Assembly (NCBI RefSeq): GCF_003063665.1
Contig: NZ_NESF01000001.1
Span: 682,001 to 746,000 of the forward strand
DNA: 64,000 nucleotides
Reading direction: 5' to 3'
Source: Limnohabitans sp. Hippo3
GTDB taxonomy: Bacteria > Pseudomonadota > Gammaproteobacteria > Burkholderiales > Burkholderiaceae_C
Shown here: in pieces, positions 1 to 64,000 of the stretch
Numbering within the stretch: position 1 is the stretch's first letter
How the letters are laid out: the number at the start of each line of letters is the position of its first letter
Notes under the pieces: generated by a model
Seen by the model: the letters and a program-made list of their open reading frames with translations, nothing else
Databases searched by the model: none
What the model was told of the DNA's origin: nothing
Translations under genes and position numbers: made by a program

Positions 1-3000
1 ATTCGTGGCTGCAATGCCGCCGTTGGCGTCAACTGCCGTCACCACCAGCGTGTCGGTGCCAGCCTCGCCAAAGACGCGCAGGTCTGCTGCATCGTGGTAA
101 ACCACATCGTCGCCAGCGCCTGCATAAATGATGTCTGCGCCTGTGCCACCATCAATCGTGTCTTTGCCGTCACCAGACTTGATCGCATCTTGACCGGATG
201 TTCCGGTGATGCTGTCATCGATGCTGTCGGAATCAGCATCGTCCTTGATCACGGTCTTGACTGTGATATTTCCGGACAGATTCAGAGTTGAACCACCACT
301 GACGCTCACAACGCCCGATGTTGTCGAGTTGGCGCCATCTATAAAGACAATGTCATCGCTCTCACCACTGATCGACAACGAGGTACCACCGGACAGACTG
401 CGGATAGTCGCATCATCAAGGATAAGGTAGTTAGCGCCACCACTTGTAACACCATTGACTGTGACAACCTGGTTCAGGTTGATGCTCTCCAGGCTGACCA
501 ATGTCGGTTGCAAGGTGCCGCCATCCTGGCGACCTGCCAATTGCAGGTCAATGATCTCGCCCGAAGTCCGCACTTCCAACGTATCGTTACCAGCGCCACC
601 GTCTTGCACCGTGTCTTCACGGCCGTAGACCAAGACATCATCACCGTCACCACCGTACAGCAGGTCTGCACCTGCGCCGCCGTCCAGTGTGTCGTCGCCG
701 GCACCACCATCGATCTTGTCACCGCCCACTGAGCCGGTCAGACTGTCAGCCCCAGATGTGCCTGTGATTTCCTCACCTTTGACGATGCGCAGGCCTGCCA
801 GCAAAGTGACGATGGAGCCGTCAGAAGCAATACCCACATACTTGTTGTAGGTGATGCCCGCGACCAGCTCGGAACCACGTGACTCCCACGCTGTGCCCGC
901 CAGTCGCAGCGAATCGCCAACATTGCCCGTCACAATCAGGGTATCGGTTTCGGTGGAAAGGGCCTGCAAATCATCCGGATTGAGCACCAGCACGTTGTCA
1001 CCAGTACCGCTGAGGTCGATCTTTTCGATGCCTGAAATGACCGAATTGGCAATCACGGTCAAATCCAGTGTCTGGCCCGAGCCGGACAACTTGAGCGTGT
1101 CATTGCCTGCACCACCGGAAATGGAACTGTCGGCAGCGTCGTAGACAAGCACGTCGTCACCGGCGCCGCCGATGAGCGTGTCATTGCCTGCACCACCACT
1201 GATGAAGTCTGCACCGGCGCCACCACTGATGGATTGGTTGCCAGCACCTGAAATCATCTGATCCGCCTGGCTGGTTCCAGTGTAGGTGATGCTGACCGGA
1301 ACACCCGATTGGACACGCACAGTGGCACCATCGAGGGTGAACGTTTGATACGTCACGCTGTTGGCATCTGTGAAGTTGCTGCCCTGCGTCCAATTGCCTT
1401 GCAAGGCCACGGCATCACTGCCATCTCCAAGCACTGAGACGGTCTTGTCTGCATTCAGAGCGGCCACGTCGGCTGCAGCCATGGTCAAGATGGTGTTTGG
1501 AATACCCGCCACGAGATCAATGACCTCGATGTTCTTGAAAACGGCGTCATTGATCGCAGTCAGATCCATGGCAGAGCCAGTAGACTCCAAGGTGTCTATA
1601 CCTGCACCACCATCCACGATGGCATCAGTGGCATCAAACAGGATGGTGTCATCACCGTCACCAGCATCAATCAGATCGCTGCCAGCACCACCATCCACAG
1701 TGTCGTCACCATCTTGCGCACGAATCAGATCATCTCCGGAAGTACCCGCCACACCTGTGTCGTTGCCGTCTGTGTAACCTAAAACCAAATTGCCAGCGGT
1801 GATATCTGCCTTGATATTGAGTGTGTAACTTATCCCACCAATCACGGCGGTATACACGTTGTATCCACTTGTGAGCGTAGGCGTTCCCCAAACACCACTG
1901 CCACCAACCAAGAAAACCGTGTCCCCTGCATCACCGTCAATGGTGAGCGTATTCAAAGTTGGTGCAAGTGCGACCAAACTGCTGGCATCAAGCACCAGGG
2001 TGTTGTCGCCAACAGGCGCGGTGGCCTTGCCGGTGATATCGATCACTTCGATATTGCTGATGCTCTGAGTGGTCGTGGTCAGATCCAAAATCACGCCATC
2101 GGCCGTGCCTGCGAATTTGAGTGTGTCAGAGCCAGCACCGCCATTGATGACAGTGTCATTCGCATCAAAAATGATGGTGTCATTGCCATCACCTGCATCG
2201 ATGCTGTCCACACCGGCACCACCGTCGATGGAGTCGTTGCCCGACAGACCCAAAATCGTGTCATCGCCAGCGCCACCCACCAAGTTGTCTACGCCCAAGG
2301 TCGTTGTGTTGCTGGTTTCGGTGCCTGTGATGATCAGCTTGACCGAAACCTCTGGATCAACCAGAACAGTCACGGGGTTACCCGTTAGCGGATCGGTCAT
2401 TTGCAGCTTGACATACTGCTGCGTGACACCATCACTGTAAATCACGGGTTGTGTACCGACAACCGTCCAATTGCCCGACAGGATGACTGTATCGCCCGCA
2501 TCGCCATGGATCTTGAGTTCATCGCTGGTGTTGGAGAACGCCATGACGTCCGACAAGCCCATTGTGACACTCTGATTGCCGGTAACACCTACCGGATTGG
2601 TCAGATCAAGCGCTTCAAAACCAATGTATTTGCCGTCATTGATGGCCGTAAAGTCCACAGGCGACGACTGAATCGCCAAGGTGTCATTGCCTGCACCACC
2701 ATCCACCGTGGCATCGTTGGCGTCAAACAAGACCCAGTCATCCCCGGCACCCGCATTGATGGTGTCAACCCCAGCGCCACCAATAATTTTGTTGGCTGCA
2801 TCTGAGCCGGTGATGCTGTCGTTGCCCGAACCACCTGTGACGTTCTCGAAATTCGAAATCGTGTCGGTTCCAGAATCTGTCGATGTTGCTGTACCGTTGA
2901 CCAGATTGACCGTCACTCCCGATGTGTCTGTGCTGTAGTCCAGCAGGTCAACGCCCGAGCCACCATCCAGGGTGTCATTGCCGGGTCCGCCGTTGACCGT

Positions 3001-6000
3001 ATCGTTGCCAATGCCGGCATTGATGCTGTCATTGCCTGCGCCCGCCTGGATGCTGTCATCACCGGCTCCGCCATCCACGGTGTCATTACCCTCTCCCGCC
3101 AACACAGTGTCATTGCCTTCACCTGCATTGACCGAGTCGTTGTCTGCACCGCTGTCGATGCTGTCATCGCCTGCACCCGCCAAAATGGTGTCGGCGCCAT
3201 CACCACCCAAGATGCTGTCGTTGCCTGTGCCACCGTCCAGGCTGTCGTTGCCCGTGCCACCAGAAAGCGTGTCGTTGCCGTCACCGCCCAACAAAGTGTC
3301 GTTACCTGCATCACCCACCATGCTGTCGTCGCCAGCACCGCCATCGGCACGATCATCACCGCCCCCAGCGTTGATGGTGTCGTTTCCGCCATTGCCTTCA
3401 AACTGGTCGCCACCCGCACTGCCTTGCAAACTATCGTTGCCTTCAGTGCCTTGAATCAGATAACCCACCGAGACGCCTTGCTGGATCTTGATGGTGGTCG
3501 TCACGCTGTTGGCGGTGAAACTGTAAACGTTGTAGACAATGCCATCGATGGTTTCGGTTTCTGCCGCAGGACTGGTTGGCCAGGAAGCACCCACCAAGCG
3601 AACGGTGTCATCGGATGTGCCGTTGACAATCAAGGTGTTGTTATTGCCCGAGAGCGCGCGCACGTCCGCATCCGACAACTTCAGCAATTGACTGCCTGTG
3701 GCCGACAGGTCCACCACCTCAAAGTTGGTGAAAACATCATCGCGCGTGAGCGTCAAATCCACGACCGAGGTGGAAGAGCGGATCAACAAGGTGTCTGTGC
3801 CGACTCCACCGTCCACTTTGGAATCTGATTCATCAAAGTAAACCTTGTCGTTGCCCTCACCCGCATCAATGCTGTCAGCACCGCCAGCACCATCAATGAT
3901 GTTGTCAGCCGCGCTACCGACAATCGTGTCAGCACCACCGGAAGCCACCACGTTTTCAATGTTCTGCAAGGTGTCGGTGCCTGCGGTCGAACTGCCGAAT
4001 CCTCGGCTGGTACCTGCCGTCACCGTGGTGCTGTTCACGGTGATGTCACTTGCACTCAGGTTGACGACCACCGGCCCTGCAACATCATCAAACAAGACCG
4101 TATCAGAGCCGTCACCGCCATTGAGCGTATCGTTACCCGCACCACCACGGATGGAGTCGTTGCCAGCGCCCGCATTAACAGAGTCGTTGCCGCTGTTGGC
4201 CCAGATTTCATTGTTGCCTGCGTCTCCAACAACGGTGTCGTTGCCCGTTCCGGCATACACATTTTCGATACCCGTCATCGTGTCGGTGACGGTGGTGCCG
4301 AATTTCATATTGCCATCGACCAGACTGATCGTCATGGCACTGGACTCATTGGAGAAATCTGCCAGGTCGGTGCCATCACCGCCCTCCAGCACATCGCTGC
4401 CTGTTCCGCCTTTGAGCGTGTCGTTACCCGTACCACCTTGCAGGGTGTCGTTGCCAGCACCGCCATCCAGGCTGTCCGTTCCTGCGCCCCCCATCAGCAG
4501 GTTGTCGCCCGAGCTGCCGGTCAGTGTGTCGTTACCGCCACCGCCCAAGGCGTTTTCAACATTGAGGAGAGTGTCGGTTCCACCCAGACCATCGGTTGCC
4601 GTGCCTGTATTGAGATTGACATTGACAGGCTGATTGGCAGTATTGGCGGCGTAGCTCACCAGGTCCGCAGTGCCAGCACCACCATCGAGCGTGTCGTTTC
4701 CTGCACCGCCCATCAAGGTGTCGTTACCCGAACCGCCCTCCAGGCGGTTGGCATTGGCATCACCCGTCAAACTGTCATTGCCGGTACCGCCTTTGGCGTT
4801 CTCAATGCTGGAAAGCGTGTCTGTGCCACCCGTGCCGTCAGAGGCCGTACCCGCGCTCAGGTCCAGTGTCACTGTATCGCTGGATGCGGAATAGTCGGCC
4901 GTATCGGTGCCTGCACCACCATTGAGTGTGTCATTGCCAGTGCCGCCAGAGAGGGTGTCGTTGCCATCACCCCCCAAAAGCGAATCATTGCCTGCACCAC
5001 CCAACAAGGTGTCGTTGCCAGCACCACCATCGATGGTGTCGTTGCCAGCACCACCGTCCAGGCGGTTAAATTCAGCATTGCCTGTGATGGCGTCATTGCC
5101 CGAACCGCCGGTCACGTTTTCGATGTTGAGCAGCGTGTCGCTTCCGCCCGTGCCATCGGTTGCTGTGCCTGTATCCAGGTTCACCGTGACGGCACCTGTA
5201 TCCTGGCTGTAGTCGGCCGTGTCGCTCTGTGCGCCACCGTCGAGTGTGTCGTTACCGGCACCACCCCGCAGCACGTCGTTGCCGCCACCGCCTTGCAAGG
5301 TGTCATTGCCCGATTTGCCATCCAGCAAATCCGCTTGACTGGTTCCTTGCAACAGATCATCCAGGTTGAACGGATTGGTATCACCTTCAATCCGCTGGAG
5401 CAACGTGATGGTGTTTTGAATGTAGACCGTGACTTCATCGGGGGCAGTACCCGAAGTGTAGGTTTTGTAGGTGACACCGCCCGTCGTGCTGTCAGCCCCT
5501 TGCGTCCAGGTGCCGACCAGCGTGACGCTGTCGGTATCGTCACCTGTGACGTACAGTGTGTTGACTTCGCCAGACAGATTGAGGACGGACGTGTAATCGA
5601 GTGTCAGAGCTGTCGTGAACGCTGGATCCAGCTGAATCTTCTCGATTCCCGACAGAGTGGGGGTCTCCAAAGTGGAAAGATCCAGTTCAGAGGTGCGTAC
5701 CACCAAGGTGTCAGTGCCGGCACCGCCATCAACTGAAACGTCATTGGCATCAAATATCAGGGTGTCATCACCATCACCCGCTACCAGACTGTCAGCGCCC
5801 ACACCACCATCCAGTGTGTCATTTCCATCGCCGCCGTCGAGCGTATCGGCGCCTTCGCCACCTGACAAACTGTCGTTGTCTGCACCACCAGAGAGGCTGT
5901 CATTGCCAGAACCACCCGACAAGGTGTCAGCACCCGCATCCCCCAGCAAGGTGTCGTTACCGGCGTCGCCCGACAGCTGATCGTTGCCTGTACCACCGTC

Positions 6001-9000
6001 GACGCTGTCATCGCCAGAGCCAGCAAAGACCGTGTCATTGCCCGATCCAGCAGTGACTGTATCGTTTCCACCTCCGGCATTGATGCTGTCGTTACCTTCT
6101 TTCCCGTCAATCACATCAGGGTTATCACCGCCACTGAGGGTATCTGCACCCGTGGTGCCGTTGACTTCAAACACCAGCTGGACATCAGAGTCGACACGCA
6201 GGGTGTACCCATTGAGGATGTAAGTCTTGTAGGTGATATCGCCTTCTGTGACATCATTACCCGCCTCCCAGTTCAGATCCGACAGAATCAGCTTGTCACC
6301 AGCATCACCCCACACATTGAGTTGCTTGTTGCTGTCCACCATGTCTTCGACGTTGTCCGCCGACAGCTTCACGGTGTTGTTGCCGTTGCCTGTCAAATCG
6401 ATCGTCTCGATGTTGATCACCTGACCGGGCGTCAAAGTCGTCAAATCGACGTCACTGCCCTTGATGATCAGGCGATCATTGCCTGCACCGCCGTCCATTA
6501 AAACATCATTGGCGTCAAACACAATGGCGTCGTCACCCGCACCACCCACAACGGTATCTGCATCGGCACCACCATCAAGATAGTCATTACCGTCTTCACC
6601 ATTCAGAGAGTCTGCGCCCGCACCTCCAAGCAAGGAATCGTTGCCAGATCCGCCCATCAAGGTGTCTGCATCTGCTCCGCCATCGAGCGTGTCATCGCCC
6701 TCACCACCGTCCAGCGAATCAGCACCAGCATCTCCTAGCAAGGAATCGTTGCCGACACCGCCCATCAAGGTGTCCGCATCTGCCCCACCATCGAGGGTGT
6801 CATCACCCTCACCACCGTCCAATGAATCCTCACCAGCATCACCCAGCAAGGAATCGTTACCGACACCGCCCATCAAGGTGTCATCGTCCACCCCTCCATC
6901 AAGGGTGTCATCACCCTCACCGCCATCCAGCGAATCAGCGCCAGCATCACCCAGCAAGGAATCGTTGCCGACACCGCCCATCAAGGTGTCATCGTCCACC
7001 CCTCCATCAAGGGTGTCATTACCCTCACCGCCATCCAGCGAATCTGCTCCGCTGCCACCGATCAAAGAGTCCTGCCCCTCACCGCCAATCAACGAGTCAT
7101 TGCCCGCACCGCCATCGAGCGTATCGTCACCCGCAAGCGCTGTGATCAGGTCAGGATTTCCACCGCCTGTGAGACTGTCGTTGCCTGCTGCACCTGACAA
7201 TTTAAAAACCACCTGGACATCAGAGTCGACACGCAGGGTGTACCCATTGAGGGTGTAAGTCTTGTAGGTGATATCGCCTTCTGTGACATCATTACCCGCC
7301 TCCCAGTTCAGATCCGACAGAATCAGCTTGTCACCAGCATCACCCCACACATTGAGTTGCTTGTTGCTGTCCACCATGTCTTCGACATTGTCCGCCGACA
7401 GCTTCACGGTGTTGTTACCGTTGCCTGTCAAATCGATCGTCTCGATGTTGATCACCTGACCGGGCGTCAGTGTCGTCAAATCGACGTCACTGCCCTTGAT
7501 GATCAGGCGGTCGTTGCCTGTACCACCATCGATGGTGTCGTTGGCGTCAAACACAATGGCGTCGTCACCCGCACCTGCCTGCACACTGTCGGCACCCGCT
7601 CCGCCATCGAGCAGATCATTTCCAGTACCGCCACTCAAAGTATCAGCGCCTGCACCGCCACTCAGCGTGTCATTACCCGCACCACCCTCCAAATCATCAG
7701 CCCCAGCACCGCCAACGATGCTGTCGGATTGATCCGTACCGGTCATCTTGAGTTCATCAGTCAGATTGACTGTCTCGGTTGTTGGAGAACCCAAAACGCC
7801 ATTCACCGCTGACTGCAAAGTCAAAGTGAAAGAGCCTGCAGTCTGACGCTCAAAATCAGGATTGATGACAACTTCGATTTCTTTGGTGCGCTCACCAGGA
7901 TTAAAAACAAGTTGGCCCGAGGCAGACTGCACACGCTGAACAGAGGAGACGCCAACAGAGTTGGCACCATTTACCGTCCAGCTGACAGTGACGCTTTGCG
8001 TTGTAGACTCAGAGAGAGTTACCTTAATCAGAGCCTTACCGCTTCTTTCGTCGACTGACGAGGCCGATGGCAAAAGTGAGACCTTTGGAATGACGGGAGG
8101 AACAATCACCGACTCTTGCGTGGGACGAACAGGTGCCGGATCGAAAGGAACGCTGCCCCCACTTTTTTGCCCTGAAACGTCTAAGGGTTGAGTTGTGACA
8201 ACTGGAGGTTGATAGCCCGAAGAAATGGGCGCAGACAGGTTGGAGCCGGATATAGGTCCCGAACCCTTGGTCAAATCAAAACCCGTATTGAGGTTTGAGG
8301 AAATTTGATTAGCAAAGCTAAGAGTCGGCAATTGTCCAGTCGGTTGAGCAATGGGCGTCCCCGAAGAAACCTGCCCCCCGGTATCCGAAACACTCGGTGC
8401 ATTAATTAGTTTGGTGATAGGTGCTGTCTGGTTGCTACCCACAGCGGAACCCGAAGGACTGGCACCCGAAACCACAGAACCAGCAGTCGCCCCAGAAGAC
8501 GGGTTGAAAACCAGTCCTTGGGAAGGAACTGTGATGGGGGTCAGACCGCCATTAGGTGTAACGATTTGAACAGACGATGCAGCACCTGCACCCGTGCCAG
8601 CACCGGGCAAACCGATCACAGTTGTCTCGCCCGTCTGACTGTTGACGTTGACGCCGATACCCTGGCCTCCGGTCTGAACAGCGCCAACAGGTGTAATGAC
8701 TTGCAACCGAACACCGCTGTCCACCAGCCTGTCGAAAACCATCGCACCCGCATCAACCTTGTAAACAGCCACAGGGCCAGCGCCCGCTGTCTGTGCACCC
8801 AAAGTCACTTTGGAACTTTCCCCGACCACACCGGTCCCCGTCACGGTGTTTTGCTGCGACAGCAATTCGATACGGAGTTGCGCACCTGCCGCAGTCAACA
8901 CGGTGTCGCCAGCCAGCAAGCCATCTCCGGGTTTGAGCACGATTTCCTGACCAGCTCGCTGGACCTTAACGTCTCCAGCAGCCTCTGCAACGCGAGCAAT

Positions 9001-9333
9001 GATTTCCGTATTGGCCTCTGCAGGTGCCGCCTGGGTTGCAGGCAACCCGCCTAACTGAGCAGTTTTCACTGCGGCACCGTTCATCAAAGCCTGCATTTGC
9101 TGCGCCAGATCGGGTGGCAGTTGTGTCCATAGATCATCAATATCCAGCAAATTTGCTGGCATGGTCAAAGCCAAACTTTGCCCATCAACCAACAACAGAA
9201 CCAATTGACCGTCTTGCATCTCGAGTGACAAAACGCCGGTCGCTAATGAATTCTCGATGGCCCGAACTAAATGCTTGATCGCAGCGAGCTCTTGATCATT
9301 GGAACGGATCGTGGTGCGGGACTGATTGGCCAT
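1..9333 (-). CDS. Giant RTX repeat adhesin/surface protein, N-terminal part (C-terminus beyond window)
   Basis: An unbroken minus-strand frame runs from the ATG at 9333 off the left edge, at least 3111 codons. The N-terminus has no classical signal peptide, which fits type I secretion through a C-terminal signal that is not in view. Residues about 110-220 look like a FecR-like/retention-type fold ([19 protein letters not shown]). A Ser/Gly/Pro-rich linker follows, then a Calx-beta-like domain at about 410-510. From about residue 530 onward there are blocks of Ca-binding nonapeptides (GGAGNDTLD type), separated by about eight linker domains carrying an L-x-V-x-GDAGD motif. At about 2860-5210 several blocks have the DTLxxIENV signature of RTX adhesins. 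No secretion ABC transporter is in the window. The frame gives sensible protein at every place checked. Function as adhesin or S-layer-like protein is inferred. Confidence 0.93.
6181..6543 (-). repeat. Near-identical 363-bp direct duplication, copy 1
   Basis: This copy nearly matches 7216-7578, with an offset of 1035 bp (345 codons), so the reading frame is kept. It encodes one complete linker domain with the ADNVEDM and GDAGD motifs. Other linkers in the same gene are far more diverged, so this pair is a young duplication. Confidence 0.9.
6631..7062 (-). repeat. Four tandem 108-bp units inside the RTX gene
   Basis: Four near-identical 108-bp units start at 6631, 6739, 6847 and 6955. Each encodes 36 residues, which is four RTX nonapeptides. 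The next unit, from 7063, keeps the nonapeptide frame but diverges. The near-identity at DNA level points to recent unequal exchange or slippage. Confidence 0.9.
7216..7578 (-). repeat. Near-identical 363-bp direct duplication, copy 2
   Basis: Partner of the 6181-6543 copy. Differences are a handful of single-base changes, for example near 7252, plus a small cluster of differences between about 7509 and 7541. The tandem 108-bp array lies between the two copies. Confidence 0.9.
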
Positions 9334-9645
9334 GTTTGTATCTCGAAAAGTAAGTCACCAAATTTGGAAATTGCTTTGTCAATTTCGTCAAATGTGAACA
9401 CTGTACGAAGGCCACGTCAAAAAATCCTACACAAACCTACATCGAATTCAATTAAATTATTAATTAAATTAAAAGTATTCTTAAAAATTATAAAAACCAA
9501 TAAAATAATGCAAATTTTTAAGTTTTTTGATATCAATCCAAAAATTCAAGGTTTATTTTTTGAATTTGTAGGTTTTTGTAGGAACCAAATCGTTTTTCCC
9601 GTCAAAATTTTTGATTTAGTAAAATTTAATTGTTAAATATTCGAA
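9334..9645. other. AT-rich divergent intergenic region
   Basis: This 312-bp gap separates the divergent RTX gene and SapC-family gene. From about 9410 it is almost entirely A and T, with TTAATTAA-like blocks and poly-A/T runs, in strong contrast to the GC-rich surroundings. It must hold promoters for both neighbours. Many -10-like hexamers occur, so no single promoter can be chosen. A reading frame at 9271-9636 has no protein-like character and is rejected as a gene. Confidence 0.7.
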
Positions 9646-10569
9646 ATGAAATCATCTCGAACACACTCAGTGACCACAACCCTGTTGGCCTTCTTGATTG
9701 GCATTTCCAATGTTGGAGCGCAGAACTTACCCTCACAAAACAGCAGCCAGACCCAATCAACTAAATCTCTACCCACGGCGTTTTTTTATCTGAAACCCGT
9801 CGTACTTAACCGCGAACAGCACAAGGGGCTGCGTTTCAAGCCGACGAACTTTGACTTTGCATCCAAAAGTCAAGCTGTGCCTCTGGTGGTACAAGAGTTC
9901 CAGAGTGCTTCTGATGAGTACGCGATTGTGTTCACCAAGGGAACAGACGGGATTTGGCTAGCCTTGGCTGTGACTGGCTTGCAGGCTGAAGTCAATACCT
10001 TTATCGATCCCAAAGGGCTTTGGCTTGCGCGCTACGTGCCCTTCAGCGTGCGTCGATACCCTTTCATTCTGGCTGAAACCGGCAAAGATCAATTCAGCCT
10101 GGCAGCTGATATCTCCGCGTCACACTGGGGAACAGAGGGCGAACGGATTTTTGATGACCAAGGCGTCCCTACTGAATTTACGCGCAAATTGATGCCAAGT
10201 CTGATTGACTTTCAAAACCAAGCCAAGCAAACCAACACTTTTATTCAAAAGCTTGACGAGGCCAAATTACTGACTCAAAAAAACCTGCAAGTGCGCTTGC
10301 ACAACGGTCGTAACGGCGTGATCGAAGGCGTCTGGATCGTGAATGAACCTCAACTGCGAGAACTGCCAGATGACAAAGTTTTAGCTTGGTTCAAGGGTGG
10401 AGAGCTGGCCGCTGTCTATGCCCACATCTTGTCTCTGCGTAATTTAGTGCCCTTGTTAGAACGAAGCCAGGCTCCTGCAACGCCATCTGATACGTCGTTG
10501 CAACGCCCAGCACTCAAGGCCATACCGAATCCGACTGGCAAGCCAAGCAACAAGACAACAAACAAGTGA
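9646..10569 (+). CDS. SapC family protein with predicted signal peptide
   Basis: A 307-residue protein. Residues 1-25 form a signal peptide (hydrophobic LLAFLIGISNVGA core, cleavage near GAQ). The rest matches the SapC family (Pfam PF07277): a VVLNREQHKGLRFKP start, a VPLVVQEF segment, the RRYPFILAE motif and a C-terminal AAVYAHILSLRNL. SapC proteins are known from S-layer and RTX-protein loci, but their biochemical role is not settled. The tail is rich in Pro, Lys and Asn. The gene is divergent from the RTX gene and 89 bp ahead of the autotransporter. No good ribosome binding site is visible before the ATG. Family membership is firm; the link to RTX export or display is inferred from position. 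Confidence 0.85.
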   Translation: MKSSRTHSVTTTLLAFLIGISNVGAQNLPSQNSSQTQSTKSLPTAFFYLKPVVLNREQHKGLRFKPTNFDFASKSQAVPLVVQEFQSASDEYAIVFTKGTDGIWLALAVTGLQAEVNTFIDPKGLWLARYVPFSVRRYPFILAETGKDQFSLAADISASHWGTEGERIFDDQGVPTEFTRKLMPSLIDFQNQAKQTNTFIQKLDEAKLLTQKNLQVRLHNGRNGVIEGVWIVNEPQLRELPDDKVLAWFKGGELAAVYAHILSLRNLVPLLERSQAPATPSDTSLQRPALKAIPNPTGKPSNKTTNK

Positions 10570-10658
10570 AACACCACAACGAATTTGGGACTACTTGGCC
10601 AAATTCAGCACAACGATAGAGCCTCAGGTTCCCCCCACCCTTCAAAGCCCAAAATATC

Positions 10659-13600
10659 ATGAACAAATCATTCACAACAATCTGGTGCCATATTCGACAG
10701 TGCTGCGTCGTGGTTTCGGAGAAAACCCGTAGGCACGGGAAGAAGTCAAGTTGCGTTGCGGCCACAAGGCCTTCAAACACCATGCTTCTGGCAGGTCTGA
10801 TCATGGCTTCGCCAGTTTTTGCGATCGATCTGACAACACCATACGCAGACACAGTCATCACATCCACTGCAAACCCAATCACGCTCGTTCCATCGGCAGG
10901 ACCTAACGGAGTCAGCGGCAACACAGGAAGTTACAGTTGCAACCAGATGAGCTGGGGAGCTGCTTGTGCTGACTTCTACAGCTTTGGCTCCTATAACGTG
11001 TACAACCCCAGCAACGGTAGAAACGCCCCGGGTGGAGGGGCTTACCTGGACTTGGCGGTCACTGCCCCCACTGTTTTGGGTGTCACTGGAACGCCGGCCG
11101 CTTCGGGAACGTATGCCGTTTCAGTCACACAATTGGCCAGCGCGCAAGTGTGGAGCATGAGCAGTACGGATGCAACCAATGCCCCTATTACATCGACCAC
11201 CTATCTCAATGGTGGTAACCCTTTCCAATTGACTATCACCCCAACGGGGGTGGGGGCACCTGTTTCGTTGAATTTCGCAGCCAACACCACACTGGAACAA
11301 GTGCAAGCTGCTATTAATACAGCAGCCACAACACAAGGATCCAGTTTAGCGGGTTATACCGCCAGCATTGGGGATGCCGGGACAAGTAGCGCCCCCAATC
11401 TCGTATTGGGAATCGCGGGCAAATCCGGTGCAGGCAACGATTTCACGCTTGCTACAGACAGTTTAGGTTTGCAGTTTACTCTTCCGTCGCCAATCACATA
11501 CGATGGGGCAACCATAACCCCTCTCGGAGCGACATCTCAAGATGCGATCTACACGATCGGCAGTAACCCCTATACCTCCTCCACAAACACGGCGACATAC
11601 AGCGGTTTGACACTCAATTTTCTGAATACCGGAAGTTCAACGGTCAACATCACATCTTTGAGCAACACCATTGCAAATGGCTCAAATGGCTTGGCTGGGC
11701 AGGACAGCAATGGCATCTCGCCTGTGACCGTGACGACAAATAACATCGCCCTCACGGGCGTACAAACAGCTGTGACACTCTCATCCACAGGCGGTCAAGG
11801 GGGAGCTGCAGGCATTGGCGGTGCGGGTGGACAAGGTGGGTCTGGTGGGGCCGGCTACACAGAGACAATTCCACGTATCAATGTAATTGTCTTCCCTCCA
11901 CTCACAATTCCAGACACGGATGCGGTTGCAAGACAGGGCGGCATTGGTGGCAATGGTGCGCAAGGCGGTACCGGCGGCACGGGTCAAATCGGAGGCGCTG
12001 GTGGCAGTGTCTCACTCACGTTAAGTGCCGAATCCGCTACAGCTGGACGACTTGCATTGATGACTACGACCGGTGGACAAGGTGGCACAGGTGGTCAGGG
12101 CGGGTTTGGAGGCCAAGGTGGCACGGGTGCAGCCGCCGTAGGAGCAATCGAATCCAGCGACATCATGGCTGTGGTTGTTGGTGCGCCAGCCAATTTGGGC
12201 GGTTCGGGCGGCACGGGAGGCAGTGGTGGTATCGGCGGCACAGGTGGATCCGGTGGCATTCTTGTGCTGAACACCTCTGTGGTTAATGCCAACGTCAGCA
12301 CTGGTTATGAACTGAGGGCCATAGGCGGTCAAGGTGGCACAGGTGGCCAAGGTGGCCAAGGTGGTCAAGGTGGCACGGGTGGCGGTGGCATCACTTTTTA
12401 TGGCGACATGCTCGGTAACTACCAAGCCAGTGGTTCAGGTGGCGGCATTGGCGGCAACGGCTACATCGGCGGCATCGGTGGTACTGGAGGTGTTGGCGGT
12501 ACAGTGACTGTCACCAATGTCAATGGTGCCTTGAGCGTGACCGGCACAGGCATCCTCGCGCAAAGTATTGGCGGCAATGGTGGTACTGGTGGTCAAGGCG
12601 GTCAGGGTGGCCAAGGCGGTACAGGGGGGGCCGGTGATGGCAGCTTCATTGTTACGCGTTATTCAGAGGCAACAAGCGGTGGTCTTGGTGGCAACGCCCT
12701 CAACGGGGGCACTGGTGGTTCTGCAGGTGCTGGTGGAAGTGGCGGCACCGTGACAGTTGACAACTCCGTGTTGAATGGCACGGGTTCAATCACCGCAGGA
12801 GTGAACGCCATCCATGCTGCAAGTGTTGGCGGTATTGGCGGTGTAGGAGGCATGGGTGGTACGGGCGGCACTGGTGGCACTGGTGGTGCTGCTGGCTATG
12901 CATCACCTAACGCCGATCTTGTTTACTCAGGCGTTAACGGCACACCCGGAACTGGAGGCAATGGCGGCAGCGGTGGTGCAGGCGGCAACGGTGGCAATGG
13001 CGGTAACGGTGGGTTGGTTACTGTGACCAATACTCAAACTTTGAGGACCATGGGCACCATCTACTCTTCGGCCGTTCTGGCAGAAAGTTTGGGCGCTATT
13101 GGTGGCCAAGGTGGCGATGCAGGTGCTGCAGGTGCTGCAGGTACCGGTGGTGCTGCGGGCTTAAGTACAAGCTCAACAAATAACGTGGTTTCATGTCTGG
13201 GTGGCGCACTCTTGAGTGGTACATGCACGCGCACACTTTCATGGGCACAAGGAGCCAGCGGCAGCAATGGCAGTGCAGGCACTGTATTGGGCTCCGCCAG
13301 CCTCATGGGTGGCAGCGGCGGTGATGTCGACATCAACAACGCTGGTTATATTGCCACCATTGGGACCCGATCAGACGGCATCACTGCATTAAGTATGGGC
13401 GGGGTTTATGGATTGGACTCATTCAACGCCAACAACATTTATTGGCAAGGCCTGCCCGCTGGAGCGCAATCCGGTAGTGGGGGTAACGTGAATGTCAGTA
13501 ACAGTGCGATCACTACAACGAGTGGTAACAATTCAGCATCGATCATGGCACTCAGCATTGGTTCTGGGTATGGATCAGGTGCTGTCACTGCAGCGAACAC

Positions 13601-16190
13601 AGGGACATTGTTCACTTCCGGCAACGATGCGCCTGCCTTGGTGGCAGCCAGTCGCGTTTATGCCGTCAATGGCCTGACAGGAGCGGATGCGGGAAATGTC
13701 ACGGCCAGCAACATCAGCGGCACGATCTTCAGCAGTGGCATGCGCTCAACAGGCGTGATCGCTGAGAGCAGCTCCAGCATAGGTTCAGCTGGTCATGTGA
13801 CTGTAGACAGCACAGGCGGCACCATTTCTGTGTCCGGGTCGGGCGATGCCTCGGCCATTTTTGCACTCAGCAATGCTGGTGGATCAGGCTCGACGGCAGG
13901 CAATGTTTCTGCGATCAACGCCAATGGCACGATTGTCAGCACAACAGCAGGCACACAGGCGGCTGTCGATCTGCGCAGCATTTCAGTCTCAGGGAATGCC
14001 GGCTCGATATTGTTTGATAACAGACACGGCTCTGTGACTTCGGACAACACTGGCACAGCGATTTACCTGTTGAGCAGTGCTGATACCTCGAGTGGTTTAG
14101 CAATGAATTTGCTGATTGGATACGGTAAGTCCGCTTATGGAAATCAGGCTACAAATTACAACATGGCGGTTCTAAATCACAGCACCATCATCTCAACGGC
14201 ACCAGGAAGTACTGCCGTGACTTTGGAAAGCACCGGCTTCACTGACGGCAATATTTATTTGGAAAACGGCGGCTTGATTCAAGGCGGTGCCGGTGGTTCT
14301 GCCATCGCTTTGCTGGGAGGCAATAACAATCTAGTGGTCAATGACAGCAGTCTGGACCCCAATGACAAAGCCATCATCCGCACTGCGGGAACAGTTTTTG
14401 ACACGGTGATCACAGGTACAAGCGGCCATGACGCCATCCAGAACTTGAACGGTGGAACCATCGTCGGCTCAGTTCATCTCGGCAGCGGTAACAACAGCTT
14501 CCTTAACGGCAGCGGCTCAATGTACCTCCCGGGTAACACCATCTATTTAGGTTCAGGTAATCTCTTTTCCAACAGTGGCTATTTATCCCCAGGTGGTCTC
14601 AATACTGTGATGTCGGCGTCCAATGCCAATGGGGTGACTGCGTTGACAGGCAATTTCAGCCAGTCAGCCACTGGTCACCTGGTGATGGATGCGAACTTCT
14701 CTACAGGATCAGTACGTGACGATTACATGGACTTCGTGTCCGTTAGTGGTGCAGCTTCATTGGGCGGCTTTGTCACCATCAACCCCTCAACTGGCGCCGC
14801 CAAACCTGGTAAGTTCAGTTTTCCGATGATGACTTCGGCGGGAGTTATGACAGCGGGTGGCATTTCCGTATTTCCAACTTTTGCCAACGGCAAGCCTTCG
14901 ACCACTGTGGTGTTCCAACCCTCTCTCTCCGTTTACGGCACAAGTGACAGCGACCCCAACACCTTTAACCTGAGCGGTCTCAACACCAGCAGTCCGACGG
15001 TCAACACCCTGTACCTCAATTACAGCGTCGATTACGCGCCATCCTGGCTGGCACCCAATCAGAAGTCATACGCTAACATGGTCAACCAAATACAGACCAG
15101 AGGTGTACCGACCTACCAGCCTATCGCCGCTGAGCTTTTAGGTATCAGTGACCCAACGCTGTACAGACAAGCCATCGACTCCTTAACGGGTGAAGGTACA
15201 ACAGCTGCACAGCAGCTGGCCTTTGACGCGCGCAAGGCATTTGGTCAGAACATAGCCGATGAATCCAGTGTCTTGATCGATTGTTCTACTGGAATTTACG
15301 CCAAGATCGACCAATGCGGTCAAGAGCAACGTTCATGGATCAGCTACAACTACGGATCACGTGACCGTGATGGTGGCTATTCCAACCCCTATGGACACAG
15401 CTACAACTCAGCATCGGTCAAGAACACTGGCGGTGCCGTGGCGATAGGTCAAGAGCGCTTGCTCTCGACAAATCAAGTCTTTGGCTGGGCATTGGGGGTT
15501 GATCTTTCCAAATACAACGTGGCAGATCGGTGGACAAGCGGTTCAGTTGATTCTTTGAACTTTGCGCTTTATGGCATGCAAAAATTTCAAAACAGCCTGT
15601 ACATCAAAGGTATGGTTTTGAGTGGACACACGGAAAACTCCTCAAACCGTATCGCCATGGGACGCAGCATCACTGGCACCAACACTTCAAACTCTCTGGG
15701 TGCACGGGTCGAATTGGGGCTGAAACTTCAGGTGCTAAAACCCGAAGCCGGTTTGCATGAATTTGTGAACGTGACTCCCTTTGTGGCGTACCAACATGAC
15801 CGTCAACGGATGACTGCATACAGCGAATCCGACAATACATGGGGTAATTATTATCCTCAACATCGCAGCTTCAGTTCTGTAACAAGTTTGGGGGTTAAAG
15901 TTGAAGGCAAATATGTTTCCGAAGCGGGAACAAATTTTTCGCCATTCATCAAATACATGTACTCGCATGAGGCTAACGCTGCACGCTCACTGACTGGTTC
16001 ACCATTGTCTGCACGCGACTTTTCCTACTCAGTCGCTGGCTTGCCTGCTGCACAGTACATTTCTAGTATCGATGTAGCGGTTGATGTCGATACGGCCAAA
16101 AATCAAGCTTTACGGATGGGTCTGAGTGCTGCTAGAGGGGACGGAACGTCGGTCAACTCTTTGCAAATCAAATACATGCAACGCTTCTGA
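10659..16190 (+). CDS. Large type V autotransporter with FliD-like module and glycine-rich passenger
   Basis: An 1843-residue protein. The start MNKSFTTIWCHIRQ...VVSEKTRRHGK is an ESPR-type extended signal peptide, followed by a second hydrophobic stretch ending at PVFA. Residues about 140-335 resemble flagellar cap FliD: a GTYAVSVTQLASAQ strand, a TTLEQVQAAIN helix, LVLGIAGKSGAGNDFTL, and later DAIYTIGSNPYTSSTN with GLTLNFLNTGSSTVNI. Residues about 375-850 are long GGQGGTGGQGG-type tracts broken by short beta-strand segments. A beta-helix-like region follows. The last about 275 residues form an autotransporter beta-barrel ending in YMQRF with terminal Phe. A two-Cys segment (DCSTGIYAKIDQC) precedes the barrel. 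The product should be an outer-membrane-anchored surface fibre. Confidence 0.9.
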   Translation: MNKSFTTIWCHIRQCCVVVSEKTRRHGKKSSCVAATRPSNTMLLAGLIMASPVFAIDLTTPYADTVITSTANPITLVPSAGPNGVSGNTGSYSCNQMSWGAACADFYSFGSYNVYNPSNGRNAPGGGAYLDLAVTAPTVLGVTGTPAASGTYAVSVTQLASAQVWSMSSTDATNAPITSTTYLNGGNPFQLTITPTGVGAPVSLNFAANTTLEQVQAAINTAATTQGSSLAGYTASIGDAGTSSAPNLVLGIAGKSGAGNDFTLATDSLGLQFTLPSPITYDGATITPLGATSQDAIYTIGSNPYTSSTNTATYSGLTLNFLNTGSSTVNITSLSNTIANGSNGLAGQDSNGISPVTVTTNNIALTGVQTAVTLSSTGGQGGAAGIGGAGGQGGSGGAGYTETIPRINVIVFPPLTIPDTDAVARQGGIGGNGAQGGTGGTGQIGGAGGSVSLTLSAESATAGRLALMTTTGGQGGTGGQGGFGGQGGTGAAAVGAIESSDIMAVVVGAPANLGGSGGTGGSGGIGGTGGSGGILVLNTSVVNANVSTGYELRAIGGQGGTGGQGGQGGQGGTGGGGITFYGDMLGNYQASGSGGGIGGNGYIGGIGGTGGVGGTVTVTNVNGALSVTGTGILAQSIGGNGGTGGQGGQGGQGGTGGAGDGSFIVTRYSEATSGGLGGNALNGGTGGSAGAGGSGGTVTVDNSVLNGTGSITAGVNAIHAASVGGIGGVGGMGGTGGTGGTGGAAGYASPNADLVYSGVNGTPGTGGNGGSGGAGGNGGNGGNGGLVTVTNTQTLRTMGTIYSSAVLAESLGAIGGQGGDAGAAGAAGTGGAAGLSTSSTNNVVSCLGGALLSGTCTRTLSWAQGASGSNGSAGTVLGSASLMGGSGGDVDINNAGYIATIGTRSDGITALSMGGVYGLDSFNANNIYWQGLPAGAQSGSGGNVNVSNSAITTTSGNNSASIMALSIGSGYGSGAVTAANTGTLFTSGNDAPALVAASRVYAVNGLTGADAGNVTASNISGTIFSSGMRSTGVIAESSSSIGSAGHVTVDSTGGTISVSGSGDASAIFALSNAGGSGSTAGNVSAINANGTIVSTTAGTQAAVDLRSISVSGNAGSILFDNRHGSVTSDNTGTAIYLLSSADTSSGLAMNLLIGYGKSAYGNQATNYNMAVLNHSTIISTAPGSTAVTLESTGFTDGNIYLENGGLIQGGAGGSAIALLGGNNNLVVNDSSLDPNDKAIIRTAGTVFDTVITGTSGHDAIQNLNGGTIVGSVHLGSGNNSFLNGSGSMYLPGNTIYLGSGNLFSNSGYLSPGGLNTVMSASNANGVTALTGNFSQSATGHLVMDANFSTGSVRDDYMDFVSVSGAASLGGFVTINPSTGAAKPGKFSFPMMTSAGVMTAGGISVFPTFANGKPSTTVVFQPSLSVYGTSDSDPNTFNLSGLNTSSPTVNTLYLNYSVDYAPSWLAPNQKSYANMVNQIQTRGVPTYQPIAAELLGISDPTLYRQAIDSLTGEGTTAAQQLAFDARKAFGQNIADESSVLIDCSTGIYAKIDQCGQEQRSWISYNYGSRDRDGGYSNPYGHSYNSASVKNTGGAVAIGQERLLSTNQVFGWALGVDLSKYNVADRWTSGSVDSLNFALYGMQKFQNSLYIKGMVLSGHTENSSNRIAMGRSITGTNTSNSLGARVELGLKLQVLKPEAGLHEFVNVTPFVAYQHDRQRMTAYSESDNTWGNYYPQHRSFSSVTSLGVKVEGKYVSEAGTNFSPFIKYMYSHEANAARSLTGSPLSARDFSYSVAGLPAAQYISSIDVAVDVDTAKNQALRMGLSAARGDGTSVNSLQIKYMQRF

Positions 16191-16228
16191 TGGATTGGAT
16201 AGGGGCAACCATAATTCAACGCCATTCT

Positions 16229-16259
16229 CATATCCGATGCTCATAGAGCATTGGATATG
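16229..16259 (+). terminator. Strong hairpin after the autotransporter gene
   Basis: A 14-bp inverted repeat (CATATCCGATGCTC pairing with GAGCATTGGATATG, one G-U pair) closes a 3-base loop. There is no U-tract on the plus strand, so it is not a classical intrinsic terminator. It lies 38 bp after the stop codon and may mark the end of the message or stabilise its 3' end. The region from 16260 to 16316 shows nothing further. Confidence 0.4.
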
Positions 16260-16316
16260 TCGGTTAACATGTTTGGAGGGATTCGGGATTTCTCGTGCAA
16301 AAAGTCAGCGTGATCC

Positions 16317-16718
16317 TTATTGCAGCCCCTGCCTTGAGGCCTTGATCTTCGACTGCATCGCCTTGCCCTCCAACCGCCGCTGCACCGAGCCATAAGTGGG
16401 CTTGGTGGCTTTGCGCGGTTTGGGCGGCTTGGCATATTGGTCCAGCGTTTCGTACAGCCGTGCCCAGGCATCCAAGCGGTTGGCTTCTTGGGTGCGGTGG
16501 CGCTGGGCCTTGAGGATGAACACGCCTTCTTGCGTCAGGCGGCTGTCGCCCGACTGCAGCCAACGCTGCTTGACGTCGTCGGGCAAGGATGAGCCCGCCA
16601 CATCAAAGCGCAGCTGGATGGCACTGGAGACTTTGTTGACGTTTTGCCCGCCAGGGCCTTGCGCCCGAATGGCGCTCATCTCCACTTCAGCGTCGTCGAT
16701 GTGCAGGGTGTGTTTCAT
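16317..16718 (-). CDS. arfB: Alternative ribosome-rescue factor, peptidyl-tRNA hydrolase
   Basis: A 133-residue protein with the class-I release-factor GGQ loop (RAQGPGGQNVNKV) and a basic C-terminal tail (KPRKATKPTYGSVQRRLEGKAMQSKIK). That combination defines ArfB/YaeJ, which hydrolyses peptidyl-tRNA on ribosomes stalled without a stop codon. The ATG at 16718 is preferred. An in-frame TTG at 16739 would add seven residues but lies against a REP-like element. It is the last gene of the minus-strand run after nuo. Confidence 0.9.
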   Translation of the reverse strand: MKHTLHIDDAEVEMSAIRAQGPGGQNVNKVSSAIQLRFDVAGSSLPDDVKQRWLQSGDSRLTQEGVFILKAQRHRTQEANRLDAWARLYETLDQYAKPPKPRKATKPTYGSVQRRLEGKAMQSKIKASRQGLQ

Positions 16719-16740
16719 GTTGCCGTCTTTTCTCTGCAAG

Positions 16741-16808
16741 AGGTCGCCCCTGCGGCCGAAAATATTTTTGGTAAGGCCATCATTCGCGAGCGGGGGCTCG
16801 CTCCCACA
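16741..16808. repeat. REP-like composite element (two palindromes)
   Basis: Two short imperfect palindromes lie between arfB and the DUF1178 gene. One is the GGTCGCCCCTGCGGCC type at about 16742-16757. The other is a GCGAGC/GCTCGC stem at 16781-16808. Related pairs recur in recC, and the second palindrome alone recurs beside and inside recD. The arrangement resembles a REPIN. Confidence 0.7.
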
Positions 16809-16852
16809 CAGTCACTTTCACCACGATCCCGCATCGCGCACGGGCGCTGCAT

Positions 16853-17374
16853 TTATTGCAGCGAGCCCTTGAGGTTTTCAGGAATGGGCAAGGGCATGAC
16901 CTCGATACCCTCTTCCAACAAAGCCTCAGTTTCTTCGCGGGTGGCTTGGCCCCGGATGTTGCGCTCTTCGCGTTCGCCGTAATGGATTTTGCGGGCCTCC
17001 TCGGCAAACTTGGGGCCGACATCTTCGGTGTTGGCCATGACGTGGCGGACCATGTTCATCATGGCCACATGCATTTGCTGCAAAGTGTCGGGGGCCAACG
17101 CAAGATCTTCGCTTGCGGGGCTCGCGCCTTGGGGAGCAGGCACCGCTGAGGCCTGGGCACTTGCTGCAGCATCACCCGAGTTTGCGGATGCAGCCGGGGC
17201 CACGCCGTGTCCCAGGTTCAAGCGTGGTGCCGAGAGCATTTTGACAATCTCGCTGTCGTTGCACACCGGGCACGTGACCAAGCCCCGCGCACGCTGCGTG
17301 TCGTAGTCGTCTTGCGAGCCAAACCAGCCTTCAAAGCTGTGGCCCTGCGAACATTGAAGGTCGAGGACTTTCAT
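16853..17374 (-). CDS. DUF1178 family protein
   Basis: A 173-residue cytosolic protein. The N-terminus carries MKVLDLQCSQGHSFEGWF and a second pair in CPVCNDSEIVKMLSAPRL, giving a zinc-ribbon-like C-x-x-C plus upstream Cys/His typical of DUF1178 (PF06676). An Ala-rich linker at about 60-95 separates this from a helical C-terminus. The function of the family is not known. It follows the NUDIX gene by 12 bp, in the conserved tail of the nuo region. Confidence 0.85.
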   Translation of the reverse strand: MKVLDLQCSQGHSFEGWFGSQDDYDTQRARGLVTCPVCNDSEIVKMLSAPRLNLGHGVAPAASANSGDAAASAQASAVPAPQGASPASEDLALAPDTLQQMHVAMMNMVRHVMANTEDVGPKFAEEARKIHYGEREERNIRGQATREETEALLEEGIEVMPLPIPENLKGSLQ

Positions 17375-17386
17375 GGGCGGTGTGTT

Positions 17387-17971
17387 TCAGGGCAAGGATT
17401 GCCAAGTCAGCGGCCATTGGCCTGACAGGGTATTTTGCAACCAAAGCGCACCGGTGAGGGTTTTGGCATCGGTGACTTGCCCGTCCCGGCACCAGGCCAT
17501 CAACTGCGCGGGCGTGGCGGTGAACACGTCCAGAAACTCTTCAGCATCGAGTTGCCGTTCGCCCAGGCTCAGGTCTTTGGCAAACCAGATCTCGATCACC
17601 TCGGTCGAGTAAGCAATCACCGGGTGCAACACCCCTGCCCTCGCCCACTGGCGCGCGCTGTAGCCGGTTTCTTCGAACAGCTCGCGCTGAGCGCACCACC
17701 AAGGGTCTTCACCTGCATCGAGCTTTCCCGCGGGGAACTCAATCATGACTTGCCCCACCGGGTAACGGTATTGGCGCTCCAGCACCAGGCGCATGCCCTC
17801 GGGTGTGTCCAGCATGGGGATGACCATGACCGCACCGGGGTGGACCACATATTCACGCGTGGCCAGGGCCTGATTCGGCAGGCGTACCGTGTCGCGAAAG
17901 GCGTGGAGGAAATGGCCGTGCAGCAACTCTTGCTGGCTGACCCTGTGCTCGATCAGATGATCGTCAGACAT
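17387..17971 (-). CDS. NUDIX hydrolase, ADP-ribose pyrophosphatase-like
   Basis: A 194-residue enzyme with a full NUDIX box: GKLDAGE, seven residues, then RELFEETGY, matching G-x5-E-x7-REUxEExGU. The upstream VLERQYRYPVGQVMIEFPAG stretch is typical of ADP-ribose/nucleoside diphosphate-sugar pyrophosphatases. Substrate cannot be fixed from sequence. It lies 24 bp after the DUF2818 gene and 12 bp before the DUF1178 gene, so co-transcription with the end of nuo is likely. Confidence 0.9.
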   Translation of the reverse strand: MSDDHLIEHRVSQQELLHGHFLHAFRDTVRLPNQALATREYVVHPGAVMVIPMLDTPEGMRLVLERQYRYPVGQVMIEFPAGKLDAGEDPWWCAQRELFEETGYSARQWARAGVLHPVIAYSTEVIEIWFAKDLSLGERQLDAEEFLDVFTATPAQLMAWCRDGQVTDAKTLTGALWLQNTLSGQWPLTWQSLP

Positions 17972-17995
17972 GCGTGTGTGCTGACCGGCAGGCGT

Positions 17996-18298
17996 TCAAT
18001 GCTTGCGGTGCATCAGGTAGCGGTAGACAAAACCCGGGAAGGCCAGCGTCACAAACATGGTGCCAGTGACCGCGTAAAACTCCCAGCCTTGGGGTGCGAT
18101 CTGACCGCTGTGATTTTCAAGTGCCAGGCCGATACCGCCGACCACAAAGTACAGCACCACCATTTCGGCCAAACGCCAATGCAGTGGTTTGGAGCTGCGC
18201 TGCGGCCCCACCAAAAAAATACGCTGGTTGGCAAACGGCAAATTGGCAGCCAGCAAAGCCAAGACCACCAAAAAACCGATTTGCGCAGAAACAGACAT
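17996..18298 (-). CDS. DUF2818 family small membrane protein
   Basis: A 100-residue protein starting MSVSAQIGFLVVLALLAANLPF, with three hydrophobic segments (N-terminal, VVLYFVVGGIGLALE, and VTGTMFVTLAFPGFVYRYL). This matches DUF2818, which in betaproteobacteria regularly follows nuoN. The ATG at 18298 is chosen because it lies 10 bp after nuoN; an upstream in-frame start would run into nuoN. A role in complex I assembly or stability is only suggested by position. Confidence 0.85.
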   Translation of the reverse strand: MSVSAQIGFLVVLALLAANLPFANQRIFLVGPQRSSKPLHWRLAEMVVLYFVVGGIGLALENHSGQIAPQGWEFYAVTGTMFVTLAFPGFVYRYLMHRKH

Positions 18299-18308
18299 GC
18301 TGCGCCGA

Positions 18309-19796
18309 TCAGATGGCCAGCATGCTGGCCACAGCGTTGGCACACAGGGCCATCAAAGCGCCCGGCACGATGCCCAGCGCCAAAACCAGCAAACCATTGA
18401 CCGACAAGACCACACGCACATCGGTGGTGGCCGAGACGGTGGTGGCTGTCACTGGCTCGTCAAAGTACATGACCTTGACCACGCGCAAGTAATAGAAGGC
18501 ACCGATCAGGGACATGATGACCGCAAAGATCGCCAAGCCCATGTAGAAGCCCTGACCCGAGACGATGAGCGACTGCAACACAGACAGCTTGGCATAGAAG
18601 CCGACCATCGGCGGGATGCCCGCCATCGAGAACAGACAGATCGCCATCACGCCCGCGTACAAGGGGCTGCGTTGGTTCAAACCGGCCAGATCGGTGATTT
18701 CTTCGCTCTCAAAACCTTGACGCGCCAGCAACATGATCACGCCGAAAGCCGCCAAAGTGGTGAGCACATAAGACACCGTGTAGAACATGGCCGAGCTGTA
18801 GGCATTGGCTGCCAGAATAGTTTGGCCGTTGATGACCCCAGCCACAAAACCCAACAGCACAAAACCCATCTGCGCAATGGTCGAGTAGGCCAACATGCGC
18901 TTGAGGTTGGTCTGGGCAATGGCGGCCAGGTTACCGACCAGCAAAGAGCCAATGGCCAACAGCGACAACATTTGCTGCCAATCAAATGCCAAAGGCAACA
19001 AGCCTTCGACAAGCAAACGCATCATGATGGCGAATGCGGCCAATTTGGGTGCGCCACCGATCATCAGGGTAATGGCCGTGGGTGCGCCTTGGTAGACGTC
19101 GGGGATCCACATGTGGAAAGGCACCGCACCGATCTTGAAAGCCAGACCGGCCACGATGAACACCAGACCGAACACCAGCACCTGGTGGTTGACCTGACCT
19201 GTGGCAATGGCCTTGAGCACCTCAGACAACTCCAGGCTGCCCGTTGCGCCGTACATCATGGACATGCCGTACAGCAAGAAGCCCGAAGCCATGGCACCCA
19301 GCACAAAGTACTTCATGGCCGCTTCGGTCGCTTGCGTGTGGTCACGGCGCAGGGCCACCAGGGCGTAGCTGGACAGCGTCAGCAGCTCCAGGCCCAGGTA
19401 AATCACGATGAAGTTCTGACCCGAGATCATGAAACTCATGCCCAGCAAGGCAAACAGGCTCAGGCTGAACAGCTCGCCGCCACGCAGCATGTCGCGGTCG
19501 GCTGCATAAGGACGCGAATAAACCAGGGTCACCATGACGGCGATGGTGGCAAAGCACTTGAGCCAGTGGCCCATGGGATCACTGACCACCAGACGGCCAA
19601 AGCCGTACAGCGTCTGCCCGGCATCGGCATACATGGCGTGCAGCCAGGCCACACCGCCCAAAGACAACAAGGTCAGCACATAGGTGGCGGTGCGCTTGGG
19701 GCTTTTCACGAAGAGGTCGACCAGCGCGATCACGCAAGCCATGACCAGCAACACGATCTCGGGGTAAACCGTCATCCAGCTGGAGTTGTCCATCAT
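18309..19796 (-). CDS. nuoN: NADH-quinone oxidoreductase subunit N
   Basis: A 495-residue polytopic inner-membrane protein, one of the three antiporter-like proton-pumping subunits of complex I. The conserved core HFKIGAVPFHMWIPDVYQG-like segment is visible (FKIGAVPFHMWIPD), as is the KRMLAYSTIAQMG helix with its conserved lysine. Length is normal. It is the last canonical nuo gene, 49 bp after nuoM. Confidence 0.97.
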   Translation of the reverse strand: MMDNSSWMTVYPEIVLLVMACVIALVDLFVKSPKRTATYVLTLLSLGGVAWLHAMYADAGQTLYGFGRLVVSDPMGHWLKCFATIAVMVTLVYSRPYAADRDMLRGGELFSLSLFALLGMSFMISGQNFIVIYLGLELLTLSSYALVALRRDHTQATEAAMKYFVLGAMASGFLLYGMSMMYGATGSLELSEVLKAIATGQVNHQVLVFGLVFIVAGLAFKIGAVPFHMWIPDVYQGAPTAITLMIGGAPKLAAFAIMMRLLVEGLLPLAFDWQQMLSLLAIGSLLVGNLAAIAQTNLKRMLAYSTIAQMGFVLLGFVAGVINGQTILAANAYSSAMFYTVSYVLTTLAAFGVIMLLARQGFESEEITDLAGLNQRSPLYAGVMAICLFSMAGIPPMVGFYAKLSVLQSLIVSGQGFYMGLAIFAVIMSLIGAFYYLRVVKVMYFDEPVTATTVSATTDVRVVLSVNGLLVLALGIVPGALMALCANAVASMLAI

Positions 19797-19845
19797 CTGT
19801 GTTCTCTCAATTTTCTAATCAGGCGAAACGTTCGATGCCCACTGC

Positions 19846-21321
19846 TCAAGGCAGCTTGGACAAGGCCACGTGTTTGAGCAAGTCGGCCACCGAAGTGTCC
19901 ATCACGTCGGTGAAAGGCTTGGGGTAGACGCCCATGTAGAGCACGGCGGCCGCCAGCAAGGCCAGCATCAGGAATTCGCGGCCATTGATGTCGGTCAGTT
20001 CCTTGACATCGTTGTTGGCCACAGGCCCCAGGTAAACGCGCTTGAACATCCACAAGGTGTAAGCAGCGCCAAAGATCAGGGCCGAAGCCGACAACAAGCC
20101 GATCCAGAAGTTGAACTTCACGGCACCCAGAATCACCATCCACTCGCCCACAAAACCGGCGGTGCCTGGCAAGCCGCAGTTGGCCATGGCAAAGAACAGG
20201 GCGAAAGCTGCGAACTTGGGCATGGTGTTGACCACACCGCCATAGCTGGCGATTTCACGCGAGTGCACGCGGTCGTACAGCACGCCGATTGACAGGAACA
20301 TGGCTGCAGACACAAAGCCGTGCGCAATCATCTGCACGATGCCGCCGGACACTCCCAAGGGGTTGAAGATGAAAAAACCTAGGGTCACAAAACCCATGTG
20401 CGCCACCGACGAGTAAGCCACCAGCTTCTTCATGTCCTGCTGCACCATGGCCACCAAGCCCACATAGACCACGGCCACCAACGACAAGATGATGATGAAC
20501 ATGCCCCACTCGCGTGCGGCATCGGGTGCGATGGGCATCGAGAAACGCAGGAAACCATAAGCGCCCAGCTTGAGCATGATGGCCGCCAGCACGGCCGAGC
20601 CGCCCGTCGGCGCTTCGACGTGCACATCGGGCAACCAGGTGTGCACCGGCCACATGGGCACCTTCACGGCAAAAGCCGCAAAGAAGGCGAAGAACAGCAA
20701 GGTCTGCACCGAACCCGACAGCGGCAGTTTGTGCCAGGTCAGGATGTCAAAGCTGCCGTTCGAAGCGGTGTACAGGTAGACCAGTGCGATCAGCATCAAC
20801 AAGGAGCCGAGCAAGGTGTAGAGGAAGAACTTGAAAGCCGCATAAATCTTGTTCGGACCACCCCAGATACCGATGATCAGGTACATCGGGATCAGCGTGG
20901 CTTCGAAGAAGACGTAGAACAAGATACCGTCGAGCGCACTGAACACGCCGATCATCAGACCCGACAGGATCATGAAGGCGGCCATGTACTGGTTGACCTT
21001 GCGGGTGATGACTTCCCAGCCCGCAATCACCACGATCACGTTGATGAACGCGGTGAGCAACACCAGCCACAGCGAAATACCGTCCACGCCCAGGTGGTAG
21101 TGCACATTGAAGCGCTCAATCCACGAGGCCTTTTCGACAAACTGCATAGCCGAAGTGCCGAGCTGAAAGCCCGAGTACAAGGGCAGCGTGACCAGGAAAC
21201 TGGCGATCGAGCCGACCAGCGCCAACCAGCGCACGGCGCGGGCTTGGCTGTCACGACCGAGGGCCAGCAAGACGATACCGAAAGCAATCGGCATCCAGAT
21301 GGCAAGGCTTAACAATCCCAT
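19846..21321 (-). CDS. nuoM: NADH-quinone oxidoreductase subunit M
   Basis: A 491-residue antiporter-like membrane subunit of complex I. Diagnostic segments include KVPMWPVHTWLPDVHVEAP and the KKLVAYSSVAHMGFVTLG helix with the channel lysine. It sits between nuoL (22 bp) and nuoN. Length is normal and no defects are seen. Confidence 0.97.
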   Translation of the reverse strand: MGLLSLAIWMPIAFGIVLLALGRDSQARAVRWLALVGSIASFLVTLPLYSGFQLGTSAMQFVEKASWIERFNVHYHLGVDGISLWLVLLTAFINVIVVIAGWEVITRKVNQYMAAFMILSGLMIGVFSALDGILFYVFFEATLIPMYLIIGIWGGPNKIYAAFKFFLYTLLGSLLMLIALVYLYTASNGSFDILTWHKLPLSGSVQTLLFFAFFAAFAVKVPMWPVHTWLPDVHVEAPTGGSAVLAAIMLKLGAYGFLRFSMPIAPDAAREWGMFIIILSLVAVVYVGLVAMVQQDMKKLVAYSSVAHMGFVTLGFFIFNPLGVSGGIVQMIAHGFVSAAMFLSIGVLYDRVHSREIASYGGVVNTMPKFAAFALFFAMANCGLPGTAGFVGEWMVILGAVKFNFWIGLLSASALIFGAAYTLWMFKRVYLGPVANNDVKELTDINGREFLMLALLAAAVLYMGVYPKPFTDVMDTSVADLLKHVALSKLP

Positions 21322-21343
21322 TTTTATCTTGTCCTCAAAACCG

Positions 21344-23371
21344 TTAAGCGAGCCAGACGAAATACGTCATCAGCACGAGCACACCCAAAATCATCACCAG
21401 GGCATAGTGGTACAGGAAGCCCGACTGGAACCAGCGCACCAAACCGGACACGAGACCCACGACTTTCCAGGAGCCGTTGACGACCAAGCCGTCGATGATG
21501 GCGCGGTCGCCCATCTTCCACAGGCCCAGGCCCAAGCCGCGAGCGCCCTTGGCCAGAATGTTCTCGTTGATCCAGTCCATGAAGTACTTGTTCTCCATGA
21601 CCACGATCAGCGGACGCAAGGCACGGGCAAAGAATGCCGGGACCTTGGGATTAACCAGGTACATGTACCAGGCGGTCACCACACCAGCCAAAGCCAGCCA
21701 GAACGGTGCCGTGCTCAAGCCATGCAGCGCCATGGCCACAGGGCCGTGGAACAGCTCACCCAATTGCGTCATCGCAGGGTGCTTGGCTGCGTCCACAAAG
21801 ATCACGTCTTTGAAGAAGTCGCCATACAGCATGGGCTGGATGGTCATGAAACCGATCACCACCGAAGGAATGGCCAGCAAGACCAGAGGCACCGTGACCA
21901 CCCAAGGCGATTCGTGAGGTTTGTCGTGGCCATGGTCATCGTGACCGTGGTGGTCATCATGGTGAGCATCCGGGTTCTGGTCGTAACGCTCCGGGCCGTG
22001 GAAGACCAGGAAGTACATGCGGAACGAATAGAAGGCAGTGACGAACACACCCGCCAGCACTGCGAAGTTGGCAAAGCCAGCGGCAGGCAAGGTGCTCAGG
22101 TGCACGGCTTCGATGATGCTGTCCTTGGAATAAAAACCCGAGAACAGCGGCGTGCCGATCAGGGCCAGCGAGCCCAGCAAAGACGTGATCCAGGTGATGG
22201 GCATGTACTTGCGCACGCCGCCCATCCAGCGGATGTCCTGGTTGTGGTGCATGCCCATGATGACGGAACCGGCACCCAAGAAGAGCAGCGCTTTGAAGAA
22301 CGCGTGCGTCATCAGGTGGAACACCGCGACCGAGTAGGCCGAAGCGCCCAAAGCGACAGTCATGTATCCGAGCTGCGACAAGGTCGAATAAGCCACCACG
22401 CGCTTGATGTCGTTCTGGATGATGCCCAAAAAGCCCATGAACAAGGCTGTGATGGAGCCGACCACCATGATGAAGTTGAGAGCCGCATCGGACAACTCGA
22501 ACAGCGGCGACATGCGGGCCACCATGAAGATACCGGCCGTCACCATGGTGGCGGCGTGGATCAGGGCAGAAATCGGGGTCGGGCCTTCCATCGAGTCAGG
22601 CAACCACACATGCAGCGGGAACTGAGCCGACTTGCCCATGGCGCCAATGAACAGGCAGATGCAGATCACAGTGATCAGCATGCCGTCCAGACCGAACACA
22701 TACCAGGGGAAATTGATGGCGGCCAGCTCGTTGGCCTTGGCAAACAACTCGGTGTAGTTGAGCGTGCCGGTGTAGGCCACGATCAGGCCAATGCCGAGGA
22801 TGAAGCCGAAGTCACCCACACGGTTGACCAAAAAGGCCTTCATGTTGGCGAAGATGGCGGTCGGCTTGTTGTACCAGAAGCCGATCAGCAAATACGACAC
22901 CAGACCCACGGCTTCCCAGCCGAAGAACAGCTGCAGCAGGTTGTTGCTCATGACGAGCATCAACATGGAGAAGGTGAACAGCGAGATGTAAGCGAAGAAG
23001 CGGTTGTAGCCTTCGTCTTCTTCCATGTAGCCAATGGTGTAAATGTGCACCATCAGCGACACAAAGGTCACCACACACATCATCATGGCGGTGATGCCGT
23101 CGACCAGAAAGCCGACTTCCATCTTCAGGCCACCCACCACCATCCAGGTGTAGAGGGTCTCGTTGAAACGGGCACCGTCGATGACGTTCTTGAGCGTCAT
23201 GGCCGACAGGATGAAGGCCACCAGCACACCCAATATGGTCAGGGTATGCGACAGGCGACGGCCGATCCAGTTGCCACCAAATTGGGTGCCGAGAACACCG
23301 GCCAGCACCGAGCCCACCAGAGGGGCCAGCGGCACAGCCAGCAGCGTGCTTGCGTTGAGGGTTTGACTCAT
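21344..23371 (-). CDS. nuoL: NADH-quinone oxidoreductase subunit L
   Basis: A 675-residue membrane subunit, the distal proton pump with the long lateral helix. The core motif AQFPLHVWLPDSMEGPTPIS and KRVVAYSTLSQLG are present. Residues about 469-485 form a His/Asp-rich loop (HHDDHHGHDDHGHDK) that could bind metal or be a flexible loop. The start MSQTLNAS at 23371 is chosen because longer starts run into nuoK, whose stop is 7 bp upstream. Confidence 0.97.
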   Translation of the reverse strand: MSQTLNASTLLAVPLAPLVGSVLAGVLGTQFGGNWIGRRLSHTLTILGVLVAFILSAMTLKNVIDGARFNETLYTWMVVGGLKMEVGFLVDGITAMMMCVVTFVSLMVHIYTIGYMEEDEGYNRFFAYISLFTFSMLMLVMSNNLLQLFFGWEAVGLVSYLLIGFWYNKPTAIFANMKAFLVNRVGDFGFILGIGLIVAYTGTLNYTELFAKANELAAINFPWYVFGLDGMLITVICICLFIGAMGKSAQFPLHVWLPDSMEGPTPISALIHAATMVTAGIFMVARMSPLFELSDAALNFIMVVGSITALFMGFLGIIQNDIKRVVAYSTLSQLGYMTVALGASAYSVAVFHLMTHAFFKALLFLGAGSVIMGMHHNQDIRWMGGVRKYMPITWITSLLGSLALIGTPLFSGFYSKDSIIEAVHLSTLPAAGFANFAVLAGVFVTAFYSFRMYFLVFHGPERYDQNPDAHHDDHHGHDDHGHDKPHESPWVVTVPLVLLAIPSVVIGFMTIQPMLYGDFFKDVIFVDAAKHPAMTQLGELFHGPVAMALHGLSTAPFWLALAGVVTAWYMYLVNPKVPAFFARALRPLIVVMENKYFMDWINENILAKGARGLGLGLWKMGDRAIIDGLVVNGSWKVVGLVSGLVRWFQSGFLYHYALVMILGVLVLMTYFVWLA

Positions 23372-23378
23372 ATTCTTG

Positions 23379-23690
23379 TTAACCCTTGAGCGAATTGAGT
23401 TCGTCCACGTTGATGTTGTTCTTGTTGCGGAACAACAGCACCAGGATGGCCAGGCCAATGGCCGATTCGGCTGCAGCCACCGTGAGGATGAAGAACACGA
23501 ACACTTGGCCGTGCATATCACCCAGGTAGTGCGAGAACGCCACAAAGTTCATGTTCACGGCCAGCAACATCAGCTCGATGGCCATGAGCAAAACGATCAG
23601 GTTCTTGCGGTTCAGGAAGATGCCGATCACGGCCAATGCGAACAGCATCGCGCCGAGCGACAGGAAGTGCCCCAGGGTCAGTGTCATCAT
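23379..23690 (-). CDS. nuoK: NADH-quinone oxidoreductase subunit K
   Basis: A 103-residue subunit with three membrane helices. The helix [15 protein letters not shown] carries the conserved Glu of the proton path, and a second Glu sits in [10 protein letters not shown]. The N-terminus has two adjacent Met codons overlapping the nuoJ stop, so either could be the start. The overlap implies translational coupling. Confidence 0.96.
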
Positions 23691-24325
23691 TTGCTTTCCT
23701 CCGCAGCCGCCACAACCGGGGCAGGCGCCGCTTGGGTCGGGGCCATCTTGACCACTTGCATGCGGTCGGCCGCACGCACCCGAACCTGGATGGACGGATC
23801 AATCGCCTTGCTGTCCTTGCGCTCGCGCAGGGTCAGGGCAATCGCCGCGATCATGGCCACCAACAAAATGGCCGCCGCAATCTGGATCGGCATCAGGTAC
23901 TCGGTGTAGAGCAGGATGCCCAAGGCCTTCGCGTTGTCCACGGGCACCGCACCTGTCGCCATGGCGGGCGCTTCGGACAGACGGAAACCGGACAACAACA
24001 CAGCGGCCATCTCGAGGGCCACGATGGCCCCCAAGGTGGCTGCGAGCGGGAAGTTTTTCCAGAAGCCCCTGCGCACGGTGTCGATGTGGATGTCCAGCAT
24101 CATCACCACGAACAGGAAGAGCACCATCACCGCGCCCAGGTACACCAGCACCAGCAGGATGGCCAGGAATTCGGCATGGAGCAGGAACCACACAGCCGAT
24201 GCTTGCGAGAAAGCCAGCATGAGGAACAGCACCGCATGCACGGGGTTGCGTGCGGTGACCACCCGGAAGGCTGCAAACAGCAGCACCACCGAGAAGAGGT
24301 AGAAGAAACCGGTCTTGACGTCCAT
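23687..24325 (-). CDS. nuoJ: NADH-quinone oxidoreductase subunit J
   Basis: A 212-residue membrane subunit with five hydrophobic segments, including [20 protein letters not shown], which holds the conserved pi-bulge region of the family. The C-terminal about 35 residues are an Ala/Pro-rich tail. The stop overlaps the start of nuoK. It lies 37 bp after nuoI. Confidence 0.96.
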
Positions 24326-24362
24326 AGGTCTGTCTTTTTAAGTGTTCAGGACTGGGCAGCGT

Positions 24363-24872
24363 TCAACGGTAAGGAGCGTCAGCAGCTTTGGCCGCAGCGA
24401 TCTCTTTTTCGTAACGGTCGCCCACGGCCAGCAACATGTCCTTGGTGAAGTACAGGTCACCGCGTTTTTCGCCGTGGTATTCAAAAATGTGCGTCTCGAC
24501 AATCGAATCGACCGGACAGCTTTCTTCGCAAAAGCCGCAGAAGATGCACTTGGTCAGGTCGATGTCGTAGCGTGTGGTGCGGCGTGAACCGTCTTCGCGC
24601 TGGCCCGCTTCGATGGTGATGGCCATCGCCGGACACACGGCTTCGCACAGTTTGCACGCGATGCAGCGCTCTTCACCGTTGTCGTAGCGGCGCAGCGCGT
24701 GCAGGCCACGGAAACGTGGCGACAGCGGTGTTTTTTCTTCCGGGAACTGCACCGTCACCTTGCGGGCGAAAGCGTAGCGTCCGGTCAGGGCCATGCCCTT
24801 GAACAACTCCACGAGCATGAAGCTCTTGAGGAAGTCCTTGATCGAGAAATTGGAAGCAGTCATTGTGGTCAT
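24363..24872 (-). CDS. nuoI: NADH-quinone oxidoreductase subunit I (two 4Fe-4S clusters)
   Basis: A 169-residue ferredoxin-like subunit of the complex I hydrophilic arm. Two cluster motifs are seen: [12 protein letters not shown] and [12 protein letters not shown], binding the N6a and N6b clusters that pass electrons toward NuoB. An alternative ATG three codons in (MTASNF) is possible. It lies 13 bp after nuoH. Confidence 0.97.
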
Positions 24873-24885
24873 GGTCGTGCGCCGC

Positions 24886-25968
24886 TTATTTCCAGATGTT
24901 CCATGGCGAGTGGAGCCAAACGCCCACCACCAGCAGCCACACCAAGGTGACCGGGATGAAAATCTTCCAGCCCAGACGCATGATCTGGTCGTAACGGAAG
25001 CGCGGGAATGTGGCGCGAATCCAGATGAACATGGACACGATCAGGAAAGTCTTGAGACCCAGCCAGATCCAGCCTGGAATGGCGTTGAACAAGGCGCTGT
25101 CGATGGGTGGCAACCAGCCGCCCAGGAACATGATCACCGCCAGGATGGACACCAGCCACATGCTAGCGTATTCGGCCAGGAAGAAGATGGCAAAGCCCAT
25201 GCCCGAGTACTCGACCATGTGTCCGGCCACGATTTCGGCTTCACCTTCGACCACGTCAAAGGGGTGACGGTTGGTTTCGGCCACACCCGAGATCAGGTAC
25301 ACCAGGAAAATCGGCAACAAAGGCAGCCAGTTCCAGGACAGGAAACCCAAACCCATGTGGGCCATTTGGCCTTTGCCTTGCGCGAGCACGATTTCGGTCA
25401 GGTTCATGCTGCCCGAGACCATCAAGACCACCAGGAAGCAAAAGCCCATGGCGATTTCGTAGCTGACCATCTGGGCCGACGCACGCAGCGCACCCAAAAA
25501 GGCGTACTTGGAGTTGGACGCCCAACCCGCGATGATCACGCCATACACTTCAATCGAGGTGATGGCCATCACCAGCAAAAGACCAGCGTTGATGTTGGTC
25601 AGCGCCACTTCGGGCCCGAAGGGAATCGCCACCCAGGCGGCCAGGGCCGGCATGATGGCCATGATGGGGCCGAGGCGGAACAAGCCCATGCTGGCCGCTG
25701 TCGGGTTGATCAGTTCCTTGGTCAGGAGCTTGAGCGCATCGGCAATCGGCTGCAACAAGCCCATGGGGCCTACGCGGTTGGGGCCATGGCGCACTTGCAT
25801 GAAGCCCAGCAGCTTGCGCTCCCACAGCGTCAGGTAAGCCACAGCGCCCATCAAAGGCGCGAGGATGGCCACGATCTTGAGCAAGATCCACAAAACAGGC
25901 CAAACCAAAGTGGCCCACCAGCTGGCAGCGACCAAGTTCAGGCCGCCGTTGTACAGAGCGTCAATCAT
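24886..25968 (-). CDS. nuoH: NADH-quinone oxidoreductase subunit H
   Basis: A 360-residue membrane subunit that forms the quinone chamber with NuoB and NuoD. Diagnostic segments are [21 protein letters not shown], shortened here to [18 protein letters not shown], and the [20 protein letters not shown] loop with its acidic cluster. The start overlaps the nuoG stop by 4 bp (ATGA). Confidence 0.97.
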
Positions 25969-28073
25969 GGGGTCACCTCCTGGCGGGCGTCTGCGGTCAG
26001 CTGCAAGGACGGCGCACGGCGAACGATGCTGTCGAGCTGGTAGATCGAAGCGCTCACGGGTGCTGCGGTTGTGGCGGTCAACGTGATCGCAGCGCGCGTG
26101 GCATTCGAAGCCACCAAAGGCTTGGCCGTGGCACGGGCCAGCACCTCTTGCGAAGTTTCAAAAGACACGCCCGGGATGTCGAGCAAATTGGCCAGCACAC
26201 GCAGCACTTTCCAGGCAGGACGTGTCTCGGCCAAAGGCTTGACCACGGCATGGAAGCTTTGCAGGCGGCCTTCGGCGTTGACAAAGGAACCCGATGTTTC
26301 GGTGAACGGCGCAATGGGCAACAACACATCGCTGAAAGCCATGTTGGCTTTGAAAGGGCTGAGTGTCACGACCATCTCGGCCTGACCCAAAGCGTGTGCA
26401 GCGGCGCTGCCTGCAGCGCTGTCGAACTCGGGTTCGGTGTTCAGCAAGATAGCGGCTTTCAAGCCACCGGCCAGCATTTGGCCTGCATGCTTGCCACCGG
26501 TTTGCGGCTGGGCCCCGACCCACTGCGCGCCCACGGTGTTGGCCGCTTCGGTCAGGTAACCCACAGTCGCGCCGGTTTGCTCGGCAATCCAGTTGGCCAA
26601 GGCCAGCAGGCTCGATGCGTTGGCTGCGTGCGCTGCGGCATTGCCCAGCAGCACGGCTTTGCGCTCGCCGCCCAACAAGGACTTGGCGATGGCTTGGGCC
26701 TGCGCGGTGGCGTTGCCCGTCACAGGCGCTGCAACGCCCTTCTCTGCCGCGATGGCTGCGGCCACATCGGCCAAGGCTTGCGCCCAGCCCGAAGCGTCGG
26801 TCAGCACGGCTTGCGCCACGGGCATGGCCCAGGCGTCGGCATGGCCGAAAGCTGCAGATGACGTGATGACGTTGAGCTGAGCGCCGTGGCGCACGGCGTG
26901 GCGCATGCGCAGGGCAAACAGCGGGTGATCCTTGCGCAGGTTGGAGCCCACCACCAGCACGCGCTGCAAAGTGGAAAGCGATGCGATCGATGTGCCCAGA
27001 GTGCGGACACCTTCGGAAGCGCCAAACTCAGCGTGACGCAAACGGTGATCGATGTTGTCCGAACCCAGTCCGCGCATCAAAGCGCCAGCCAGGTACAACT
27101 CTTCCAGGGTGCTATGCGGGCTGACCAATGCGCCGATGCTGTTCGCACCATGGTCGCGCTGGATGTTGCGCAAGCCATTGGCCACGTATTCAAGCGCGGT
27201 CTGCCAGTCGACGGTTTTCCACTCGCCGCCCTGCTTGAGCATGGGCTGGGTCAAGCGGTCGCCGCCGTTAAGTGCTTCGTAAGAGAAGCGGTCACGGTCG
27301 GCAATCCAGCACTCGTTGACTTCTTCGTTCTCGAGTGGCACCACGCGCATAACCTGGTTGTTCTTGACCTGCACGACCAGGTTAGCACCGGACGAGTCGT
27401 GTGCCGCAACCGACTTGCGGCGCGACAACTCCCAGGTGCGGGCGTGGTAGCGGAAAGGCTTGCTGGTCAGGGCACCAACAGGGCAAATGTCGATCATGTT
27501 GCCCGACAACTCGGAGTCGATGGTCTGGCCCAAGAAGGTTTCGATCTCGGCATGCTCGCCACGGTGGGACATGCCCAGCTCCATGGCACCCGCCACTTCC
27601 TGGCCAAAGCGCACACAACGTGTGCAATGGATGCAGCGGCTCATCTCTTCCATGGAGATCAGCGGGCCAACTTCCTTGTGAAAGACCACGCGCTTTTCTT
27701 CTTCGTAACGCGAGGTGCTGCCGCCGTAACCCACGGCCAGGTCTTGCAACTGGCACTCACCGCCCTGGTCGCAGATGGGGCAATCGAGCGGGTGGTTGAT
27801 CAGCAAAAACTCCATGACCGACTTCTGCGCCGCAATCGCTTTGTCGCTCTTGGTGCGCACGATCATGCCCTGTGTCACGGGCGTGGCGCAGGCGGGCATG
27901 GGCTTGGGGGCTTTTTCGACCTCGACCAGGCACATGCGGCAGTTGGCCGCGATGGAGAGTTTCTTGTGGTAGCAGAAATGGGGAATGTAGGTGCCTGCTT
28001 TTTCGGCGGCATGCATCACCATGCTGCCTTCGGCAACTTCCACTTTCTGACCGTCGAGTTCTATTTCAACCAT
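25965..28073 (-). CDS. nuoG: NADH-quinone oxidoreductase subunit G
   Basis: A 702-residue iron-sulfur subunit. The N-terminal 2Fe-2S ferredoxin domain has [15 protein letters not shown] with a later Cys in PACATP. A His/Cys cluster follows ([18 protein letters not shown]), then [11 protein letters not shown] for a 4Fe-4S site. The large C-terminal region is a molybdopterin-oxidoreductase-like fold without molybdenum. It overlaps nuoF by 8 bp and nuoH by 4 bp. Confidence 0.97.
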
Positions 28074-29442
28074 GGGTCTTCACCGCTGTTGCATCGGCGC
28101 TGACCACAGAGGTCTTGTGCTCGATGAGGTGTACAAATTCGTGACGGAAATGCTTGAGCATGCCGCGCACCGGCATGGCCGCTGCGTCGCCCAAGGCGCA
28201 AATGGTGCGGCCCATGATGTTGCCCGCCACGCTGTCGAGCATGTCGATGTCGCTGGGACGGCCCAGGCCGCGCTCGATGCGGTCGACCATGCGCCAGAGC
28301 CAGCCTGTGCCCTCGCGGCAAGGGGTGCACTGGCCACACGACTCGTGCGAGTAAAAGTAAGACAAACGCGCCAGGGCCTTGACCATGCAGCGTGTCTCGT
28401 CCATGACGATGACCGCGCCAGAGCCCAACATCGAACCGCCCTCTTTGGCGATGCTGTCGTAGTCCATGGTCAAGGTCATCATCAAATCGGCCGGAATCAC
28501 GGGCGAAGACGAACCGCCGGGGATCACGGCCTTGAGCTTGCGGCCACCGCGCACGCCACCAGCGAGCTCAAGCAGCTTGGCAAACGGTGTGCCCATGGGC
28601 ACTTCATAGTTGCCGGGGCGCTCCACGTCGCCGCTGACCGAGAAGATCTTGGTGCCGCCGTTGTTGGGCTTGCCGCATTCCAGATAAGCCTGGCCACCGC
28701 TGCGGATGATCCAGGGCACCGCCGCGAAGGTCTCGGTGTTGTTGATGGTGGTGGGCTTGCCGTACAAGCCGAAGCTCGCAGGGAACGGTGGCTTGAAGCG
28801 CGGTTGGCCTTTTTTGCCTTCGAGCGATTCGAGCAGCGCGGTTTCTTCGCCGCAGATGTAAGCGCCAAAACCGTGCGAGGCGTGCAACTGGAAGCTGAAG
28901 GTGCTGCCCAGAATGTTGTTGCCCAGATAGCCTGCTGCGCGGGCTTCTTCAAGGGCTGCTTCAAAGCGCTCGTAGGTGTGGAAGATTTCGCCGTGGATGT
29001 AGTTGTAACCCACGCTGATGCCCATGGCGTAAGCCGCGATGATCATGCCTTCGATCACCGTGTGGGGGTTGTACTCCATGATGTCGCGGTCTTTGCAGGT
29101 GCCCGGCTCGCCTTCGTCCGAGTTGCAGACCAAATATTTCTGACCAGGGAACTGGCGGGGCATGAAGCTCCACTTCAGACCCGTGGGGAAGCCCGCACCG
29201 CCGCGACCACGCAGGCCGGATTCCTTGACGGTGGCGATCACCTGGTCTTGGGTGAGGCCTTCGCCACCATCCTTGCCGAGGATCTTGCGCAAGGCGGCAT
29301 AACCGCCGCGCGCTTCGTAATCTTTGATGCCCCAGTTCTGGCCATTCAAACCGGCATAGATTTGCGGATTGATGTGGCGGTCATGGAAGCAGGTTTCCAC
29401 GCCCGTGGCCTGGAATTGGCTCAGGATTTGTTCGACTTTCAT
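28066..29442 (-). CDS. nuoF: NADH-quinone oxidoreductase subunit F (NADH and FMN site)
   Basis: A 458-residue subunit where NADH is oxidised. The FMN/NADH-binding segment [14 protein letters not shown], the [14 protein letters not shown] segment and the N3 4Fe-4S motif [12 protein letters not shown] are all present. Start overlaps the nuoE stop by 1 base (TGATG), which implies translational coupling. Confidence 0.97.
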
Positions 29443-29930
29443 CAGGCGGCCTCGGCTTTCTTCAGGCTGTCGACGAGTTGGTCGAGTTTTTCATGGCTCA
29501 TAAAACTGCACATGTGGCGGTCATTCACCAGCAGCACCGGCGCATCGGCGCAAGCGCCCTGGCACTCGCTGGGTTGCAGGGTGAACAGACCGTCGGCCGT
29601 GGTTTCGCCCGCATGAACACCCAACTTGTGCTCCAGATGTTCGAGGGCCTTTTGGCCACCGCGCAACTGGCAAGGCAGGTTGGTGCAAACGTTCAGCTTG
29701 AACTTGCCCACCGGCTTTTGGTTGTACATGTTGTAGAAGGTGGTCACTTCGTGGACCGCCATCACCGGCATGCCCAGGTAATCGGCCACGACCTGCTCGC
29801 TGACGGGGCTGACCCAGCCTTGTTCTTGCTGCACGATCGACAGGCAAGCCATCACGGCCGACTGCTTCTGGTCTGCAGGGAACTTGGCGACTTCACGCGC
29901 AAAGCGCGCTTTGGTTGACTCAGAGATCAT
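29442..29930 (-). CDS. nuoE: NADH-quinone oxidoreductase subunit E
   Basis: A 162-residue thioredoxin-like subunit holding the N1a 2Fe-2S cluster. Ligands are visible as CTNLPC and CQGAC. The N-terminal helical bundle segment [16 protein letters not shown] is typical. It overlaps nuoD by 4 bp and nuoF by 1 base. Confidence 0.96.
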
Positions 29931-31180
29931 CGGTCAATCTCTCCAAAAACAATGTCCATCGTCCCGATGATGGCGACCGCGTCGGCCAGCATGTGGCCTT
30001 TGGCCATTTCATCGAGAGTGGCCAAATGGGCAAAGCCCGGGGCACGAATTTTCAGGCGGTAGGGCTTGTTGGCACCATCGCTCACCATGTAGATACCGAA
30101 CTCACCCTTGGGGTGCTCGACTGCGGCATAGGCCTCGCCTTCTGGCACGCGGAAACCTTCGGTGAAGAGCTTGAAATGGTGGATCAAGTCTTCCATGTTG
30201 GACTTCATGCCTTCGCGTGAAGGCGGCGCCACTTTGTGGTTGTCGGTGATGACCGGGCCAGGGTTGGCACGCAGCCATTTCACGCACTGCTGGATGATGC
30301 GGTTGGACTCCCGCATCTCCTGCACGCGCACCAAATAGCGGTCGTAGCTGTCACCGGTCTTGCCCACCGGCACATCAAATTCGACCTGGTCGTAGGCGTC
30401 GTAGGGCTGCTTCTTGCGCAGGTCCCAGGCAAAGCCCGAGCCACGCAACATGGGGCCAGTCATGCCCAGGTTCAGGGCGCGCTCGGGCGGGACCACGCCA
30501 ATGCCCACGGTGCGTTGCTTCCAGATGCGGTTGTCGGTCAGCAGGGTTTCGTACTCGTCGACACACTTGGGGAAACGCTGCGTGAAATCGTCGATGAAAT
30601 CCAGCAGGGAACCCTGGCGGTTCTTGTTCATCTCGGCGATAGTCTTGGCGTTCTTGACCTTGCTGGCCTTGTACTGCGGCATGCTGTCAGGCAGGTCACG
30701 GTAAACACCACCGGGGCGGAAATACGCGGCATGCATGCGGGCGCCCGACACGGCTTCGTACATGTCAAACAGGTCTTCACGCTCGCGGAAGGTGTAGATC
30801 AGGATGGTCGAGCTGCCGCAGTCGTTGCCGTGCGAGCCGAGCCACATGAGGTGGTTCAGGATGCGGGTGATTTCCGAGAACATCACGCGGATGTACTGGG
30901 CGCGCATCGGCACTTCCAGACCCAACATCTTTTCGATGGCCAGGCAGTAAGCGTGCTCGTTGCACATCATCGACACATAGTCCAGGCGGTCCATGTAGGG
31001 CAGCGACTGGATGTAGGTCTTGTGCTCGGCCAGCTTTTCGGTGGCGCGGTGCAACAGACCAATGTGCGGGTCGGCGCGCTGCACCACCTCGCCGTCGAGT
31101 TCCAGCACCAAGCGCAACACACCGTGCGCAGCCGGGTGCTGTGGACCAAAGTTCAGGGTGTAGTTTTTGATTTCGGCCAT
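29927..31180 (-). CDS. nuoD: NADH-quinone oxidoreductase subunit D
   Basis: A 417-residue 49-kDa-type subunit that forms the quinone-binding site with NuoB. The N-terminus has [16 protein letters not shown] and the C-terminus ends in the conserved DIVFGEIDR. It is separate from nuoC, not fused as in enterobacteria, with a 1-bp gap. Confidence 0.97.
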
Positions 31181-31181
31181 A

Positions 31182-31790
31182 TCAGTTCAGGCCTCCGTAG
31201 TGTTCTTCACGGATGATGCGTGGCGTGATTTCACGAGGCTCGATGCTCACCGGCTCGTAAATCACGCGCTGACGCTCGGCGTCGTAGCGCATTTCAACGT
31301 GACCCGACAGCGGGAAGTCCTTGCGGAAGGGGTGACCGATGAAACCGTAGTCGGTCAGGATGCGGCGCAGGTCGTTGTGGCCTTCGAACACGATGCCGTA
31401 CAGGTCAAACGCTTCGCGCTCATACCAGTTGGCCGAGTTCCAGATCGCGTTGAGCGAGTCGACCAAAGGCAGGTCGTCGTCGGGGCACAGCACTTTGACG
31501 CGCACACGCTGGTTCAGACTCACCGACAGCAAGTGCACGGTCACGCCGAAACGGGGACCGTCGGTGCCCACTTCGCGGTAAGTGGAATAGTCCACACCCG
31601 CCAAGTCAATCAGTTGTTCAAATTGGCAGCCCGGCGCATCGCGCAAGGTTTGCATGACGCCCAGGTAATGCTGAGCACTCACATGCACAGTCACTTCACC
31701 CAAAGCGATGGAAATGTTCTGAACACGGTCACCCAAGGCCGCTGCCAGGGTGTCTTGAAGGTCTTCAGGGCGAATGGCAAAATGAGTCAT
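31182..31790 (-). CDS. nuoC: NADH-quinone oxidoreductase subunit C
   Basis: A 202-residue 30-kDa-type subunit of the peripheral arm. The family signature [17 protein letters not shown] and [20 protein letters not shown] is present. Two starts are possible, 31796 and 31790. The second is chosen because AAGGGA lies 6 bases before it, while for the first the same sequence would touch the ATG. Longer in-frame starts lie inside nuoB and are rejected. Confidence 0.95.
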
Positions 31791-31801
31791 CGTCATTCCC
31801 T

Positions 31802-32281
31802 TCAAGCGCGCGCGATGGTGTGCGTGCGGCGGATTTTCTGCTGCAGCTGGATGATGCCGTAGATCAGCGCTTCGGCTGTGGGGGGGCAGCCCGGCACATA
31901 CACATCCACCGGCACGATGCGGTCGCAACCGCGCACCACCGAGTAGCTGTAGTGGTAGTAACCACCACCATTGGCACATGAACCCATAGAGATCACCCAA
32001 CGTGGCTCGGACATCTGGTCGTAAACCTTGCGCAGGGCAGGCGCCATCTTGTTGCACAGGGTGCCGGCCACGATCATCAAGTCGGCTTGGCGTGGACTGG
32101 CGCGGAACACCTCGGCACCAAAGCGGGCCAGGTCATAGCGGGCTGTGGCCGAATGCATCATCTCGACCGCACAGCAAGCCAGACCAAATGTCATGGGCCA
32201 GAGCGAGCCGGTTTTGGCCCAATTCACCACCGAGTCGTAACTCGTGGTGATGAAGCCCTCTTTCATCACGCCTTCAATCAT
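31802..32281 (-). CDS. nuoB: NADH-quinone oxidoreductase subunit B (N2 cluster)
   Basis: A 159-residue subunit carrying the terminal N2 4Fe-4S cluster next to quinone. Ligands are visible as the tandem pair in GLACCAVEM, with further Cys in [10 protein letters not shown] and VPGCPP. It lies 44 bp after nuoA and 11 bp before nuoC. Confidence 0.97.
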
Positions 32282-32325
32282 TTTTTGTCCTTAAGCAAGC
32301 TGAATGTTGCCGTCAGTGCGAATGT

Positions 32326-32685
32326 TCATTCCCAGTCCAGAGCGCCTTTTTTCCATTCGTAGACAAAGCCCACGACCAGAATGGCCAGAAAAATCACCAC
32401 AGCCACGAAGCCGGCCATGCCCACTTCCTTGAGGGCTACAGCCCAAGGGAACAGGAACGCGATTTCCAGATCGAACAAGATGAACAGGATGGCCACCAGG
32501 TAGTAGCGCACATCGAACTTCATGCGGGCGTCTTCAAAGGCTTCGAAGCCGCATTCATAGGGGGAGTTTTTTTCCGCGTCAGGTCGGTTGGGGCCAAGGA
32601 TGTAGCCCAAAACCTGGGGAATGATGCCGACAGCAATGCCGACCAAAATGAACAAGAGAATGGGGAGGTATTGTTCGAGGTTCAT
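32326..32685 (-). CDS. nuoA: NADH-quinone oxidoreductase subunit A
   Basis: A 119-residue membrane subunit with three helices. The conserved [20 protein letters not shown] loop (shortened: PYECGFEAF) and the [11 protein letters not shown] segment identify it. The start MNLEQYLP at 32685 is chosen over an upstream in-frame start that would reach the hairpin at 32717-32736. It is the first gene of the nuo operon. Confidence 0.96.
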
Positions 32686-32709
32686 CTTGAGACTGACGGT
32701 ATCACCGAA

Positions 32710-32736
32710 TGAAACACCCAAGCCTGTCGGCTTGGG
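32710..32736 (-). terminator. Hairpin between tRNA-Leu and nuoA
   Basis: A perfect 8-bp stem (CCCAAGCC with GGCTTGGG) closes a 4-base loop at 32717-32736. On the minus strand it is followed by TGTTTCATT, a weak U-rich tail, so it may end or attenuate the tRNA transcript before nuoA. The plus-strand side is more T-rich, but no plus-strand gene ends there. Confidence 0.5.
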
Positions 32737-32750
32737 CTTTTCTGTTTGTC

Positions 32751-32835
32751 TGGTGCCGTCGGCGAGACTCGAACTCGCACAGCTTTCGCCACTACCCCCT
32801 CAAGATAGCGTGTCTACCAATTTCACCACGACGGC
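32751..32835 (-). tRNA. tRNA-Leu (anticodon GAG)
   Basis: An 85-nt tRNA with encoded CCA (32751-32753). The acceptor stem GCCGTCG pairs with CGACGGC. The anticodon stem CTATC/GGTAG encloses TTGAGGG, giving anticodon GAG, which reads CUC/CUU leucine codons. A long class-II variable arm and a TTCGAGT T-loop are seen. It lies between secG and nuoA on the same strand, an arrangement typical of betaproteobacteria. Confidence 0.95.
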
Positions 32836-32978
32836 TGGATACATTTGCCCGAGTTGCATGAGGCGCGCCAAGTGGCACATTTAGCTCTCCGGACAATCCC
32901 GTAGTTTACTCTGAAAAGCGCGCCATTTCCTTTCAAAAACCGGGAAAATTGTGCAGAGCAGCAAAGCTGAACGGCAGC

Positions 32979-33371
32979 TTACTTGGCGGGTGCCGGTGGC
33001 ACGCTGTTGTCAGGCTTGGCGGTGGGCGTGTTGCCCGGAATTTGAGCAGCAGTGCTGCTGTCCACAGGCGTTGCTGGCGCGGGGGCCGTCACTGCGGCGC
33101 CCTCGAGCACGCTGCCCGAAGGTGCGGCGGGACGCGCGTTGCTGAAATAAGCCAAGGCCAATGTGCACACAAAGAACACCGCCGCCAACACCGCCGTGGT
33201 GCGCGACAGAAAGTTGGCCCCGCCTGTTGCACCAAACAAACTGCCCGAACCACCGCTGCCAAAAGCTGCACCCATGTCAGCGCCCTTGCCGTGCTGGATC
33301 AGGATCAGACCAATCATGGCCAGTGCCGACAACATCTGGACCACCAAAATCAAAGTCAACATCACGCTCAT
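32979..33371 (-). CDS. secG: Preprotein translocase subunit SecG
   Basis: A 130-residue inner-membrane protein. The first helix and the loop ILIQHGKGADMGAAFGSG are diagnostic of SecG. A second helix follows (AAVFFVCTLALAYF). The last about 45 residues are a Pro/Ala/Thr-rich cytoplasmic tail, longer than in enterobacteria but common in this group. It lies 43 bp after tpiA. Confidence 0.96.
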   Translation of the reverse strand: MSVMLTLILVVQMLSALAMIGLILIQHGKGADMGAAFGSGGSGSLFGATGGANFLSRTTAVLAAVFFVCTLALAYFSNARPAAPSGSVLEGAAVTAPAPATPVDSSTAAQIPGNTPTAKPDNSVPPAPAK

Positions 33372-33414
33372 CAGGATTCTCCGAACAATCTAAAAAAAAC
33401 AGGGGATTGAAAGC

Positions 33415-34161
33415 TCAGCGCGAAGCGGCCTTCAACATGGTCAAAAACTCGGACGCCTTCAGCGCCGCACCACCGATCAAACCGCCATCCACATCGGGCT
33501 GGGCCAGCAAATCGGCAGCGTTGGCGGCATTCATGCTGCCGCCGTACAAAATCGATACACGGTCCGCATGCGCGCTGGCCGCTTGCAACTGTGCCCGCAA
33601 AACCGCGTGCACGTGTTGCGCTTGCTCAGGGGTCGCCGTCAATCCGGTGCCAATCGCCCAAACCGGCTCATAGGCCACGACGATTTCGCTGATGCAATGG
33701 CCGTTGGTGTGAATGACCGCTGCCAATTGTCGCTTGACCACCGCTTCGGTTTGACCCGCATCGCGCTCGGCCAGACTCTCGCCCACGCACACGATGGGGG
33801 TGATGCCCGCCGCCAATGCGCGCTGGACTTTGCTGGCCACGGTCACATCCGATTCGCCGTGGTATTGACGGCGCTCCGAGTGACCCACGATGCAGTAGCG
33901 CACCGCAAAGTCACGCAACATGTCGGCCGACACCTCACCCGTGTAAGCGCCTGCTTCGTGGGCAGACACATCTTGTGCACCCAGAGCCAGGGCCGATCCG
34001 GCCAACAAGGCTTGCGCTTGCGCCAAATATGGCGCAGGCACACACACCGCCGCACGGCAAGTCTTGCCGCCCATGCCCGCCAACACTTCGGACAACAAAG
34101 AAGCGTTGGCAGCGAGGCTGCCATTCATCTTCCAGTTGCCGACCATCAACTTGGCTGCCAT
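33415..34161 (-). CDS. tpiA: Triosephosphate isomerase
   Basis: A 248-residue cytosolic TIM-barrel enzyme converting dihydroxyacetone phosphate and glyceraldehyde 3-phosphate. The active-site Lys is in GNWKMNG, the His in IVGHSERR, and the catalytic Glu in [11 protein letters not shown]. The start [11 protein letters not shown] is chosen because longer frames overlap the preceding oxidoreductase gene, which ends 5 bp upstream. Confidence 0.97.
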
Positions 34162-34166
34162 CGTCG

Positions 34167-35177
34167 TCACCAGGTCACCACCAACTTGCCCACATGCTGG
34201 TTGGTCTCCATCAGGGCATGGGCTTGCGCCGCGCCCGAGGGCAGACCACCACCCGCCTCCACCGCGCCAAACACGCTGTGGATGACCGGCTTGATGCAGC
34301 CTGACTCGATCCAGGGCCAAACGGTTTGGTGCAAAGACCGAGCAATGGCCGCCTTGAAAGCCACAGGCCGTGGACGCAAGGTCGAACCGGTGATGGTCAA
34401 ACGGCGACGCAAGACCAAGCCTGCATTGAACGCGCTTTGGATACCGCCTTGCACCGCGATGATGACCAAGCGGCCGTCTTCGGCCAGGGCCTCGACTTCA
34501 CGCGCCACATAGTCGCCTGCAACCATGTCCAAAATCACGTTCACACCCACGCCGCCCGTCAGGCGCTTGGCCTCGGCCACGAAATCGGTGGTTTTGTAAT
34601 TGATGGCGTGGTCTGCACCCAAGGCCAGACAAGCCTGGCATTTGTCGTCAGAACCCGCCGTGGCGATCACCGTCGCACCCGCGGCCTTGGCCATCTGAAT
34701 GGCTGTGACCCCGATGCCGCTGGTGCCGCCCTGGATCAACAAGATCTCACCCGCTTGCAAACGCCCGCGGTCAAACACATTGCTCCAGACCGTGAAGAAG
34801 GTCTCGGGCAGCGAGGCGGCTTCGGTGTCCGTCAGGCCCTTGGGCACTGGCAAACACTGCGCCACCGGGGCCACGCACAGCTGCGCATAACCACCGCCCG
34901 CCACCAAGGCGCACACGCGGTCACCCACGGCCAAGCCCGCTTCGGCCATGGCCGCAGCATCACCCGACACCACCACACCCGCCACTTCGAGGCCGGGAAT
35001 GTCGGAGGCACCCGGTGGTACGGGGTAGTTGCCGGTGCGCTGCAGCACATCGGGGCGGTTGATGCCGCTGGCCGACACGCGAATCAACAACTCCCCTGCC
35101 CCGGCCACAGGGTCGGGACGGGAGCCTGGCACCAGCACCTCGGGGGCGCCGTAGCTTTGGATTTCAATGACGTTCAT
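34167..35177 (-). CDS. NAD(P)H-quinone oxidoreductase, PIG3/zeta-crystallin type
   Basis: A 336-residue medium-chain dehydrogenase. The N-terminal GroES-like domain contains [20 protein letters not shown], shortened to [12 protein letters not shown], which is typical of the TP53I3/PIG3 branch. The Rossmann domain has [19 protein letters not shown]. No zinc-ligand set is seen, so it is the zinc-free quinone reductase type. It sits between pnp (51 bp) and tpiA (5 bp). Confidence 0.92.
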
Positions 35178-35228
35178 GGTGAATCCACGCAATGTCGGGT
35201 GATCGAAGACCACCCGAAGCAGCGCTGT

Positions 35229-37334
35229 TTAGCCCTGAGCTGGACGGTCCAACAAAGCCTTCATCGACAGCTTGATGCGGCCTTTTTCGTCGGTTTCCAT
35301 GACCTTGACCTTGACGATCTGGCCTTCGCTCAGGTAGTCGGTCACTTTTTCAACGCGCTCGTGGGCGATCTGGCTGATGTGCAACAGACCGTCTTTACCG
35401 GGCAACAGGTTGATCAAGGCACCGAAGTCCAGAATCTTGGTGACTGGGCCTTCATAGACCTTGCCGATTTCGACTTCGGCCGTGATCTGCTCGATGCGCT
35501 TCTTGGCGATGTCGGCCTTCTCGCCGTCGGTGGCCGCGATGGTGATGGTGCCGTCTTCCTCGATGTTGATCTGGCAGCCGGTTTCTTCGGTCAGGGCGCG
35601 GATGGTGGCGCCGCCCTTACCGATCACGTCACGGATCTTCTCAGGGTTGATCTTCATGGTGAAGAGCTTGGGCGCGAAATCGGACACTTCGGTGTTGGCT
35701 TCGCTCATCGCTTCTTGCATCTTGCCCAGAATGTGCATGCGCGCTTCTTTGGCCTGGGCCAAAGCGACTTGCATGATTTCCTTGGTGATGCCCTGGATCT
35801 TGATATCCATCTGGAGTGCGGTGATGCCGTTGGTGGTACCGGCCACTTTGAAGTCCATGTCGCCCAGGTGGTCTTCGTCACCCAAGATGTCAGTCAACAC
35901 TGCAAAGCGGTTGTCTTCCTTGATCAGGCCCATGGCGATACCGGCCACGTGGGCTTTCATCGGCACGCCAGCGTCCATCATCGACAAGCAGCCGCCGCAG
36001 ACCGAAGCCATGGACGAAGAGCCGTTGGATTCGGTGATCTCGGACACCACACGCAGGGTGTAGGGGAACTCTTCTTTGGTCGGCAGTACAGCAGCCAAAG
36101 CACGCTTGGCCAGACGGCCGTGGCCGATTTCGCGGCGCTTGGTCGAACCCATGCGGCCCACTTCGCCCGTGGCAAAGGGAGGCATGTTGTAGTGGAACAT
36201 GAAGCGGTCTTCGAACTCGCCCGCCAACGCGTCGATGCGCTGAGCGTCGCGCTCAGTGCCCAAGGTGGTGATGACCAACGCCTGGGTTTCGCCACGTGTG
36301 AACAAGGCCGAGCCGTGTGTGCGGGGCAGCACGCTGTTGCGGATTTCGATGGGGCGCACAGTGCGTGTGTCGCGGCCGTCAATGCGGGGCTCACCCGCCA
36401 AAATCTGGCTGCGCACGATGCGCGCTTCGATTTCGAACAGCAGGTTGTCGAGCTTGACGGGGTCAAACGCCACACCCTCTTCGGCCAAAGCGACTTTGAC
36501 CGACGCATAGGCTTCACGGCATGCGTGTGTGCGGGCTTGCTTGTTGCGGATCTGGTAGGCAGCGCGCAGTTTTTCTTCGGCCAAGGAAGCCAGTTTGGCT
36601 TCAAAAGCGGTGTCGCGGGCAGGCGCTTGCCAGTCCCACACGGGCTTACCAGCTTCGCGCACCAGCTCGTGGATGGCGTTGATGGCGGTCTGGCTTTGCT
36701 CGTGGCCGTACACCACAGCACCCAGCATGATTTCTTCGGACAGTTGCAGGGCTTCGGATTCGACCATCAGCACAGCGGCTTCGGTACCGGCCACCACGAG
36801 GTCCATCGCGCTGTCTTTGCGCTGGGTCTGACCAGGGTTCAGGACGTACTCGCCGTTGATGTAACCCACGCGTGCGGCGCCGATGGGGCCGTTGAACGGG
36901 ATGCCCGAGATGGACAAAGCAGCAGACACGGCGATCATCGCGGCGATGTCGGCGTCAACTTCAGGGTTCAAAGACACGGTGTGGATGACCACATGCACGT
37001 CGTTGTAGAAACCTTCAGGGAACAGGGGACGGATCGGGCGGTCGATCAGGCGGCTGGTCAGGGTTTCGTGCTCGCTGGGCTTGGCTTCGCGCTTGAAGAA
37101 GCTGCCTGGGATCTTGCCTGCGGCGTAGGTCTTCTCGATGTAATCGACCGTCAGCGGAAAGAAATCTTGACCGGCCTTGGCGATCTTGGAACCCACGACG
37201 GTGGCCAGCACCACGGTGCCTTCCATGTCGAGCAGCACAGCGCCGCCCGCTTGGCGAGCGACTTCGCCGGTTTCCATCTTGACCGTGTGCTGGCCCCACT
37301 GGAAGGTTTTGGTGACTTTATTAAAAATGGACAT
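35229..37334 (-). CDS. pnp: Polyribonucleotide nucleotidyltransferase (PNPase)
   Basis: A 701-residue phosphorolytic 3'-5' exoribonuclease of the RNA degradosome. It has two RNase PH-like domains, then a KH domain ([21 protein letters not shown] region) and an S1 domain at the C-terminus. The start [17 protein letters not shown] at 37334 fits the family. It lies 209 bp after rpsO, with a terminator hairpin between them, as in many proteobacteria. Confidence 0.98.
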
Positions 37335-37479
37335 GTTCAGAACTCCTGAAAACAAAAGCGCATGAGGCTGCACTGTGGGCCCGGAAGTTGACGCTCTGAA
37401 CTCGATGCCATTCCACAAAACCTTGATTTGAAAGCCTTGTGGAATGACACAGCGCGAGATCGCCCTGACAAATTCCGAC

Positions 37480-37527
37480 TAAAAAAAGAATAAAGCGCCT
37501 GAGCTAGTGAACTAACTCAGGCGCTTT
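37480..37527 (-). terminator. Intrinsic terminator between rpsO and pnp
   Basis: A 12-bp perfect stem (AAAGCGCCTGAG with CTCAGGCGCTTT, 37492-37527) closes a 12-base loop. On the minus strand it is followed by ATTCTTTTTTTAG, a good U-tract. It should end most rpsO transcripts and let a fraction read into pnp. Confidence 0.85.
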
Positions 37528-37543
37528 TCATCTGGAGAGACGA

Positions 37544-37810
37544 TTATTTACGCAGGCCAAGCTTGGCGATCAGCGCAACGTAACGGTCAGCATCACGGGA
37601 CTTGAGGTAGTCCAACAGCTTGCGGCGACGGCTCACCATGCGCAGCAGGCCACGGCGACCGTGATGGTCTTTGGCGTGTGTTTTGAAGTGGGGAGTCAGC
37701 TCGTTGATGCGAGCAGTCAGCAAAGCGACTTGGACTTCGGGGGAGCCAGTGTCGTTGGCAGCACGTGCGTTGGCCTTGACGACCTCGGCCTTGATCGAAG
37801 ATGCGATCAT
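37544..37810 (-). CDS. rpsO: 30S ribosomal protein S15
   Basis: An 88-residue ribosomal protein. The core [20 protein letters not shown] region and [22 protein letters not shown] (key part [11 protein letters not shown]) are diagnostic. It binds 16S rRNA in the central domain. A GGAAAT-type ribosome site precedes the start. The unusually good -10 box upstream is listed separately. Confidence 0.98.
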
Positions 37811-37924
37811 GGTATTTCCTTGTTGTTTCGCTGGCGTTCAGTGACGAATTTCAGCGGGTTAATGACTTGCGCCACCTGCCGGAAAAGCGGATGGCGTGCG
37901 CTTTGCAAATCGCAAAACAGGCGG

Positions 37925-37930
37925 ATTATA
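37925..37930 (-). promoter_or_regulatory. Candidate -10 box for rpsO
   Basis: A perfect minus-strand TATAAT hexamer lies about 115 bp before the rpsO start. No convincing -35 hexamer is seen at 16-18 bp spacing, so assignment rests on the -10 match alone. Confidence 0.4.
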
Positions 37931-38031
37931 GCCCGAATGAGGGCACTTTGATGACCTTCAGCCCCGTTGACGGTCGGCCATGCCGTGCCTTTGGAGCCCC
38001 CAAAAGGCGGCACGCACCCGATTGAAAAGCA

Positions 38032-38056
38032 TGGATACCCGCATTCGCGGGTATGA
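38032..38056. repeat. Short dispersed palindrome, GGATACCCGC type
   Basis: The sequence TGGATACCCGCATTCGCGGG followed by TATGAC forms a hairpin (CCCGC/GCGGG around ATTC). Similar short palindromes are scattered between genes in many Comamonadaceae. Only one copy is in this window, so its repeat status rests on general knowledge. The rest of 37811-38103 shows no gene. Confidence 0.45.
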
Positions 38057-38103
38057 CAAGCGTTCATTGCGGTCACGTTGCTTTAATTGGGGTCAGATCC
38101 CGA

Positions 38104-39288
38104 TTAATTCTTGGCCAACCAAGCTTTGAGCCGTTCCACGCCTTGGTTCAACCTGGCCAGGTCTTTGGAGGCAAAGCACCAGCGCAGCCAACCTGCCGCT
38201 TCGGGGGCAAAGGCTTCGCCGGGGGCCAGGCCCAAACCGGCCTCGGCCACCAGGCGCTTAGCCGTAGCCACCGCGTCAGGATGCCCATCGAGCTTGAAAA
38301 ATGCGTACATGCCGCCCTTGGCCGGGGCCAACTGAACACCCGGCACGGCTTGCAACAGCGGCACGAGGGTGTCGCGACAGGCTTTGAGGTGCGCCACCAC
38401 GCGGGGCGTGATGTCGGCCGTATTTTGCAGCGCCACCACACCCGCTTTTTGAGTGAACACCGAGGCGCACGAGGTGTTGAACTCGATCAGTTTGCCCATG
38501 TGGGGTGTCATGGCCGCGGGCATGACCAGCCAGCCCAGACGCCAGCCGGTCATCAAAAAGCTCTTGGAAAAGCTGTGCACCACGACAAGGCGGTCATCCG
38601 GCTCGGCCACATCCAGAAAAGACGGCGCACAGCCGTTGGCCGTGTCGGTTTCGTAATACAGGCGCTCGTACACCTCGTCGGCCAGCACCCAGGTGCCGGT
38701 GCTGCGGCAATGCGCCAATATCTCGGCCTGCTCGGCCCGGCTGAGTGTCCAGCCTGTGGGGTTGTTGGGCGAGTTGACGATGAGCATGCGCGTGGCGGGC
38801 GTGATCGCGGCTTTGAGCGCGGCCATGTCGAGCTGCCACTGGCCACCCACCGGGCGCAGCGACACACATTTCAAATTCGCGCCCATCACCAAAGCCTGCG
38901 CCGTCAGGTTGGGCCAGACGGGCGTGACGGCGACCACCTCATCGCCTGCGTCGATCAGGGCTTGCGCGGCCAGCATCAAGGCGTTCACGCCGCCCGAGGT
39001 GATGGCGAGGCGCTCCACGCCAATGGATCCATGCAGGGCCGACATGTAGTCGGATACCGCCTGGCGCAGCTCGGGCAGGCCCAAATTGTGCGAATAAAAG
39101 GTCTCGCCTATTTGCATCGAATCGATGGCCGCCTGGCGCACGATGTCGGGCGTGACCTCGTCGGACTCGCCAAACCAGAAGGCCAGCACATCAGGGCGGC
39201 CCATGCCCGCGTTGGCCACTTCGCGGATGCGGGACTCTTCCAGGTCCATGACGGCCTGGCGCATGAAAGGAGGGGTGTTTGGGTTCAT
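38104..39288 (-). CDS. PLP-dependent class I/II aminotransferase
   Basis: A 394-residue fold-type I enzyme. The Schiff-base lysine is in VVHSFSKSFLMTGWRLGW, the NSPNNPTGW motif binds the cofactor, and a C-terminal Arg is in GWLRWCFA. Substrate cannot be fixed; it may be an aspartate/alanine-type aminotransferase. The start MNPNTPPFMRQAVMD is chosen over a longer in-frame start. It is monocistronic by context. Confidence 0.9.
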   Translation of the reverse strand: MNPNTPPFMRQAVMDLEESRIREVANAGMGRPDVLAFWFGESDEVTPDIVRQAAIDSMQIGETFYSHNLGLPELRQAVSDYMSALHGSIGVERLAITSGGVNALMLAAQALIDAGDEVVAVTPVWPNLTAQALVMGANLKCVSLRPVGGQWQLDMAALKAAITPATRMLIVNSPNNPTGWTLSRAEQAEILAHCRSTGTWVLADEVYERLYYETDTANGCAPSFLDVAEPDDRLVVVHSFSKSFLMTGWRLGWLVMPAAMTPHMGKLIEFNTSCASVFTQKAGVVALQNTADITPRVVAHLKACRDTLVPLLQAVPGVQLAPAKGGMYAFFKLDGHPDAVATAKRLVAEAGLGLAPGEAFAPEAAGWLRWCFASKDLARLNQGVERLKAWLAKN

Positions 39289-39389
39289 GCATCCATCGTA
39301 ACGGCTGACCTGCCCTGCAGGTGTCACCCCTTGCACAACTGTTGCGCTTGCCTATGATGATCGGCACAACAACAGACAGGGAGACCGCC

Positions 39390-39662
39390 ATGAACACACG
39401 GCATTGGATGACTGCGCTCACCAGCGTGGGCTTCGGGTTTGGCTTGTTGACCATTGCGCCAGCCAGCCATGCTGGAGACAACTTCACCGCCGTCACGGCC
39501 GCAGAAAAGCCCGCGAAGGCCAAAAAACCCAAACAGGCCAAAGCGCCCAAACCGCCTGTCAACCCCGGCACAGGCGAGAGCAAGGCCGAGCGCGACAAAC
39601 GGCTGCTGCGCGAGTGTCGCGGCAAAGCCAATGCGGGCGCTTGCGAGGGGTTTGCCAGTTAA
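39390..39662 (+). CDS. Small exported Lys/Pro-rich hypothetical protein
   Basis: A 90-residue protein with a signal peptide (ALTSVGFGFGLLTI...ASHAGD). A Lys/Ala/Pro-rich segment follows (KPAKAKKPKQAKAPKPP), then a short C-terminal motif RLLRECRGKANAGACEGF with two Cys that may form a disulfide. This C-terminal motif is reminiscent of small periplasmic Cys-pair proteins, but I do not recognise the family. Start 39390 is preceded by CAGGGAGA, a fair ribosome site. It is the only plus-strand gene in the 16.3-49.1 kb stretch. Confidence 0.75.
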   Translation: MNTRHWMTALTSVGFGFGLLTIAPASHAGDNFTAVTAAEKPAKAKKPKQAKAPKPPVNPGTGESKAERDKRLLRECRGKANAGACEGFAS

Positions 39663-39692
39663 GAAGCCCAAGCGAGTACTGGTGCATGCCAC

Positions 39693-39720
39693 CATTCGCG
39701 AGCAGGGGCTCGCTCCCACT
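39693..39720. repeat. REP-like element abutting the recD stop codon
   Basis: One copy of the palindromic element with a GCGAGC/GCTCGC stem. Its last base is the first base of the recD stop triplet on the plus strand. This copy has the AGGGG loop variant. Confidence 0.75.
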
Positions 39721-41843
39721 CAGACCAGCGTCCACCACTGCGCCAGGCCACTGGCCCGCACGCTGGGGCGGTGGATGGCGCCTTCCAGCAAGCCCGCTTC
39801 GGCTTCGATCAAGGTGAATTGCTCCTTCGCCCGCGTGATGCCCGTGTAGACCAACTCCCGGCTCAAGACTTCGGCACCGCCGGGCGGCAGCACCAGCACG
39901 GTGTGCTCGAATTCTGAGCCCTGGCTCTTGTGCACGGTCATCACAAAAGCGGTTTCGACATGGGGCAGGCGCATCACGCTGACCGAGCGCAAGGCCTCGC
40001 CATCCAGGAACCAGACCTTGAGTTGGCCCTCGGTATTAGGCAGCACCACGCCGACATCGCCGTTGAAAACGCCCAGCTGCGCATCGTTGCGGGTGACCAT
40101 GACGGGCCGCCCAGCAAACCACTCGCCCGTGACTTTGAGCAGGCCCTGGTCGGCCAGTGCCTTTTGCACAGCGGCATTGAGTTCTTGGGTGCCCCAGTCG
40201 CCCTGATGCACCGCACACAGAATGCGAAAACGCTCGAAAGCCTTGAGCACGCTCCGCACCCAAACTGCGTGCGTTTCCGTCCCCTCCCCCGCGGGACCCT
40301 GTTGCATGAGACGCAGGTAATGGCCGTAAGACGGTTTTTCAGATGCGCCAAGCGCCAAAGCGCAAACGGCCTGAGGGTTTGAGGGTTGCAGGGCGAGCAA
40401 AGCGCTGGCTTGGTTGGGGCTGGCGGCTTCGGCGGGCATTCGCGAGCGGGGGCTCGCTCCCACAAAAGGCAGAAGAGTGGCGCGGGCGGCAGTGGCGTCG
40501 CCCCGATTGACCGCGAGGGCCAGCTGACCGATGGCACCTTTAAATCGGCGGCTTTGGCGCAGCATCACGGTTTGTTGAGCAAGCAAGGGCGCAGCGCCTG
40601 CAGACAGGTATTGGGCAGGCAAGGTCTGCCCTGCCACGGTCTGCACGAACTGCGCGGTGGCTGCGCTGTAGCGGCCTGCAGCGGCGTCGCGGCACAAATC
40701 GCCCAGAACCGCCCCCGCCTCGACCGAAGCCAGCTGGTCCTTGTCGCCCAGCAGCACCAGCCGCGCCGTGGCGGGCAGCGCCTGCAGCAGCGCGTCCATC
40801 ATTTCCAAATGCACCATCGAGGCTTCGTCCACGATCAGCACGTCCACATCGAGCGGGTGGGCCGCGTGGTGCCTGAACTGGCGCGTGTCGGGCCGCGCAC
40901 CCAGCAGCGAATGCAGCGTGCGCGCCAGGCCCATGCGGGCGATCAGCGTGTTCAAGTCGAGGCCGCTGCCCTCTGGCACCTGATCTTGCAAACTGGTCAG
41001 TGCGTTGTCGATGGATTGCTTGAGCCGCGCCGCCGCCTTGCCCGTGGGTGCGGCCAAGGCCACACGCAGCGGGCTGCCATCCTCGTGCAGCGCCAGCAGC
41101 AAGGCCAGCAAACGGGCTGCGGTGTAGGTCTTGCCCGTGCCCGGTCCGCCCGTGATGACCGACAAACGCTCACGCAGCGCCACGGCGCAGGCCACCTTTT
41201 GCCAGTTGATCTCGGCAGGCGCCTCGGCGTTGGGCACAAAAAAACGGTCCAGCCAGCGGCGTGCCGCCGCCTCGGGCACTGGCAAGGGTTCGCTGGCCCG
41301 TTGCAGCAGGCCTTGGCCCACACGCTTTTCATAGCCCGCATAACGGCGCAGGTACAAGAGCGGTGCATCAGCGCTGCCGCCCAGCACCAGCGGCTGGCCC
41401 TGGTCGGGCGGGTCGCTGTGGCGCACGCAGGCCTTGGAGGATGTCGCCCCTTGCAGAGCCGCTTGCCAGTCGGGCAACGTGGCGGGCAGGTGCGCCCACA
41501 GGGCTCGCAAGCCTTGCGGCCCCTCCACCGCCAAGGCGGGCCAGCCCAGCAGCGCCACAGGGGGTGCGGACAGGTCGGCCAGCGGCAAGCAGGTGTGGCC
41601 CCGCCCTTCCATTTGCGCAAGCATGGCCGCCGCCACCAGCAGCGCGGGGCTGGCTTGGCCATCGAGCCGCAGCAATTGCGCTGCAAGGGCACTGTCGATT
41701 TGGCGCAGCAGGCCTTGCTCGGTCCACAGCTGCAGCCATTGCAGCGTTTGCGCAGCGCTCAAGCCTTGGGCGGGCAAGTCGTTGAGCCAGTCCATTTGGG
41801 TGACGGGAACAGACACCCTGCGGGAGGGCTTTTTGAAACTCAT
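39720..41843 (-). CDS. recD: Exodeoxyribonuclease V alpha subunit RecD
   Basis: A 707-residue 5'-3' helicase of RecBCD. Walker A is GGPGTGKTYTA at about residue 230-240; the DEAS-type Walker B is IVDEASMVH; motif VI-like VYTGITRAKEQF is near the C-terminus. A REP-like element is translated in frame at about residues 460-470, giving FVGASPRSRMPA in a variable region. It overlaps recB by 4 bp. Confidence 0.95.
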   Translation of the reverse strand: MSFKKPSRRVSVPVTQMDWLNDLPAQGLSAAQTLQWLQLWTEQGLLRQIDSALAAQLLRLDGQASPALLVAAAMLAQMEGRGHTCLPLADLSAPPVALLGWPALAVEGPQGLRALWAHLPATLPDWQAALQGATSSKACVRHSDPPDQGQPLVLGGSADAPLLYLRRYAGYEKRVGQGLLQRASEPLPVPEAAARRWLDRFFVPNAEAPAEINWQKVACAVALRERLSVITGGPGTGKTYTAARLLALLLALHEDGSPLRVALAAPTGKAAARLKQSIDNALTSLQDQVPEGSGLDLNTLIARMGLARTLHSLLGARPDTRQFRHHAAHPLDVDVLIVDEASMVHLEMMDALLQALPATARLVLLGDKDQLASVEAGAVLGDLCRDAAAGRYSAATAQFVQTVAGQTLPAQYLSAGAAPLLAQQTVMLRQSRRFKGAIGQLALAVNRGDATAARATLLPFVGASPRSRMPAEAASPNQASALLALQPSNPQAVCALALGASEKPSYGHYLRLMQQGPAGEGTETHAVWVRSVLKAFERFRILCAVHQGDWGTQELNAAVQKALADQGLLKVTGEWFAGRPVMVTRNDAQLGVFNGDVGVVLPNTEGQLKVWFLDGEALRSVSVMRLPHVETAFVMTVHKSQGSEFEHTVLVLPPGGAEVLSRELVYTGITRAKEQFTLIEAEAGLLEGAIHRPSVRASGLAQWWTLV
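40437..40464. repeat. REP-like element inside recD
   Basis: A 28-bp palindromic element with the same GCGAGC/GCTCGC stem as the copies at 16781 and 39693 lies inside recD. It leaves the reading frame open and encodes part of a Pro/Arg/Ala-rich loop. Confidence 0.8.
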
Positions 41844-44800
41844 GCTTTCACCTCGGCATTGAGCATGGCGTCCAGACCATCGAGCAATTCGAGCGGCGCA
41901 GGCAAGGTGCAGCAGCCGCCCACAGGCCCGTCAATGCCACGCAAGAACAGGTACACCGCGCCGCCCAGTTGCTGCGCTGGGTTGTAGGCACTTCCTAAGC
42001 GGGCGCGCAGCAGGCGGTGCAGCGCCAGCATGTAGAGCGCGGCCTGCACCTCGTAGCGGTGGTGCGCCATGGCCTCGGCCAAAGCCTGCGGTGTGTAGGC
42101 GGCGTCGTCTGCGCCCAGGTGGTTGGATTTGTAGTCGAGCACCCAGTAACGACCTTCGTGCTCGAACACCAGATCGGCAAAACCCATCAGCATCCCGTGC
42201 AGCTGCGCGTCGGGCAGTTGGGGGCGGCTCACGCCAGGCAGCAGGTGCTGCTGGCACAGCGCATCCACCTCGCGGGCATGCAGCCGCTCGGCGGGCAGCC
42301 AGAACTCCATCTCGGGCAGCAAGGTGCCCAGCGCATTGAGCGGGCTACCGGGCCCACGCAGGGGCTGCGCCACCACACGGGTGAGCCACTGCACCACCTC
42401 GTCGGCTTGAGCTTTGTAGCCTGCGTTGTCGCAGCGCTTTTTCAGGCGCTCGGCCTTGGGTCCGTCGAGCACGAAACCATCGGCGGCCAGCCATTCGAGC
42501 TGGTCATGCAAAAAGTTGCCAGCGCTCGGGCCTTTGGCAAAGCGGTGCCAGGGGGCTTGTGGGCCAGCCTGCTTAGGCAGCGCCTGCGCGTCCACGGGCG
42601 GCTCGTCGTCGGCCGGGCGCGGCGTGGCCATGTGCAACACCGTTTGCGAAGACAGGTCCCGCGTCAGACGCGAGAAGCTCGCGATCGTCCACGACTTGTC
42701 GATGCGGGCGGTGCAGCTCAGCGCGTCACGCAGTTCGCTGGTGTGGGCAGGCCGCTGCCAGACGGTGAGTGGCACCTCGGCGCTCGCGCTCACCAGTTGC
42801 ACCGACAAGCGCTGCTCATCTGCATCTTTTTCCAGCGCTTGCAGCTTGGGCAACCAGTCGGCAGCCTCGAACTCCAAACCGCCACCCAGCAAATGGCCTG
42901 CCGCGCTCTGGTGGTTCACACATGACTTTCCACCCTGCCGATTGACCGGGCTCCAGCCCACCCACAGCGCATGCCGCGCCCGCGTGAGGGCCACGTACCA
43001 CAGGCGCAGGTCTTCGCGCAGGCGGTCGTGGTCTGCAACCTTGGTGTCGTCTTTGTCAAAGTCCAGCGTCCAGACCCGCTCGCCCTCCCCTCCGTCCAGT
43101 TGCAGCACCGGGGTTTTGTGGGCTTCCAGCATGCGGTGGCTGTGCGCAAAGGGCAGGCACACGACCGGGTACTCCAGGCCCTTGCTGGCGTGGATGGTAA
43201 TGACCTTGACCAGGTCTTCGTCGCTCTCCAGGCGCACGGTCTGCTCTTCGCTGTCGCCAGCGCTACCCGCGTTCACCTCGTCGATCTGCTGGGCCAGCCA
43301 GCGGATCAGGGCCTGCTCACCGTCGAGTTGGCTGCTGGCGGTCTGCAGCAGTTCGGCCAGGTGCAGCACATTCGTCAGGCGGCGTTCGCCGTCGCTCTGG
43401 CCGCGCCAGCGCCCGGCCAGTTGCAGCACATGCAGCGACTGGCGCAGCATGGCCAGCACCCCCTGCACTTGCCAGACCCCGCGCAACTCGCGCATCTGCT
43501 CGGCGCGTTGGTCCAGCAACTCATCTTGCGTGGCCAGCTCGTACAGCTCGGCCAGCGACAAGCCCACCGTGCGCGTGCCTAAAGCGGCACGCACGCGGCG
43601 CATGTCTTGCGGCTCGGCCACGCCGCGCAGCCACAGGCACAGGTCACGGGCTTCGTCGCTGGCAAACACCGAGTCGCGGTCCGACAAATAAACCGAGGCC
43701 ACGCCCCGCGCACGCAAGGCCTCGCGCACGGCAGCGGCCTCTTTGCCTGTGCGCACCAACACGGCGATGTCTTTGGGTTGCAGAGGTTGATCGCCCTTGT
43801 CGGCCGTGGCAAAGCGAGCCTGCGGATCGCTCAGCCAGGCCACGATCTGCTCGGCGCAGAGGGCTGACAGGTGCGAGAGCGCATCGCGCGGGCTGCGCAG
43901 TGTGGCGTCATGCACCACGGTCATGGCCTGCACAACGCCTTCGCGGGTGGTGAACACTTCACTGCGGCCCTTGGCTTTGACGGGCTGGAAAGGCAAGGGA
44001 TCCTCGTCGCCACGCTGATAGCCAAAGGCGTCTTTGGGGATTTCAAACCAGCGGTTGACCACATCGACCACCGCCTGAGTCGAGCGGTAATTGGTGGCCA
44101 GCACATGGTGGCGGCCAGCGGTGGCGATGCGTGCGGCCAGATAGCTGTGGATGTCAGCCCCGCGAAAACCGTAAATCGATTGCTTGGGGTCCCCAATCAG
44201 CAGCAGCGCAGCATCTTGCCGGTTCTCGGCCGTGCGGTAGATGCGGTCAAAGATGCGGAACTGCAGCGGCGAGGTGTCCTGGAACTCGTCAATGATCGCC
44301 ACCGGGAACTGCTCGCGCAGGCGCTGCGCAAGGCGCTCGCCCGATTCACGGTCGGCCAGCGCCACATCGAGGCGCTGGAGCATGTCGGCAAAACCGAACA
44401 GGCCACTGCGCCGCTTGAGCTCGGCCATGCGCTCCAGCACATGGGTGCGGGCGTGCAGGCGGGCGGCTTTTGCGGAGTCGGGCAAAGCTTGCAGCTCTGC
44501 CAACAGTTGCGCATAAGCCTGGCTTTCTGGCGGCAAATCCACCACATCGCCGTCTTTGCGGCACTCCAGAAGACCCTCGGGGGTAAAGCGGTTCCAGCCT
44601 TTGCCCATCGCGTCTTTCAGCGCCTTGAAATCGCCATCGCTTTGAGCCCAGGACTTCAGCGATTCAAGCCACTTTTGAGAACGGCCCACCTGCAACAAGC
44701 TCCCGTTCCAGCCATGTTTCTTGACTGCCAGTTGCCCCTCAATCCAGCCCAACAAGTTGTCGGCCTTTTCAACCCACCCCTGCTTGAGCGCCGCCAGTTG

Positions 44801-45490
44801 CGCATCGCGCTCGGCCAACGCCGCGCCGAAGACCTGCGCCAGCGTACCGGGCGCAGGGTTAGCCAGCGGCACCGCCATCAGCGCACGCATGTCCTGATCG
44901 AGCGCGGGCACGTCGCGCCAGACGCGCTGCACCTGCGCCACCAGCGGTGTGGCCATGGGGTAGAGCTGCTGACGCCAGTAGTCCTGCACGGCCTCCAGCC
45001 GCAGCGCGGCTTCGTCACCAACCAGCTGCTCTTCAAACAGGCTGCCGCTGTCAAAGGCATGCTCGCGCAGCATGCGCTGGCACCAGGCGTCGATGGTGTA
45101 AACGGCCGCGTCGTCCATGGCCTGCGCGGCCAGCGCCAAGCGGTAGGCGGCCTGTTCGCGGGGCTCGCCTTCGGGGTATTCGCTGCAAAGCTGGTTTAGA
45201 AAAGGATCGTCCGTTTCGGCGATGCCTCGGAACACCTGCGCCGCCTCGGTCAGGCGGGCGCGGATGCGGTCCGACAGCTCGCGGGTGGCGGCGCGGGTGA
45301 AGGTCATCACCAGCACGTCTTGCGGCAGCATGGGGCGCACGGGTGCGCTGCCTTCGCTGCCGTGGCCCAGCACCAGACGCACATACAGGGCAGCAATCGT
45401 CCAGGTCTTGCCCGTGCCTGCGCTCGCCTCGATCAGGTGGCTGCCGCGCAGCGGAAAGCTGTGGGGGTTGAGGGCGTGTGCGGTGCTCAT
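41840..45490 (-). CDS. recB: Exodeoxyribonuclease V beta subunit RecB
   Basis: A 1216-residue 3'-5' helicase/nuclease. Walker A is EASAGTGKT at residues 21-29. UvrD-type motifs include IIDEFQDTSPLQF and LLIGDPKQSIYGFRG. The C-terminal nuclease domain has GFADLVFEHEGRYWVLDYKSN (key part VLDYKSN), the catalytic DYK. The start overlaps recC by 4 bp and the stop overlaps recD by 4 bp, so the three genes form one coupled operon in the order recC-recB-recD. Confidence 0.96.
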   Translation of the reverse strand: MSTAHALNPHSFPLRGSHLIEASAGTGKTWTIAALYVRLVLGHGSEGSAPVRPMLPQDVLVMTFTRAATRELSDRIRARLTEAAQVFRGIAETDDPFLNQLCSEYPEGEPREQAAYRLALAAQAMDDAAVYTIDAWCQRMLREHAFDSGSLFEEQLVGDEAALRLEAVQDYWRQQLYPMATPLVAQVQRVWRDVPALDQDMRALMAVPLANPAPGTLAQVFGAALAERDAQLAALKQGWVEKADNLLGWIEGQLAVKKHGWNGSLLQVGRSQKWLESLKSWAQSDGDFKALKDAMGKGWNRFTPEGLLECRKDGDVVDLPPESQAYAQLLAELQALPDSAKAARLHARTHVLERMAELKRRSGLFGFADMLQRLDVALADRESGERLAQRLREQFPVAIIDEFQDTSPLQFRIFDRIYRTAENRQDAALLLIGDPKQSIYGFRGADIHSYLAARIATAGRHHVLATNYRSTQAVVDVVNRWFEIPKDAFGYQRGDEDPLPFQPVKAKGRSEVFTTREGVVQAMTVVHDATLRSPRDALSHLSALCAEQIVAWLSDPQARFATADKGDQPLQPKDIAVLVRTGKEAAAVREALRARGVASVYLSDRDSVFASDEARDLCLWLRGVAEPQDMRRVRAALGTRTVGLSLAELYELATQDELLDQRAEQMRELRGVWQVQGVLAMLRQSLHVLQLAGRWRGQSDGERRLTNVLHLAELLQTASSQLDGEQALIRWLAQQIDEVNAGSAGDSEEQTVRLESDEDLVKVITIHASKGLEYPVVCLPFAHSHRMLEAHKTPVLQLDGGEGERVWTLDFDKDDTKVADHDRLREDLRLWYVALTRARHALWVGWSPVNRQGGKSCVNHQSAAGHLLGGGLEFEAADWLPKLQALEKDADEQRLSVQLVSASAEVPLTVWQRPAHTSELRDALSCTARIDKSWTIASFSRLTRDLSSQTVLHMATPRPADDEPPVDAQALPKQAGPQAPWHRFAKGPSAGNFLHDQLEWLAADGFVLDGPKAERLKKRCDNAGYKAQADEVVQWLTRVVAQPLRGPGSPLNALGTLLPEMEFWLPAERLHAREVDALCQQHLLPGVSRPQLPDAQLHGMLMGFADLVFEHEGRYWVLDYKSNHLGADDAAYTPQALAEAMAHHRYEVQAALYMLALHRLLRARLGSAYNPAQQLGGAVYLFLRGIDGPVGGCCTLPAPLELLDGLDAMLNAEVKA

Positions 45491-48400
45491 GCGTCTTCCC
45501 CTTCGTCGTCCTCAAACGCATCTGGCAAGACCTCGACTTGCGCCTGCGCAGCCCAAGCCTTGAGCGGCGCGTACACCGCCTGCGCCAACCGGTCGAGTGC
45601 GCCCGTGGTCAGCAAGTCCTCCACCGTCGAGTAGGTGCGGGCCAGCGCCGGGTCTTTGTCTTTTTCTGCGCTTTTGAACTCGCTGCCCTCGTAGGCATCG
45701 GCCAGTGCGTTGGTGTTTTCTTTGTCCCTGAGCCACTGCAAAGCCACACCGGGTGGCAAGGGCAGCGGCCAGCGCATGCCCTCGGCCCAGGTGGCCAGCA
45801 GGGTCTGCAACTGGGCGCGAGCGGCTTCAGGGTCTTGCGGTTCTGCCCGCACCGCGGCGTTGCGGCCCACCACCACGCACTTGCATGGCTGGTCCATGGC
45901 GGCAACGGCCAGCGACTGCAGCCAGATGTCGATGAGTTTTTCAGGCAATGCGGTGGCCTTGCCCGCTTTGGAAATGCTGACCAGCTTGTTGGCGCGCAGG
46001 CTCAAGAGCATTTGCCCGCCCTCACCCGCCAGTACGCCGCCCAGCGCATCCTGCAAGCACACCTGCGGGTGCGTCTGATCAACCAGCACGCGCTCGGCCG
46101 CATCGGGGTAATCCGCGCGCTCGCGCAGTGCGGCGGCCAGCTGGGTCTGCAGGATGTGGGTGAGCTTTTGGGCTTCGAGCGTGCCCACCCCCGCCAGCGG
46201 CAAAGCCCCGGCCTCACGCAAGTGCTGCACCACACGCGTCACATGGCGGGGCAGTTCGTCTGCACTCAAATCTGAGGGCACGTGCTGTAGTTCATGGTCG
46301 AGCAACTGGTACAAGTCCAGCCCGCCCAGGCCAAACAGTTCTTCGTCGTGAAGCTCGCTGCGTTCGTCATCCAAATGCACCTGCAGCCGCTCTCTGAAAA
46401 ACGCACCCACAGGTTTGCGCAGGAAGCGGGCCAGTTGCAGCAAGGTGATGACGGGCACGCCGTTGGCGGACTCCAATACCGGCAACAAGCCTGCATACCC
46501 CGTGGGAGCGAGCCCCTGCTCGTGAATATCTGCTTCGGGTCCGCAAGCATTCGGCCGCAGGGGCGACCTCCCACCCAAGGCACTGGCTGCGTTTTCTGTG
46601 GGAGCGAGCCCCTGCTCGCGAATGTCTGATGAGGCCAAAGCAGAGGGGCGTTCGGCTGCAGGGGTGGCCTCCCGCTGAAGATCCATTTGCGCCGCCCGCC
46701 ACTCCTTGGCATAGGTCTGCAGCCCACTGCCCGCTTCAAAGTAAGCGCGGCTGAAGGGTTGCAGCGGGTGCACCGTGGTCAAGTTCTTGGCGGTGTCTTT
46801 GCCAAAGAGCAAGTCGATCTCGTCACGCAGCTGAGAGACCAGCACCGAAGGCGGTTGTTCGCTGTTGTTGCGTACGCTGCGGCCGCTCCAGCTCACGTAC
46901 AGCACCTGCCGCGCCGACAAGAGCGCTTCGAGCATGAGCTGACGGTCGTCGTCGCGGCGCGAGCGGTCGCCCGGGCGCGTCATACCGGGCAGGCCCATCA
47001 GGTCAAAGTCGGCACGTGGGCTGCGGCGCGGGTAATCGCCGTCGTTCATACCCAGCAGGCACACCGCCTGGAAGGGGATGGCCCGCATCGGCATGAGTGT
47101 GCAAAACGTCACGCCCCCTGCCCTGAAGCGTTGCTCCAGCCGGGGTGCCTTCAAAGCTTCGAGCCAAGCCGATCGGGCCACGGCCAAGGGCACGGCCTCG
47201 GCAAAGCCCGCTTCGTCGCAGGCGCGCACCCAGTCGCTGAGCGCCTGGTCGAGCGCGGCCAGCGCATTGCGGTCGTTGTCGTCACGCGGCTTGAACAGGG
47301 CCGCCAGCATGGCGCGGCAACGCTCAGCCCACTGCGCGGGCGTGGCGCATTGTGTGCAGGTTTGCCACCAGTCGATCAGCGCCTGCAGCAGGTGCGCCAA
47401 CGACCCAGCCAGTTCGGCGTCCAGCCCGCCCACCTCAAAGTAAGGCGACACGCCCAATGCCAGGTCATCGTCCACCGGATCGGCCCCGCAGGCATAGCCC
47501 ATCAGCATGCGCTGCACGCCAAACAGCGCCGAGTTGTCGTCGCCGCACACGCCCAGGCCCAGACCCGCACGGTGCTGCGCCGACAGGCCCCAGCGGATGC
47601 CCGAGCCCGCCATCCAGCGCGTGAGCGTGGGCAAGTCTTCATCCTTCAAGCCAAAGCGGGCCGCGAGCGCGGGCACTTCGAACAGCTCGACCAGCTCGCT
47701 CATGCGGCTGCGCTGCTGCGGCAGGGCCAGTAACCATTCGACCGCGTGGATCAGCGGGCTGATGGCCTGCGCACCCAGGTCGGCAATGTCGTACGGAATG
47801 AAACGCGCATCGCTGCGCTTGTATTGGCCAAACACGGCGCGGATCGCAGGGGCCATGGTTTCGATGTCGGGCACCATGACAACCACGTCGCGCGGCGACA
47901 GTGGTTGATCGCCCGGCGGCGTGTGGAACCACTGCAGCAACTGGTCGTGCAGCACTTCGAGTTCGCGCACCGGGCTGTGCGCCACACTGAACCTGACCGA
48001 ACGGTCGTCCTTGCGCAAAGGCTGGACTGGGGTGCCCCCGCTCGACGGCTCCAGGTCGCGGATGCGCCGCTGCAGCTGCGCCAGCAGGCGTGTGTGGTCT
48101 TCGCCGGGCACATCGTCAAAAAAGTCCAGGCGGTTCAGCTGTGTGAGCGTCAACGCCGCACGCACATCGTCAAACGCATCGAGTTGGCGGATGAAATCGC
48201 GCCCCTGCCGCCCCCAGGCGGCCAAGAGCGTCGGCGCGTGCAGGTGCATCTGCGCCAGCGGCATGCCTGCCAACGCCTCGCCCCGATAGGCGTGACGGCG
48301 GCGCTCGGCCTGCAGCCATTCGCGCCCGTCGATGATGTCGCCCCAGTGGTACTGGCACGGGTTGGGCACGGCCAGCAGCACCTGACTGTGCGCAGCCAAG

Positions 48401-49134
48401 GCAGCCAGCATCTCCAGCAGCTGCCCGGGCATGTGGCTCATGCCAAACACCGACACGCGCCGCGCCACGGGGCTGGCCAGCGGCTGGCCCGACTGCAGGT
48501 GCGCCAGCGCCAGCGCCCGCGCATGCAGCGCCGGGCGGGTGGCCTGGCGCTGGGTCTCGTCCAAAGTGGCGAGCACGCGCCGCCACAACTCGGCTTGCCA
48601 GAGTTGGTCATCGCCCAGCGCATCGTGCCCAACAGCCTTGCGCAGCAGGTTGCGCCCTGCGGCCCAGTCTTGCAGCCAGTCGGGGCGGTAAATCTGGTAC
48701 TGGTCAAACAGGTCGGCCAGTCGGCTGGTCAATTGCAGCAACCGGTCGGGTTCGTCGCCGCGCAAAAAACCCGCCACGGGTTTGAACACCGGGTCTTGCA
48801 AACAGCCAGGCAACAAAGCCATCAGCCGCCAGGTCATGGGCAGTTTGTCGAGCGGCGAATCGGGCGGCACGTTCTGCGTGCCCAGCACCTGCCGGTAGGT
48901 GCGCCACAAAAAGCGCGAGGGCAGCTCCACCCGCGTGGCCGCACACACCCCACCTTGACGGGCGAGTTCGATCTTGATCCACTCGGCCATGCCGTTGCTC
49001 TGCACCAGCACCACTTCGCTCTCGAGCGGCTGCAAAGGGTGCGCACGCAGCCAAGCCGTGAGGGTGTCGGCCAGCACCTCGGAGCGGTGGCTGTGCAGGG
49101 CGATGAAGCCAGGCGAAATGGCAGGAATGGGCAT
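45487..49134 (-). CDS. recC: Exodeoxyribonuclease V gamma subunit RecC
   Basis: A 1215-residue Chi-recognition scaffold of RecBCD. The N-terminus ALHSHRSEVLADTLTAWL and VQSNGMAEWIKIELA are typical, as is CLLGMNDGDYPRR. The start MPIPAISPGF is chosen; an in-frame start 62 codons upstream reads non-conserved sequence. Residues about 820-877 are encoded by two REP-like composite units (peptides such as DIREQGLAPT and DIHEQGLAPT), an insertion not expected in the family. Confidence 0.94.
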   Translation of the reverse strand: MPIPAISPGFIALHSHRSEVLADTLTAWLRAHPLQPLESEVVLVQSNGMAEWIKIELARQGGVCAATRVELPSRFLWRTYRQVLGTQNVPPDSPLDKLPMTWRLMALLPGCLQDPVFKPVAGFLRGDEPDRLLQLTSRLADLFDQYQIYRPDWLQDWAAGRNLLRKAVGHDALGDDQLWQAELWRRVLATLDETQRQATRPALHARALALAHLQSGQPLASPVARRVSVFGMSHMPGQLLEMLAALAAHSQVLLAVPNPCQYHWGDIIDGREWLQAERRRHAYRGEALAGMPLAQMHLHAPTLLAAWGRQGRDFIRQLDAFDDVRAALTLTQLNRLDFFDDVPGEDHTRLLAQLQRRIRDLEPSSGGTPVQPLRKDDRSVRFSVAHSPVRELEVLHDQLLQWFHTPPGDQPLSPRDVVVMVPDIETMAPAIRAVFGQYKRSDARFIPYDIADLGAQAISPLIHAVEWLLALPQQRSRMSELVELFEVPALAARFGLKDEDLPTLTRWMAGSGIRWGLSAQHRAGLGLGVCGDDNSALFGVQRMLMGYACGADPVDDDLALGVSPYFEVGGLDAELAGSLAHLLQALIDWWQTCTQCATPAQWAERCRAMLAALFKPRDDNDRNALAALDQALSDWVRACDEAGFAEAVPLAVARSAWLEALKAPRLEQRFRAGGVTFCTLMPMRAIPFQAVCLLGMNDGDYPRRSPRADFDLMGLPGMTRPGDRSRRDDDRQLMLEALLSARQVLYVSWSGRSVRNNSEQPPSVLVSQLRDEIDLLFGKDTAKNLTTVHPLQPFSRAYFEAGSGLQTYAKEWRAAQMDLQREATPAAERPSALASSDIREQGLAPTENAASALGGRSPLRPNACGPEADIHEQGLAPTGYAGLLPVLESANGVPVITLLQLARFLRKPVGAFFRERLQVHLDDERSELHDEELFGLGGLDLYQLLDHELQHVPSDLSADELPRHVTRVVQHLREAGALPLAGVGTLEAQKLTHILQTQLAAALRERADYPDAAERVLVDQTHPQVCLQDALGGVLAGEGGQMLLSLRANKLVSISKAGKATALPEKLIDIWLQSLAVAAMDQPCKCVVVGRNAAVRAEPQDPEAARAQLQTLLATWAEGMRWPLPLPPGVALQWLRDKENTNALADAYEGSEFKSAEKDKDPALARTYSTVEDLLTTGALDRLAQAVYAPLKAWAAQAQVEVLPDAFEDDEGEDA
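46502..46674. repeat. Tandem pair of REP-like composite units inside recC
   Basis: Two units about 100 bp apart. Each has a first palindrome with core GCGAGCCCCTGCTCGC (46502-46530 and 46598-46626) and a second of the GGCCGCAGGGGCGACC type (about 46552-46572 and 46653-46673). The reading frame of recC stays open through both. The same palindrome pair, reversed, is at 16741-16808. Confidence 0.8.
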
Positions 49135-49452
49135 GCAGGCGGGAAAAGGAGCGGAGAACGAAAGCGTCAAGAATATCCGCAATCTAGCCCCACGCAGGCT
49201 CAAGGCGCGAGCCTGTGACTGCTGATTTTTTAAGCACATCCGTCCAAGCCAGTCAGGATGCGCCCCGGCACAGTTGTTCATGGACTTATCCACACCTTTG
49301 GGCACGGGCTTTGGGGGCAACCTTGCCCGACCTGAGAGCAGGGCTAAAAGTTCTTGAACATACCCATCCTTTACAAAATCGATAATTGCTCTGCTATTCT
49401 CAAACCGATTCGCATCCCCGCTTTTTTCTCATTTCGATTTTCAGGAGTCACC
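49135..49452. other. Intergenic region upstream of recC and the TatA-like remnant
   Basis: This 318-bp gap separates divergent genes. It must hold the recCBD promoter. The only readable plus-strand promoter candidate is at 49370-49400 and is listed separately. No conserved RNA or gene is seen. Confidence 0.5.
49370..49400 (+). promoter_or_regulatory. Candidate promoter for the TatA-like remnant
   Basis: TTTACA at 49370-49375 and TATTCT at 49395-49400 are spaced by 19 bp, 53 bp before the ATG at 49453. The spacing is slightly long and the match moderate. Confidence 0.3.
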
Positions 49453-49778
49453 ATGGATTCATTCAGCATTTGGCATTGGCTCATCGTCATCGCCGTTGTC
49501 CTCGTTGTTCTGCTGGCGGGCAACCTCGTTGCCAACAAAAGCGGGGCCTTGGTCGTTAAAAAGTTCTTTAAAAGTTCTTTGCCAGCCCCAGCCCACGTGA
49601 TGACGGTGTTTACGTCGAAATCATCGGCCGACAAAGTGGCCTGATCGCTTGGTTATTTGCGCTGCTCAAGATTGACCCCACGCTCGAGATGCGTGTTCGT
49701 CATGACAAGGTGGAATACATGGCTTCACGCAAGTTAGCCTTTTGTGCAGCCAATGACACGGCGCGGGGGTTGCCCTGA
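49453..49778 (+). pseudogene. TatA-like N-terminus with frameshifted downstream domain
   Basis: The ATG at 49453 has a good ribosome site (AGGAG, 7 bases upstream). The first frame gives 63 residues. It starts MDSFSIWHWLIVIAVVLVV, close to TatA/TatE N-termini, then loses resemblance. A different frame picks up at about 49595 and runs to the stop at 49776-49778. It encodes DDGVYVEIIGRQSGLIAWLF and then LKIDPTLEMRVRHDKVEYM, which reads like a real conserved domain. A one-base change in the CCAGCCCCAGCCCA stretch near 49580-49595 would join them. It is thus a frameshifted gene, a sequencing error, or programmed slippage. I do not recognise the downstream domain. An ATG at 49354 in the same frame is less likely. 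Confidence 0.6.
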
Positions 49779-49825
49779 GGACTTGGCACATGGGGATACA
49801 CTGACCCGCCGTTTTTGAGCCCGCC

Positions 49826-50788
49826 ATGTCTGAAATCGACCGACTCTACCAATATAAGACCTTGCTCAGCTCACGCCGAGTCATGAGCCGAGAAGACATC
49901 CTCAACAAGCTCGAAATCTCGCTGGCCACCTTCAAGCGCGACATCGCCAAGTTGCGGGACCAGCTGCACACCCCCATCGTGTTCGACCGCGACCTGGGCG
50001 GCTACCGGCTCGAACAAACAGACAGCACCGAACTGCCGGGCATGTGGTTCAGCCAAGACGAAATGCTGGCCCTCATGACCATCCAAAGCATGATCGTGCA
50101 GCTCGAACCCGGCTTGCTCGGCCCCAAGCTCAAACCCTTTCAAAAACGGCTGGACGACATGCTGGCCAGCCAAGGGCTGGATGCCGCCACCCTGACACAG
50201 AGGGTCCGCGCCGTCCATGCGGGCAAACGTCGCCTGCCCCTGACCAGCTTTGAGACCCTGGCTAAAGCGACGCTGGAGCGCAAGCAGGTTCAGGTCGAGC
50301 ACATCAATCGCCAAAACGGCGAAACCGTGCTGCGGGATATTTCGCCCCAACAATTGGTGCACTACCGGGACAACTGGTACGTGGACGCCTGGTGCCACCT
50401 GCGTGGTGGCTTGCGCAGCTTTTCTGTAGACGCGATAACCCGAGCCACCCTGCTCGACAAGCCCAGCAAAGACATTGACCTGATCGCCATGCGCCAACAG
50501 CTCGATGGCGGCTACGGTATTTTTGGTGGCACCCCAAAAGCCTGGGCACAAATGCGGTTTTCGAAAGCACGGGCCGCATGGGTTGAACACGAAATCTGGC
50601 ACCCCGAGCAAAAAAGTGTGCGCTTGGCCGATGGACGTTACGAACTTGTGGTGCCCTATGCCGATGAAAGAGAGCTGCTTGGCGACATCCTGCGCTTTGG
50701 GGCCGATGTGGAAGTGCTTGCCCCAGCCCGCTTGCGCGAACAAGTGCAGGCTGAAATTCAAAAGATGGGGCAGTTATACGGGCGCTGA
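49826..50788 (+). CDS. HTH/WYL-domain transcriptional regulator (YafY type)
   Basis: A 320-residue protein. The N-terminal winged HTH of the DeoR/HTH_11 kind is seen (RVMSREDILNKLEISLATFKRDIAKL region). The WYL domain at about 140-230 carries the signature as HYRDNWYVDAWCHLRGGLRSFSVD (key part NWYVDAWC), and a C-terminal WCX-like extension follows. WYL regulators bind nucleic-acid or nucleotide ligands and often control DNA-damage or defence genes. Its target is unknown. The 3' end overlaps the convergent macrodomain gene by 15 bp. Confidence 0.92.
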   Translation: MSEIDRLYQYKTLLSSRRVMSREDILNKLEISLATFKRDIAKLRDQLHTPIVFDRDLGGYRLEQTDSTELPGMWFSQDEMLALMTIQSMIVQLEPGLLGPKLKPFQKRLDDMLASQGLDAATLTQRVRAVHAGKRRLPLTSFETLAKATLERKQVQVEHINRQNGETVLRDISPQQLVHYRDNWYVDAWCHLRGGLRSFSVDAITRATLLDKPSKDIDLIAMRQQLDGGYGIFGGTPKAWAQMRFSKARAAWVEHEIWHPEQKSVRLADGRYELVVPYADERELLGDILRFGADVEVLAPARLREQVQAEIQKMGQLYGR

Positions 50789-51316
50789 CGCTGCCTGCGC
50801 GACGCTCAGACCTTGGGCCTCCAGGGCAGCCACATAGACATCACGCAAAAATTCACTGGCCACGCACACCCGAATGCACTGCAGGTGCGGCGCCAGCGCT
50901 GATGCGGCACAAAACACCTTGGCGGTGATCTGTGCCGCCAACTCAGGCGGGAAAGCGAACACGCCTGTGCCAATGGCGGGCAACGCCAAGGCTCGAATGT
51001 CATTCTGGTGGGCTGCTTTGAGTGCAGCTTCTATGGCCTGCTCCAAAATTTGGGGTGCATCATCGTGGTTGGTGTACGAAGCCGCTCGCACATGGATCAC
51101 CCACAGATTGGGCAACTTGAACCCCGGCGTGACCAGGTAAGCACCAAAAGCCAAGGGTGCGAAAGGCTTGCAATACTCCTCCAGCTTGGGGCCTGCGGCG
51201 GTATGGATCGCCCCCGCCACGCCCGAGCCCAGCCGCAGATTGGCATTGGCACTGTTGACCACAGCCTCCATGTCGGGTTGTTTGACGATGTTGCCAACGA
51301 TGACTTCGATCTTCAT
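50774..51316 (-). CDS. Macrodomain protein, likely ADP-ribose-binding deacetylase/hydrolase
   Basis: A 180-residue single macrodomain. The ADP-ribose-binding segments VVNSANANLRLGSGVAGAIH (start) and LPAIGTGVFAFPPELAA are both present, as in MacroD/YmdB-type enzymes that remove ADP-ribose or hydrolyse O-acetyl-ADP-ribose. Start MKIEVIVGNI is chosen; a longer frame to 51508 has no family support. An AAAGGAGC-type ribosome site precedes it. Confidence 0.92.
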   Translation of the reverse strand: MKIEVIVGNIVKQPDMEAVVNSANANLRLGSGVAGAIHTAAGPKLEEYCKPFAPLAFGAYLVTPGFKLPNLWVIHVRAASYTNHDDAPQILEQAIEAALKAAHQNDIRALALPAIGTGVFAFPPELAAQITAKVFCAASALAPHLQCIRVCVASEFLRDVYVAALEAQGLSVAQAASAPV

Positions 51317-51431
51317 GTTTTTGCTCCTTTGAAGAAGCGAATAATGAGCCTTCAAAGGCTCAAGACATGAGCCTCGCCTAACGAAGACTCCTCGATAGCG
51401 GTGCAAGTAAATCAGCGCGTTGAACGTGCCC

Positions 51432-51838
51432 TTAGTCGTCCATGCTGTCGCGGCGCACATGGCCTGTAGCCCTATCGCGGGACAGCACATGGAACCGCAC
51501 CTGATCACCCTTACCTTTGTCCATCAGCAGGTCGAACCACTTGAGCAGCACGTAATCGTGTGTCGCGAGAATGATTTGCTGGCCATTTCGTGATAGTTCG
51601 AGCAGCACCTCGACCAACTGCCTCATCAACTTCGGATTCAAGTTGGATTCAGGCTCATCCCACAGCAAAGGACCAGACAGCCATTCATTGACCTGGTTGC
51701 CAAAGTCCTCAATCGACAAGGTGAACTGTTTGCTGTATTTGTCCAGAATGCCTTTGGCATGATCAGCATCAGTGCCGCTGGCCTCGACATAGGCTTTGGC
51801 AATGTTGGCCGACTCCAGCATCGTTGACGCGGTGCCAT
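51432..51838 (-). pseudogene. C-terminal fragment of an ABC/AAA-type ATPase
   Basis: The frame at 51923-51432 encodes a Walker-B/D-loop segment (LLWDEPESNLNPKLMRQL) and a switch-His segment (IILATHDYVLLKWFDLL). There is no Walker A, and the fragment ends early at RRDSMDD. Resemblance to the family begins at about STMLESANIAKAYVEASGTD (near 51838). Upstream of that the frame only shadows the neighbouring gene. It is read as a remnant left by a deletion. Such ATPases occur in Old-like and other defence or housekeeping contexts; the original system cannot be named. Confidence 0.6.
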
Positions 51839-52245
51839 GCATACAGGCGCAACTGTTCTGGGTGGGCACTGATGTCATGACCGTGGACGTACTGGGTGCA
51901 CTGGCTGCGGGTTGCCAATTCATAACGAGGAACGTCCCGGTATTGCTCGGCCAATGCTTCTTGAGCTTTCTTGCTGGCCAAAGCCTCAGGCGTGGGCTTT
52001 TCTACAAAGCCGAAACCAGGGAAATAGTTTCTGTATGAGATGGCAGGCTGTGCACCCGCCATGCAAAACAGCTCATGGCAATGTGGGCAGACCACCAACG
52101 GCGGTGTCTGCGGCAACATGCGGGCTTTCATTTGACCGTCAGAGCGGTATTGCGCACCCAGCGTGTTACCTGAACTGAGGGTTCGGCGAGAAAACAAGCC
52201 ATCGCAGGAGGTGCAACGGTACAGAAGAATGGGTCCGGGGAGCAT
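51769..52245 (-). pseudogene. Zinc-ribbon-like protein, apparently truncated at the deletion junction
   Basis: A 158-residue frame from MLPGPILLYRC. It has two Cys pairs (CTSCDGLF and CPHCHELFC) and a SGNTLGAQYRSDGQ segment, then an acidic/helical part ending QLRLYAWHR. Proteins of this kind usually continue WHR-x-ND. Here the frame turns to unrelated residues after WHR (about 51840) and stops 20 codons later, at the point where the ATPase fragment begins in another frame. An AAAAAGGA ribosome site precedes the start. Family function is unknown to me. It may still be expressed. Confidence 0.55.
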
Positions 52246-52448
52246 GCTGAATCCTTTTTCGACAAATGGATCGTATGGGCATGAAAGCTCTCGCCCTGAG
52301 CCTTGAGCCCTGTGCATGAATACAGTGCCTCAATGGCATTGACCGCGAGGATTCAGAGACTTGGGTCTCTGGGTCATTTATGTCATTTTTGACAAAGTGC
52401 CCAGATTTGTGTTCTTCTAAAAAAGGAACAGCACTCATTGGACCCGAG

Positions 52449-53072
52449 ATGAAAGAAACCGAAGTCAAACCCTCTTTGCGCATCAGCCACATCGTTCATG
52501 GGCGTGAATCTCGGGGCAACCGCGTGTATTACCTGGTCGACCCCAAGGGTCAGGGCACGTTGTCGGCGGTGCCAGAGACTGTGGTGCTCCGCCGATGGCG
52601 ACAAAGGCGTTTTGATGGGTACAGGTTTTATGGCACCAGGCTGAGTGCGACCATCTGGCGTGCCGTGTCGAAGGCATTGGGCCAGAACGCCAAACAGTTG
52701 TGCAGCATGTCACTGGCTGAGCTGACCCAAGCCATTGCGCGTAAGCGACCTGCATTGCGACAGGCGTTCCTGGCATTACCTGCGCCCGAGGCCTTGCACA
52801 CGCTGTTTGCTGTATGCGGCCCCAGTCGTCTGCAAGCGATTCTGAATAAGCATCTGTCAGCAGCACACGCTGGTTTATCGGGGGTGCCTGACTTGTTTGT
52901 CTACGCCATACATCTGACGACAGGCAAACCGGCCATCGCAAGATTTGTAGAAGTCAAAAAACCCGAGGAGCCGGTATCCCAAGTCCAGTTGGATGAAATT
53001 GCCTTTCTCAACGGCCTGGGCTTGCACGCCAGGGTGCTGCGCTTGAAGGAACGCGCTTCGACACTGAAATAA
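52449..53072 (+). CDS. VRR-NUC domain nuclease
   Basis: A 207-residue protein if started at MKETEVKPSL (52449); an in-frame ATG at 52380 adds 23 residues. The C-terminal about 85 residues match VRR-NUC (PF08774): GVPDLFVYAIH with the active-site Asp, RFVEVKKPEEPVSQVQ with the E-x-K pair, and QLDEIAFLNGLGLHARVLRL (shortened). The N-terminal 120 residues are helical/basic and not recognised. VRR-NUC enzymes cut branched DNA, or serve phage and restriction roles. A row of two small genes follows on the same strand. Confidence 0.85.
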   Translation: MKETEVKPSLRISHIVHGRESRGNRVYYLVDPKGQGTLSAVPETVVLRRWRQRRFDGYRFYGTRLSATIWRAVSKALGQNAKQLCSMSLAELTQAIARKRPALRQAFLALPAPEALHTLFAVCGPSRLQAILNKHLSAAHAGLSGVPDLFVYAIHLTTGKPAIARFVEVKKPEEPVSQVQLDEIAFLNGLGLHARVLRLKERASTLK

Positions 53073-53143
53073 AGAACAGTGCCATGGGTCATGCACTGAG
53101 CCTAGATCCGGGCAACCTCCGTCCACTTTCACAAAGGTAGAAC

Positions 53144-53359
53144 ATGAGCAAAAAATCCGTAGACGAAATCATTTCGATGGCGAAGAACATCACCAACCAA
53201 GCTGCAAATGCTGGTGAAGCGGCAGCGGTATCGCCGGAACTGATGGATGCGATCCAGTCGGTGGCTGCACAGATCAAGCGTTCAGCGGGGGCTGACAGCG
53301 GGCTGGCCGCACTGGTGGATCAAGTGCAGGCGCTTGCCAAGGGCGCTGACAAAAAGTGA
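53144..53359 (+). CDS. Small hypothetical helical protein
   Basis: A 71-residue acidic/Ala-rich helical protein starting MSKKSVDEIISMAKNI, preceded by AAAGGTAG, a moderate ribosome site. No recognised domain. The stop is 7 bp before the next small gene, so the two are probably co-translated. Confidence 0.65.
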   Translation: MSKKSVDEIISMAKNITNQAANAGEAAAVSPELMDAIQSVAAQIKRSAGADSGLAALVDQVQALAKGADKK

Positions 53360-53366
53360 ATGCCCC

Positions 53367-53558
53367 ATGTCGCTGGAAATCCGAAACTGCCAATTTCGCT
53401 TTGAGTGTCCGAAAACTTGGGATTCGTTGACAAAGACATCGACATCGACGGTGCGGTTTTGCGACCAATGCCGACGCGACGTTCACTATTGCAAAACGCC
53501 AACCCAACTTCACGCGGCCATGGTGAAAAACCAGTGTGTAGCGGGCCCAGTGGGGTAG
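53367..53558 (+). CDS. Small Cys-rich zinc-ribbon-like protein
   Basis: A 63-residue protein with Cys in FECPKTWDSL, VRFCDQCRRDVHYC and NQCVAG. The pattern ECPKxWxxL...VRFCxxC...VxxC...CVA recurs in small bacterial proteins of unknown function and suggests one bound zinc. It sits 7 bp after the 71-residue gene. Confidence 0.7.
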   Translation: MSLEIRNCQFRFECPKTWDSLTKTSTSTVRFCDQCRRDVHYCKTPTQLHAAMVKNQCVAGPVG

Positions 53559-53567
53559 GACTTGCAG

Positions 53568-54173
53568 TCAAGCCTTGGTCATCAAAGACTCAAGTTCGGT
53601 CACCGCCTGACTGAACTCACCCAACAGTGGGCTAGACCAACCATCTGACAGGGACTGCAGGCACCCTTTGTAATACCAAATTTGCTTGTCTGCGGCTTTG
53701 TTGGCACTACCAGCCATCTCGTTTTTCCAGGCCGTAGCGCCCTTGGCGCGGATATCGCGCAAGGTGTTGCTGAGGTTGTGCAACTTGTCTGCCGTCACGA
53801 CGAGTCTTGCGTTGTGTGGCTCTTCGCGCATGCGGTCGATGTAGGCTTGTTTGCGCGGCTGCCATTGCGGCTTGGGCGTTTCAAACGTGTCGGTACAGCA
53901 TTCGACAATGTCGGCAACTTCATCACCAAACATGACACGGACCGTATCGAGCATTGGCCGCCCGCCACAATCCTCAGCCGCGTCGTGCAACAGCCCCGCA
54001 ATGGCTTGATCTTCGTTACCGCCATATTCCAGAACAAGCGCACTGACGGCCATCAAGTGACTGATGTATGGAGCGCCTCTTCCGCCACGTGCCTGGGTCG
54101 CGTGGATTTGGTTGGCAAACTGTAAAGCCAGCGCAAAGCGTGGAGAGAGCAAAGGGGTTTCTGATTTCAACAT
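53568..54173 (-). CDS. HD-domain phosphohydrolase, SpoT/MESH1-like
   Basis: A 201-residue protein. The metal-binding HD motif is in AIAGLLHDAAEDCGG, with an upstream His in PYISHLMAVS and a later ADKLHNLSNTLRDI. This order (HL...LLHDxxED...DKLHNL) is that of the RelA/SpoT hydrolase and small alarmone hydrolases. It carries no synthetase or TGS domain, so it is a free-standing hydrolase, probably of ppGpp-like nucleotides. Start MLKSETPLLS at 54173 has an AAAGGA ribosome site. A terminator-like hairpin lies just upstream. Confidence 0.85.
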   Translation of the reverse strand: MLKSETPLLSPRFALALQFANQIHATQARGGRGAPYISHLMAVSALVLEYGGNEDQAIAGLLHDAAEDCGGRPMLDTVRVMFGDEVADIVECCTDTFETPKPQWQPRKQAYIDRMREEPHNARLVVTADKLHNLSNTLRDIRAKGATAWKNEMAGSANKAADKQIWYYKGCLQSLSDGWSSPLLGEFSQAVTELESLMTKA

Positions 54174-54190
54174 GGTTGTCCTTTTGCCAG

Positions 54191-54236
54191 GAAACAAAAA
54201 CAACCGACCGCGACCCTGGCGCTCGCGGCCGGTCGG
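54191..54236 (-). promoter_or_regulatory. Attenuator-like hairpin and U-tract in the HD-gene leader
   Basis: On the minus strand, CCGACC pairs with GGTCGG, and an inner GCGA/TCGC stem completes the hairpin (54204-54236). TTGTTTTTGTTT follows directly, then the ribosome site and ATG at 54173. This is the form of an intrinsic terminator inside the leader, so expression may depend on read-through. Confidence 0.5.
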
Positions 54237-54323
54237 GATATGTATGTGTTGAGGGTTGCGTGGTGAGTGCTTGCGAGAGTTCGCGTACCACGTATTTATT
54301 ATGCCACTGGCCTGCACGACATC

Positions 54324-54351
54324 TTGTTCAATGGGCATAGTCCTCTATAAA
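54324..54351 (+). promoter_or_regulatory. Candidate promoter for the beta-flower-like gene
   Basis: TTGTTC at 54324-54329 and TATAAA at 54346-54351 are spaced by 16 bp, about 54 bp before the ATG at 54405. The local sequence is AT-rich. Confidence 0.45.
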
Positions 54352-54404
54352 AAATTAGCACTTTTATATTACCTGATTTCCATCCCTGACCATCCAAACC
54401 ACCT

Positions 54405-54812
54405 ATGCCAGCTAATACCCAACCTCTTCCGATCGTTACCTTGATTGTTCTGAGTCTGCTGATGCCTGCCGCTTTGGCCCAGCGCATGTACGACAGCAGC
54501 GGGCGTGCTTTGGGGCGGGTGGATGCCGAGCGGTTTTACAGCGCCTCGGGCCAGCAGATCGGGCGGGTCGATGGTGAGCGCGTTTACGACGGCTCAGGGC
54601 GGCAACTGGGGCGCATCGACGGGGACCGTGCCTACAACGCATCGGGCCGCCAGATCGGCCGCATCGATGGTGACCGGCTGTACAGCGCTTCGGGCTCGCA
54701 GATGGGCCGCATTGACGGCGAGCGCCTGTACGACGGCTCAGGCCGCCAGATCGGCCGCGCCGATGGCCTGCGGCGCATGCAAATGATCGTCTTCTTCTAT
54801 TTCTTCATGTGA
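54405..54812 (+). CDS. Exported six-repeat protein, 5-fold beta-flower-like
   Basis: A 135-residue protein with a signal peptide (IVTLIVLSLLMPAALAQ). Residues 29-124 are six perfect-length 16-residue repeats of the form Y-x-x-SGRQ-x-GRIDG-x-R. The DNA repeats are 48 bp each, 54489-54776. Such Y-SG-GRIDG repeats occur in the 5-fold beta-flower proteins, a fold of unknown function seen in secreted bacterial proteins. The short tail MQMIVFFYFFM is very hydrophobic and could be a membrane anchor. Confidence 0.8.
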   Translation: MPANTQPLPIVTLIVLSLLMPAALAQRMYDSSGRALGRVDAERFYSASGQQIGRVDGERVYDGSGRQLGRIDGDRAYNASGRQIGRIDGDRLYSASGSQMGRIDGERLYDGSGRQIGRADGLRRMQMIVFFYFFM

Positions 54813-54870
54813 GGTGGAGGCTCCCGGCTATGCAGGACGGACAGGTTTAGCGTTGGCTGCCCGTCTGAAT

Positions 54871-54914
54871 TTGGCACCCCGACCCCAAAACACTTATACT
54901 TTCACTTATACTTT
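54871..54914 (+). promoter_or_regulatory. Candidate promoter/operator of the toxin-antitoxin pair
   Basis: Two perfect tandem copies of CACTTATACTTT lie at 54891-54902 and 54903-54914, 19 bp before the antitoxin start. Each contains a TATACT box. TTGGCA at 54871-54876 is 19 bp before the first box. Tandem operators of this kind fit autoregulation by a ribbon-helix-helix antitoxin. Confidence 0.5.
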
Positions 54915-54933
54915 GTCGCAATGGAGTTGAACC

Positions 54934-55164
54934 ATGTCACAAATCACGCTGTACTTGGACGATGCCACCCAAGCCTTGGTTGATGAAGCAGCCAAAGCCA
55001 ATGGGGTTTCCAAGAGCCGATGGGTGGCGGACATCATCCGCACTTATGCGGCGCACGATTGGCCGCAGGACTGCCTGGCGCTGGCGGGCCGTTTTGCAGA
55101 CTTCCCCTTGCAGGAAGATGTTCCCCAAATCCAACCCGCCGATGTCCCGCGCCTGATTTTTTGA
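54934..55164 (+). CDS. Ribbon-helix-helix (CopG-type) antitoxin
   Basis: A 76-residue protein. The N-terminus MSQITLYLDDATQALVDEAA is a beta-strand plus helix A, followed by NGVSKSRWVADIIRTY as helix B, the usual RHH DNA-binding fold. The C-terminal FADFPLQEDVPQIQPADVPR is the likely toxin-binding tail. A GGAG ribosome site precedes the start. The PIN toxin gene starts 9 bp after its stop. Confidence 0.88.
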   Translation: MSQITLYLDDATQALVDEAAKANGVSKSRWVADIIRTYAAHDWPQDCLALAGRFADFPLQEDVPQIQPADVPRLIF

Positions 55165-55173
55165 TGCTCGGCC

Positions 55174-55581
55174 ATGTTGATCCTCGACAGCAACACCATC
55201 AGCTATTACTTCAGAGGTGACCCGCAGGTGGTGCCTCGCATGCAAGCAGTAAGACCGGGCACGCTCGGCGTTCCGGCCATTGTGGCCTACGAGTTGCGCT
55301 ACGGACTGATGCGCTTACCCAAAGAAGCAGCCGAACCTCGCCTGGCCGCGTTGGCACAATTTTTTCGCCCTTTGCAAATGCTGCCCTTTGATGATGAATG
55401 TGCCTTGCAGGCTGCCAAAATTCGCATCGCTTTGGAAGCGGCAGGCACACTCATCGGTCCACACGATACCTTGATAGCGGCCACTGCCATGCGCCATCAA
55501 GCGGCGCTCATCACGCGCAATGTGCGCGAGTTTTCTCGGGTACCGGGCCTGCAGTGCATCAACTGGCACGACCCGACTTAG
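55174..55581 (+). CDS. vapC: PIN-domain ribonuclease toxin, VapC family
   Basis: A 135-residue PIN-domain protein. The first acidic residue is in MLILDSNTISYYF, a Glu in AYELRYGL, an Asp in GPHDTLIAATA and the last acidic/Asn region in ITRNVREFSRV. The pattern is that of VapC-type tRNA/mRNA endonuclease toxins. The 3' end overlaps the convergent HupE-family gene by 4 bp. Confidence 0.9.
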   Translation: MLILDSNTISYYFRGDPQVVPRMQAVRPGTLGVPAIVAYELRYGLMRLPKEAAEPRLAALAQFFRPLQMLPFDDECALQAAKIRIALEAAGTLIGPHDTLIAATAMRHQAALITRNVREFSRVPGLQCINWHDPT

Positions 55582-56759
55582 CCCAACCATCCCACACGCT
55601 CCAGCGTCCAGAACACCCCCAGCACCACAACGGCCGCAGAGCCACCCACCACCACCACCCAGCGGTAGAGGCGTGTGTGGCGCAGCCACCAAGCCACAGG
55701 CAAAAACGCGCCCACGATGGCCAGTTGCCCCAGCTCCACGCCGATGTTGAAGCCGCCCAACGCGGCCAGCAGCGCACTGGCGGGCAGGCCCAGATCGAGC
55801 AAGACGCTGGCAAAGCCAAAGCCGTGTACCAGACCAAACACAAAGGCCAAGCGCCAGCGCTTGAGGGCGCTGAAACCCAGCAAATTGTTCAGCGCGGCCA
55901 GCACCACCGAAATGGCAATGGCTGGCTCCACCAGATCGGCGGGCGGCGTGAGCCAGCCCGTGATGGTCAAGCCCAACGTGATGGAGTGCGCCACCGTGAA
56001 GGCCGTGACGACCGCCAGCACGTCCAGCACCACGGGCCGAGCCTGCTTGGCCGCTTGCCAATCCACCACCTTTTGCCGAGAAGGCTGCAAGGGGGCCAGC
56101 ACCAAGAGGCTGAGCAGGAAGACGATGTGGTCGATGCCGATCCAGATGTGCCACACGCCCTCGAGGATGTAGCGCCCAAACACTTTGAGCGGGCTGTTGT
56201 CTGCGCGGCCGATGCGGGCCTCTGGCCTTTCAGGGCTGAGCAAAGCACTGCTTTGGTGGTCCCCCAGATCCACCTTGAGCAAGCCGCGGTGCAGACTGTC
56301 TTGCGCAAAGATCAAGTCATAACGCAGCGCCAAACGGGCATCGGCCGCGTCTGCCGCAGAGGACAGCCCCGGGCAACTCATGACCCACAGGGCGCTCAGG
56401 TAGGTGCCATCGGCGTGCTCGCTGGCTTGCAGGTCTGCACGGCCCAAGGCGCACTGTTGTCCAGCCGCAGCCAGGGCAATGCCCTGCGCCAGCCAGTCGT
56501 TCAACTCGGGGCTTCGCGCCTGCGTCTCGCCCCAAGTGACTTGGCCATCGCGGTTGGCGTCGAGGTCAAAAATCAGGTCAAGGTCCCGCATGTGGACATC
56601 GGCCCTGAGTGTCAACGCGGTGCCAGACGTCCTAAGCGTGAGGTAGCTGTTGCTGCTGGAGTGTGCCTGGGCCACAGGGGTGCTGAGCAGGCTGAACACA
56701 GCCAAAGCAGCAGCCACCCACCAGCGCCGCGCCAAGCCTTTGCTTGGAGAAGTCATCAT
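55578..56759 (-). CDS. HupE/UreJ family membrane protein with periplasmic EF-hand-like domain
   Basis: A 393-residue protein with a signal peptide (AALAVFSLLSTPVAQA), a periplasmic domain of about 170 residues, then about seven membrane helices of the HupE/UreJ-2 type (HIWIGIDHIVFLLSLL, ITLGLTITGW, FVFGLVHGFGFASVL). The periplasmic part has an EF-hand-like loop DLDANRDGQVTWGE that could bind Ca. HupE/UreJ proteins move nickel or cobalt, but no hydrogenase or urease genes are nearby. The start overlaps the preceding TPR gene by 4 bp (ATGA). Confidence 0.88.
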   Translation of the reverse strand: MMTSPSKGLARRWWVAAALAVFSLLSTPVAQAHSSSNSYLTLRTSGTALTLRADVHMRDLDLIFDLDANRDGQVTWGETQARSPELNDWLAQGIALAAAGQQCALGRADLQASEHADGTYLSALWVMSCPGLSSAADAADARLALRYDLIFAQDSLHRGLLKVDLGDHQSSALLSPERPEARIGRADNSPLKVFGRYILEGVWHIWIGIDHIVFLLSLLVLAPLQPSRQKVVDWQAAKQARPVVLDVLAVVTAFTVAHSITLGLTITGWLTPPADLVEPAIAISVVLAALNNLLGFSALKRWRLAFVFGLVHGFGFASVLLDLGLPASALLAALGGFNIGVELGQLAIVGAFLPVAWWLRHTRLYRWVVVVGGSAAVVVLGVFWTLERVGWLG

Positions 56760-58036
56760 GGACGCCCCCCGGTCCAGCTCGGGTGAGACTGGAGCTGCGC
56801 CAGCATCGGCGTCAATTGCGGATCGGTATAACCGGTTTTTTCTGCCCACTTGACCACGGGCTCGGCAGCCCGGGCTTGGCCCAAAGCCAACGCAGCCTGC
56901 ACAAACAAGAGCGCATCGGGCGGTTCTTTTTGCAACTGCCAGTTGTCGATGGACAAAGCCAGCCCCGCCTTCAGATCGCGCCCGTAGGCAATTTGGTAAA
57001 TGAGTTTGGGTCGCTCGATCAAGGCCTCTTGCCGCAAGGCTTGCGACTGAAGCCGCGCTTCCAACTGGCTGGCCAAGCGGCCTTCGTCCGGGTCTTTCAA
57101 TCCACGACTGGCCAACACCGCCTGCATCAAGAGCGCATCGGTCAGGGTCGCAGGGCTGTTTGGGGCATTGCTGCTGGTGGCGGCCATGGCGATGGTTTTG
57201 GCTTCGCGGTACTGGCCTTGCTGGTTGAGCAAGTCGGCCAAAGACAAGCGGATCAGGTGCGACTGCGGACTGGCTTTGAGACGCTGCCCCCAAACGGCCA
57301 AAGCTTTCGCAGGCTGTCCGGCCACGCGCTGCGCCTCGCCCAAATGGAAGCCCAACCAGTCTTGCGAGGCGGCATCTTGGTAGCTGGCGGAGCGAAGGGC
57401 CCGGCTCAACATGTCCACCGCTGGCAATGGCTGGCCTGTGCGGTAGAGCAACACCGCACGGTAGACCTGGGCTTCCTCTGCACCGAGCAAGCGGCTCATT
57501 TCCTCAATGTCTTTCTGGGCCGCCGACATGTCGGCCAAGAGCAGGTGCAAGGCAAAGCGCCAGGACCAAAATTCGGCGCGTGCAGGCTCCAGGGCGATGG
57601 CGCGGTTGATGTCTTGCAAGCCATCCTGAAAATCGTGAAAGCCTTGCTTGACCAAGCCCCGCAAAAAATAAGCCTCTGCAGGCAGGTCAGCCACTGTCCA
57701 CCAGGGCTTCAAAGCCGCCTTGGCCGAGCCATACCAGCGCAAGTCACCTTCGGTCAGGCCCAGCGTGAAAACCGCTCTGGCATAGGCCAGTGCGGTGGGC
57801 AAGTTTTGAGGCTGGGCCCGCCAGGCTTGGTCCAAAGCCCGCAAAGAATCTGGACGACCCTTGGCGGCATGCACCGACGCGGACAAAACCACCGCAGATG
57901 CAGCGGGCTTGAAACGCTCTTGTGCGGCAACAGGTGACACGGCCAAGAAGCACCCCAAAAGCGCGGTCACAACTGCGCCTGAAATCGGTGGGAAAGCATC
58001 ACAGCGGTGGCGATGGGTTTTGTCCATGGTTTTCAT
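56756..58036 (-). CDS. Exported TPR-repeat protein
   Basis: A 426-residue protein with an N-terminal signal segment (VVTALLGCFLAVSPVAAQ) and a helical body with tetratricopeptide-like repeats (for example AEAYFLRGLVKQGFHDFQDG and the SLADLLNQQGQYREAK segment). It probably acts as a periplasmic scaffold. It is translationally coupled to the HupE/UreJ-family gene, so the two likely work together. No partner enzyme is visible. Confidence 0.85.
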   Translation of the reverse strand: MKTMDKTHRHRCDAFPPISGAVVTALLGCFLAVSPVAAQERFKPAASAVVLSASVHAAKGRPDSLRALDQAWRAQPQNLPTALAYARAVFTLGLTEGDLRWYGSAKAALKPWWTVADLPAEAYFLRGLVKQGFHDFQDGLQDINRAIALEPARAEFWSWRFALHLLLADMSAAQKDIEEMSRLLGAEEAQVYRAVLLYRTGQPLPAVDMLSRALRSASYQDAASQDWLGFHLGEAQRVAGQPAKALAVWGQRLKASPQSHLIRLSLADLLNQQGQYREAKTIAMAATSSNAPNSPATLTDALLMQAVLASRGLKDPDEGRLASQLEARLQSQALRQEALIERPKLIYQIAYGRDLKAGLALSIDNWQLQKEPPDALLFVQAALALGQARAAEPVVKWAEKTGYTDPQLTPMLAQLQSHPSWTGGRP

Positions 58037-58133
58037 GTGCCTTTGATGCTTGATAGTATGGGTCTGTGCATTGGCTCACACCGATTCACCATTCTTGTCC
58101 TTTTTATCAACCTCTCTCCTCCAAGGTGTTTTT

Positions 58134-58286
58134 ATGAAATTCGTGATGACCGCTCTCGTTTCCGCTTTCATGTTGGTGTCCATGCCCGCCTTCGCAGGTG
58201 CGCACGGCGGCGGCAAAATGGACGACAAAAAAGTCGACTGCTCCAAGAAAGAAAACGAAAAGAACCCTGCTTGCGTCAAGAAGTAA
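58134..58286 (+). CDS. Small exported protein with C-terminal Cys pair
   Basis: A 50-residue protein. A signal peptide (MTALVSAFMLVSMPAFAG) is followed by a short charged mature part with DCSKKENEKNPACVKK, in which the two Cys may form a disulfide. The start MKFVMTALVS is chosen, although it has only a weak ribosome site; a longer frame from 58050 has no support. A clear terminator follows. Unknown function. Confidence 0.75.
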   Translation: MKFVMTALVSAFMLVSMPAFAGAHGGGKMDDKKVDCSKKENEKNPACVKK

Positions 58287-58307
58287 ACTTTCTTGCTTTC
58301 AGGCCTG

Positions 58308-58331
58308 AACCCCTTTCGAGGGGTTTTTTTA
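58308..58331 (+). terminator. Intrinsic terminator
   Basis: AACCCC pairs with GGGGTT around a 6-base loop and is followed by a run of T. It ends the small exported-protein gene and lies just before the flavin-reductase gene. Confidence 0.85.
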
Positions 58332-58344
58332 CGAGTTGATCACC

Positions 58345-58977
58345 ATGCATTTCTACGAACCCCGCCTGGGCCACGGCCTCAAGCACGACCCGTTCAACGC
58401 CATCGTGGGCCCCCGCCCCATTGGCTGGGTGTCCAGCCGCAGCGCGAGCGGCGTGCTGAACCTGGCCCCGTACAGCTTTTTCAGCGCTTTCAACTACGTG
58501 CCGCCCGTCATCGGTTTTTCGAGCATTGGGCGCAAGGATTCGCTCAACAACATCGAGGCCACGGGTGAGTTTGTCTGGAACCTGGTCACCCGCGATCTGG
58601 CCGAGGTGATGAACCAGACCTGTGAGGCGGTGCCACCCGAGGTGAGCGAGTTTGATCTGGCGGGCCTGACGCCCGAGGCATCACGGGTGGTGGGTGTGCC
58701 ACGTGTGGCGCAAAGCCCGGTGAGCTTTGAGTGCCGCTGCACACAAATCCTGCAACTGCAAGACCTGCAGGGCCAGAAGATCGACACCTGGATGGTGTTT
58801 GGCCAGGTGGTGGGCATCCACATCGACGAGCGCTTGCTCAAGGGCGGGGTGTATGACACGGCCCATGCCGGGCACATTTTGCGCGGCGGCGGCGCAGCGG
58901 ATTACTTCACCATCGGGCCGGAACAGCTGTTCAAGATGTACCGCCCCGAAAGCGGTGCCCGCGACCTGCCCAAGTGA
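58345..58977 (+). CDS. Flavin reductase-like domain protein (FMN-binding)
   Basis: A 210-residue protein of the flavin-reductase-like FMN-binding family (PF01613). The N-terminus FNAIVGPRPIGWVSSRS and LAPYSFFSAFNYVPPVIGFSS (key PYSFF) are typical, and residues EFVWNLVTRDL follow. The ATG at 58345 is chosen over a TTG at 58336. Its partner oxygenase, if any, is not in the window. The 58978-59130 gap holds only a hairpin (CTGCCCC/GGGGCAG at 58990-59009) without a U-tract. Confidence 0.9.
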   Translation: MHFYEPRLGHGLKHDPFNAIVGPRPIGWVSSRSASGVLNLAPYSFFSAFNYVPPVIGFSSIGRKDSLNNIEATGEFVWNLVTRDLAEVMNQTCEAVPPEVSEFDLAGLTPEASRVVGVPRVAQSPVSFECRCTQILQLQDLQGQKIDTWMVFGQVVGIHIDERLLKGGVYDTAHAGHILRGGGAADYFTIGPEQLFKMYRPESGARDLPK

Positions 58978-59130
58978 GGCCTTACGGCCCTGCCCCAGCG
59001 AAGGGGCAGCGCCTGCGGGTGTCACCTGAGGGGCAGGCCGAGCGCCAGTGGCTGCGTTAATCTGGGCAAAGGGCTTCCGTTTTGCCAGCAGGCGGCTGTG
59101 GGCCTTTCACCCCAAGTTCAGGACAAAGAC

Positions 59131-59898
59131 ATGACCGCACCACTCACAGGACAAGTTGCATGGATCACAGGCGGGGGCAGCGGCATCGGGCTGGCAGGCG
59201 CGATAGAGCTGGTCAAGGCCGGGGCCCATGTGGTGATTTCGGGCCGCAACGCCGCCACCAATGCCAGCGCTTTGGCGGCTCTGAAGGCTGTGGGCAGCGC
59301 CGAGGCCCTGCTGCTGGACGTGGCCGACAAGCACGCCGTCAAGGCGGCCGTGCAACAGATTCTGGACCAACATGGGCGCATCGACATTCTGGTGACCAGC
59401 GCGGGCACCAATGCCACACAACGCAACTTCGACGTGGTCACGCCCGAGGCTTGGGACGATGTGGTGGCCATCAACCTGTCGGGCCTGTTTTATTGCGTGC
59501 ACGCGGTTCTGCCCGCCATGCGCCAGCAGCAAAGCGGTTTGATCATCAACGTGTCCTCATGGGCGGGGCTGTACGCATCCAAGCTGACTGGCCCGGCCTA
59601 CAACGCCACCAAACGCGCCGTGCTGGCCTTGACCGAGTCCATCAACATGGAAGAGTGCACAAACGGCATCCGCGCTACCTCGCTCTTGCCCGGCGAGGTG
59701 GCCACACCCATCCTGAACAAGCGGCCTGTGCCGCCGTCTGCCGAGCAACGCGAGCGCATGGTACAGGGCGAGGACATGGGACAGGCCATCCTGTTTGTGG
59801 CGCAGATGCCCGCCCGCACCTGCATCAACGAGTTGATCATCTCCCCCACCTTCAACCGCTTTTACACAGGCGGGCTGGAGACACCACCCAAGCGCTGA
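59131..59898 (+). CDS. Short-chain dehydrogenase/reductase
   Basis: A 255-residue classical SDR. The cofactor motif is TGGGSGIG at about residues 14-21; the active site is Ser in NVSSWAG and Tyr/Lys in YNATK. The usual NNAG is changed to TSAGTNA. The substrate is unknown. The start at MTAPLTGQVAW has family support. The EamA gene starts 10 bp after the stop. Confidence 0.92.
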   Translation: MTAPLTGQVAWITGGGSGIGLAGAIELVKAGAHVVISGRNAATNASALAALKAVGSAEALLLDVADKHAVKAAVQQILDQHGRIDILVTSAGTNATQRNFDVVTPEAWDDVVAINLSGLFYCVHAVLPAMRQQQSGLIINVSSWAGLYASKLTGPAYNATKRAVLALTESINMEECTNGIRATSLLPGEVATPILNKRPVPPSAEQRERMVQGEDMGQAILFVAQMPARTCINELIISPTFNRFYTGGLETPPKR

Positions 59899-59908
59899 GC
59901 CTCGCCCG

Positions 59909-60799
59909 ATGAGTCAGCTTTTCAGCGACAGCGCCCGGCACCGCCGCATCGGCATTGCGCTGGTGACGGTCACCACCTTGATGTTTGCGGTGCTTGACGC
60001 ATCGGCCAAGTGGCTGGTGCTCACCCTGCCCGTGATGCAGGTGGTGTGGATGCGCTTTTTGACACACGCACTGTTTTCCATCGCGGTGTTCGCGCCATCG
60101 CTCAAAGGCGATCTGCTGCGCTGGCGGCACCCGCGTTTGCAGTTGCTGCGCGGCTTGATGCTGGCGGCCATGACCGGCCTGAACTTCTGGGCCTTGCAGT
60201 ATTTGCAGCTGGCCGAGACTGGGGCGATGCAGTTTTCCGTGCCGATTTTGATTGCGCTGCTGTCGGCCTGGTGGTTGGGCGAGCGGCTGGACGCCAAGCG
60301 TTGGCTGGCCATTGCGGTGGGCTTTGCGGGGGTGCTGGTCATCATCCGCCCCGGCAGCCAAGGCTTTCACCCAGCCATCTTGCTGTCGGCGCTCAATGCC
60401 ATTTTGTATGCGCTCTTCAACATGATGACGCGGCATCTGGCCAACAGCGAAAACCCGGCCACCACACAAATGACCTCGGCGGTGGTGGCCACTTTGGCCC
60501 TGACGCCCGTGGCGCTGTGGCAATGGCACCAACCGGCCACGCTGCTGGAATGGTGCGTGATGGCACTGGCCGGTTTGTGCGGCGGCATTGGCCACCACTT
60601 TGTGGCTGTGGCGCACCGCTACGCCTCAGCGGCGGTGTTGGGACCATTTTTGTACCAGCAGATCGTTTACATGACGGTGCTGGGTTGGCTGGTGTTTGGC
60701 CAGGTGCCCGACCTGCCTGTGGTGCTGGGCGCTTTGGTGGTGGTGGCCAGCGGCCTGTATTTGCTGTGGCGCGAGTTTCAGGGCACCCACCACGACTGA
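59909..60799 (+). CDS. EamA/DMT-family membrane transporter
   Basis: A 296-residue inner-membrane protein with about ten helices in two repeated EamA halves. Typical segments are FWALQYLQLAETGAMQFSVPIL (shortened: LAETGAMQFSVP) and AVLGPFLYQQIVYMTVLGWLVF near the C-terminus. It probably exports a metabolite. Ten bp after the SDR gene, so likely the same operon. Confidence 0.9.
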   Translation: MSQLFSDSARHRRIGIALVTVTTLMFAVLDASAKWLVLTLPVMQVVWMRFLTHALFSIAVFAPSLKGDLLRWRHPRLQLLRGLMLAAMTGLNFWALQYLQLAETGAMQFSVPILIALLSAWWLGERLDAKRWLAIAVGFAGVLVIIRPGSQGFHPAILLSALNAILYALFNMMTRHLANSENPATTQMTSAVVATLALTPVALWQWHQPATLLEWCVMALAGLCGGIGHHFVAVAHRYASAAVLGPFLYQQIVYMTVLGWLVFGQVPDLPVVLGALVVVASGLYLLWREFQGTHHD

Positions 60800-60906
60800 T
60801 GCACTGAACGCTTGTTTGAGTCAGATCGGTGACACCCAGACCGCCGACCCGCACACAAGATGTGAGCATGCCTGATGCATTTGGGTTGCCTTCAAAGGAG
60901 TCCTGC

Positions 60907-61968
60907 ATGTCTTCTTCTCCTCGCTGGAAAAACCGCCCACCGGGCTCGAACTGGGGCGACTTCGGGCCTGACGACCAGTACGGTCGCATGAACCTGTTGA
61001 CGACTGAAAAAGTCCTGCAAGGCATGCAAGAAGTGCGCACGGGACGGACCTTCAACCTGAGCTTGCCGCTGGATTTTCCGGGTGGCAACGTGCTCAACCC
61101 GCGGCGTCAGCCACCCGTGCTGCGCCCCACCTTGCGCGGCGACAAGCCCAATATGAACTACCAGCTCTGGTGTGACGATCCGGCCTGCACCGATGTGGTG
61201 TGCGACGACCTGGTCATCATGCACTTGCAGTACAGCACCCAGTGGGACAGCCTGGCGCATGTGGGCTCGATGTTCGATGCCAACGGCGACGGTGTGCCCG
61301 AGCCGGTTTATTACAACGGCTTTCGCGCGGGCAGCGATGTCGTGGGGCCCAGCAGTGGATCGGGGGCGGGTATTTTTGGTTTTCCCGAGATCGCCCGTGA
61401 ATCGACATCAACGGCCAAGGCCTTGGGCATCGAGAAAATGTCCGAGCGCTGTGTGCAGGGCCGTGCGGTCATGATCGACCTGCATGCCCATCTGGGCCGC
61501 GAGCGGGTGCGGGTGGGCTACGACATGCTGCTGGACATCCTGCACCAGGACCGGGTGGTGGTGGAGCCCGGCGACATGGTGTGTCTGCACACGGGCTTTG
61601 CGCAGATGCTGCTGGAGATGAACAAACAGCCCGATCCGCATGCGGTGGAAAACTCTTGCGCGGTGCTGGAAGGACGCGACGAGCGGCTGCTGCAGTGGAT
61701 CACCGATTCGGGCCTGGTGGCGCTGATCGCCGACAACTACGCGGTCGAAGGCTTGCCCGCCACACCCCGGCCCGGCAGCTGCGCGGCTTTGCCCTTGCAC
61801 GAGCATTGCCTGTTCAAGCTGGGCGTGCATCTGGGCGAGATCTGGCACCTCACCCCCCTGGCCCACTGGCTGCGGGCGGCTGGCCGTTCGCGCTTTTTGC
61901 TCACGGCCCCACCGCTGCGCCTGCCGGGGGCCATTGGCTCACCCGTCACGCCCATCGCCACCGTGTGA
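60907..61968 (+). CDS. Cyclase-family hydrolase (PF04199)
   Basis: A 353-residue metal-dependent hydrolase of the cyclase/kynurenine-formamidase superfamily. The metal-site region reads STQWDSLAHVG: the first His of the usual GTHxD motif is Gln here, a known subgroup variant, while later His residues in DLHAHLG and LPLHEHCLFKLGV are kept. The start MSSSPRWKNRP has an AAAGGAG ribosome site, so the longer frame from 60829 is rejected. Confidence 0.88.
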   Translation: MSSSPRWKNRPPGSNWGDFGPDDQYGRMNLLTTEKVLQGMQEVRTGRTFNLSLPLDFPGGNVLNPRRQPPVLRPTLRGDKPNMNYQLWCDDPACTDVVCDDLVIMHLQYSTQWDSLAHVGSMFDANGDGVPEPVYYNGFRAGSDVVGPSSGSGAGIFGFPEIARESTSTAKALGIEKMSERCVQGRAVMIDLHAHLGRERVRVGYDMLLDILHQDRVVVEPGDMVCLHTGFAQMLLEMNKQPDPHAVENSCAVLEGRDERLLQWITDSGLVALIADNYAVEGLPATPRPGSCAALPLHEHCLFKLGVHLGEIWHLTPLAHWLRAAGRSRFLLTAPPLRLPGAIGSPVTPIATV

Positions 61969-62000
61969 CACCCGCTGTGGATGGCCTGTAGCCCTTGGCC

Positions 62001-62834
62001 TCAATCGATTTGGGTTTGCGCCAGCGTGCCCGATTCCACCAAGCGACGGATGGCCCCAGCCACCTGCTCTTCGCGCCCCGCAAAGCCATGCTGGGTAAAC
62101 GCCTGGCAGGCCTCGCCACGGAAACCCGATCCGCCCGACACCGACGCCAAGCCCACGCCCCATTTTTCAGCGATGGCCACGGCATCCCGGTGGTACGTCA
62201 TTGGGCAAGGGTCCTGACGGTGGTGAAAGATGAATTGCGGGGTTTTGAACGGCCCAAACTCTAGCCCCTGATCTCTGGCCTTGCTGTAGGTGCCCGCGGT
62301 GTGGACGATACCGGCATAGAGGTTTTGCCCATGCTTGAGCAAGCCAGCGGTGGTGATCACCCCTCTGCTGGTGGACACGGCCCAGATGTGCACCAAGCTG
62401 GGGATTTTTCTTTGCACCTCTTGAACCAAGAGCGCAATGTCTTGCGCCCGCTCGGCTGTGGCCTGGTAGTTGTCGGGGCACTGGGTTTCAAAATCGGACC
62501 GACAGTCGAGCAACAAGGTGACGACCTGGGGAGACAGCAGGTGCTGACGGGCACGCACCAAAAAATTGCCGTTTTGCCGGGTGGTGATCTGCCCCGCCTC
62601 GTTCAGACGTGGCCGGGTGACCCCGGGGTGCCCCGACACCACCACCAGCAGTTTTTGAGGGGCCACAGCCGAATCCAGCTTGGACAACACGCCTTGCTGG
62701 GTGAACCCCTGCGGGGTCTTGACGGTGACGATCTCTTCGATGATGCGGGCGGGCGCACTCGGTGCATCAGTGGCTCTGGCGATGCCCATAACCCCATAAA
62801 ACGCCAAGGCCAACACCCAAAGTTTGCCCACCAT
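62001..62834 (-). CDS. Exported alpha/beta-hydrolase-like protein
   Basis: A 277-residue protein with a signal peptide (VLALAFYGVMGIARA). The chain LLVVVSGHPGVTRP and VSTSRGVITTAGLL suggest an alpha/beta-hydrolase-like fold, with STSRG as a possible nucleophile elbow. Late residues include IFHHRQDPCP. Substrate unknown. Start MVGKLWVLALAF is chosen over a long upstream extension that overlaps the next gene's start region. Confidence 0.7.
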   Translation of the reverse strand: MVGKLWVLALAFYGVMGIARATDAPSAPARIIEEIVTVKTPQGFTQQGVLSKLDSAVAPQKLLVVVSGHPGVTRPRLNEAGQITTRQNGNFLVRARQHLLSPQVVTLLLDCRSDFETQCPDNYQATAERAQDIALLVQEVQRKIPSLVHIWAVSTSRGVITTAGLLKHGQNLYAGIVHTAGTYSKARDQGLEFGPFKTPQFIFHHRQDPCPMTYHRDAVAIAEKWGVGLASVSGGSGFRGEACQAFTQHGFAGREEQVAGAIRRLVESGTLAQTQID

Positions 62835-62978
62835 GACCAACCCCTTCCAATGTGGATATTCAGGAAATGTGCTCCATTGTGACTGGGCTGGCGACACGAC
62901 GAATCCTGAATGTGACTGCCCAAATGGACAGAGCATGATGGAATAGCCCCTGCCCTTCAGCCCATCTAGAGACAGACC

Positions 62979-63902
62979 ATGGTCCATTATTTTGACGAAG
63001 CCCGCGTGCAGCAACTGCTGAACGTGCCCGACCTGCTGCAAGGCGTGCGCGAGGCCTTGGTGGCCTTGACGCTGGGCCAGGTGGTGCAGCCGCTGCGCAT
63101 GGTCATGCCGATTGGCGAGGCCTCCAATGATGGCCTGCTGTTTTTAAAACCTGCGCAACTGGGCGATGCCTTGAGCACCAAGCTCATCACGCTGGTGCCG
63201 GGCAATGCGCAAAAGGGCTTGCCCACGCTGCTGAGCACCATTGTCTTGATGGACCCGGCCACGGGCCAGACGCTGGCCGTGATGGAGGGCAACACCATCA
63301 CCGCCATGCGCACGGCAGCTGCCTCTGCCGTGGCGGCCGATGCGCTGGTGCCACACACACCGCAGGTGGTGGCCATGCTGGGCAGCGGCGTGCTGGCCCG
63401 CAGCCACGCGCAAATGCTGCGGGCCGTGCGCGAGGTGTCCGAGATTCGGGTTTGGAGCCCCAACGCAGGCAACGCGCAGCAGTGCGCACACGACATTGGC
63501 GGCATGGCTTGCGCCAGCGCTGAAGAGGCGGTGCGCGGGGCCGACATCGTGTGCACCGTGACCAATGCCAGCGAACCCGTGCTGCAGGGCACCTGGCTCA
63601 AGCCCGGTGCCTTTGTGGCGGCTGTGGGCGCGCCCCGCCCCACCTGGCGCGAGCTGGACGATGCGGCCATGAACAATTGGGTGGTGGCCGATCAGCGCGA
63701 AGCGGCTGAAAAAGAATCGGGCGATGTGCTGCTTTCAGGCGCGCGGGTCGCGGCCGAAATTGGCGAAGTGTTGTGCGGGCGTGTGGCGCCACCGCCTGCG
63801 GGCACCACCATCGTTTTCAAATCGCTGGGCCAGGCGGTGGAAGACACGGTGGCGGCCCGTTTGGTTTACCGCGCGGCATTGGCCGAAGGCAATCGCCCAT
63901 GA
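62979..63902 (+). CDS. Ornithine cyclodeaminase/mu-crystallin family protein
   Basis: A 307-residue Rossmann-fold enzyme. STKLITLVPGN, EGNTITAMRTAAASAVAAD and VAMLGSGVLARSHAQML (cofactor loop GSGVLA) are family features. Members are ornithine cyclodeaminases, alanine dehydrogenases or ketimine reductases; the exact substrate is open. Its stop overlaps the start of the FAD oxidoreductase gene by 4 bp (ATGA). Confidence 0.92.
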   Translation: MVHYFDEARVQQLLNVPDLLQGVREALVALTLGQVVQPLRMVMPIGEASNDGLLFLKPAQLGDALSTKLITLVPGNAQKGLPTLLSTIVLMDPATGQTLAVMEGNTITAMRTAAASAVAADALVPHTPQVVAMLGSGVLARSHAQMLRAVREVSEIRVWSPNAGNAQQCAHDIGGMACASAEEAVRGADIVCTVTNASEPVLQGTWLKPGAFVAAVGAPRPTWRELDDAAMNNWVVADQREAAEKESGDVLLSGARVAAEIGEVLCGRVAPPPAGTTIVFKSLGQAVEDTVAARLVYRAALAEGNRP

Positions 63903-64000
63903 GCCGCACCGATGTGGTGATTGTGGGCAGCGGCGTGATGGGTGCGGCCACGGCCTATTGGCTGATCCGCCTGCAGCCTGGCTTGAAAGTGACGCTGATC
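63899..64000 (+). CDS. FAD-dependent oxidoreductase (DAO family), N-terminal fragment
   Basis: The first 34 codons are visible, beginning MSRTDVVIVGSGVMGAATAYW, which carries the GxGxxG FAD-binding loop (GSGVMG). It is translationally coupled to the ornithine-cyclodeaminase-family gene. The frame continues beyond the window edge; a D-amino-acid oxidase-like role is likely. Confidence 0.85.
   Translation, partial: MSRTDVVIVGSGVMGAATAYWLIRLQPGLKVTLI

Follow-up and report, generated by a model that had tools for sequence, protein, structure and literature searches.

A probable homologue of the FliD head near the N-terminus of a type Va autotransporter in Limnohabitans sp. Hippo3

The passengers of type Va autotransporters translocate C-to-N and do not grow by subunit addition, and the driving force of their secretion is commonly seen in the folding of the passenger's C-terminal side. 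The functions of type V passengers have been reviewed, and FliD, the flagellar cap protein, does not appear in the main text of that review (PMC6555100). Extra-helical motifs on beta-helical exoproteins are described as evolutionary hotspots for additional binding sites (PMC10284417). For FliD (HAP2), the part of interest here is the D2-D3 head, which in P. aeruginosa comprises residues 80-273; in isolation it is reported to be a monomer at pH 8 and, to a minor extent, a dimer at pH 5 (PMC5072837). It can be removed or replaced with functional flagella kept and is regarded as dispensable for capping, though some histidine replacements lowered motility (PMC8533109). An adhesin role has also been reported for the FliD of P. 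aeruginosa and that of C. difficile, and the recombinant P. thermopropionicum protein binds to methanogen cells; the adhesin role is contested, a direct FliD-mucin interaction not having been shown for P. aeruginosa, and a review of such studies notes the confounding influence of motility and filament growth (PMC4009794). The published head experiments all concern flagellar FliDs rather than an autotransporter copy. The locus described here lies in a stretch of 64,000 nucleotides of the Limnohabitans sp. Hippo3 genome, which we call the window. It would add a flagellar domain to the type V passenger repertoire; the titles and opening abstract lines of the literature searched describe no FliD head in an autotransporter.

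The autotransporter gene and its neighbourhood

An ESPR-type signal and a C-terminal PF03797 barrel occur in one chain (Table 1), and by these sequence signatures the product is a type Va autotransporter, whose passenger is predicted from its class to lie on the cell surface. The ESPR, PF03797 and TIGR01414 matches all exceed their curated cut-offs; when the whole 1843-aa protein was scanned with Pfam, the ESPR alone did so, the barrel being matched when the C-terminal 443 residues were scanned separately. Judged by eye, the signal would be cleaved near residue 55. Glycine makes up 34% of residues 339-900, and the chain ends in MQRF. All six cysteines within residues 57-1560 fall into close pairs (94/103, 846/856 and 1542/1553), the first of which (window 10938-10967) sits just N-terminal to the FliD-like module.

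Table 1. Features of the autotransporter locus, with positions in the window
Feature	Position	Strand	Evidence or description
Giant RTX protein gene	1-9333	-	runs off the window edge, 3111 aa inside it; 44 stretches of HemolysinCabind and a single Calx-beta
SapC-family gene	9646..10569	+	PF07277 1.1e-62
Type Va autotransporter gene	10659..16190	+	1843-aa ORF; ESPR and PF03797 barrel
Extended signal peptide region (ESPR), residues 1-47	10659..10799	+	PF13018 1.6e-12, 48.1 bits, cut-off 25
Probable FliD D2-D3 head homologue, residues ~136-336	~11064..11666	+	PRK08032.1, BLASTP, hhalign, profile with shuffle control
TTLEQVQAAIN, 'IN motif' stretch, residues 210-220	11286..11318	+	PF07196 16.2 bits, E 0.012, cut-off 22.7
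Glycine-rich repeats of the passenger, residues roughly 337-900	11667..13358	+	sequence, Gly content
Autotransporter beta-barrel, residues 1578-1820	15390..16118	+	PF03797 1.4e-24, 87.7 bits, cut-off 26; TIGR01414 1.7e-10

The SapC gene ends 89 bases upstream on the same strand and is a possible accessory of the autotransporter. Its best match among 59 other relatives is in a member of the same genus (G014, 56% identity), where, at the locus L061 9090-13468 (minus strand), SapC adjoins a gene for an ShlB/FhaC-type, TpsB-like transporter; its other flank carries, in this order, a bactofilin, another ORF and a giant TpsA-like ORF that has an ESPR and a TPS domain. The arrangement suggests that this branch of SapC accompanies type V exoproteins; with two loci it is a lead rather than a rule, and a role of SapC as an accessory of such proteins is likewise a lead. 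The giant RTX gene is divergent from the SapC-autotransporter pair.

A probable, diverged FliD head in the passenger

The sequence-only reading had picked out five strings as FliD-like. All five occur in the translation of 10659-16190 (+), in the order it gave and within 11070-11700, and that order is indeed the one found in FliD: the motifs GTYxVxVTQLAxAQ, TLxxVxxAIN, LVL..SGxGNxF, DAxxTI and SSTNT..GLTL line up column by column with true FliD heads and keep their order over about 190 residues of the module. Aligned end to end with 12 FliD heads, the module is 25-34% identical to them; for comparison, the head of a Rhodocyclaceae FliD (L001) is 28-38% identical to the 12 other heads in its alignment. 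By eye, nine of the 11 columns invariant in 13 FliD heads are retained, and the I and N of the IN motif do not vary across the 13 rows of the alignment. A glycine invariant in FliD heads is lost at the '(I/V)DG' turn, where the module has GS and FliDs mostly DG. With a pI of 4.05 the module is acidic, and so are four of the five FliD heads for which the pI was computed (4.09-4.54; the fifth, 5.66).

Profile searches point the same way. The NCBIfam FliD model PRK08032.1 matched three differently cut fragments containing the module (E 4.8e-7, 1.4e-6 and 2.6e-7), and PRK07737.1 covers residues 139-336 (E 0.0031-0.014). Comparison of the module alone with 13 FliD heads by hhalign, the module not being among them, gave a probability of 97.6% and an E-value of 3.9e-12; three of these 13 heads had been retrieved using the module. 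With BLASTP, the module matched the Rhodocyclaceae FliD at 33% over 193 columns (E 3e-11). This 447-aa ORF of a metagenome-assembled genome carries FliD_N and FliD_C above cut-off, has a flagellin-like ORF (by eye) upstream, and was the sole relative found by a contig scan with short exact patterns, a method that reaches close relatives only. Against the PDB, the module alone reached no better than E 0.027 (FliD 5h5t). The match to FliD profiles that the sequence-only reading had expected was thus significant with the NCBIfam models and hhalign, while the two Pfam families it had named stayed under their cut-offs: FliD_N (PF02465) scored 15.5 bits against 24.8, over model positions 68-97 of 97 alone, and Flagellin_IN (PF07196) is listed with its score in Table 1. 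The latter had no match anywhere in the genome at E <= 0.001; it scores 32.8 and 31.3 bits in two other FliDs, and is not listed for the FliDs P0003 and L064 nor, in a listing of 25 of 27 matches, for the genome's own FliD (P0002).

The missed Pfam cut-offs could be taken to mean that a beta-rich passenger abounding in Ser, Thr, Gly and Ala resembles FliD by composition, through chance or convergence. Full-length scans are weak as well, the NCBIfam FliD signal falling to E 0.2 on all 1843 residues, probably because of biased composition. In single-sequence searches, moreover, an apparently unrelated family that by eye resembles ABC-transporter binding proteins scored 15-20 bits over the first third of the fragment. 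Since searches of the same kind gave 14.7 bits for the head of the own FliD and 31.7 bits for that of L001, this family scores as high as some FliDs, and single-sequence scores alone are not decisive. We scored the module with a profile of ten FliD heads cut from an alignment, comprising the own FliD (found by NF005955) and nine found by PF02465, none of them retrieved with the module. The module reached 28.9 bits and the full 1843-aa protein 20.5, against at most 5.6 bits for 2000 composition-preserving shuffles of the module and at most 0.2 bits for 22 other windows of the autotransporter. Of 823 pieces taken from the window and from five further loci, the two bearing the module scored 28.1 and 24.6 bits, and the next best 3.4. 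The binding-protein family stayed below 4 bits with the FliD-head profile, so its matches are taken as chance. Together with the hhalign result and the ordered motifs, these controls make resemblance by composition extremely improbable, and residues 136-336 are almost certainly a homologue, strongly diverged, of the FliD D2-D3 head, as far as sequence comparison can tell.

The similarity appears to cover the head and nothing beyond it. No match to FliD_C (PF07195) was found in the full autotransporter or its fragments, compared with 4.6e-45 for the own FliD; a whole FliD, with both end domains, is thus not what the chain contains, FliD_N being only partial. A profile of the module and 12 FliD heads matched 15 distinct sequences of solved structure, every one of them named FliD (HAP2), with a flagellin-FliD construct among them; for the best 11 of the 15, the match spans most of the profile. 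The alignment extends from the strand entering the head to the strands leaving it. By these searches, which did not find the coiled-coil legs, the module would be a complete D2-D3 head, presumably with the D2-D3 fold. The view of the sequence-only reading that a piece of a flagellar cap protein is joined in frame to an outer-membrane autotransporter is borne out by the homology together with the ESPR and the PF03797 barrel, and the piece would amount to the whole D2-D3 head.

Origin of the module and search for further fusions

A separate, intact FliD of 532 aa with FliD_N and FliD_C is encoded in the same genome, its gene adjoining a flgL-like ORF (by eye); the module is therefore not a misread flagellar cap gene. 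A head-profile search found two matches in this genome, fliD and the module, which is an extra copy of the FliD head. With BLASTP, the module matched the own FliD more weakly (34% over 120 columns, E 1e-5) than the Rhodocyclaceae FliD. A first tree grouped the module with the own, L064 and L001 FliDs (93/98), the inner fork holding the module having support of 89/13 and the module's branch a length of 2.64. A later tree, without rows L039, L040 and L020, placed it with the own FliD and L064 (62/13) on a branch of 3.84, compared with a median of 0.34; in clade tests on this tree, the module with the own FliD alone gave p-AU 0.204, and the module with L001 alone 0.364, values that neither establish nor reject either clade.

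The GC3 of the module (0.52) is like that of the other parts of the gene (0.48-0.59), so that composition gives no sign of a seam around it; the own fliD has 0.505. For SapC and autotransporter as a whole (9646-16190), GC3 is about 0.5-0.6, compared with 0.79 in a nuoN-like ORF (by eye; 18309-19796, 0.794), a low value that may point either to acquired DNA or to a base composition that surface genes usually have. No empty site was found: the N-terminus has no alignable counterpart in the nearest relative.

The sequence-only reading had proposed a count of other autotransporters with this domain order; no second fusion of a FliD head to an autotransporter was seen among the matches listed for 1,097 look-ups of the module in overlapping sets of genomes. 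No match to the module was obtained in the 59 other relatives nor, in that search, in 35 other genomes of the genus (completeness 66-100%), and the C-terminal 796 residues of the autotransporter were likewise not found in those 35, among which the gene is an orphan in its genus. One match was obtained in 398 other genomes of the order, inside an ORF resembling an ABC-transporter binding protein (G216, by eye), and two in 397 other genomes of the phylum, both true FliDs. The 239 other genomes of the family gave 35 matches at E <= 0.01, of which 11 were checked (L064 to L072, L077 and L078), including all four that lie in other frames of more than 1000 aa. L064 is a FliD, with 117.8 bits in the head profile; the other ten, which score at most 2.0 bits, are by eye one PurL-like protein and nine copies of the same binding protein, matched at residues 9-86. 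At most seven candidates per genome were scored for the order and for the phylum and at most 12 for the family, and these genome sets overlap. Binding-protein-like loci matching the start of the module are L065-L068, L070-L072, L077, L078 and L008.

A head profile that included the module matched 248 of the 399 genomes of the order, our own among them. No FliD head in a frame longer than 917 aa was seen among the rows listed by this search, which considered at most eight candidates per genome, and 61 other genomes shown with at least two matches gave, on renewed search, listed rows in frames of at most 970 aa; a weak-scoring fusion could be missed in such order-wide profile searches. One genome (G213) has three frames of 682, 690 and 729 aa with three head-profile matches each, as if heads had been repeated or enlarged in these FliD-like proteins. 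The module had no match among plasmids and phages and no relative among viral contigs, the Rhodocyclaceae FliD had no match among viral contigs, and PHROGs returned one sub-significant family of unknown function (E 0.052).

Proposed function and comparison with known systems

With a FliD head standing in frame between signal peptide and glycine-rich passenger, export would proceed via Sec, with the barrel folding in the outer membrane and the C-terminal end of the passenger leading the way out. The head would then emerge last and, following the type Va mechanism, come to lie close to the fibre's distal end, where it would probably bind a ligand or surface, such as mucus, polysaccharide, other cells or abiotic surfaces, and the same binding role is possibly that of FliD at the flagellar tip. 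We consider it likely that the head, given its homology, is a recognition domain, and the reading as a whole, a diverged FliD head on a type Va passenger that acts as a distal ligand- or surface-binding domain and not as a cap, is the one we favour as probable.

The sequence-only reading had instead seen in the module a device that caps the fibre or drives self-assembly of the autotransporter, as FliD does at the flagellum. The domain is the same and probably sits at the distal end, but FliD_C and nearly all of FliD_N were not found, and the passenger of a type Va protein does not grow by subunit addition. FliD heads do contact each other in crystals (PMC5072837); against this, the authors of a cryo-EM structure of the cap propose that the true oligomer cannot do without contacts made by the N-terminal stretch, which lies outside the head (PMC7316729). 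Because the head is reported to be entirely dispensable (PMC8533109) and monomeric when alone at pH 8 (PMC5072837), a role in capping or self-assembly finds little support, and we regard it as highly improbable.

Alternatively, the module could be passive structure, a stable, beta-rich folding unit or spacer at the N-terminus that binds no ligand itself. In its favour, the head is the part of P. aeruginosa FliD that is stable and protected from exchange (PMC5072837), and length and sequence differ strongly among FliD heads. However, the far N-terminus would be an odd place for a folding aid, as type Va secretion is commonly held to depend on folding at the C-terminal side, and we rate this alternative as unlikely. 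The module might also contact flagellin of its own or other cells in the manner of EtpA, which binds flagellin at flagellar tips and whose N-terminal domain suffices for flagellin binding (PMC10284417, PMC6555100), and the genome does encode FliD. The known flagellin-interacting parts of FliD, however, are its legs (PMC5072837), which are absent here, and the EtpA passages of the papers cited make no mention of FliD; such an adaptor function is very unlikely.

A bolder version of the recognition-domain reading, which we consider unlikely, would have the head as a portable 'tip domain': the recognition end of the flagellum moved onto an unrelated, non-motile fibre, so that a sessile cell would go on displaying a flagellar-tip surface when flagella are off. 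It might then serve as an adhesin, or as a mimic engaging partners, receptors or phages able to recognise the flagellar tip. Two of our observations bear on any recognition function. The surface of the module may be wholly changed, because the invariant glycine is lost and the branch is very long; and since a single example was found, conservation of the fusion lends no functional support. The head of FliD is reported to be dispensable for flagellar assembly (PMC8533109), yet the head profile matched 248 of 399 genomes of the order. Carried without the legs on an immobile fibre, such a natural head would make it possible to study head-only binding separately from motility and filament growth.

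Among known systems, the type Vb protein EtpA is likewise a beta-helical type V adhesin linked to the flagellar tip; it differs in binding flagellin, and the passages on it describe no FliD head (PMC6555100, PMC10284417). The nearest glycine-rich, putatively type Va protein found (G049:C65) is a frame of 2960 aa that shares glycine-rich repeats with the window protein and is 32% identical to its residues 1249-1394; it differs in that the first 480 residues of the window protein remain unaligned (best E 1.2), and its pieces score at most 3.4 bits with the FliD-head profile. To FliD (HAP2) itself, the module corresponds from end to end of the head, at the identities given above; it differs from FliD in lacking FliD_C, in keeping only the last third of FliD_N, and in its setting, behind an ESPR and as part of an autotransporter.
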